Shown here piece by piece: positions 1 through 37,971 of a DNA stretch of 37,971 nucleotides; position 1 is the first letter of the stretch; each line of letters opens with the position of its first letter. The notes under the pieces were generated by a model. It saw only the letters and a list, made by a program, of their open reading frames with translations, had not been told where the DNA came from and ran no database searches. Location of the stretch: assembly GCA_029003555.1 (NCBI GenBank), contig JAQYCE010000076.1, positions 1 to 37,971 of the forward strand. The letters run 5' to 3'. Position numbers and translations under genes: made by a program. The stretch is from Bacillota bacterium (GTDB lineage: Bacteria; Bacillota; Clostridia; Tissierellales; Peptoniphilaceae).

Positions 1-951
1 GGTTCCGGCATCCTTGACCGCATCCGCAAAGAGCTTGGCGGTTTCCGGACCGATATCCAGGGACATCTTGTCGGAAGGAATCCGGTCGATCTTGACCACT
101 TGGGTTTCCTGGCCTTCCGCCACCTGGTCGGCAATGACGCCATCCAGAGGAAGGAGGAATTGGACGCCCTTCTCCTGAGCCTTTTTCAGAAGGTCCCGGG
201 CCAGGTCGATCTTATCTTCCTCAAGAAGGGAAGTCCCGATCTCCAGTCCCTGACTCTTTAAGAAGGTGTAGGCCATGCCTCCGCCAATCAGGATGGTGTC
301 CACCTTATCCAAAAGATTTTCGATGACACCGATCTTGTCGGATACCTTAGCCCCTCCCAGGATAGCAACAAAGGGGCGGGCGGGATTGTCCAGGGCCTTG
401 CCCATAACCTCCACTTCCTTTTGAACCAGACGGCCCAAGCAGGAGGGCAAAAGGCTGGCCAGGCCAACGTTGGAGGCATGGGCCCGGTGGCAGGTCCCGA
501 AAGCATCATTGACAAAGAGGTCACCCAGGGCGGCCAAATCCTTGGCGAAATCGGGGTCGTTCTTCTTTTCCTCCGCCCGGAAGCGGGTGTTTTGGAGGAG
601 GGCCACATGACCGGCCTCCAAGCCTTCCAGCTCTTTCACCACTCCATCATCCACTACACGGTCGGAAGCGGAAAAAAGGACTTCCTGACCCAGGAGACTG
701 GAGAGGTGGGCTGCAACAGGAGCCAGGGAGAAGGCCTCCGAGGGCTCCCCTTTAGGACGGCCGAGGTGGGAGAGCAAGATGACCTTGGCTCCCTGGTCCA
801 TGAGGTAGTTGATTGTGGGTAAAGCTGCTCGAATCCGGGCATCATCCATGATCTTTCCGGAACCGTCCTTGGCCATGGGGACGTTAAAATCCACCCGGAC
901 CAGGACTCTTTGGTTTTTAAAATTCATATCATCTAAGGTTTTTTTTGCCAT
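1..951 (-). CDS. pgk: Phosphoglycerate kinase, C-terminal end truncated by window edge
   Basis: Minus-strand reading from ATG at 951 gives [80 protein letters not shown]..., with the typical PGK RVDFNVP and [10 protein letters not shown] motifs. SD GGAG lies just upstream. Open at position 1, so absent from the supplied ORF track. Confidence 0.96.
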
Positions 952-1011
952 AGAATCTCCTTTCACAAGCTTCATCTGAAGCTTTCTGGACATCTCTTGT
1001 CCGATAGGTAC

Positions 1012-1050
1012 AGAGAAAAAGGCGGAAAAGGCCTAACCTCTTCCGCCTTT
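1012..1050 (-). terminator. Intrinsic terminator downstream of gap, between gap and pgk
   Basis: Minus strand AAAGGCGGAAgaggttaggccTTTTCCGCCTTTTTCTC: about 10-bp stem followed by a T-tract. Confidence 0.8.
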
Positions 1051-1058
1051 GGGGCAAA

Positions 1059-2069
1059 TTACTTAGAAAGTTTGGTGATGTATTCCAGGGTCCGGACCAG
1101 CTGGCAGGTATATCCGTACTCATTATCATACCAGGCAACGGTCTTGACAAGCTGGTTGTCTCCGGTTTCAACGACCTTAGTTAAGGTAGAGTCGAAGATG
1201 GAGCCGGCTGTTGTCCCGATCACATCGGAAGAAACAATTTCGTCTTCGTTGTAAGCAAAGGAGGGGTTAGCGGCCTTCTTCATGGCGGCGTTGACCTCTT
1301 CCGCCGTCACCTTCTTTTCAAGAACGGTGTAGAGCTCGGTGATGGAGCCGGTGGCAACAGGAACGCGGAGGGCGGTACCGTCGATGATCCCTTCGACTTC
1401 GGGAATAACTTTTCCGACTGCCTTAGCAGCACCGGTGGTGGTAGGAACGATGTTCTGGGCACCGGCACGGCCTCTGCGGAAGTTGTTGGCTTTGTTGGGG
1501 GAGTCCTGGATGGCCTGGTTTCCGGTGTAACCGTGGATGGTGGACATCTGGGCAACCTTGATACCGAAGTTTTCCTTCAGAACCTTGACCATGGGAGAGA
1601 GGCAGTTGGTGGTGCAGGAAGCACCGGAGACGATGACATCATCGGCATTGATAACATCTTCATTGACACCGTAGACGATCATCTTTACACCGTCACCCTT
1701 AACAGGGGCAGAGATCAGGACCTTCTTGGCCCCGGCATCGATATGGGCCTGGGCTTTTTCTTTGGACGTATAGAAACCGGTGCACTCCAGAACCACATCG
1801 ACATCTAAATCCTTCCAAGGAAGCTTGGAGGCATCCGGCTCAGCAAAGACTTTGATGTGGTCGCCATTGACCTCGAAGCCTTCTTCTGTCTCTTTAATCT
1901 CCCCATCAAAGGTTCCTTGCATGGTGTCATACTTAAAGAGGTAGGTTAAAAACTTCTTGTCCACCAGGTCGTTGATGGCGACGACATCAATATCGTTGAG
2001 GGTCTGAATACGACGAAGAGCCAGACGCCCGATACGTCCAAAACCGTTAATTGCTACTTTTGTTGCCAT
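1059..2069 (-). CDS. gap: Glyceraldehyde-3-phosphate dehydrogenase, type I
   Basis: [21 protein letters not shown]..., active-site [36 protein letters not shown] at 2069 preceded by AGGAGG; the longer ORF start at 2126 is not supported. Confidence 0.97.
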
Positions 2070-2128
2070 AAGTAAACCTCCTAAATGTTCTTGTTTTCCA
2101 TACCATTCATTTTTTACATTCATCATTT

Positions 2129-2134
2129 ATTATA
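2129..2134 (-). promoter_or_regulatory. Candidate -10 box (TATAAT) for gap
   Basis: Minus strand gggTATAATaaatg about 60 nt upstream of the gap ATG. No good -35 match; it would overlap the upstream terminator T-tract. Confidence 0.4.
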
Positions 2135-2149
2135 CCCAAAGTGGGAAAT

Positions 2150-2187
2150 AAAAACGACCAAGCCAATAAAAGCTTGGTCGTTTTTTA
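2150..2187 (-). terminator. Intrinsic terminator downstream of the prsA-like gene
   Basis: AAAACGACCAAGC-caataaaa-GCTTGGTCGTTTTTT: near-perfect inverted repeat with T-tracts on both strands. Confidence 0.85.
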
Positions 2188-2247
2188 TCATTTTCTTCCT
2201 ATAAAGCCGGAATGGAAAATAGCTTTTCCGAAGATCCTTCTTCCTGC

Positions 2248-3222
2248 TTACTTGGATTCTTCAGCGGAAGAAGATTGGCTCTCCTGGCCGGGTTCTTCCT
2301 TGGATTCACCGGACTCTGCCTCGGATTGGTCGGAAGCCTGACTGGATTCCTCTTCCTTCTTCTCACCGGGGAATTCCACCTTGGCTTCGTCAACCAGCTT
2401 CTGGAGGTATTCCTGGTAGGCATCAGCCGTCAGGGCCGTCAGAATCTCATCCTTTACAGAATCGGCGGTATTATAGTTTTTGTTGAGGCGGATGATATGG
2501 TAACCAAACTGGGTTTGTACCGGATCGGAAATCTCCCCCTCCTTCAAAGCTAAAAGAGCCTTGGCAAAGACCGGGTCATACTTGCCGGGGTTCTGGATGC
2601 CTAAGCTTCCCCCTGCCTGAGCAGATCCGTCTTTTGAAACCGCCTTGGCCACATCTTCAAAGGATTCACCACCGTCGATCCTCTTCTTGGCTTCCTTGGC
2701 TTCTTCTTCCGTGGGAACCAGGATATGGGAGGCGTCCACCTTCACCAGACTGTCCTTGTTGTCTTCGAAATACTTCTTGATTTCTTCTTCAGAAGGCGCA
2801 TTCTTTTGGGCATACATCTCCTTGTGCTTACGGGAGATGGTCTCAAACTTGAGCATCTCCTTCATCTGGTCGTCAGAGATCTTCAGTACTTCCAAAGTTC
2901 TCCGGTAGCCTTCTGCCCCGCCATAAGCCTCAACAGCCTTATCGAAGTCTTCCTTGTAGTCTTCATCCGTCAGTTTGACCTCGTTTTTCTCCAGGTCCTG
3001 GCGCATGACGACTTCCTGGACCAGCTGTTTTTTAATCGATTCGGGAAGTTGGTATTGAGCAGCAATCATGGACTTGATAACATCCAACTGGACATCATAG
3101 CGTTCCTGGGCGATCTTCTCCCCATTAACGGTGGCGAAGGTGCTTCCCCCGGCACCGCATCCGGTTAAGAGTAGGGAGAGGGCCAAACCTCCCGCTAGGA
3201 TTTTCTTCACTTGCTTTTTCAT
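2248..3222 (-). CDS. PrsA/SurA-like peptidylprolyl isomerase lipoprotein (parvulin domain)
   Basis: Lipoprotein signal MKKQVKKILAGGLALSLLLTGCGAGG; parvulin-type DASHILVPTEEEAKEA...GGSLGIQNPGKYDPVFAKALLALKEGEISDPVQTQFGYHIIRL; Ser/Glu-rich tail. Confidence 0.9.
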   Translation of the reverse strand: MKKQVKKILAGGLALSLLLTGCGAGGSTFATVNGEKIAQERYDVQLDVIKSMIAAQYQLPESIKKQLVQEVVMRQDLEKNEVKLTDEDYKEDFDKAVEAYGGAEGYRRTLEVLKISDDQMKEMLKFETISRKHKEMYAQKNAPSEEEIKKYFEDNKDSLVKVDASHILVPTEEEAKEAKKRIDGGESFEDVAKAVSKDGSAQAGGSLGIQNPGKYDPVFAKALLALKEGEISDPVQTQFGYHIIRLNKNYNTADSVKDEILTALTADAYQEYLQKLVDEAKVEFPGEKKEEESSQASDQSEAESGESKEEPGQESQSSSAEESK

Positions 3223-3233
3223 TCATTCCTCCA

Positions 3234-6200
3234 TTAGTTCGTTTTCGCTTTTAGCTTTCGTACAAAGTTCACCAGGTTGGTCAACTCCCTGATTTTGTTG
3301 GGAGAGGACTTCACCTTGAACTTGGGTTGAGCTTGAAAATCAAAAGAAAGGGGGCCTTGGAAGGTCTCCGCAATCTCTTTCAATTCCTCAACACTAAACA
3401 AATCAAAACTATCATACCTCAATTCGACGAAATCGTCGATTTCTTTGACCTGGCTGAAGCCCACCTGGGAAGCCCATCGTTTGATCAGGACGATATCCAT
3501 CAGGTTGATGACGGACTTGGGCGGGTCGCCAAAACGGTCAATGAGTTCCTCAATGATTGTACTATAATCCTCCTCATCATCTATGGAGGCAATTTGTCGA
3601 TACATCATTATTTTTTCCGTTGACTGGCCAATATAGGAATCCGGAATATAGGCGGAGGCTTTAATATCCACATTGATCTCACGGATCTTCTCTTCGGCTT
3701 CCTCCCCCTTAACCCGAGAAACGGCCTCCTCCAGCATTTTCACATAGAGATCATAGCCGATGGATTCGATATGGCCCGACTGGGATTCGCCGAGAATATT
3801 TCCGGCCCCCCGAAGTTCAAGGTCCCTCATGGCAATCTTATAGCCTGACCCGAATTCCGTGAAGTCCCGGATGGCCTTGAGCCTCTTCTCGCTGTCCTCC
3901 GACAGGACCTTGTCCCGCTGGTAGGTGAAGTAAGCATAGGACCTCCGGTCGGCCCGGCCAATCCTCCCCTTGAGCTGGTAGAGCTGGGAGAGGCCCATCC
4001 GGTCAGCCCTGAGAACGACCAGGGTGTTGACATTGGGGATATCCATCCCCGTCTCCACAATGGCTGTGGCCAGGAGGATGTCCACTTGCCCTGACACAAA
4101 GGATTCCATGACCCCTTCCAACTGGTTGGTCGTCATCTGGCCATGAGCCACGGCCAGGCTAGCCTCGGGGACTAGACTTTGGATATGGCCGGCCACTTTA
4201 TTGATATCATAGACCCGGTTGTGGATGATATAGACCTGGCCATCCCGGTCCAGTTCACGCTCAATGGCATCCTGGACCACCCCCGGATCGTATTCCATGA
4301 CATAGGAAGTCGTGGGATAGCGCTCCTCCGGCGGTTCCTCCAAGAGGGACATATCCCGGATCCCCGTTAAAGAGAGCTGGAGGGTCCTGGGGATGGGGGT
4401 GGCGGAGAGGGTGAGGACATCCACATTCTTCCACCGCTTCTTGATTTTTTCCTTGTCCTTGACCCCGAATCGCTGCTCCTCATCCACAATGAGGAGGCCC
4501 AGGTCCCGAAAATGAATATCCTTGGAGAGGAGGCGGTGGGTGCCCACCACAATATCCACACTTCCCTTCTCAACCTGCTTAATCACTTCCTTTTGTTGGC
4601 TTGTCGTCTTGAAGCGGGAGAGGAATTCCACCCGGGCCGGGAAGTTCCGGAAGCGGTCTTTGATCGTCTGGTAGTGCTGCTGGGTCAGGATGGTGGTCGG
4701 GCAGAGGAAGGCTACCTGTTTCCCGTCCATAATGGCCTTAAAGGCCGCACGGAGGGCGACTTCCGTTTTTCCATAGCCCACGTCCCCGCAAAGGAGGCGG
4801 TCCATGGGCTTGATGGATTCCATATCCTCCTTAATTTCAGCTGTAGCTCTGAGCTGGGAGGGCGTTTCCTCATAGGGGAAGTCCTCCTCGAATTTGGCCT
4901 GCCAGGGGGTGTCCGGTCCAAAGGCATGGCCATGGACCTTGGCCCTTTCCGCATAGAGGGCCACCAAGTCCTCAGCGATGGCATCCAGGGCTTTTTTTAC
5001 CCTGGCCTTGGACTTCTTCCAATCCGCTGTGCCCAGACTGTTTAATTTGGGTGCCTTGGATTCTTTAGAGATGTACTTGGACACCATCCCCATCTCATCC
5101 GTGGGCACATAAAGAATGTCCGAGGCCCGGTAGGAAATCTTGAGAAAATCCTTGGTGATTCCCCCGATGGACATGGTTTCCGTCCCCTTAAATTGGCCCA
5201 CCCCGTAAAGCTCATGGACGACAAAGTCTCCCACATCCAGGTCCTGATAATTAAGGAAGTTCCCGGCCTTCTTCTTGGGACGGATTCTCTTCCGCTTTTT
5301 TGCTCCGGAAAGCTCCGTCATGGTCAGGACAGCCAACTTGGAATCCGGATAGCGGAAGCCCTGTGGGTAGGACCGGTTGACTACATAGAGCCGACCCGGA
5401 TCCAATTCCCCTTGGTCATCGATCCCGGTCGATTCCGGAAGGAGGACAAGTTGGTTGTCCAGGCCGGATTCGCGGAACTGGTCGGCAATCCCCGGAGCTG
5501 AGGATCCGGCCATAAAGAGGATCCGGTAGCCCTGTCCTAGCCGCCTTCTTAGGGTGGTCACCAGGTCATCCCAGCGGTTTTTGAAGGATTCCACCCCCAT
5601 GGACCGGATCTGGATGAGCTGGTCCGCCCGGAAGTGGGGAGATTGCTTGAGGATCTGGGAAAGGTTGACCTGGGCCCGGTCCCGGAAATCGTCCAGGACC
5701 TCCTCCTTCTCCTTAATAAAATTCATATGGGAGGGGAGGATGTCCCCCCGGTCCATCTGGTGGACCAGGTCCTCCGCCTCCATCCGGATCCGGTCCTCCT
5801 CCTTCTCCAGGATCCGGTCCAGGTCCTCAAAGACCACCACGCCCTCTTCCGGAAGATAATCAGCGAGAGAGGAGAGGGTCTCGGAAGGAAGGAAAGGAAG
5901 GAGGAAGTCGCTGGGCCCCGTCTTTCCTCCCTCTTCATAGTCTTCAATCAGCTGGTTGAGAACTTCTTCCAGGTGGCCCCCTTCCCTATCCCCCATCTTC
6001 TTAGATAGGGAATCCGCTTCTTTTTTCAGGCTTTTCAGAGCCTCCCGGATATCCCGGGGATGGAGGAGGACTTCCTCCGCCGGTCCCACTTCAATCCGAT
6101 CAAGGCTATCCGTCGACCTCTGGTCCTCTACGGAAAAAGCCCGGATGGAATCAACCTCCACATCAAAAAATTCGATCCGGTAGGCTTTTTTTTCCGAGGG

Positions 6201-6752
6201 TGGGAAAATATCGATGATTCCACCCCTTAGGGCAAATTGCCCCCGGTGTTCCACCGTCATGACCCGCTCATAGCCCATGGTCACCAGTTTTTCAAGGACT
6301 TCCTCGATCGGGTATTCCCGGCCCAACTCCAAGCTAAATCGGTTGGCCAGTCGGATCTCCGGAGGGCTAACCGGCCGGGAAAGAGCCTGGAGGGTGGTGG
6401 TGACGACCATGGGGCCTCCGGAGACCAGCCTCTCCATGACCTCCATCCGTCTTTGCCGGTTGGAGGAGATGACGGAATCCGCTCGGAAAAAGTTGACCTC
6501 CTCATTAGGAAAGTAAAAAGCCTTCCCTCCCGAGATGGACTCCAGCCCTTCCGTCAATTCCATCGCCCTTTTCTCGTTTGAAGTCACAAGAAAAACAGGT
6601 CGCTTGATAGCTTCCGCAAGGAAGACTAAAAAATGACCTGTTGACTCCGGAAGGAGGCCATGGAGGTAGATCCTCTTCGCTCCTCCTTCCAGTGCCTGGA
6701 GGAAGCGGCTGACATAGCGATCCGATTTCAGTAAATTCGTAATAACATTCAT
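3234..6752 (-). CDS. mfd: Transcription-repair coupling factor
   Basis: Full-length Mfd: CarD-like domain (VGDFVVHELYGVGQFKG), helicase motifs GDVGYGKTEVALRAAF, DEEQRFGVKDKEKIK, TLSATPIPRTLQLSLTGIRDMS. ATG at 6752 chosen; the ORF track extends to a GTG at 6776. Confidence 0.97.
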   Translation of the reverse strand: MNVITNLLKSDRYVSRFLQALEGGAKRIYLHGLLPESTGHFLVFLAEAIKRPVFLVTSNEKRAMELTEGLESISGGKAFYFPNEEVNFFRADSVISSNRQRRMEVMERLVSGGPMVVTTTLQALSRPVSPPEIRLANRFSLELGREYPIEEVLEKLVTMGYERVMTVEHRGQFALRGGIIDIFPPSEKKAYRIEFFDVEVDSIRAFSVEDQRSTDSLDRIEVGPAEEVLLHPRDIREALKSLKKEADSLSKKMGDREGGHLEEVLNQLIEDYEEGGKTGPSDFLLPFLPSETLSSLADYLPEEGVVVFEDLDRILEKEEDRIRMEAEDLVHQMDRGDILPSHMNFIKEKEEVLDDFRDRAQVNLSQILKQSPHFRADQLIQIRSMGVESFKNRWDDLVTTLRRRLGQGYRILFMAGSSAPGIADQFRESGLDNQLVLLPESTGIDDQGELDPGRLYVVNRSYPQGFRYPDSKLAVLTMTELSGAKKRKRIRPKKKAGNFLNYQDLDVGDFVVHELYGVGQFKGTETMSIGGITKDFLKISYRASDILYVPTDEMGMVSKYISKESKAPKLNSLGTADWKKSKARVKKALDAIAEDLVALYAERAKVHGHAFGPDTPWQAKFEEDFPYEETPSQLRATAEIKEDMESIKPMDRLLCGDVGYGKTEVALRAAFKAIMDGKQVAFLCPTTILTQQHYQTIKDRFRNFPARVEFLSRFKTTSQQKEVIKQVEKGSVDIVVGTHRLLSKDIHFRDLGLLIVDEEQRFGVKDKEKIKKRWKNVDVLTLSATPIPRTLQLSLTGIRDMSLLEEPPEERYPTTSYVMEYDPGVVQDAIERELDRDGQVYIIHNRVYDINKVAGHIQSLVPEASLAVAHGQMTTNQLEGVMESFVSGQVDILLATAIVETGMDIPNVNTLVVLRADRMGLSQLYQLKGRIGRADRRSYAYFTYQRDKVLSEDSEKRLKAIRDFTEFGSGYKIAMRDLELRGAGNILGESQSGHIESIGYDLYVKMLEEAVSRVKGEEAEEKIREINVDIKASAYIPDSYIGQSTEKIMMYRQIASIDDEEDYSTIIEELIDRFGDPPKSVINLMDIVLIKRWASQVGFSQVKEIDDFVELRYDSFDLFSVEELKEIAETFQGPLSFDFQAQPKFKVKSSPNKIRELTNLVNFVRKLKAKTN

Positions 6753-6760
6753 TCTATCGA

Positions 6761-7450
6761 TTATTTCTCTCCACACCGCTTGGCCTCTTTGATAAAGGCC
6801 TCCTGGTTTCTACGAGCTTCTTCTTGGCGGTCTTTTTCCTTCTCTTCCTCATTTGTTGGCTTGGGAAGGCGGTCGGAGACCCAACCGTTGACCTGGTTCA
6901 TGGCGGCTTCCACCCCCTGGTCAAGGATGGTTTCAATGGCCCGGCAGGCCATATCGACCTCATCCTCCACCACCTTCTCCTCCTCCGGCGTGAAAGTGGA
7001 AAGGACAAAGTCAGCCAGGTCCTGGCTGGCCATCCTCCGACCCACAGCCAGGCGGATTCGGGGGAAGTCCGTTGTAGAAAGGGAGGAGACGATGGACTTC
7101 ATCCCATTGTGGGACCCGGCAGACCCATGGCCCTTGACCCGGATGGTGCCCAGTTCAATATCGATATCGTCATAGACGACAATCAGGTGACCGGGATCCA
7201 GCTTATAAAAGTTTTGAATGGCCTGGACCGCTTGACCCGACAGGTTCATATAGGTCTGGGGCTTGACCAGGAGGACCTTTTGGCCCTCCCGTTGTCCCTG
7301 TCCAACCAGGGCCTTCCACTTGACCTGATTAACGGAGATCGACCAGTCCCTAGCCAGGCGGTCAACCACCCGGAAGCCCATATTGTGGCGGGTCTTTTCA
7401 TAGTGGTTCCCGGGATTTCCCAGGCCGACAATGACATAAAGTTCGCTCAT
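6761..7450 (-). CDS. pth: Peptidyl-tRNA hydrolase
   Basis: [33 protein letters not shown]...LLVKPQTYMNLSGQAVQ...VVYDDIDIELGTIRVKGHGSAGSHNGMKSI. Canonical Pth motifs; position between prs and mfd is conserved in Firmicutes. Confidence 0.97.
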   Translation of the reverse strand: MSELYVIVGLGNPGNHYEKTRHNMGFRVVDRLARDWSISVNQVKWKALVGQGQREGQKVLLVKPQTYMNLSGQAVQAIQNFYKLDPGHLIVVYDDIDIELGTIRVKGHGSAGSHNGMKSIVSSLSTTDFPRIRLAVGRRMASQDLADFVLSTFTPEEEKVVEDEVDMACRAIETILDQGVEAAMNQVNGWVSDRLPKPTNEEEKEKDRQEEARRNQEAFIKEAKRCGEK

Positions 7451-8400
7451 TAGAACAGCTCACTTACCGATTCGTAATTGTAGATCCGGCGGATGGCTTC
7501 GGCCAGTTGAGGGCCGATGGAAACCACTTCAATTTTGGAGCATTCCTTGCTCTCCGGCAGGTGGACGGAGTTGGTCACCACGCACTTCTTCACTGCAGAA
7601 GCTTCAATCCGGTCAACAGCGGGGCCGGAGAGGAGGGCATGGGAAGCGGTAATATAAACGTCTTTTGCCCCTGCTTCTTCAGCCAGGAAGTTGGCCGCAT
7701 TGGTAATGGTTCCGGCCGTGTCAATAATGTCATCAATGATGATGCAGTTCTTTCCCTGAACATCGCCAATGATGTTTTCCACGACGGACTCATTGGGCCG
7801 GGGACGGGTTTTTTCAATGATGGCGATGGGGAGGTCCAGGTCATGGGAGAACTTCCGGGCCCGGGTAACCCCGCCCAAGTCAGGAGAAACAACCACCCAA
7901 TCTTCGGGAGCTTCATCAACAAGGGGCTTGAAGTAACGGGCCAGGAGGTGGCCTGCGGCTAAGTGGTCCAGGGGAATATCGAAGTAACCCTGGATCTGGC
8001 CGGCATGAAGGTCAATCGTGATTACCCGGTCCACACCGGCGGATTCCAGAAGATCGGCCACCAATTTTGCCGTAATGGGCTCCCGGCCGGCTGTCTTCCG
8101 GTCCTGGCGGGCATATCCATAGTAGGGCATCACGACATTGATCCGGTTGGCTGAAGCCCTCTTCAGGGCATCGCAGATGATGAGGACTTCCATCAAGTGC
8201 TCATTGACCGGATAGGAAGTGGGCTGGATCAAAAAGACATCGTACCCACGAACCGTTTCATTGATTTTGACCTGAATTTCACCATCCGCAAAGTGGTTGA
8301 GCTCCATATCTCCTAAACGCTTCTTTAGAATGGAGCAAATTTCCTCCGCCAACTTTCGGTTCGAAGATCCGGAAAAGATCTTCATTCCACGTGCATCCAT
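7450..8400 (-). CDS. prs: Ribose-phosphate pyrophosphokinase
   Basis: [41 protein letters not shown]...[30 protein letters not shown]...[18 protein letters not shown] at 8400 with GGAGGAAGC upstream. Confidence 0.97.
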
Positions 8401-8437
8401 GCTTCCTCCTAACGTTATGAGCGACAAATCCTTATCT

Positions 8438-8443
8438 ATTATA
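8438..8443 (-). promoter_or_regulatory. Candidate -10 box upstream of prs
   Basis: Minus strand ttggtaTATAATagataagg upstream of the prs RBS; no convincing -35. Confidence 0.3.
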
Positions 8444-8503
8444 TACCAAGGAATCTTGGGCGGGTGCTTTTCTCCCCCAGGATCTCATGGAAAATGGTCC
8501 CCT

Positions 8504-9628
8504 TTAAAGCGTCCCTTTTGCCTTCCTCCTGGCCACATAGCCGGGAATCTTTTTTACCTCTGCCCTTTCAACAACCAGGGCCCCCTCCTCAACCTTTGAG
8601 CTGATGGTGGATCCGGCCGCAATAAAGCCTTCTTTTTCCACCTCGACCGGGGCAACCAGGTTAGCATTGGACCCAATAAAGGCACCATCACCCACAATGG
8701 CCTGGTGTTTGTTTTTTCCATCATAATTGCAGAAGATGACCCCGCAGGAGATGTTGACCTCCTCCCCTACCTGGGCATCCCCAATGTAGGCCAGGTGGCC
8801 GGCCTTGGTTCCCCGGCCCAGGCTGGCCTTTTTCACCTCGACAAAATTTCCAATATGGACATTTTCCCCGATATGGGCTTGGGGGCGGAGGTGGGAGAAG
8901 GGGCCGATATTGGATCCCTCTTCCATAACGGAAGATTCGATGACCGAGGATTTGATGACCACATGATTTCCGATCCTTGAGTTATCGATGTCGCTGCCAT
9001 CGGTAATCCGGCAATTTTCCCCGATGATCGTCTTCCCGGTGATCCGAACGGCCCCTTGAATCCAGGTCCCTTTCCCGATTTTTGCATCCGGATCAATCAC
9101 CGTGTCGAAGGGGCGGTCAATCCGAACTCCGGCCTTCATGAATCGGTAGTTAATCGCTCCATGGATGGCATGGGCAGCAATGGGCAGGCTGGCAAAATCG
9201 GTAATATGGGGAAGGCCCAGGTCATAACCGGAGAATTCGCCATCCTTGTGATCAAGATCAAGCAAGGGAACCAGGTCTTCAAAGACAGGGTTTTGGCCCT
9301 TCAGTTGGGCAAGGAGGTCGCCATTATCTTCCTCTTTCACCCATCGATAGGCTAGAATATCCTCCTCATCGGAGAGAAAGACCGTGCTCCCGGAGTCGAG
9401 AAACTCGCGGACCGCCTCCCCCAGCGGGAGGGGAAAGCCGACAGAGATAAAAAACACTTCCTTTTCATCCACCGACAAGTCCGATAGAGGAGTGGGGTCC
9501 AGGCCCCCTTCCCGACAGGCGGTTTCCACTAATTCTCTCAGAGGATGATTCATTAGAGAAAGAAGGTCCTCTCCCCCCTCCTCCTTCAGGCCTTTGGTAA
9601 ATATATTGTCCAAAATAACAGCTTTCAT
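8504..9628 (-). CDS. glmU: GlmU-like protein: intact left-handed beta-helix glucosamine-1-phosphate acetyltransferase domain with shortened, divergent N-terminal (former uridylyltransferase) domain
   Basis: C-terminal half has GlmU acetyltransferase signatures (GPFSHLRPQAHIGENVHIGNFVEVKKASLGRGTKAGHLAYIGDAQVGEEVNISCGVIFCNYDGKNKH...IGSNANLVAPV...IAAGSTI...VERAEV). The N-terminus MKAVILDNIFTKGLKEEGGEDLLSLMNHPLRELVE lacks the LAAGxGTRM nucleotide-binding motif. Locus order glmU-prs-pth-mfd is conserved in Firmicutes. ATG at 9628 has GGGAGG 6 nt upstream. Confidence 0.88.
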   Translation of the reverse strand: MKAVILDNIFTKGLKEEGGEDLLSLMNHPLRELVETACREGGLDPTPLSDLSVDEKEVFFISVGFPLPLGEAVREFLDSGSTVFLSDEEDILAYRWVKEEDNGDLLAQLKGQNPVFEDLVPLLDLDHKDGEFSGYDLGLPHITDFASLPIAAHAIHGAINYRFMKAGVRIDRPFDTVIDPDAKIGKGTWIQGAVRITGKTIIGENCRITDGSDIDNSRIGNHVVIKSSVIESSVMEEGSNIGPFSHLRPQAHIGENVHIGNFVEVKKASLGRGTKAGHLAYIGDAQVGEEVNISCGVIFCNYDGKNKHQAIVGDGAFIGSNANLVAPVEVEKEGFIAAGSTISSKVEEGALVVERAEVKKIPGYVARRKAKGTL

Positions 9629-9802
9629 CCAAGTCCTCCCCATAGGGTTCTAAAATAGTTTCAATCATAAATTTCTGCCCCGACCGGCAATCCGGGGGTT
9701 TTTCTTTTTCATTATACACATTCCTCCCTCTCAAAAGGGGCGGCTGTCCCATGAGGTCCCTTTTTGTGTTATCATGAGTTGATTTCATGTGAAGGAGGAA
9801 AC

Positions 9803-11203
9803 ATGTTCACGATTGATCTGGACCCCAAAAGGTCCCAAATAAAGAGTATACACTTTATCGGCATCGGAGGCACCTCCATGTCCGGAATTGCCGAACTTTT
9901 ATTCGATAAAGGGTTCACCGTTACCGGGTCTGACCGGGAGGAAGGATCCTACACCCAACACTTAATAAATAAGGGAATCCCCATCGTCTTTGGGCAGAAG
10001 GCCGAAAATATCAAAGACCAGGACCTCTTTGTCTATACCGATGCCATCCCGGAAACCAACCCCGAGCTTATGGCTGCCCGGGCAACCGGCCGACCTGTTG
10101 TTTCCCGAGGTCGGGTCCTGGGAGCCATCATGAGAAATTACACCCACTCCATCGCCATCTCCGGGGCCCATGGGAAGTCCACCACCACCTCTATGATGGC
10201 GGAAATCCTCATGGCAGCGGAGGACCGGGACCCCACCATCCTGATTGGCGGAGCCTTGGATGAGATGGGCGGTAACTGCCGGACCGGAGATGGCAATATC
10301 TTCCTGGCCGAGGGCTGCGAATATAAGGGTAATATTTTATTCTATTATCCCTCCATCGCCGTCATCCTCAACATCGATGTCGACCACCTGGATTACTTTA
10401 AGGATTTAGACGATATCATCCACACCTTTGAGCGTTATATGGAAAACATCCCCCAGGACGGCCTGGCCATCCTCAACCTGGATGATCCCTATTCCCGGAC
10501 CCTAAAGGACTTCGTCAAGGGTCGGGTGGCCTTCTTCTCCATGACCAATCCGGAAGCCGACGTCCATGTGGAAAACATCGTCTATAGCGATCTGGGCCAG
10601 CCCTCCTTCAGCCTGGTTTTCAAGGACGGGACTCGTTTGGATATCCAATTGGGTGTCCTCGGTGACTTTAATATTCGTCATGCCATGGCGGCCAGCTTGG
10701 CTGCCCGGGAAGCCGGCCTTTCCCTGGACATCATTAAGAAGGGTTTGGAAGCCTACCGGTCCCTCCACCGCCGGATGGAGAATATGGGCACCTTCCACGG
10801 TGCCCGGGTCTTGACTGACTATGGCCACCACCCGGCGGAAATCCAAGCCACCCTGGAAACCATCCACCCCCATGTCAAGGGTCGCTTCTACTGTGTCTTT
10901 GAACCCCATACCTATTCCCGAACCCGGACCCTGATGGCCGACTTTGCCAAGACCTTCGGGGACTGCGATGAGGCAGTCATCACCAAAATATATGGAGCCC
11001 GGGAAGAAGACGACGGGTCTGTCCGGTCGGAGGAGTTGGTGGAGAAGGTCCAGGCTCACGGCGACCGGGCGGTCTACCAGGAGACCTACCAAGATGTGGT
11101 GGACTACCTAAAAAATAAGGTGACTCCCGATGACCTGATCCTGACCACCGGCTGCGGAAAGGCCGATGAAATCGCCAAGCTCCTGGTTGCTCAAGGAAAA
11201 TAA
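9803..11203 (+). CDS. murC: UDP-N-acetylmuramate--L-alanine ligase
   Basis: IKSIHFIGIGGTSMSGIAELLFDKGFTVTGSD..., AISGAHGKSTTTSMMAEIL, EGCEYKGNILFYYPSIAVILNIDVDHLDYF, DYGHHPAEIQATLETI. ATG at 9803 after GAAGGAGGAAAC. Confidence 0.97.
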   Translation: MFTIDLDPKRSQIKSIHFIGIGGTSMSGIAELLFDKGFTVTGSDREEGSYTQHLINKGIPIVFGQKAENIKDQDLFVYTDAIPETNPELMAARATGRPVVSRGRVLGAIMRNYTHSIAISGAHGKSTTTSMMAEILMAAEDRDPTILIGGALDEMGGNCRTGDGNIFLAEGCEYKGNILFYYPSIAVILNIDVDHLDYFKDLDDIIHTFERYMENIPQDGLAILNLDDPYSRTLKDFVKGRVAFFSMTNPEADVHVENIVYSDLGQPSFSLVFKDGTRLDIQLGVLGDFNIRHAMAASLAAREAGLSLDIIKKGLEAYRSLHRRMENMGTFHGARVLTDYGHHPAEIQATLETIHPHVKGRFYCVFEPHTYSRTRTLMADFAKTFGDCDEAVITKIYGAREEDDGSVRSEELVEKVQAHGDRAVYQETYQDVVDYLKNKVTPDDLILTTGCGKADEIAKLLVAQGK

Positions 11204-11212
11204 GAGGAATGA

Positions 11213-11273
11213 AAATAAGCCCCCTGTCCAAGGCTACTCTTTGAAGAGTGGCATCGGACAGGGGGCTTATTTA
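11213..11273. terminator. Bidirectional hairpin between convergent murC and TPR gene
   Basis: AATAAGCCCCCTGTCC ... GGACAGGGGGCTTATT: 16-bp perfect inverted repeat with a nested ACTCTTtgAAGAGT apical repeat. Confidence 0.75.
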
Positions 11274-12371
11274 TTGGGAAATTTCCTCCCTTAGGGACAT
11301 GATTTCGTTGAAGAACTCATCCGAAAGGTCATCATAGGATAGGAGTTCATTGATATCCTCCATGGCCTTGTCTTTTTTTCCGGCAAGGAAAAGGAGGATA
11401 GCCCGGTTATAGCGGAGGCGGAGGGCGGAAGGATAGTGGTCCAAACCCTTATTTGCCGCAGCCAGAGCCTGGTCCCTCTTCCCCCAGGCAGTCAAGGCAT
11501 AGACCCAACCATTATAGAGGTCTTCGAAGTCTCCACCCCGGTCCAGGGCCTCCTGGAAGGCACCGGCCGCCAGGTCATAGGCGGACATATTTTGATAGGA
11601 GAGACCCAGATAATAGAAAACATCGTAGCGTCTGGTTTTTTTGCCCAGCTTGCTGAGGATGTCCACCGCCTGGCCGTAATCGGCCCGACGCATGAAATAG
11701 AGGGCGGATTCAATCTCCGTCTCCGGTTCGATCCTCTCCAAGGCCCGGCGAACTTCTTCCTTGACCTCGGGATCCTCCGCCCACTCCAAGGCTCGCTGAT
11801 AATAGGCTGTTGCCTTGGAAAAATGACCCATCCCCTCATTAATTTGTCCTAAGGCGGTGTTGGCCAGGGGAGAACGGTCGTCCCAATCCAAGGCCCTTTC
11901 CAATATGTGGGAAGCTTGGTGGACCATGTCCGCCTGGTCCTCTTCGCTCAAAGAGGGGATCCGCCAAAGGAGGTCTCCGAAGTGGACCTGGGCGTTTATA
12001 TTGTCCGGGTTGATGATCCCGGCGGCTCGAAAGGCAATCAGGGCCTCCCGAGTTTTCCCCTCACTCGCTGCCTTCAGGCCCATATTCAGGGCAAAACGGT
12101 CCGCTTCTTTGACCGTTCTTTTCAAAAGATCCAAATAATCCTTGGCATGGATAAAGTCAGGATCGATCCCCAGGTTCCAAATCATTCCCTTCACAAAATA
12201 GGAATAGTCAATCTCCCGGTCCAGTTGTCCTTCTTGGATTCCTCCCAGAAAGTCTTGAACCCGGATGGGCATAGGAAGGGGACCAATCCCCCACTTCTTT
12301 TGGGCTTCTTCCTTCAAGTCCAGGTAGGCCAGGTCCTTGGTAAATTGGATGAAATAATCCTCAAGTCTCAA
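11271..12371 (-). CDS. Tetratricopeptide-repeat protein
   Basis: Repeated TPR-like helices (SPLANTALGQINEGMGHFSKATAYYQRALEWAED; YDVFYYLGLSYQNMSAYDLAAGAFQEALDRGG; DQALAAANKGLDHYPSALRLRYNRAILLFLAGK). Confidence 0.8.
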   Translation of the reverse strand: MRLEDYFIQFTKDLAYLDLKEEAQKKWGIGPLPMPIRVQDFLGGIQEGQLDREIDYSYFVKGMIWNLGIDPDFIHAKDYLDLLKRTVKEADRFALNMGLKAASEGKTREALIAFRAAGIINPDNINAQVHFGDLLWRIPSLSEEDQADMVHQASHILERALDWDDRSPLANTALGQINEGMGHFSKATAYYQRALEWAEDPEVKEEVRRALERIEPETEIESALYFMRRADYGQAVDILSKLGKKTRRYDVFYYLGLSYQNMSAYDLAAGAFQEALDRGGDFEDLYNGWVYALTAWGKRDQALAAANKGLDHYPSALRLRYNRAILLFLAGKKDKAMEDINELLSYDDLSDEFFNEIMSLREEISQ

Positions 12372-13078
12372 GACCGGCTCCTTTCATGGTAGGCCCGGGA
12401 CCTCTTGGAGGTCTCGGATAGGATCCGATAAAGGAGCCCCTTGGTATAGAAGTAGATGGCCTTAAGGATGGCCAATCCCAGGATGTAGGGGAAGGATGCC
12501 GTCCCCGGAATCGAAGCCAGGATGGACCAAGCCATTCCCAGTCCCCGGTAGATGAGAATAGCCACCAAGGCATAGGGAAGGATGAGAAGGAAATTCTCCT
12601 TCCAAAAACTCAGGAGGGAGGGGAAGATGGTGTTCATGGTTTCCCCGGACTGGTAAACCCCTTCGTAGGCCGGGCTGGTAAAGACCGACCAGACCAGGAA
12701 AAGAACAAGATAGCCGGTCGAGGCCATGAGGGGACGACCCAGGCTGGTGGCTGCCATTTCCACCAGGTAAAAGACGAAGTAGACCTGGCTTAAGGGGGCA
12801 AGGTAGCCGTGGTCGTATTCGATTAAATCCTCCTGGCTCAAGCTCCCCCGGCGGAGAAGGCGGGTCATGAGGCCGGCCAGGTGGGTCAGGATGGCCAGGT
12901 GGATGAACCAGCGGATAAATCCACTCAGGAAGGAATTGCCCATCTGTGCAAAGATCATGTTGACCAGGTTGGTCACCGTCAAATATAAAATAAAGGCTAA
13001 AATCAGGACCGGCAGGCCTCTGATGTGGTCTTTAATATCCTTAAACAATCTTCGATAAACCAGTTGAAAATCTTTCAT
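12368..13078 (-). CDS. Multi-pass membrane protein of unknown function
   Basis: Several hydrophobic segments (LPVLILAFILYLTVTNLVNMIF; WFIHLAILTHLAGLM; TGYLVLFLVWSVFT; LLILPYALVAILIY). Stop overlaps the start of the TPR gene. Confidence 0.7.
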   Translation of the reverse strand: MKDFQLVYRRLFKDIKDHIRGLPVLILAFILYLTVTNLVNMIFAQMGNSFLSGFIRWFIHLAILTHLAGLMTRLLRRGSLSQEDLIEYDHGYLAPLSQVYFVFYLVEMAATSLGRPLMASTGYLVLFLVWSVFTSPAYEGVYQSGETMNTIFPSLLSFWKENFLLILPYALVAILIYRGLGMAWSILASIPGTASFPYILGLAILKAIYFYTKGLLYRILSETSKRSRAYHERSRS

Positions 13079-13089
13079 CCTTCCTCCCT

Positions 13090-15456
13090 CTACTTGAGTT
13101 CCACTTCGGTCACACCGGTCCCACCCTGGTCAGGTTTGGCAAAAGCATAGGACTTGACCCGGCGGTCCCTGGCGAGAAGGTCCTGAACCCCTTGTCTCAG
13201 GGCTCCCGTCCCCTTGCCGTGAATGATCCGGACCTTTTCCATCCCGGCCAAGACCGCATCATCCAAATACCGGTCCACCCGGTCCAAGGCCGACTCATAG
13301 CGCTCGCCCCGGAGGTCCAGTTCCAAAGATATGCCGGCATCCTTCCTGCGCTGGATGATCAACCGGGTTTGGGCCTGGTTGGACGAGGAGTCCCGGTCAT
13401 CTTCAATCCTCCTCAGGTCCTTGACATTGGCCTTGACCTTGAGGATCCCTACCTGGACCATGACATCCCCGTTTTTATCCGGGCCCTCCACGATCCTGCC
13501 CTCATCTCCAATAGTGAGGATTTCCACAGCCTCCCCCGACTTGAGCCCTTGTGGGGCTTGGTGGGGGGCCTTCTTCCTCTTTGACAGGGCCGGTCCGCCC
13601 AGGCGTCCCTCCATGGCCTTGGCTTGGTCATTGACCGAAGTCAGGGCCCGGTCCAGTCCCCGGGTGTCCTCTACCTGGTCAATGGCCTTCTTGGCCTCCC
13701 GAAGCATCCGCTGGGCCTGGTCACGAGCCTCCTGGACCAGGGCCCTGGCCTCCTTCTTGGCCGACTCCAACTTTTTCTCATAGTCGGCCTTGGACCGGTC
13801 GAGGTCCGCTTTCATGGCGGTGAGCTTGGCCTGGTAGTCTTGCTTTTCCCTTTCCATGGTCTCTCGGGCCAGTCGGGTTTCCTCCCGGCTCTTTTCAATG
13901 TCCTGAAGGACATCTTCAAATTGGACGGAGTCGGAATCCACCAGGTTCTTGGCTTCATTCAAGAGGTCTTCCGGCATACCCAGGCGCTTGGTAATCTCAA
14001 AAGCGTTGGACCGGCCGGGAAGGCCGATTTGGAGGCGGTAGGTGGGTGAAAGGGTTTGAACATCGAATTCCACCGAGGCATTCTGGACTCCGGGAGACCG
14101 GATGGCGAAGAGCTTGAGCTCACTGTAATGGGTGGTGGCCACGGTCCGGATTCCTCGCCGGGTCAGGCGAGTTAAAATAGCCATAGCCAGGGCAGCCCCT
14201 TCCACCGGATCTGTTCCCGAACCGATCTCATCAAAGAGGAGGAGGGACCGGGAATCCGCATTGGCCAGGATTTTGATGATATTGTCCATGGAGGCCGAGA
14301 AGGTGGAGAGAGAAAGCTCGATGGACTGCTTGTCCCCAATGTCGGCGTAGATGGACTTGAATACTCCCAGCTTGGAATTGAACCTGCAGGGAATTTGGAG
14401 GCCGGATTGGCCCATGACCTGGAGGAGGCCGACCGTTTTTAGGGTAACCGTCTTTCCCCCCGTGTTGGGTCCGGTGATAATTAAAGTGGTGAAGTCCTTT
14501 CCCAATGAGAAGTCGATGGGGACCACTCCCTTGCCCAGGAGGGGGTGGCGGGCTTCCTTGAGATCAATAGACCGATCTTCGGTAAAGACGGGTCGGGATC
14601 CCCGGATCTCCAGGGCATACTTGGCCTTGGCAAAGGTCTTGTCGATGTATTGGAGCTTGCCTTCGTTTCCGGAAATTTCATCCGCAAAGTCGGCCACTTC
14701 CATGGAGAAATCCGCCAGGATCCGCTGGATTTCTTCCTTTTCCTCCCCTTCCAGTTCCCGGATTTCGTTGTTGAGCTCCACAATGGCCAGGGGCTCCATG
14801 AAAACCGTAGCCCCGGACGCGGATTGGTCATGGACCAGGCCCCGGAAGGATCCCCGGGACTTGGCCTTGACCGGGAGGACATAGCGGCCATCTCGCATGG
14901 TGATGATATTTTCGCTCAAATGACCCGCCTGACCGGCGGAAATCATAATGTCGTTCAGTTTTCCCTTGACCGAATCCTGCTTGGCCTTGATGGCCCGACG
15001 GATCCGGAAGAGGGCCGGAGAGGCGGAATCGTTCATGACCCCTTCAGCTTCAATGGCGGAAGTGATGGCTTCCTCCAGGCCCTTTTGGACAAAGAGCGAC
15101 CGGATTTCACCCACAAAATGGCTGGCCTCCGCTTCCTTACAGTAGTCGATGAGGGCCCGGGCTAACCGGAGGCCTTCGGCAATTTCCAAAAGCTGGCCCA
15201 TGGAAAGGATGCCGCCCAAGCTGGCCCGCTTCACTGCAGGGCGGACCGGATAAATCCCGAAGAGAGGAGGGTTGGAATAGGCCAGGAGGAGGTCGACGGC
15301 ATTTTGGGTCTCCTCCTGGATTTGGTTCAGGTAGTTAGGGTCGGATAGGGGCCTGATCTTTTTCACCGCTTCCTTTCCCAAAGGGGAGGCCGCAAAATGG
15401 GCCAAGCGGTCCAAGACCTTATCAAATTCCAAACTTTCAAGCACGATCTGGTCCAT
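13090..15456 (-). CDS. mutS2: Endonuclease MutS2
   Basis: ITGPNTGGKTVTLKTVGLLQVMGQSGLQIPC, LLLFDEIGSGTDPVEGAALAMAIL, C-terminal Smr domain LDLRGERYESALDRVDRYLDDAVLAGMEKVRIIHGKGTGALRQGVQDLL. Confidence 0.97.
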   Translation of the reverse strand: MDQIVLESLEFDKVLDRLAHFAASPLGKEAVKKIRPLSDPNYLNQIQEETQNAVDLLLAYSNPPLFGIYPVRPAVKRASLGGILSMGQLLEIAEGLRLARALIDYCKEAEASHFVGEIRSLFVQKGLEEAITSAIEAEGVMNDSASPALFRIRRAIKAKQDSVKGKLNDIMISAGQAGHLSENIITMRDGRYVLPVKAKSRGSFRGLVHDQSASGATVFMEPLAIVELNNEIRELEGEEKEEIQRILADFSMEVADFADEISGNEGKLQYIDKTFAKAKYALEIRGSRPVFTEDRSIDLKEARHPLLGKGVVPIDFSLGKDFTTLIITGPNTGGKTVTLKTVGLLQVMGQSGLQIPCRFNSKLGVFKSIYADIGDKQSIELSLSTFSASMDNIIKILANADSRSLLLFDEIGSGTDPVEGAALAMAILTRLTRRGIRTVATTHYSELKLFAIRSPGVQNASVEFDVQTLSPTYRLQIGLPGRSNAFEITKRLGMPEDLLNEAKNLVDSDSVQFEDVLQDIEKSREETRLARETMEREKQDYQAKLTAMKADLDRSKADYEKKLESAKKEARALVQEARDQAQRMLREAKKAIDQVEDTRGLDRALTSVNDQAKAMEGRLGGPALSKRKKAPHQAPQGLKSGEAVEILTIGDEGRIVEGPDKNGDVMVQVGILKVKANVKDLRRIEDDRDSSSNQAQTRLIIQRRKDAGISLELDLRGERYESALDRVDRYLDDAVLAGMEKVRIIHGKGTGALRQGVQDLLARDRRVKSYAFAKPDQGGTGVTEVELK

Positions 15457-15508
15457 TTTTATCCTACTTTCAGGGTAACTTCCTTTTCCTTAACTGTCAT
15501 CTTTAATC

Positions 15509-17941
15509 TTATTCCATCTTCATCGTATAGTGGCCCAGTCCCCTTGGAAAGTGCTGCCCTCCTTTTTGTCCGGGTCCCTTTGGCGAATAAAGATTTCCAT
15601 TCTTCCATTGGGCGGCGACGGATCCGGCTTCCCCCTCTCCCCGGTCGATGACCAGGAAGCGGGAGGTCAGCCCCTGGACCAGGTCCGGTTTTATCCGGAG
15701 GTCCATGAGGTCGGGTAATAGAAGGCGGCTGAACCGGCCTGTCCGGATAAGCTCTCTGGCCCCGAAGTCATCCTCCAAATAGAGGTCCTTGCGAAATGGG
15801 CAGGTTTCACAATCCCGGTCATTACGACAGCCCTTGATGGTCGATGCAGGACAATGCCGAAGGACCATCCCCGTCAACCGTCCATAGACGGGGAGGAGCC
15901 AGGGCATGGGATAGGTAAACAGCCCCTCATATTCCTCAGCCGTGAGCTCCGTCGAGGGGATGACGGCCCGGACCCGGTGGAGGAAGGCTCCCTCGCCAAG
16001 GAGGGTCTCCCCCTCCTTCCGGAGGGCATGGGCCGCCCAGGCATTGAAGACCTGGAGGCCGAAACCGAGGATGAGATCCTGATCTTCCGGAAGATCTCCC
16101 ACCCTCCCCCATTCGTTGATGGTCGGAAGGTAGACTCCCTGGGCTATTTTCAAGGCCTCCCCGGCCCGGTCCAGAAAGTCTTGGAAATGCCGGCTTTCCA
16201 GGAGTTCCGGGATGACCAGGAAGACTTCCTTTCCGGCCTCTGTCCAATCGGATACCAGGTCAGGAACTTCGGTGATGAGGATGTCCATCCCCTCCTTTTC
16301 AGAAGAAGAATAGGAAGAAGGTCCCTGGTTGGTCCAAAAGTATAGGCTGGTTCCGTCCCCTTCATCCAGGGGCCAGGAGGCCCGGTCCCGGTCCTCCTTC
16401 AGTAGAGCCAGGCGCTTTCGAAGGGTGGACCGGTCCAGGTCAGGACGGGAAGGAGAGGTCATCTCTCCCAATAGGAGGTCAACCCCCTTCCGGCGGAAGG
16501 CGTTGATGGCCCCCATGGGGAGGAAGCCCTCCCCCTCCATATCAATCCGGAGATCATCCAGGATGAAGGGGGTATTGCCCAATTTGGCCAGGGACTTGGC
16601 CAGGTCCTCCCGAGAAAGGGGTCGATTTTTGGCCGGATCCACCCGGTCCCCCTCCAGTCGGATGGTCCGACCCCCGCCGGTAAAGGAGGCGGTTAAGGGC
16701 CGGCCTACTCGAAAGGAAAGGTCGATATTCAAGGGGATCTTTTCCGGACCACCCTCCTTAAGATCTTCCTCTAGGGCAGACCGGACCAGGCCGGTATATA
16801 TGGCATAAACCGGAGCCCCTTCGACCAAGTCAGGATAGTCAGGAAAAAAGAGAGCTTGACCCTGGCGGATCTCCTCCGTCAAGCTAAGGGGGAAGGTTGA
16901 CCGGCTTCCTTCAACCCGGATTTGGTCCCCCTCGTGGAGGTCACGCTTGGGCCGGAAGAAAGGCGTATCCCCTTTGCGGTCCATTTTACCCAGGTAGATC
17001 CCATTCGGGTCATCTTTGGGATAGGCGACCCTCCGGCCGAAATCACCGAAGAAATAGCCTGGGGTGAAAGGCCGGTTGGTCATGAGAGCCAGGGGGGCGG
17101 GATCAGGATTTTTCCCCCTTAGAGCCTCCCGGTAGGCCCTCACCGCCGCATAGACGTATTCCGGCTTTTTCATCCGCCCTTCAATTTTAAGCGAATGGAC
17201 CCCCATGTCCCGGTAGGTCTCCACCCGGTCCAGGGTCATGAGATCCCGGGGAGAAAGGTAGCTGTCTCCAGGCCCAAGGACCCGGCCATCCCCCCTCTTT
17301 AGAAGGTAGGTCTTCCGGCAGGGCTGGGCGCAACGCCCCCGATTGCCCGACCGGCCACCGGCAAAGGAGGAGAGGAGGCACTGACCCGATTGGGCGACGC
17401 AGAGGGAACCATGGACAAAGACCTCCACTTCCAGGTCGGTCTCTTCCAGGACCAAGGCTACCTCTTCTTTGGTCATTTCACGCCCCATAACCAGGCGGTC
17501 CAGCCCTCTTTGCCGGGCCAGGCGGGCCCCGGAGAGAGCATTAACGGAAAGCTGGGTGGACCCATGGAGGGGGAGGTCGGGAAGGAGGACCCGTGCCAGG
17601 GCGATCAAACCGGGGTCCTGGATGATGATGGCATCCGCCCCCAGCTCATAGAGGTCGACCAGGAGGCCAAAGGCCCGGTCCACCTCCTCCTCTTTTAGGG
17701 CCGTATTCACCGTCACATAGACCTTGATCCCGGACAGATGGGCCGTGCGGATGGTCGCCTTGAGCCCCTCTTCCGTAAAGTTTTGGGCATAGGCCCTGGC
17801 TCCAAAAGAAAGGCCGGCCAGATAGATGGCATCAGCCCCGGCTGCAAAGGCAGCCCGGGCCATGTCATCATTGCCAACCGGCGCTAAGATTTCAGGAAGG
17901 AAGGGCTCCTTCCTTTTTTTATCCTTGGATATATTGACCAA
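15509..17941 (-). CDS. U32 family peptidase (collagenase-like / RlhA-like)
   Basis: LPEILAPVGNDDMARAAFAAGADAIYLAGLSFGARA..., EVEVFVHGSLCVAQSGQCLLSSFAGGRSGNRGRCAQPCRKTY, HSLKIEGRMKKPEYVYAAVRAYREAL. Start codon appears to be TTG at 17941 with AAAGGAG 7 nt upstream. Confidence 0.92.
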   Translation of the reverse strand: MVNISKDKKRKEPFLPEILAPVGNDDMARAAFAAGADAIYLAGLSFGARAYAQNFTEEGLKATIRTAHLSGIKVYVTVNTALKEEEVDRAFGLLVDLYELGADAIIIQDPGLIALARVLLPDLPLHGSTQLSVNALSGARLARQRGLDRLVMGREMTKEEVALVLEETDLEVEVFVHGSLCVAQSGQCLLSSFAGGRSGNRGRCAQPCRKTYLLKRGDGRVLGPGDSYLSPRDLMTLDRVETYRDMGVHSLKIEGRMKKPEYVYAAVRAYREALRGKNPDPAPLALMTNRPFTPGYFFGDFGRRVAYPKDDPNGIYLGKMDRKGDTPFFRPKRDLHEGDQIRVEGSRSTFPLSLTEEIRQGQALFFPDYPDLVEGAPVYAIYTGLVRSALEEDLKEGGPEKIPLNIDLSFRVGRPLTASFTGGGRTIRLEGDRVDPAKNRPLSREDLAKSLAKLGNTPFILDDLRIDMEGEGFLPMGAINAFRRKGVDLLLGEMTSPSRPDLDRSTLRKRLALLKEDRDRASWPLDEGDGTSLYFWTNQGPSSYSSSEKEGMDILITEVPDLVSDWTEAGKEVFLVIPELLESRHFQDFLDRAGEALKIAQGVYLPTINEWGRVGDLPEDQDLILGFGLQVFNAWAAHALRKEGETLLGEGAFLHRVRAVIPSTELTAEEYEGLFTYPMPWLLPVYGRLTGMVLRHCPASTIKGCRNDRDCETCPFRKDLYLEDDFGARELIRTGRFSRLLLPDLMDLRIKPDLVQGLTSRFLVIDRGEGEAGSVAAQWKNGNLYSPKGPGQKGGQHFPRGLGHYTMKME

Positions 17942-17953
17942 TCGGGGGCTCCT

Positions 17954-18397
17954 TTACCGGTGGGTCCGCTGGTACTCTTGAAACTGCTTGGACAGGAGGA
18001 GAATCTTGTCCTCGGATGCCTTGAGGTTTTCCCGGAGAGCCTTGAGGTCTTCCTCCCGGTCGATGGAGGCTTCTTCCTGGCGGTGGATCCGGTCCTTGAG
18101 TTCCTTATTCTCTACCTGGAGAGCCCGGACCTCTTCCTCGAGGCCCGCTTTCTCCTCCTCCGTCTCCTTCAATTCATCCTGGGCCAGGAAGAGGTCATCG
18201 GTCATGTTCATCATGGCCAGGGTGGTCTGCATGGTCTTGTTGAAGCGGAGGTCGGACCGGTTAATTTCTCCGATCTTCCGGTTGACATAGTCCGTCACCC
18301 GCTCCATCTCTTCCTTATTTTTCTTGCTCTTTAAGACATACCGGTCCCCATTGATGGTGACCTGCATCCGGTTGACTTCCCTGTCTTGGCCCGACAT
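17954..18397 (-). CDS. zapA: Cell division protein ZapA-like with C-terminal coiled coil
   Basis: MQVTINGDRYVLKSKKNKEEMERVTDYVNRKIGEI...LAMMNMTDDLFLAQDEL followed by a heptad-rich tail. GGAGGAAGCC precedes the ATG at 18397. Confidence 0.8.
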   Translation of the reverse strand: MSGQDREVNRMQVTINGDRYVLKSKKNKEEMERVTDYVNRKIGEINRSDLRFNKTMQTTLAMMNMTDDLFLAQDELKETEEEKAGLEEEVRALQVENKELKDRIHRQEEASIDREEDLKALRENLKASEDKILLLSKQFQEYQRTHR

Positions 18398-18433
18398 GGC
18401 TTCCTCCTCTCCTCCACTGGATAAATCTGACTT

Positions 18434-20872
18434 TTAGAATCGGTTGGACCCGCCCACTTCTTCCAGGCTCTCCCGAATTTCCTTCATCTTTTCATTGATC
18501 TGGGCATTGGTCAAGGTGCCCTCCTCTGAAGCCAACTCTACCCGGAGTGTGATGGACTTCTTTCCTTGGGGGATCTGGTCTCCACGGTATTCATCCACGA
18601 AGGAGACCGACTCTACCTTTCCGACGATAGGCTGAATAATATCAGACCAAGCCATACCCTCATCAAAGACTAGGGAAATATCCTGGAAAACATGGGGATA
18701 AAGGGGGAGGCTTTGATAGCGGTTGCTTCGGGAATCAAAGGGGGTCAGAACCTCCACATTCAGACAAACCAGGCAGGAATCATGGTATTTCAAGTCCATA
18801 TCCCGCTTGACCATGTTGGATACCAGGCCCATGGACCCGATGGATTTGCCCCGGTAGAAAATGTTGACCCAGGCGTTATTGTCCGCCCAGGAAGGTTTGC
18901 TTTCCTGGCGGAAGATCAGGGGGTCGATCTGCACGGCCCGGGGCATAGCTTCCAGGATCCCCTTGCCTTCATAAAAGAGTTCCTTGGCATCCTGGCCGAC
19001 CAGGGCCAGGCAGAGCTCATGGTGCATGAGGGGAAGGGTCTCCGCCTCTTCCGATGGATGGCTCTCTCCCGGCTCATAGACCTGGGCCAACTCAAAGATC
19101 TTGAACCGGTCATAGAAACGGACATTGGATACGACGGCATCCATGAGGTTGGCGGCCAGGCTCCGGCGGAGCTTGGCCTGATTGGGGGCCGGGGGTTGGG
19201 CCAGGGTCAAGCACTTTTCCTCAGCCATCCCCATGGCGGAAAGGCTCTCCTCCCGAGACCAGGGATAGGTCATGATCTCATAGACCCCGGCCTGGAAGGC
19301 CAGGAATTCACGGATAGCCCGGTCCAAATCCTGCTTTCTTTGGTTGACAGCCTTGGTCAGGGCAATCCGGGGGGCTTTCAGGTCAAAGTTCTCATAGCCA
19401 ATCATCCGGGCCACTTCTTCCAGGATATCGTCAGGGAGGGAAACATCCCCGGTGGACCGCCAGCTGGGGACCAAAACCCGGTAATGGTCGTCCTCTTCTT
19501 TCTCCAGGGAGAAGCCCAAGGGGTGGAGAAGGGCCTCGACTTCTTCCCCATCCACTTCCCGTCCCAGGCGGTCGGAGAGCCAGGTCATGGAAATCTCCAC
19601 TTCCTCCGGACAGGTCTCTTCCAGGGTCAGGTCAGCATAAGCCAGGGCCTTGGCTTCCGGGAAAAGCTCACGGAAAAGGGCCATGGCCACCCCCAGGGTC
19701 TGGTCCATCCGCTGGGTATCCAGGCCTTTTTCATGGCGCTGGGAGGCTTCCGTCCGGATCCCATAGCGCTGGGCGGTCTTCCGGATCATCTGGGGCTTGA
19801 AGTTGGCGATTTCAAGGACCGTTTCCTTGGTGGAAGCCTGGATGGAATCATGGGCCCCGCCCATGCAGCCGGCCAGGCCCAGGGCCTTATCCTCATCGGC
19901 GATGACAATATCCTTGTTGGTCAGGCGGAGTTCTTTTCCATCCAAAAGGGTCAGGTCCTCCCCTTCCTCGGCCCGACGGGCCTTCAGGCCCCCGACAATG
20001 TGGTCCTCATCGTAGGCGTGGGTGGGCACTCCCGTCACCATCATCATGTAGTTGGTCCAGTCGACCAGGGCGTTGATGGGGCGTATACCCACCTTCATCA
20101 GGGAAATTTGGAGCCAGAGGGGGGACTTCCGGTCATCCACCCCGGTCAGGTGGAGGGCCAGGAAGCGGTGGCAGATCTCCGGGTCTTCGATGGAAAGGGG
20201 GAAATCCTCCAACTGATCTTTGTCGAAGAAGTCCCCGGCATCCGGGAGGGCCTTCAATGGACGGTGGTAGATGGCCGCCAGCTCCCGGGCAATCCCGTAG
20301 TGACCCCAAAGGTCGGGCCGGTTGGTCAAGGACTTGTTTTCAATTTCGATGATGAAATCATCCAGGCCGAGAAGGTCGGCAATATTGTCCCCGGCCCGGA
20401 AGGTCATCCCGGGCAGGGATTCGGTGAGGTCGACGATGTGGTGGTCTTCCGGGGCAGGGAAAAGGTCGGACAAGCCCACTTCACTGGCTCCGCAGATCAT
20501 TCCGTAGGAGTCGACTCCGCGGAGCTTGCTTTCGCTGATCTTGACGGGTTCCCCTTCCCCATGCCAGACAACCCGGGCTCCGGGCAGGGAGCAAATGACC
20601 GCATGGCCTTCGGTTAAGTTGCTGCCTCCGCAGACGATTTGGACATCCTCTCCCCTGCCGATATCCACCAGGCAAACCCTAAGGCGGTCAGCATCCGGGT
20701 GGGGACTAACCTTCCGGATGATCCCGACCACAATATTTTGGTATTTTTCACGGAGGTCCGTGGTGGATTCCACCTCCACCGTCCGCATGGTCAGGTCATA
20801 GGCCAGGTCTTCCATGGTCAGGTCTTGGGGCAGGTCAACATAAGTATTTAACCATTTGTAGGATATGAGCAT
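18434..20872 (-). CDS. pheT: Phenylalanine--tRNA ligase beta subunit
   Basis: MLISYKWLNTYVDLPQDLTMEDLAYDLTMRTVEVE..., EMAP-like VGIIRKVSPHPDADRLRVCLVDIGRGEDVQIVCGGSNLTEG, FDX-ACB-like C-terminus. Confidence 0.97.
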   Translation of the reverse strand: MLISYKWLNTYVDLPQDLTMEDLAYDLTMRTVEVESTTDLREKYQNIVVGIIRKVSPHPDADRLRVCLVDIGRGEDVQIVCGGSNLTEGHAVICSLPGARVVWHGEGEPVKISESKLRGVDSYGMICGASEVGLSDLFPAPEDHHIVDLTESLPGMTFRAGDNIADLLGLDDFIIEIENKSLTNRPDLWGHYGIARELAAIYHRPLKALPDAGDFFDKDQLEDFPLSIEDPEICHRFLALHLTGVDDRKSPLWLQISLMKVGIRPINALVDWTNYMMMVTGVPTHAYDEDHIVGGLKARRAEEGEDLTLLDGKELRLTNKDIVIADEDKALGLAGCMGGAHDSIQASTKETVLEIANFKPQMIRKTAQRYGIRTEASQRHEKGLDTQRMDQTLGVAMALFRELFPEAKALAYADLTLEETCPEEVEISMTWLSDRLGREVDGEEVEALLHPLGFSLEKEEDDHYRVLVPSWRSTGDVSLPDDILEEVARMIGYENFDLKAPRIALTKAVNQRKQDLDRAIREFLAFQAGVYEIMTYPWSREESLSAMGMAEEKCLTLAQPPAPNQAKLRRSLAANLMDAVVSNVRFYDRFKIFELAQVYEPGESHPSEEAETLPLMHHELCLALVGQDAKELFYEGKGILEAMPRAVQIDPLIFRQESKPSWADNNAWVNIFYRGKSIGSMGLVSNMVKRDMDLKYHDSCLVCLNVEVLTPFDSRSNRYQSLPLYPHVFQDISLVFDEGMAWSDIIQPIVGKVESVSFVDEYRGDQIPQGKKSITLRVELASEEGTLTNAQINEKMKEIRESLEEVGGSNRF

Positions 20873-20880
20873 ACTTCCTC

Positions 20881-21918
20881 CTAACGGAACTGTTTCAGGA
20901 AACGCAGGTCGCCTGAGTGGAAGAGACGGACATCATCCACCCCATAGCGCATCATGACCAGGCGGTCCAGGCCGATGTTGATATAGAAGCCGGACCAGAC
21001 CTCAGGATCCAGGCCCGCTGCCTTCAAGACATTGGGATGGGGGGACCCGCCCGGCATGACTTCCAGCCATCCGCTGTGGTGGCAGGTTCGGCAGCCCTTG
21101 CCCATGCAGACCTGGCATTCCATGTCAATTTCAAAGCCCGGCTCCACAAAGGGGAAGAAGCCGGCCCTCATCCGGGTTTTGACCGGGTGACCGAAGACTT
21201 TCTCTAAAATCGTGTCGATGAGGAGCTGGCCGGAAGCAAAGGAGAAGTTCTTGTCGACAATGAGGGCTTCATATTGGGAGAAGGCCCGCTCATGGTTGGC
21301 GTCGGTCGTCTCATTCCGGAAAACCTGGCCGGGGTAGACGAAACGAGCCGGCGCTCCGTGCTTCTTAAGATAGCGGACAGACGCCCCGGTCAAATGGGGT
21401 CGGAGGGCCAGGCGCTCATAGCCCTGCTTGTCTTCTGTTCCCTCCAGCCAATAGGTATCCATGGTCTCACGGGCAGGATGGTTGGGAGGGAAATTCAAAT
21501 TGTCGAAGGCATACTTTTCCGAAGAGATATCATCCTCGGAGAAAATCTCGAACCCCAAAGAAAGGAAGGCGTCGTTGAGGTCGTACATCATCTGGGTGAT
21601 CGGATGGAGGGCGCCGGTCTCCAAGGCCTTGCCCGGACGGGAAAGGTCCAGGGCCCCATCCACTACGGATGAGTTGGCTATAATTTCCGTTTTCCGGTCT
21701 TCAATTGCCCGGTAAAGGGCCTGCTTGGACAAGTTGGCTTCCTTCCCCAGGGCCTTCTTTTCCTCCCCCTTGAGGTCTTTAATCCCTTTTAAGACCTCGG
21801 TCAAGCTTCCCTTTTTTCCCAGAACCTTGACCCGGAGGTCTTCCAGGTCCTCCAAACGGTCGGCCGATTGGATGGCTTCCTGGGCCTCCGCCACTAATGC
21901 TCTGACTTCTTCGATCAT
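20881..21918 (-). CDS. pheS: Phenylalanine--tRNA ligase alpha subunit
   Basis: LHPITQMMYDLNDAFLSLGFEI..., RPHLTGASVRYLKKHGAPARFVYPGQVFRNETTDANHERAFSQYEALIVDK, GLDRLVMMRYGVDDVRLFHSGDLRFLKQF. Confidence 0.97.
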   Translation of the reverse strand: MIEEVRALVAEAQEAIQSADRLEDLEDLRVKVLGKKGSLTEVLKGIKDLKGEEKKALGKEANLSKQALYRAIEDRKTEIIANSSVVDGALDLSRPGKALETGALHPITQMMYDLNDAFLSLGFEIFSEDDISSEKYAFDNLNFPPNHPARETMDTYWLEGTEDKQGYERLALRPHLTGASVRYLKKHGAPARFVYPGQVFRNETTDANHERAFSQYEALIVDKNFSFASGQLLIDTILEKVFGHPVKTRMRAGFFPFVEPGFEIDMECQVCMGKGCRTCHHSGWLEVMPGGSPHPNVLKAAGLDPEVWSGFYINIGLDRLVMMRYGVDDVRLFHSGDLRFLKQFR

Positions 21919-21993
21919 ATTTCCTCCTCATCGGTAAAGCGAAGGCAGGGCCCGGATTCGGACGCCGACCATCGACAATGATGCTTGGTAACT

Positions 21994-21999
21994 AAAAAT
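21994..21999 (-). promoter_or_regulatory. Approximate candidate -10 box for pheST
   Basis: Minus strand cttttacgaTATAATtaattttt upstream of pheS; -35 weak; coordinate approximate. Confidence 0.35.
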
Positions 22000-22051
22000 T
22001 AATTATATCGTAAAAGAGGGAATCCTTCATCCTTCCCAGCCCCCAGACCCA

Positions 22052-22951
22052 TCAGATAGTTGAAAAGTAGGCCATGAGGATGGCTCCCGAAACAGCGGCA
22101 TTTAGGGATTCCACCTGGGGGGCCATGGGAATAGAGAGTTTTCCATCCAAGATCTCCATAAAGCTTGGTCGGATTCCCTGACCCTCCGATCCTACCACCA
22201 GGGCCAGGGGGGGATCCTTTTTAGGAAAGAGCCGGTAGTCCTCCCCCTCCATATCCGCTCCCAACCATGGGATCCCGGATTCTTCCTTCCATACCAGGGC
22301 CTCTTTTTCACTGGACCGGCATATTTCCAGGCGGAAGGAGGCCCCCATGGAAGCCCGAATGACCTTTTCATTGGAGGGGTCACAGGAATCCACCAACAAG
22401 GCCCGGTGGAAGCCCAGGGCATCTCCTGTCCGGAGGAGGGTGCCCAGATTTCCCGGATCCTGAATGCCGTCAAGGACCATGTAGAGGCCCGGTTGACGAA
22501 AACCGGAAAAACCCGAGCCGGATCCCGGTTCTCGGATGACTGCTAAAATCCCATCCGAGTTTTCCATCGAAGAGAGGTCTTCAAAGAGGGCATGGGGCAG
22601 GAGGACGGCCCGGTCCTTCACCCAGCCGGCGATTTCCTGACTGATGTAGTCTCCTCCCCCGGAATCCAGGATCGCCTTTAACTCATTTTCCACCTTTATG
22701 GAAATATCTTCTTCAAACTGAGCTTTTTCCCGGTGGCGTTCCTTGAGATTGGCAATAAAAAGCGGCAGGGTCCGGTCCATCTTATCCCGGTCAATGACCA
22801 GGGCTTCCATATCCATGCCCGAAAGAAGGGCCTCCACCACCAATTTATGGCTCTCCACCAGGAAAGCTTCCTGCTTCTTCCGGCCATGGACCGTCTTCAA
22901 TTTTTTCCAGGCCTTGTAGCGACCGTTGCCGGCTGAATCGATCCGGTCCAT
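22052..22951 (-). CDS. TrmH/SpoU family RNA 2'-O-methyltransferase
   Basis: KAWKKLKTVHGRKKQEAFLVESHKLVVEAL; LYMVLDGIQDPGNLGTLLRTGDALGFHRALLVDSCDPSNEKVIRASMGASFRLEI; ALVVGSEGQGI; LSIPMAPQVESLNAAVSGAILMAYF. Confidence 0.92.
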   Translation of the reverse strand: MDRIDSAGNGRYKAWKKLKTVHGRKKQEAFLVESHKLVVEALLSGMDMEALVIDRDKMDRTLPLFIANLKERHREKAQFEEDISIKVENELKAILDSGGGDYISQEIAGWVKDRAVLLPHALFEDLSSMENSDGILAVIREPGSGSGFSGFRQPGLYMVLDGIQDPGNLGTLLRTGDALGFHRALLVDSCDPSNEKVIRASMGASFRLEICRSSEKEALVWKEESGIPWLGADMEGEDYRLFPKKDPPLALVVGSEGQGIRPSFMEILDGKLSIPMAPQVESLNAAVSGAILMAYFSTI

Positions 22952-22960
22952 CTCTTCCTC

Positions 22961-23638
22961 CTATTCCTCTTCTTCCTTAGCTCGGTGGTCCAAGTTAAGG
23001 ATGTCCTCCTGCTTGCCCAGGACATAGACCCGGTCCCCCACTTCAAAAGTCAAATCTGTAGCAGGGTTGAGCATGAGGTCTTCTTCCCTCTGGACAGCAA
23101 TGATGGTCACGTTGTAAACCATCCGGACACCAATATCACCCAGGCTCTTGCCGATCCAGCTGTCCGGAACCGGGAGGTTGGAGACCGAGTAGTCGGAGGA
23201 TTCACCGAGGGCATCAAAGAGGGAGCCGCCGGCCAGCTTATGGGCCAGGCGGGAGCCCATCTCCTTTTCCGGAAGGATGACCTTGTTGGCCCCTACTCTT
23301 AGGAGGATCCGGGCATGGCGCTCGGACATGGCCTTGGCGATGATGTAGGGGACTTCCTTCTCCTTGCAGATGGTGACCGCCATGAGGGCGGCCTCGAAGT
23401 CTTCGGTCAGGGAGATGATGGCGCAGTCCACATTGGATATCCCGATGCCGTCCAGGGTCCCTTCCTGGCCCACATCCGCCGTCACCCCATAGGTGACAAA
23501 TTCGGCCATCTCATTGACCTTGTCCTCATCATAATCCACCACGAGGACTTCCTTGCCCAGGGAGGCCAACTCCTTGGCCACATTGCTCCCGAACCGTCCC
23601 AATCCCAAAACCGCAAAGCTATCAAAATTTTTCATCAT
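22961..23638 (-). CDS. ktrA: TrkA/KtrA-type K+ transport regulatory subunit (RCK domain)
   Basis: FDSFAVLGLGRFGSNVAKELASLGKEVLVVDYDEDKVNEMAEFVTYGVTADVGQEGTLDGIGISNVDCAIISLTEDFEAALMAV, with a TrkA_C-like C-terminus. Confidence 0.88.
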   Translation of the reverse strand: MMKNFDSFAVLGLGRFGSNVAKELASLGKEVLVVDYDEDKVNEMAEFVTYGVTADVGQEGTLDGIGISNVDCAIISLTEDFEAALMAVTICKEKEVPYIIAKAMSERHARILLRVGANKVILPEKEMGSRLAHKLAGGSLFDALGESSDYSVSNLPVPDSWIGKSLGDIGVRMVYNVTIIAVQREEDLMLNPATDLTFEVGDRVYVLGKQEDILNLDHRAKEEEE

Positions 23639-23645
23639 ACTCTCC

Positions 23646-24992
23646 TTATCCGATCATGACGGACTCTTCCGCCACCCGGTGTCCCCGATACTTGGCCGGC
23701 CGCAAGAGGGCCCCCAACATGGTTACCGGACCGATCTTCCCAAAGACCATGGTGATGGCTACCAGGATCTTGGACAGGGCGTGGAGGTTTCCGGTAATCC
23801 CGCGGCTCAAGCCCACTGTCCCATAGGCTGAAATCACTTCAAAAAAGAGGTCCAAAAATTCCTTATCGGCTTCCACCAGCTGGATAAGAAAACCGACGAT
23901 GGTAATCCAAAAGATGGAGGCCGTAAAAAGGATCAGGGCCTGTTGGAAGTTTTCCTGGGTGCAGTTCCGGTGAAAAACAGGCAGGTCCCGGGTATGGCGG
24001 ACACGGGCAATCAGGCCCAGGACCAGGACTGCCATAGTTGTCGTCTTAAGACCGCCGGCGGTTCCTCCGGGTGAACCTCCGATAAACATGAGGAAGCAGA
24101 AAAAAAGGGAGGAAGGCCTGGTCATGGCCGCCTGGTCGAAGGAAAAGAATCCGGCAGTCCGGAGGCTGGCCGACTGGAAAAAGGCATTCAGGGTCTTCTC
24201 TCCCAAACCCATCCCCCCGATGGTGGAAGGATTCCCATATTCCATGAGGAAAATGCCCAGGGTACCTAGGGTCAGGAGGAGAAGGGTCATAGCGGTGACC
24301 ATTTTGGTTTGGAGGCGGATCCTCTTGGTCTTCCGGAAGAAGAAGTCGATGTAGACGACATAGCCCAAACCGTCAACGATGATGAGGCCCGCTATGGTCA
24401 GGAGGACCACGGGGTTGGCCGAATAGTCCGATAGAGATACCGGCCCCAGGGGGTCAAATCCGGCGTTGCAAAAGGCGGATATGGACAGGAAAATGGCGTA
24501 AAGAAGGCCTTTGACCGGGCCAAATTGGGGGACCATCTGACTGGCCAGGATAAGGGCCCCTATCCCTTCGATCAGGAAGGTGGCCTTGAGGATAAATTTC
24601 AAAAAACGAACCAGGCCTGTTAGCTCATCCTCATTTTTTTCCTCCATAAAAATGACCCGCTGGCTCATCCCCAGCTTCCTCCCCGTCAAAAGGGCCAGGG
24701 CACCGACCGCCGTCATGACCCCCAGTCCTCCAAGTTGGATTAAGAGGAGGATGATGGCTTGGCCCAAGGGGGACCAAAAGGAGGCCGTGGTAACCGGAGT
24801 CAGGCCGGTGACACAAACGGCGGAAGTCGAAACAAAGAAGGCATCAACAGGCGGAGTAAAACTCCCCTCCGCTGACGAAAAGGGCAGGCAGAGAAGGAGG
24901 GTCCCGATCAGGATAACGGTCAGGTAGGCCAGGAGAAAGAAAAGAGGAGGGGACTTTTGAATCCTCTTGAACAAGCGTTTTTGAAAGTTCAC
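23646..24992 (-). CDS. ktrB: TrkH/KtrB-type K+ uptake channel subunit
   Basis: Multi-pass TrkH family (STSAVCVTGLTPVTTASFWSPLGQAIILLLIQLGGLGVMT; SISAFCNAGFDPLG; GGSPGGTAGGLKTTTMAVLVLG; SAYGTVGLSRGITG). Probable GTG start at 24992 (VNFQKRLFKRIQKSPPLFF); the ORF-track TTG at 25028 would lie inside the upstream gene. Confidence 0.88.
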   Translation of the reverse strand: MNFQKRLFKRIQKSPPLFFLLAYLTVILIGTLLLCLPFSSAEGSFTPPVDAFFVSTSAVCVTGLTPVTTASFWSPLGQAIILLLIQLGGLGVMTAVGALALLTGRKLGMSQRVIFMEEKNEDELTGLVRFLKFILKATFLIEGIGALILASQMVPQFGPVKGLLYAIFLSISAFCNAGFDPLGPVSLSDYSANPVVLLTIAGLIIVDGLGYVVYIDFFFRKTKRIRLQTKMVTAMTLLLLTLGTLGIFLMEYGNPSTIGGMGLGEKTLNAFFQSASLRTAGFFSFDQAAMTRPSSLFFCFLMFIGGSPGGTAGGLKTTTMAVLVLGLIARVRHTRDLPVFHRNCTQENFQQALILFTASIFWITIVGFLIQLVEADKEFLDLFFEVISAYGTVGLSRGITGNLHALSKILVAITMVFGKIGPVTMLGALLRPAKYRGHRVAEESVMIG

Positions 24993-25756
24993 TTTTTCTC
25001 CCACTCCCTGGCACGGGCCACCAACCAATTCAGGATGGCCTGCTGGGTCTCATTCTTGGCAGCCATCATCTCCGGATGCCACTGGACCAAGAGAAGGTCC
25101 TGACGTTCCTCGCCTTCCAGGGCTTCCACCAAGCCGTCCCGGCTTCTGGCAACCACCTTCAAGCCCTCCCCCACCTTCTTTACCGCCTGGTGGTGGAAGG
25201 AATTGACCCAAAGCTCCCGGCTATCCACAATCCCTTCAAGGATGGAGCCCTCTTCCACACTGACCTGGTGGCTCCCATAAAATCTCGGGATGGACTCATT
25301 GCTATGGGCAATTTGACTCTCATACTGGCTGGGAAGGTCTTGGTAAAGGGTTCCTCCCCGGGAAATATTGAAGACCTGGATCCCCCGGCAGATGCCTAAA
25401 ATAGGAAGCCCTTCTTGAACGTAGGCATAACGGGCCATATCCAATTCCTGGAGGTCCCTTTTGGGAACGGTAGGGCCCAGCTCTTTTCGGCTGTCCTCAC
25501 CATAGAGGGAGGGCAAGGGATCCGTTCCTCCCGTGAAGATGAGGCCGTCCACCAGGTCAACATAGGTCTTTCGAAGATCAGGATCGCTGACATAAGGCAG
25601 AACCAGGGGAATTCCGCCGGCTCTTTCTATACCGGCCACAAAATCGTGGTTGATGATATCATAGGTTTGGCGGGAGACTCCGATGTGGAGCATGGAACCC
25701 AATTCGTCCTCCGGCAGGTAGTGGCCGGCAATCCCAATGAGGGGTTTCTTTTTCAT
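24989..25756 (-). CDS. Class I glutamine amidotransferase-like, gamma-glutamyl-GABA hydrolase (PuuD) family
   Basis: KKPLIGIAGHYLPEDE..., VDGLIFTGGTDPLPSLYGED, GLPILGICRGIQVFNISRGGTLYQDLPSQ, LLVQWHPEMMAAKNETQQAILNWLV. Cys-containing nucleophile elbow GICRG. Confidence 0.9.
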   Translation of the reverse strand: MKKKPLIGIAGHYLPEDELGSMLHIGVSRQTYDIINHDFVAGIERAGGIPLVLPYVSDPDLRKTYVDLVDGLIFTGGTDPLPSLYGEDSRKELGPTVPKRDLQELDMARYAYVQEGLPILGICRGIQVFNISRGGTLYQDLPSQYESQIAHSNESIPRFYGSHQVSVEEGSILEGIVDSRELWVNSFHHQAVKKVGEGLKVVARSRDGLVEALEGEERQDLLLVQWHPEMMAAKNETQQAILNWLVARAREWEKK

Positions 25757-25791
25757 CGATAACTTCCTTTCTTTCACCTTAAAGCAAGTCT

Positions 25792-25820
25792 ATTTTAATA
25801 GATAGCGGGGTCTATTACAA
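25792..25820 (-). promoter_or_regulatory. Sigma-A-type promoter for the PuuD-like/ktrB/ktrA/methyltransferase cluster
   Basis: Minus strand TTGTAA - 17 nt - TAAAAT about 36 nt upstream of ATG at 25756. Confidence 0.65.
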
Positions 25821-25840
25821 CGAAATCATAGGTGGAGACC

Positions 25841-25869
25841 TTGACAGATGGCCGCGAGGCCTTTACAAT
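25841..25869 (+). promoter_or_regulatory. Sigma-A-type promoter for infC-rpmI-rplT
   Basis: TTGACA (25841-25846), 17-nt spacer, TACAAT (25864-25869). Confidence 0.85.
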
Positions 25870-25875
25870 AAGACC

Positions 25876-26012
25876 GTTGAAGCAGGGTTCCCACTCTCAC
25901 CGACAGCCAGGGCTCGTTCGGTTACTCGAGAAAACTTCCACCTTGACCCATTCAAGGTCTTTTCCGGTGGTGATGAGTATAGTGGGCACTTTGTCCGCTA
26001 TTTTTTTATTTT
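25876..26012 (+). promoter_or_regulatory. Structured infC operon leader ending in an attenuator (L20-leader-like)
   Basis: ACCGA...TCGGT and CCACC..GACC..GGTC..GGTGG hairpins, then terminator ATAGTGGGCA-ctt-TGTCCGCTAT followed by TTTTTTATTTTT (25979-26012), directly before the infC SD. Position and layout match the known ribosomal-protein L20 autoregulatory leaders of Firmicutes. Confidence 0.7.
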
Positions 26013-26025
26013 TAGGAGGTGCACC

Positions 26026-26541
26026 ATTAAGGAATTAATCATCAATGAGCAGATTCGCGCCCAGGAAGTCCGCTTGATCGGTGATGACGGCGAGCAGATC
26101 GGCATCATCCCCATTGAAGAGGCCCAACAGAGGGCGGAAGAGGCACATTTGGACCTGGTACTCATGTCCCCCCAAGCCAAACCTCCGGTGGCCAAGCTCA
26201 TGGATTACGGCAAGTTCCGTTACGACTCGATTAAGAAGCTCAAGGAACAGAAGAAAAACCAAAAGACCAAGGAAACCAAGGAAATGCGCCTCTCCCCACG
26301 GATCGAGCAGCATGACCTGGAAACCAAGGCCGCTAAGGTCAAGGGCTTCCTGGAGGGTGGAGATGCCTGCAAGATCTCCGTCCGCTTCCGGGGACGTGAG
26401 CTGGGTCATAAGGACTTAGGTCGTGAGGTCCTGGACCAGTTTGTCAACTTGGTTGGTGATAGCGGGGTTATTGACAAGAAGCCGACCATGGAAGGTCGCA
26501 ACATGGTGATGTTCCTCGAACCCAACCCTGATAAAGAGTAG
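26026..26541 (+). CDS. infC: Translation initiation factor IF-3, with ATT (AUU) start codon
   Basis: AGGAGGTGCACC-ATT-AAG-GAA-TTA-ATC-ATC-AAT-GAG-CAG gives (M)KELIINEQIRAQEVRLIGDDGEQIGIIPIEEAQQRAEEAHLDLVLMSPQAKPPVAKLMDYGKFRYD. This is the canonical IF3 N-terminus; the ORF track starts 16 codons downstream at TTG 26074. Confidence 0.95.
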   Translation: MKELIINEQIRAQEVRLIGDDGEQIGIIPIEEAQQRAEEAHLDLVLMSPQAKPPVAKLMDYGKFRYDSIKKLKEQKKNQKTKETKEMRLSPRIEQHDLETKAAKVKGFLEGGDACKISVRFRGRELGHKDLGREVLDQFVNLVGDSGVIDKKPTMEGRNMVMFLEPNPDKE

Positions 26542-26554
26542 ATAGGAGAAAACA

Positions 26555-26761
26555 ATGGCAGTCAAGAAAATTAAAAGAAAAACCCATAGAGCCTCCGCTA
26601 AGCGTTTCAAGAGAACCGGTTCCGGCAAGCTCAAACGCTGGTCCTCAGGCATGAACCATATTACTGGCCATTACCCCCAGAAGACGGTTCGCAAGCTTCG
26701 TCATTCCAAGATGGTCCATAAGTCGGATATGAAGCGCATCGATGATATGTTGCCCCGTTAG
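26555..26761 (+). CDS. rpmI: 50S ribosomal protein L35
   Basis: [54 protein letters not shown]. Confidence 0.97.
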
Positions 26762-26775
26762 GATGGAGGTCGAAA

Positions 26776-27120
26776 ATGGCAAGAGTTAAAGGTGGCGTTA
26801 ACGCCAAAAAGAATCATAAAAATGTATTAAAGCAGGCCAAGGGTTACTTCGGTTCCAAGCATACCCTTTACAGGACAGCCAACCAGGCCGTCATCAAGTC
26901 CATGCAGTATGCCTATGTGGGACGGAAACTCCGCAAGCGTCAGTTCCGCCAGCTCTGGATCGCCCGGATCAATGCCGCTTGCCGGTCCAACGGAACCAAC
27001 TACTCCCGCTTCATGGCCGGCCTCAAGAAGAACAACATTGAGATCAACCGGAAGATGCTCTCCGAGATGGCCATCCACCAACCCGAGGACTTCAAGGCCC
27101 TGGTGGATCAAGTAAAATAA
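26776..27120 (+). CDS. rplT: 50S ribosomal protein L20
   Basis: [70 protein letters not shown]. Confidence 0.98.
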
Positions 27121-27140
27121 AGCTTCATTCCAATCGATCA

Positions 27141-27178
27141 AAAAGAAGTCCCGGCCGAACGCCGGGACTTCTTTTTTT
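27141..27178 (+). terminator. Intrinsic terminator after rplT
   Basis: AAGAAGTCCCGGC-cgaac-GCCGGGACTTCTTTTTTT. Confidence 0.92.
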
Positions 27179-27197
27179 AAGACTTTCCTTATTCATG

Positions 27198-28196
27198 TTA
27201 TTTCAATAGGGCCTCATAAATTTGAACCAGCTTGCGACCCGTCTCTTCGATCGACTTGGACGCCGCTACCTGGTAACCTGCTTCTATCAAGCTGGGTACT
27301 TGCCCCTCCAGGATCGCTTTGATTTTTTCTTCAAAATCGTCCACACTACGCCCCTTGTAAAGCTGGACCCCTGCTTGATAGTCCTCCTCAAAAATAGGAA
27401 TATCCCGCACTAAAATCGGACTTCTGCAAGCCAGGGCCTCCAAAAGGACGATCCCTTCCGTCTCTTCTCGGGTTAAGAAGGTATAAAGGTCGGCTCCACA
27501 GTAGGCTTCCCGAAGGAGGTCACTTGAAATATACCCTGGACAATGAAGGTTTGGCGTCTTCTCTTCCAGCATCCGCTTGATCTCCGGGCTCATCAGGGCG
27601 CGATCCAGCTTGCCAAACCAGACAAATTCGTACTGGGGCAGTCTTTGAGCCAGCGTGATGAAATCATCCATGCCCTTGCGCTTGATCGGCAGGCCCACGG
27701 ATAGGATCGACTTTTTACTGGGGTCAAGCTGATAGCGTTTGTAAAAAGCGCTCCGCTCTCCCCCTCTTGCCCGCCAAAAGGAAAGATCAATCCCGTTGGA
27801 GACCACTTTAATAGGGCGGTCCAATCCGTAGGTTGATAGGATCCCCCTAGAATAGGTCGTAGGGGTTAGAACCACATCACCCCGCTTATAACAATGGATC
27901 AACCACCGTTTAAATAGCGGGGCCAGCTGATTGCTGAAAATAAAGGAGTTTTTAAAATCCTCCTTGGTGGAGTGGGCATGGTAGACCACTTTTTTGCCCA
28001 TCCGGTGGGCTTTTCGGGCAAAGCGCACAGAGGCAGGAAAAACCGTATTGATATGAACCAGGTCGAAGTCTTCCGTCTCATCGGTGGTAAAATCGCAGCC
28101 GACCCGGCTTAAAGCCTTTTTCTGATGATCGATCGCCTTGCCCACCCCGGATTGCTTGACCGTTTCGTAGTCCCTGGCATAGAGTAAAATCTTCAT
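27198..28196 (-). CDS. GT4-family glycosyltransferase
   Basis: MKILLYARDYETVKQSGVGKAIDHQKKALSRVGCDF...DLVHINTVFPASVRFARKAHRMGKKVVYHAHST..., IKVVSNGIDLSFW, KKSILSVGLPIKRKGMDDFI, ADLYTFLTREETEGIVLLEALACRSPILVRDIPIFEE. Confidence 0.9.
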   Translation of the reverse strand: MKILLYARDYETVKQSGVGKAIDHQKKALSRVGCDFTTDETEDFDLVHINTVFPASVRFARKAHRMGKKVVYHAHSTKEDFKNSFIFSNQLAPLFKRWLIHCYKRGDVVLTPTTYSRGILSTYGLDRPIKVVSNGIDLSFWRARGGERSAFYKRYQLDPSKKSILSVGLPIKRKGMDDFITLAQRLPQYEFVWFGKLDRALMSPEIKRMLEEKTPNLHCPGYISSDLLREAYCGADLYTFLTREETEGIVLLEALACRSPILVRDIPIFEEDYQAGVQLYKGRSVDDFEEKIKAILEGQVPSLIEAGYQVAASKSIEETGRKLVQIYEALLK

Positions 28197-28217
28197 CGTA
28201 CACGCCCATTCAGGGTC

Positions 28218-30125
28218 TTAGATTCGCTGGGTAATCTGCTCCTTCAGCCAGGCCTTGAATTCTTCAAAGGGAATGGTTTCGCTGTCTTTTTCCCCGTGAC
28301 GACGGATGGAGACGGTCTTGTTTTTCACCTCATCATCCCCCACCACGATCTGGAAAGAAGTCTTAGCCAGCTGGGCGTCGCGGATCTTCTTGCCCAGGGT
28401 CTCCTCACGGAGGTCCAGGTTGACCCGGCCGCCAACGGCCTCAAGCTCTTCTTTCATCTTCTTGGCATAGTCGCCGTGGGCCTTGTTATTGACCGGAATC
28501 AGCTCCACTTGAACCGGGGCCAGCCAGAGGGGGAAGTTCCCCGCATACTCTTCAATCAGGATCCCGATGAAGCGCTCGATGGAGCCCAAGACGACCCGGT
28601 GGATAAGGACAGGACGGTGCTTCTCGCCATCTTGTCCGATATATTCGGCTTCAAAACGCTGGGGCAACTGGAAGTCCAGCTGGACCGTTCCGCACTGCCA
28701 GGTTCTTCCGATGGTATCCTCCAACTGGAAGTCGATCTTAGGACCATAGAAGGCGCCATCGCCCTCGTTGATGGTGTACTCCTTGCCCATGTGCTCCAAG
28801 GCCCCCTTCAGGGCGTTGGTAGCTCCTTCCCACTCCTCATCGGTTCCCATGGAATCCTCCGGACGGGTGGAAAGCTCGATGGTGTACTTGAAGCCCATCT
28901 TTTTGTAGACCATATCGATCAGGTCGCAAATCCGCTTAACCTCATCTTCAATTTGATCCATAGCCAGGAAGATATGGGCATCGTCCTGGGTGAAGTTCCG
29001 GACCCGGAAAAGGCCGTGGAGGGCGCCGGAAAGCTCATGGCGGTAGACATTGCCCAACTCCGCCAAGCGAAGGGGTAGGTCACGGTAGGAGTGGGGCTGG
29101 GAATTGTAAACCAAAACGGAACCCGGGCAGTTCATGGGTTTGATGGCGTAGTCTTCCTCATCAATCTTGGTGGTATACATATTCTCCCGATAATGGTCCC
29201 AGTGACCTGAAGTCTCCCAGAGCTTGCGGTTGAGGATCTGGGGGGTGGAGATTTCCAGGTAATCCGCTTTTCTATGGATCTCTCTCCAGTAGTCAATCAG
29301 CTCATTTTTAATAACCATGCCGTTGGGGAGGAAGAAGGGGAAGCCGGGACCCTCTTCCATGAAGGTGAAGAGTTCCATTTCCTTGCCGATCTTCCGGTGA
29401 TCACGCTTTTTGGCTTCTTCCAGGCGTTCCAGGTATTCATCCAGGAGCTTCTTCTTGGGGAAGGAGACGCCGTAGATCCGGGTCAGCATCTTGTTGTGCT
29501 CATCGCCCCTCCAATATGCACCGGCCAGCGAAGTCAACTTGAATGCCTTGATTTCTCCGGTGTTCTGGATATGGGGGCCGGCGCAGAGGTCGATAAAGTC
29601 CCCCTGCTGGTAGAAGGAAACTTCTTCCTCCTCCGGCAGGTCTTCAATCAGCTCTACCTTGTAGGGCTGGTTATGTTCTTTCCAATAGTCGATGGCTTCC
29701 TGGCGGGGTTTGGAGAAGCGGACGATGTCCAGCTTTTCCCGGACAATCTTCTGCATTTCTTCTTCAATCTTGGCCAGGTCCTCTTCCGTCAGAACATCCT
29801 CGCCGAAGTCGATGTCATAATAAAAGCCGTCTTTAATGGCCGGTCCAATGGCAAATTGTGCCTTGGGATAGAGGCGGGTAACCGCTTGGGCCAGAAGGTG
29901 GGAGGAGGAATGGCGGAAGGCGTGTTTGCCCAGGTCATCGTCAAAAGTGGCTATTTCCAGCCGGTCTCCGTCAGATAAGACGTCGCGAATATCGGCATCT
30001 TCCCCATTGATTTTTGCCGCCAGGGCATTCCGGGCCAGGCCCTCGGAAATGGCCTTGGCGCCATCCAGAGCCGAAGCTCCTTCCTGAAGTTCTAATTCTG
30101 ATCCATCCTTGCAAATAATTTTCAT
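28218..30125 (-). CDS. thrS: Threonine--tRNA ligase
   Basis: TGS domain N-terminus, HSSSHLLAQAV, MNCPGSVLVYNSQPHSYRDLPLRLAELGNVYRHELSGALHGLFRVRNFTQDDAHIF, WLAPVQVELIPV. Confidence 0.98.
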   Translation of the reverse strand: MKIICKDGSELELQEGASALDGAKAISEGLARNALAAKINGEDADIRDVLSDGDRLEIATFDDDLGKHAFRHSSSHLLAQAVTRLYPKAQFAIGPAIKDGFYYDIDFGEDVLTEEDLAKIEEEMQKIVREKLDIVRFSKPRQEAIDYWKEHNQPYKVELIEDLPEEEEVSFYQQGDFIDLCAGPHIQNTGEIKAFKLTSLAGAYWRGDEHNKMLTRIYGVSFPKKKLLDEYLERLEEAKKRDHRKIGKEMELFTFMEEGPGFPFFLPNGMVIKNELIDYWREIHRKADYLEISTPQILNRKLWETSGHWDHYRENMYTTKIDEEDYAIKPMNCPGSVLVYNSQPHSYRDLPLRLAELGNVYRHELSGALHGLFRVRNFTQDDAHIFLAMDQIEDEVKRICDLIDMVYKKMGFKYTIELSTRPEDSMGTDEEWEGATNALKGALEHMGKEYTINEGDGAFYGPKIDFQLEDTIGRTWQCGTVQLDFQLPQRFEAEYIGQDGEKHRPVLIHRVVLGSIERFIGILIEEYAGNFPLWLAPVQVELIPVNNKAHGDYAKKMKEELEAVGGRVNLDLREETLGKKIRDAQLAKTSFQIVVGDDEVKNKTVSIRRHGEKDSETIPFEEFKAWLKEQITQRI

Positions 30126-30196
30126 GGCGCTTCCTTTCCGAAAATTCCCGATTCATCGGTAAGGGGACTAGATGGGTCGGGGAGCCATTCAGTCCA

Positions 30197-30392
30197 TAAA
30201 AAAAACACGATGACGGTCGTATAGGGACGATCGTCATCGTGGTTCCACCCTACTTTATTCTTCATTCCAGCGGTGATCGGAGGTGGTCTTCAGACACCGA
30301 ACTTTGGATAGGACTCTCAGCCTTGGCCCATCTCTCTGTTTTTCCGCTCCTGGTGCTTACTCTTCTCGTCAACTCACCATATTCAGATATTG
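30197..30392 (-). promoter_or_regulatory. T-box leader of thrS (Thr-responsive; candidate specifier ACC at 30285-30287)
   Basis: Minus strand contains AGGGTGGAACCACG (T-box, about 30238-30252), overlapping the terminator CACGATGACG..CGTCATCGTG followed by TTTTTTTT, and an upstream loop gaagACCacctccga consistent with a Thr specifier. Confidence 0.93.
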
Positions 30393-30394
30393 CT

Positions 30395-30423
30395 ATTATA
30401 CTCATTTGGCCAGGGCTTGACAA
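30395..30423 (-). promoter_or_regulatory. Sigma-A promoter of the thrS T-box transcript
   Basis: Minus strand TTGTCA - 17 nt - TATAAT. Confidence 0.85.
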
Positions 30424-30461
30424 GATTTCTTGAAATGATTCTTTCCGGATTGCCCCTAAGC

Positions 30462-31793
30462 CTAGTCCAGATCCGCCAAAAGCCGGACAGCTTCTTCAAT
30501 GCTGTAGGTGGATTGGTCCCCCGTCGTCAGGTTTTTCATGGAGATCTTTCCGGATTCCCTCTCCGCTTCACCGATGATGATGGCATAGCCGGCACCCAGC
30601 TTATCCGCATAGGAGAATTTTTTCTTCATCTTCCCGCTTTCCGTATAGAGCTGGCAGGTCACCCCCTCCGCCCGGAGTTGGTTTAGGACCGAGACGGCAA
30701 AATCTCCGTCTTCTTCCGACATGGGAAGGATGAGGGCCCGGATGAATTGATCCTCTCCCCAGTTCACCAGATTGGCCTGGCTGAGCTGGTAGAAGAGCCG
30801 GGTCAAGCCGATCGATATGCCCACCCCCGGGAAGTTCTCATTGGAGAAGTTGGAAGAGAGGTTGTCATAGCGTCCCCCCGAACAAACCGAACCGATGGAT
30901 TCATGGTCCTTAATAAAGGTCTCATAAACCATGCCCGTATAATAATCCAGTCCTCGGGTAATGGAGAGGTCGATTTTGATGTTGTCTGTGGGAATGCCCA
31001 GGGCCTGCATGTGGCTGTAGACTTCAACGAAGTCCTCAAAGCCCCGGCTGAACTCCTCCTTCATTTCTCCGGATTCATTCATGGCCCGGAGCTTATCGAT
31101 GGTCTTTTCGTTGGACCCGGCATCCTCGATGAAGTGGAAGATCCGGTCGATCTGGTCCGAGGTTTGTCCTAGATCCTCCAGGATCTCCTGAACCCCTTCT
31201 TTCCCAATCTTGCCCAGCTTATCCACGGCCCGGAGGGTCTCCTCCAGGTCCTCCACCCCAATGGAGAGGAAGAAGCCATTTAAGAGCCTCCGGTTGTTGA
31301 TGTGGAAGCAGGCCTGGGTCAAGCCCATATCCTTGAAGATATTGTAGATGACCGCCGGAACCTCAGCGTCGTTCCAGAGGGAAAGGGTCTGGCGTCCGAT
31401 GATGTCGATGTCAGCCTGGTAGAACTCCCGGTAGCGACCCTTCTGGGACCGCTCTCCCCGCCAAACCTTGGAAATCTGATAGCGGCGGAAGGGGAAGGCC
31501 AGGTCCGCATTGTGCTGGGCCACATACCGGGCCAGGGGGACGGTAAGGTCAAAACGGAGGGCCTGGTCCTGAGAGTGGTCATCCCTTTCAATGCGGAAGA
31601 CCTGCTTGGCCGTCTCTCCCCCGCCCTTTGAAAAGAGAATCTCCGTTTTTTCAATAGCCGGGGTATCCAGGGGCCAAAAGCCGAAGGCCTGAAAGTTCTT
31701 CTCGACAATGGCCTTCATCCGGTTGAAGCGAACCTGGTCCTCCGGAAGAAGCTCCATGAACCCGGAAAGAATACTCGGTTGAATAATATCCAT
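30462..31793 (-). CDS. hisS: Histidine--tRNA ligase
   Basis: IQPSILSGFMELLPEDQVRFNRMKAIVEKNFQAFGFWPLDTPAIEKTEILFSKGGGE..., LRFDLTVPLARYVAQ, GLDYYTGMVYETFI, SGGRYDNLSSNF. Start uncertain between 31793 and 31799. Confidence 0.92.
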   Translation of the reverse strand: MDIIQPSILSGFMELLPEDQVRFNRMKAIVEKNFQAFGFWPLDTPAIEKTEILFSKGGGETAKQVFRIERDDHSQDQALRFDLTVPLARYVAQHNADLAFPFRRYQISKVWRGERSQKGRYREFYQADIDIIGRQTLSLWNDAEVPAVIYNIFKDMGLTQACFHINNRRLLNGFFLSIGVEDLEETLRAVDKLGKIGKEGVQEILEDLGQTSDQIDRIFHFIEDAGSNEKTIDKLRAMNESGEMKEEFSRGFEDFVEVYSHMQALGIPTDNIKIDLSITRGLDYYTGMVYETFIKDHESIGSVCSGGRYDNLSSNFSNENFPGVGISIGLTRLFYQLSQANLVNWGEDQFIRALILPMSEEDGDFAVSVLNQLRAEGVTCQLYTESGKMKKKFSYADKLGAGYAIIIGEAERESGKISMKNLTTGDQSTYSIEEAVRLLADLD

Positions 31794-31947
31794 ACTCATC
31801 TCCCATCTAGGAAAAGGCGACGGACCGCCTTTTTCAATAAAAAGTTTTCCTCCCAATCGATGGCTAAATTATACCAAAGCTGCCTTCAAAAAAAAAGTTG
31901 GCCCATAGGAAGAAGGGGCATGCCGACGGCTTCCATGGCCCAAAAGC

Positions 31948-31980
31948 ATAAAAAAACCTGTGAAGCTTCCTCACAGGTCT
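31948..31980 (-). terminator. Intrinsic terminator downstream of the tRNA genes
   Basis: Minus strand ACCTGTGAggaagctTCACAGGTTTTTTTA. Confidence 0.9.
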
Positions 31981-31986
31981 TGATGA

Positions 31987-32057
31987 AGGCGAAGACCGGA
32001 TTCGAACCGGTGGTAGAGGTGTTGCAGACCTTTGCCTTACCACTTGGCTACTTCGCC
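31987..32057 (-). tRNA. tRNA-Cys (anticodon GCA)
   Basis: Minus strand GGCGAAGTAGCCAAGTGGTAAGGCAAAGGTCTGCAACACCTCTACCACCGGTTCGAATCCGGTCTTCGCCT; acceptor stem GGCGAAG/CTTCGCC, U73, GGTTCGAATCC T-arm; CCA not encoded. Confidence 0.95.
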
Positions 32058-32066
32058 ATGATACAG

Positions 32067-32139
32067 AGCGGTAGACGAGGCTCGAACTCGCGACCCCCAG
32101 CTTGGGAAGCTGATGCTCTACCAACTGAGCTACTACCGC
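32067..32139 (-). tRNA. tRNA-Gly (anticodon CCC)
   Basis: Minus strand GCGGTAGTAGCTCAGTTGGTAGAGCATCAGCTTCCCAAGCTGGGGGTCGCGAGTTCGAGCCTCGTCTACCGCT; acceptor GCGGTAG/CTACCGC, anticodon loop TTCCCAA. Confidence 0.93.
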
Positions 32140-32160
32140 ATGGATGATTCAGACTTGTAT

Positions 32161-32189
32161 AGTTTACACTATTAGTACTTCCCTTTCAA
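32161..32189 (-). promoter_or_regulatory. Candidate promoter of the tRNA-Gly-tRNA-Cys transcript
   Basis: Minus strand TTGAAA - 17 nt - TAAACT about 20 nt upstream of tRNA-Gly. Confidence 0.6.
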
Positions 32190-32208
32190 GTCATTTTTAC
32201 ATGGCCGA

Positions 32209-32820
32209 TCAATCCATATATTGATCTTGATCAATTAAAAAACTTCTGAACATGTGCAAAGTCTTTATTTTCGTGCTTTTTGTTTCCTCTATGAATATTC
32301 TGACTGCGAAAGTATAAATGACGAATCCGATAATCACTCCAATTGCATTGGCAAAACTATCGTTAATATTGATGTCTCTAAATGTGAAACCCTGAAATAG
32401 GAATATCAAAAACTGAACCAGTTCAATAGCGATACCAACCCCTAAGCCAGCTATTGTCATTGATTTCTTCGTCATCCCTTTAATTAGGCAGGGTAATAAA
32501 ACACCTAATGGTAGGGTCATGATAATATTTAATATAAAATCTTTAGGATACCAACCCCTAATAAAGGGTATTAAATTTATGTTTTCAGCTAGACTTTCAG
32601 AGAATGATAATTCTTCCTGCATCATTTCCTTAATGGATCCGCTGATATAAATCGGAAAAACGGCGTATTTCACGAGTAGAATGGTATAAAAACACAAAAG
32701 AGTTATAACAGCACACTTGAAAATATAGTACTTCGATTTAGAGCGTATCTGATGAAGGAAATAGACAATAAATGGAATGGAAATAATAAAATCGGTTAGC
32801 AACCCACTATCGATTTTCAT
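32209..32820 (-). CDS. VanZ-like membrane protein
   Basis: Multi-pass protein with VanZ-family hallmarks: ENINLIPFIRGWYPKDFILNIIMTLPLGVLLPCLIKG...AGLGVGIAIELVQFLIFLFQGFTFRDININDSFANAIGVIIGFVIY. Strongly AT-rich gene. Confidence 0.85.
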   Translation of the reverse strand: MKIDSGLLTDFIISIPFIVYFLHQIRSKSKYYIFKCAVITLLCFYTILLVKYAVFPIYISGSIKEMMQEELSFSESLAENINLIPFIRGWYPKDFILNIIMTLPLGVLLPCLIKGMTKKSMTIAGLGVGIAIELVQFLIFLFQGFTFRDININDSFANAIGVIIGFVIYTFAVRIFIEETKSTKIKTLHMFRSFLIDQDQYMD

Positions 32821-32844
32821 AATGAATACTCCATTAAGGTGAAC

Positions 32845-32902
32845 AACCCTTCCAAAAAAGCCACCTCCCGCCCAAAGAAGGACGGGGGTGGTCAGGTGTT
32901 TA
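32845..32902 (-). terminator. Intrinsic terminator downstream of the sigma-like membrane protein gene
   Basis: Minus strand CCACCCCCGTCC-ttcttt-GGGCGGGAGGTGG-CTTTTTT. Confidence 0.8.
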
Positions 32903-32928
32903 TATGAAAACTCTTGGATTAAGGAGAA

Positions 32929-34242
32929 TTAGTCCTCTTTTTCTTCAAACTGATAGGCCACCCCATCGTAAATCAAGGGCTCATCCAGCTGGGGCTTGCC
33001 GTCAAGCTGTCCTTCAAACCAAGCTTTCTGCCAATAGGGTTCCAAGGTTAATTCTGCCGGTTCTCCGGAAATATGGCCGGCTTTTCCATCCATAAAGGCC
33101 AGGTAGATGGTGTCATCCACCTTTCCGATGTGGTGGATGCCGCCATGCTGGGAAGCCGCCTCATCAATGTTCAGGATCTTCTTGACTTCCCCTCCCTTGG
33201 GATATTCGAAAACCGTATTGTCTTCAGGATCGACGAAGAGGATGGTGTTGTTGTAGGCTCCATAGTAGCGGCTGGGGACGGAACGGGTTTCACGGGTGAC
33301 CGGTGCCTCCTCGGAGGAGGATTGGACCACTTCTTCACTGGCGGAGCTTTGGTCTGAAGAAGCCGGTCTTCCCTGGTCCTTGGGCTTTAATATGGTGAAA
33401 CGGGCTAAGACCAGGAGGACCAGGATGGCAAGGATACCGGAAATATAGTAGGCGGACTTGGTAGCCACCTTGGTCTGGTCCTTGGACCGAGGAGAGGAGG
33501 CCGGCTTGGCCTTGGGCGACAAGGTCCAGTTGGTCAAGGAATCGCCTCTACCCTTCTCCCTCCTTTGAGGGTGGTCCTGTCTGGAGACCGGCCGGTCTAC
33601 AGAACGGTAAACCGGTGCCTGGGGGCCCGGAACCACATCCGAAGGGAAGGTATGTTCATTCAAGGAGGCAAAAGCTTCTAAACGGTCCACCAGGCTCTTG
33701 ACCTGGAAGGCACAGGCTTTCTGCATGGAGGTCCGCCGAAGGGTGGGTTCCACCTCGTCGTCTTGGACCCGATTGGACAGCTGCTCGGAAATTCTTTCGA
33801 TTTCCCGGGAAATCTGTCCGGTGGATTGGGCGACTAGCTTGGCGATTTCTTCATCGGAAAGACGGAAGTGAACAGCCAAGAGGAAAAGAGCTTTTTCCCT
33901 AGCCGGCATCTCCTGGAGGGCCATCTGGTAGGTGGAAATCAGCTTATCGGGATCCGCTTTTTCCAGCTCTTCCGATTCCTCTTTCTCTCCATCCTCGATG
34001 GGCGTCTCCTCCGCCTTATCCTTCAGCGCATAATAAGTGGCAACCAGGCCAATGAAGCCCTTTTGGTCCAGGGGCGTCTGGCTGGAGAACCAGGTCTCCT
34101 TCCGGCTGACTTGTTGAAGCGTATGGTGAGCAGCCTCCTCCGCCAGGATCTCCTGGTGGCAATGTTGGAAGGCTGCCTGGTAGGCTAAGTTCCTCAATTT
34201 TCGAGAAAACGGGTGATTTCGACCTTGTCCATCGTTTGCCAT
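32929..34242 (-). CDS. Single-pass membrane protein with ECF-sigma-like cytoplasmic N-terminal half and extracytoplasmic C-terminal domain
   Basis: N-terminus KLRNLAYQAAFQHCHQEILAEEAAHHTLQQV resembles sigma region 2; LQEMPAREKALFLLAVHFRLSDEEIAKLVAQSTGQISREIERISEQL resembles region 4 (HTH). TM segment SAYYISGILAILVLLVLARFTIL is followed by a Ser/Glu-rich linker and a C-terminal beta-like region. ATG at 34242 preceded by GAGGAGGGA. Confidence 0.65.
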   Translation of the reverse strand: MANDGQGRNHPFSRKLRNLAYQAAFQHCHQEILAEEAAHHTLQQVSRKETWFSSQTPLDQKGFIGLVATYYALKDKAEETPIEDGEKEESEELEKADPDKLISTYQMALQEMPAREKALFLLAVHFRLSDEEIAKLVAQSTGQISREIERISEQLSNRVQDDEVEPTLRRTSMQKACAFQVKSLVDRLEAFASLNEHTFPSDVVPGPQAPVYRSVDRPVSRQDHPQRREKGRGDSLTNWTLSPKAKPASSPRSKDQTKVATKSAYYISGILAILVLLVLARFTILKPKDQGRPASSDQSSASEEVVQSSSEEAPVTRETRSVPSRYYGAYNNTILFVDPEDNTVFEYPKGGEVKKILNIDEAASQHGGIHHIGKVDDTIYLAFMDGKAGHISGEPAELTLEPYWQKAWFEGQLDGKPQLDEPLIYDGVAYQFEEKED

Positions 34243-34283
34243 CTGATGTCCCTCCTCACTAATCATCATCAATCATTATTTAT

Positions 34284-34289
34284 ATTATA
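34284..34289 (-). promoter_or_regulatory. Candidate -10 box (TATAAT) for the sigma-like membrane protein gene
   Basis: Minus strand aattcatgTATAATataaat in the short AT-rich gap between the ABC gene and this gene; -35 weak. Confidence 0.4.
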
Positions 34290-34308
34290 CATGAATTTCC
34301 CAGTTCGC

Positions 34309-36117
34309 TTATACCCTTTCGGCATATTGGAGGTCATAAAGGACCCGGAAAAGACCGTTTTTCTCGATCAGTTCCTCCCTGGTCCCCTCTTCGGCAATTT
34401 TGCCATGGTGCATGACGATGATCTTATCCGCACCGGCAATGGTGGAAATTCGGTGGGCCACAGCCAACATGGTCCGATCGGTGGACATGTTTTGGATGGC
34501 CTCCTGGATCAGGGTTTCCGTTTCCGTATCGATATTAGAGGTGGCTTCATCAAGAATCAAAACAGGGGGACGGTCGGCAACGGTCCGGGCAAAGGAGAGG
34601 AGCTGGCGCTGGCCGGCGGACAGGGTGGACCCCCTCTCGGTAACCGGCTCATCATAGGTCTTGGGCAGCTTCTTGATAAATTCATCGGCCCGGACCAGCT
34701 TGGCCGCTTCATAAGCCGCCTCCCGGTCCACGCTTTCCCTACCCACCCGGATATTTCCGATAATATCCCCGGTAAAGAGGAAGACATCCTGCTGGACCAA
34801 TCCCACAGCCCGTCGGAGGTCGGTTAATTGATATTCCTTGACATCTACACCGTCCAAGAGGATTCTTCCTTTTTGAACGTCATAGAACCGGGAAATCAGG
34901 CTCATGATGGTGGACTTCCCGGCACCGGTAGCCCCTACAAAGGCGACAAATTGACCGGGCTCCACGGTAAAGGAGACATCCTTGAGGATCCACTCCCCCT
35001 CCTCATCGTAGCGGAACCATACATGGTCGAATTCGATAGCCCCACGAATGGATTCCCGGGGAAGGGGGCGGTCCCCCGACTCAATATCCGCCTCCTGGTC
35101 CAAGAGGTGGAAGACCCGGTTAGCTGATGTCATGGCATATTGGATGACGTTAAAGGTCATGGCCATCTCCAGGATGGGCCGGAAGAATTGCTGGATGTAG
35201 TCAATGAAGGCATAGACCAGACCGAAAGTGATCAGGCCCTTCATTTGAGCCAGACCCCCGAACCAAAGGAGGAGGGCCAGTCCCGTTGTCCGGACGATTT
35301 CGATAGCCGGCCGGTAGATGGCAAAACCGAAAACTTCCGTCCGTCCCAGCCGGTAGTACTTTTGGTTGATCTCATCAAATTCTCGGTAAATTCCCTCTTC
35401 TTCGCTGAAGGTCTGGATTTCAAAGATTCCGGACAGGTTCTCAGACAGCTTGGTGTTAAGAAGGGAGAGGGTTTCTCTTTCTTTTTTGTAAACGACCCGG
35501 ATCTTCCGCCGGAAGATGACCGATATGGCCACAATGAAAGGGGTCAGGAGGACCACAAAGGTAGCCAGGCGGGCATCCATGGAGTACATGATGATGACAA
35601 TGCCAACAAATGTAAAGATGGACTGAAAAAGGGAAACCAGGACATAGGTGAACATCTCATTGATGGCTTCTGGGTCATTGGTTGCCCGGGTGACCAGAGA
35701 TCCGATGGCATGGTCGTCGAAAAACTTCATGGACAGGCCCAGGATGTGGTTATAAATATCCGAACGAATCTCCCGGATGATCCGCTGGGCAGTCTTCTGG
35801 GTCAGGATGAAGCCCACGTAGTTGATGACGAACATCCCCAGAACCATAGCCAGGTAGATCAGGGCTTTTCTGATGGCCCCTTCCATGGCCAGGTCCTTAG
35901 CCGGGGCATCCGCCCCCGGACTAGCAAGGACGGAGAGGTCCTGGTCGATGAGGGTTTGGATAATCCGGGGCTGGACCAGGCGCATGGCAATGGCAACGAA
36001 GATCAGACTGAAAACCAGGAGGAACCAGGCCCAATAGGGCTTGGCATAGGCCATGAGCCGTTTGAAAGCATGATTATCCGTTTTTTCCCAATCCTGTTCT
36101 TTTTCCATTTCAGGCAT
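34309..36117 (-). CDS. ABC transporter, permease-ATPase half-transporter (multidrug exporter type, canonical NBD)
   Basis: TM domain plus NBD: Walker A GATGAGKST, signature LSAGQRQL, Walker B PPVLILDEATSNID, H-loop VAHRIST. ATG at 36117 after GAAAGGAGG; the ORF track over-extends to 36213. Confidence 0.94.
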   Translation of the reverse strand: MPEMEKEQDWEKTDNHAFKRLMAYAKPYWAWFLLVFSLIFVAIAMRLVQPRIIQTLIDQDLSVLASPGADAPAKDLAMEGAIRKALIYLAMVLGMFVINYVGFILTQKTAQRIIREIRSDIYNHILGLSMKFFDDHAIGSLVTRATNDPEAINEMFTYVLVSLFQSIFTFVGIVIIMYSMDARLATFVVLLTPFIVAISVIFRRKIRVVYKKERETLSLLNTKLSENLSGIFEIQTFSEEEGIYREFDEINQKYYRLGRTEVFGFAIYRPAIEIVRTTGLALLLWFGGLAQMKGLITFGLVYAFIDYIQQFFRPILEMAMTFNVIQYAMTSANRVFHLLDQEADIESGDRPLPRESIRGAIEFDHVWFRYDEEGEWILKDVSFTVEPGQFVAFVGATGAGKSTIMSLISRFYDVQKGRILLDGVDVKEYQLTDLRRAVGLVQQDVFLFTGDIIGNIRVGRESVDREAAYEAAKLVRADEFIKKLPKTYDEPVTERGSTLSAGQRQLLSFARTVADRPPVLILDEATSNIDTETETLIQEAIQNMSTDRTMLAVAHRISTIAGADKIIVMHHGKIAEEGTREELIEKNGLFRVLYDLQYAERV

Positions 36118-37873
36118 GGGCTTCCTCCTTTCCGTAGGTGCGAGCGCGGGATTCCAGAAGTTGGAGGTGGTAGAGTTCCTTGTAGAAGCCCTCCTGGCTG
36201 ACCAGGTCGGCATGGCTGCCTCGCTGGCTGATTCTCCCGTCCTCGATGACGATGATTTCTTCCAGGCTCTCCACCGTAGAAATCCGCTGGGAGACCATAA
36301 TCAGCCCCTTCTTGTGCTGGGCAAGTTGGCCCAGAATTCGGGATTCCGTTTCCGTATCCACCGCAGAAAGAGAGTCATCCATAATCAAGACAGGGGCATC
36401 CTTGTAGTAGGCCCGAGCGATGGAAACCCTCTGTTGCTGGCCGCCGGACAGGGTAACCCCCCTCTCCCCGACCATGGATTCATAGCCCATGGGCATAGCT
36501 TCGATGTCTTTATCAACCTGGGCAAATTCCGCCGCCCGACGGACCCGGTCCTCATCCAAATCATCCGAAGAAAAGGCGATATTGGCGTCGATGGGCCGGG
36601 AGAAAAGAAAGGACTCCTGGGCCACCACCCCGAAGACCCGATAGAGGGATTCGAAGGTCAAGTTTCGGATATCCACCCCATCGACTAAAATTTCTCCCTC
36701 CGTCACATCAAAACGGCGGAGGAGGAGGTTGATTAATGTGGACTTCCCGGACCCGGTCCTACCAAGGATAGCCAGGCTATGACCCGGCTCCAAAGTGAAG
36801 GAAACATCCTGTAGGATCCAGGGGCTGTCCGGGCCATAGCGGAAGGAGACCTTTTTGAATTCCACTCTCCCTTTGGGGTCCTTGAGTTCTGTAGCAAATT
36901 CATTTTCCCGGACCTTGGGCCGGGTCCGGAAGATCTCATTAAGCCTTTCCAATGAGGTGACTCCTCTTTGGAACTGGGAGATGACCAGGCCCATGGCAAT
37001 CAGGGGCCAGATGATCAGGTCCAGGTACTGGATGATGGCAACAAAGGATCCCACGGTGATGGTCCCGGAGAGGGCCCCCTTTGCCCCGTAAATAATAAAG
37101 ACGAAAAAGGAAAAACCGGAGATCAAGGTAATCATGGGGTCGAAAAGACCATCGACACGGTTGAGGTCCATGACCTTGTCGGAATATTTTTCATTGATGG
37201 CCTCAAAGGACCGGGACCGGTTGTCTTCGATAGCAAAGGCTTTAATGACCCGGATGCCGGAGAGGTTCTCCTGGACTTCGGTAGTCAGCTCACCGAAGGT
37301 GTCCTGGACAACCCGGGACCGGCGGTTGAGGGGGCGAATAATTTTCGCCACAGCCACCACCAAAAAAGGCAGGGAAACCAGGGCAACAGCGGTCGTCAGC
37401 AGGCCCGCCGTTGAGACCATCATGACCACGGTAAAAATCGTCATAAAGAGGGAGTCGATGACCATCATGACGCCCCCGCCCATGGAGTCCCGGACGGCAG
37501 AGATGTCGTTGGTTGCCCGGGCCATGAGGTCACCGGTCCGGTTCTTATTGAAGTAATCGGTATCAAGGCTGAGGTACTTTTGGAAGAGCTTGTCCCGGAG
37601 CCAATAGTCCATCCTCCGGGCTGTCCCGAAAATCTGGGTCCGCCAGATGAAGCGACCCACCACCATAACGGCGCCGATGAGGATGAGGCGGAGGATGAGG
37701 GCCATGAGGCTCTCCTCCGTCAGCTGGCCGGTGGTGGTCAGGTCAGCGAAAGACCGGAAGATTTGCGGGATGAGCAAGTTGGCAAAGTCAACGACCATCA
37801 ATACCACAATGCCGATAATATAATGCCAGTAATTCTTTTTTAGAAAGGGAAAGATCGTTCGATAGGCGCGCAT
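36110..37873 (-). CDS. ABC transporter, permease-ATPase half-transporter (partner with non-canonical NBD)
   Basis: TM domain plus NBD: Walker A GRTGSGKST, signature LSGGQQQR, Walker B APVLIMDDSLSAVD, switch region MVSQRIST. Stop overlaps the start of the next half-transporter. Confidence 0.94.
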   Translation of the reverse strand: MRAYRTIFPFLKKNYWHYIIGIVVLMVVDFANLLIPQIFRSFADLTTTGQLTEESLMALILRLILIGAVMVVGRFIWRTQIFGTARRMDYWLRDKLFQKYLSLDTDYFNKNRTGDLMARATNDISAVRDSMGGGVMMVIDSLFMTIFTVVMMVSTAGLLTTAVALVSLPFLVVAVAKIIRPLNRRSRVVQDTFGELTTEVQENLSGIRVIKAFAIEDNRSRSFEAINEKYSDKVMDLNRVDGLFDPMITLISGFSFFVFIIYGAKGALSGTITVGSFVAIIQYLDLIIWPLIAMGLVISQFQRGVTSLERLNEIFRTRPKVRENEFATELKDPKGRVEFKKVSFRYGPDSPWILQDVSFTLEPGHSLAILGRTGSGKSTLINLLLRRFDVTEGEILVDGVDIRNLTFESLYRVFGVVAQESFLFSRPIDANIAFSSDDLDEDRVRRAAEFAQVDKDIEAMPMGYESMVGERGVTLSGGQQQRVSIARAYYKDAPVLIMDDSLSAVDTETESRILGQLAQHKKGLIMVSQRISTVESLEEIIVIEDGRISQRGSHADLVSQEGFYKELYHLQLLESRARTYGKEEAHA

Positions 37874-37971
37874 AGGGGTCCTTTCTCTTGGTTTTCTTCA
37901 GGTGAATCAATGGAGTCAAAAAAATACGATACAGCCATGATACCACCTATAGTGGTTTTTTTCTTGTTTTT

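Follow-up and report, generated by a model that had tools for sequence, protein, structure and literature searches.

The window, a stretch of 37,971 nt (GenBank assembly GCA_029003555.1, contig JAQYCE010000076.1), belongs to a metagenome-assembled genome (MAG; 81% complete, here G000) close to Kallipyga massiliensis (94% protein identity). It carries a glmU-derived gene of 374 codons that lies between prs and a divergent murC (Table 1). The gene starts at an ATG preceded by GGGGAGG and has only ~130 nt upstream, so no missing 5' part exists. The gene order glmU-prs-pth-mfd is conserved; the same order is found in G013, another genome of the Peptoniphilaceae. Three Mur ligase domains in MurC show that the cell makes peptidoglycan and so needs UDP-GlcNAc.

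Table 1. Coordinates of the features discussed in the text (window, and loci of other genomes designated by L numbers)
Sequence	Position	Strand	Feature	Remarks
Window	7450..8427	-	prs (ribose-phosphate pyrophosphokinase)	next gene in the conserved order; named from its sequence
Window	8504..9628	-	glmU-derived gene, 374 aa	remnant uridylyltransferase domain, linker helix and complete acetyltransferase beta-helix; ATG at 9628
Window	9197..9628	-	eroded N-terminal domain, residues 1-144	predicted shortened beta-alpha-beta fold
Window	8507..9196	-	linker helix and left-handed beta-helix glucosamine-1-phosphate acetyltransferase domain, residues ~145-374	R248, E264, K266, H278, Y281, N292, N301, Y302, K307, S320, A338, R355 kept
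Window	9803..11203	+	murC (UDP-N-acetylmuramate-alanine ligase)	divergent neighbour; GGAGG-ATG at 9803
Window	12368-13078	-	236-aa predicted membrane protein	no Pfam match; between mutS2 and a TPR protein
L123 (genome G096)	1398-2809		glmU in two adjacent frames	intact motifs in both halves
L199	2782-4504		acetyltransferase-only glmU and GalU-like gene	directly following or overlapping
L206	2653-4366		acetyltransferase-only glmU and GalU-like gene	directly following or overlapping
L238 (genome G177, contig C14)	1333-3321		two 3pnn-type nucleotidyltransferases	one 663-aa frame

GlmU of the window keeps the acetyltransferase but not the uridylyltransferase motifs

Residues 151-369 match positions 232-451 of the TIGR01173 glmU model (E=8e-78), yet the score, 262.3 bits, lies below the curated cut-off of 366.85 bits because the first half of the model is unmatched. 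Pfam finds hexapeptide repeats only, and no nucleotidyltransferase family is detected in residues 1-140. All 12 likely active-site positions of the acetyltransferase, placed by alignment to Streptococcus pneumoniae GlmU, are kept. The N-terminal part comprises about 145 aa, against 231-234 aa in four intact relatives measured, and lacks the GxGTRM loop, the GTG.A loop and GDxPL, the last being replaced by GFPLPL. The protein thus differs from bifunctional GlmU (e.g., S. pneumoniae 1hm9 and E. coli 1hv9) in the length and motifs of its N-terminal domain, but shares the gene order, the acetyltransferase domain and a remnant of the N-terminal domain in the same place.

To establish the origin of the short N-terminal part, we aligned a profile of remnants from the clade that includes the window (clade A, below) to intact uridylyltransferase domains using hhalign. 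The alignment runs end to end (E=2.8e-8; 4.1e-6 when the shared linker is cut off), supporting the by-eye alignment of an earlier note on this sequence. Together with synteny and with a tree of the acetyltransferase domain, which nests the protein among intact GlmUs, this indicates descent from bifunctional GlmU. The AlphaFold2 model of the remnant is moderately confident over residues 1-120 (pLDDT mostly 70-90; most 10-residue means 74-90), whereas the last ~22 residues of the modelled stretch are disordered. A fold search with the whole-protein model finds GlmU structures at E ~ 4e-4 but with poor superposition (TM ~0.3, rmsd ~15 Å). With the N-domain alone the best match is a PIP synthase at TM 0.43, followed by MobA, KdsB, IspD and archaeal sugar nucleotidyltransferases at E ~ 0.01; this agrees with a reduced nucleotidyltransferase fold but is weak. 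A sequence search of the remnant profile against the PDB gave only chance matches.

The remnant is under purifying selection, with dN/dS of 0.06-0.24 in clade A (0.16-0.19 within the genus) against 0.04-0.12 for the acetyltransferase part, and 0.43 against 0.18 for the pair G127/G128. It therefore probably still has a structural use, and a structural role, which the earlier note raised as an alternative, is not excluded. Selection and a predicted folded core could also be taken to mean that the shortened domain still carries out uridylyl transfer by a changed active site. We consider this very unlikely: the P-loop, metal-binding and GTG motifs are gone in all 14 eroded proteins described below, the remnants share almost no invariant residues (2 invariant columns among 10 sequences), the dN/dS of the remnant is about 1.5-4 times that of the acetyltransferase in most pairs, and the erosion occurs only in lineages with a second nucleotidyltransferase.

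Erosion of GlmU is recurrent in the Peptoniphilaceae

Since the window derives from a MAG, and since a truly split glmU does occur in G096, we asked whether the short form could be a sequencing, assembly or binning artefact. Orthologues of the same length are present in the two isolate genomes of the genus, K. massiliensis and K. gabonensis (94% and 72% identity), and in isolate genomes of at least four named genera in total, some of them single-contig; Murdochiella, Levyella, Khoudiadiopia and other Peptoniphilaceae share the form. These isolate genomes, the ribosome-binding site of the ORF and a dN/dS well below 1 exclude an artefact.

We next collected GlmU from 129 of 131 genomes of the family and scored the motifs. 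Fourteen are eroded: three of Kallipyga, five of the Murdochiella/Levyella group, G015, G036 (Khoudiadiopia), G126, G013, G127 and G128. G126 has a long open frame (458 aa) and appears intact by length, but its sequence shows the erosion. The P-loop, GDxPL and GTG.A motifs are lost in 14/14 and kept in 114/115 others; the exception, G096, has a gene split by a frameshift or stop, either a sequencing error or a recent break, whose upstream piece keeps them. All 12 acetyltransferase positions are kept in 14/14 eroded proteins. In G069 (locus L118) a 791-aa frame runs from a full GlmU directly into Prs, and may be a glmU-prs fusion or a sequencing error. The acetyltransferase tree requires three separate erosions: clade A (11 genomes including that of the window, support 100/98), G013, and G127+G128, next to intact G129 of the same genus (100/97). 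The earlier note had not seen that the erosion is recurrent and widespread.

A 3pnn-family nucleotidyltransferase is a candidate for the missing step

Loss of uridylyltransferase with an intact acetyltransferase is well supported, and the earlier note had inferred that a separate uridylyltransferase would then be needed. The genome of the window has one GlmU and no AGX-type (PF01704) protein. Its PF00483/PF12804 proteins are GlgC, GlgD, GalU, IspD and a ~305-aa protein broken over two contig ends (contigs C25 and C46). The family of this last protein matches PDB 3pnn ('Conserved domain protein', no assigned function) in a full-length match over 299 residues (E=1.6e-78). A clade of this family, here type-1 (99/96 support), keeps the nucleotidyltransferase motifs AAGMGSRYG, PWGT.A and NADDYYG.

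In a survey of the 131 genomes, type-1 enzymes were found in all 14 eroded genomes and in only two others, G110 and G129, both of which keep an intact GlmU. Fisher's test gives p=6e-17 without correction for kinship; dealing three losses to 35 lineages of which 4 carry type-1 gives about 6e-4, a rough figure. A second subgroup, type-2, is present in most genomes of another genus (g24), which keep intact GlmU; at two g24 loci, L145 and L150, it sits between chromate-transporter-like and solute-binding-protein genes. In the eroded genomes G024, G122, G123 and G127 (99-100% complete; G127, 100%) the only PF00483 proteins are GlgC, GlgD and the type-1 enzyme. IspD is added in G024, one of the six eroded genomes (G000, G001, G002, G024, G015 and G036) in which PF12804 was searched. 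No PF01704 protein was found in any of the 14 eroded genomes, although this elimination does not extend to PF13562, PF07959, PF02348 and PF14134, which were not searched.

Gene neighbourhoods point to N-acetylhexosamine 1-phosphates. In G110, G013, G127, G128 and G129 the type-1 gene directly adjoins a kinase of the NahK family (PDB 4wh1, N-acetylhexosamine 1-kinase, E=4e-92 for the G013 protein; the others were recognised by their sequence), and in G013, G127 and G128 galE follows. NahK makes GlcNAc-1-P and GalNAc-1-P (PMC6264712), exactly what such an enzyme would uridylylate. NahK and galE also recall the lacto-N-biose/galacto-N-biose salvage pathway of bifidobacteria, but here a 3pnn-family protein sits beside NahK. 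In clade A, however, the type-1 gene lies beside ackA and an AI-2E-type transporter rather than NahK; in G024 glmS lies a few genes away.

An alternative is that UDP-GlcNAc is made by a GalU with relaxed specificity or by an unrecognised nucleotidyltransferase, and that the 3pnn-type enzyme serves galactose or hexose salvage only, as a GalT substitute. GalU is present in Kallipyga (G000-G002), G036 and G126 and could do the step, galE sits near some type-1 genes, and the PF00483 protein GalY of Akkermansia (Amuc_0031), which clusters with galE, was predicted by phyletic pattern as a non-orthologous GalT acting on Gal-1-P (PMC5583593). We regard this alternative as unlikely. G024, G122, G123 and G127 have no GalU by PF00483 search, so GalU cannot be the common substitute; NahK makes HexNAc-1-phosphates, not Gal-1-P; and only the type-1 enzyme is common to all eroded genomes.

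GlmU proteins lacking the domain occur in other Clostridia

A scan of named genomes found many uncultured Clostridia whose GlmU also lacks the domain. These include remnants that keep DTPL (loci L168, L173, L208), shorter remnants (L174, L184, L185, L190, L203) and acetyltransferase-only proteins of 209-282 aa (L181, L191, L192, L199, L202, L206, L210). In nine loci (L169, L170, L171, L172, L175, L176, L179, L188, L195; open frames of ~617-636 aa) the acetyltransferase is fused to the N-terminus of a complete GlmM (phosphoglucosamine mutase); profile searches of L169, L172 and L188 found TIGR01455 positions 1-441 and TIGR01173 263-445 in one protein. In L199 and L206 (frames of 273-282 aa) a GalU-like gene (TIGR01099, below cut-off) is a candidate second half of a split GlmU rebuilt from two genes; in L192 glmM follows directly.

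The 3pnn enzyme does not account for all these cases. Of 24 such genomes outside the Peptoniphilaceae, only G177 (a tandem double copy; its GlmU, L208, is also eroded) and G175 (a fragment) have it, and only G170 has a PF01704 protein. Other substitutes must therefore exist there, with the reservation that these MAGs are small and probably incomplete.

Discussion

Our data support a model in which the Kallipyga protein is a monofunctional glucosamine-1-phosphate N-acetyltransferase derived from bifunctional GlmU. Its uridylyltransferase domain has lost its catalytic loops by internal deletion and substitution and survives only as a shortened fold, kept by selection probably for stability or assembly of the trimer. 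GlcNAc-1-P would then be turned into UDP-GlcNAc by the type-1 enzyme, which is related to those in N-acetylhexosamine salvage clusters (NahK - nucleotidyltransferase - GalE). The likely history is that a salvage enzyme also covered the de novo step and made the GlmU uridylyltransferase redundant, after which the domain decayed independently in at least three lineages of the Peptoniphilaceae. We favour this model with fair confidence, but the enzyme activities, the substrate of the type-1 enzyme, the order of events and the role of the remnant are inferred from sequence, without biochemical tests.

The arrangement resembles the eukaryotic two-enzyme route (GNA1 + UAP1/AGX) in that acetylation and uridylylation would reside on separate proteins. 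The enzymes are unrelated; here the acetyltransferase is GlmU-derived and acts on GlcN-1-P. Searches of literature that does not cover most subscription journals revealed no earlier description of a monofunctional or GlmM-fused GlmU or of such a replacement, and no paper naming 3pnn with 'nucleotidyltransferase'.

A broader possibility, which we advance only tentatively, is that the domain is lost recurrently in Clostridia and the loss repaired each time by a different stand-alone nucleotidyltransferase, 3pnn-type in Peptoniphilaceae and GalU-like in some uncultured lineages, with intermediate remnants, acetyltransferase-only proteins and the acetyltransferase-GlmM fusion as successive stages. 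In Peptoniphilaceae the selected remnant would be a docking surface that holds the replacement enzyme or GlmM near the acetyltransferase.

UDP-GlcNAc synthesis by bifunctional GlmU is described as the standard bacterial route, and GlmU is a studied antibacterial target; inhibitors of its uridylyltransferase site would miss these organisms. The pattern gives a testable function to the 3pnn family. It also catches a non-orthologous replacement of an essential enzyme in mid-course: one genus (g60) holds both the intact and the decayed form, each with the candidate substitute.
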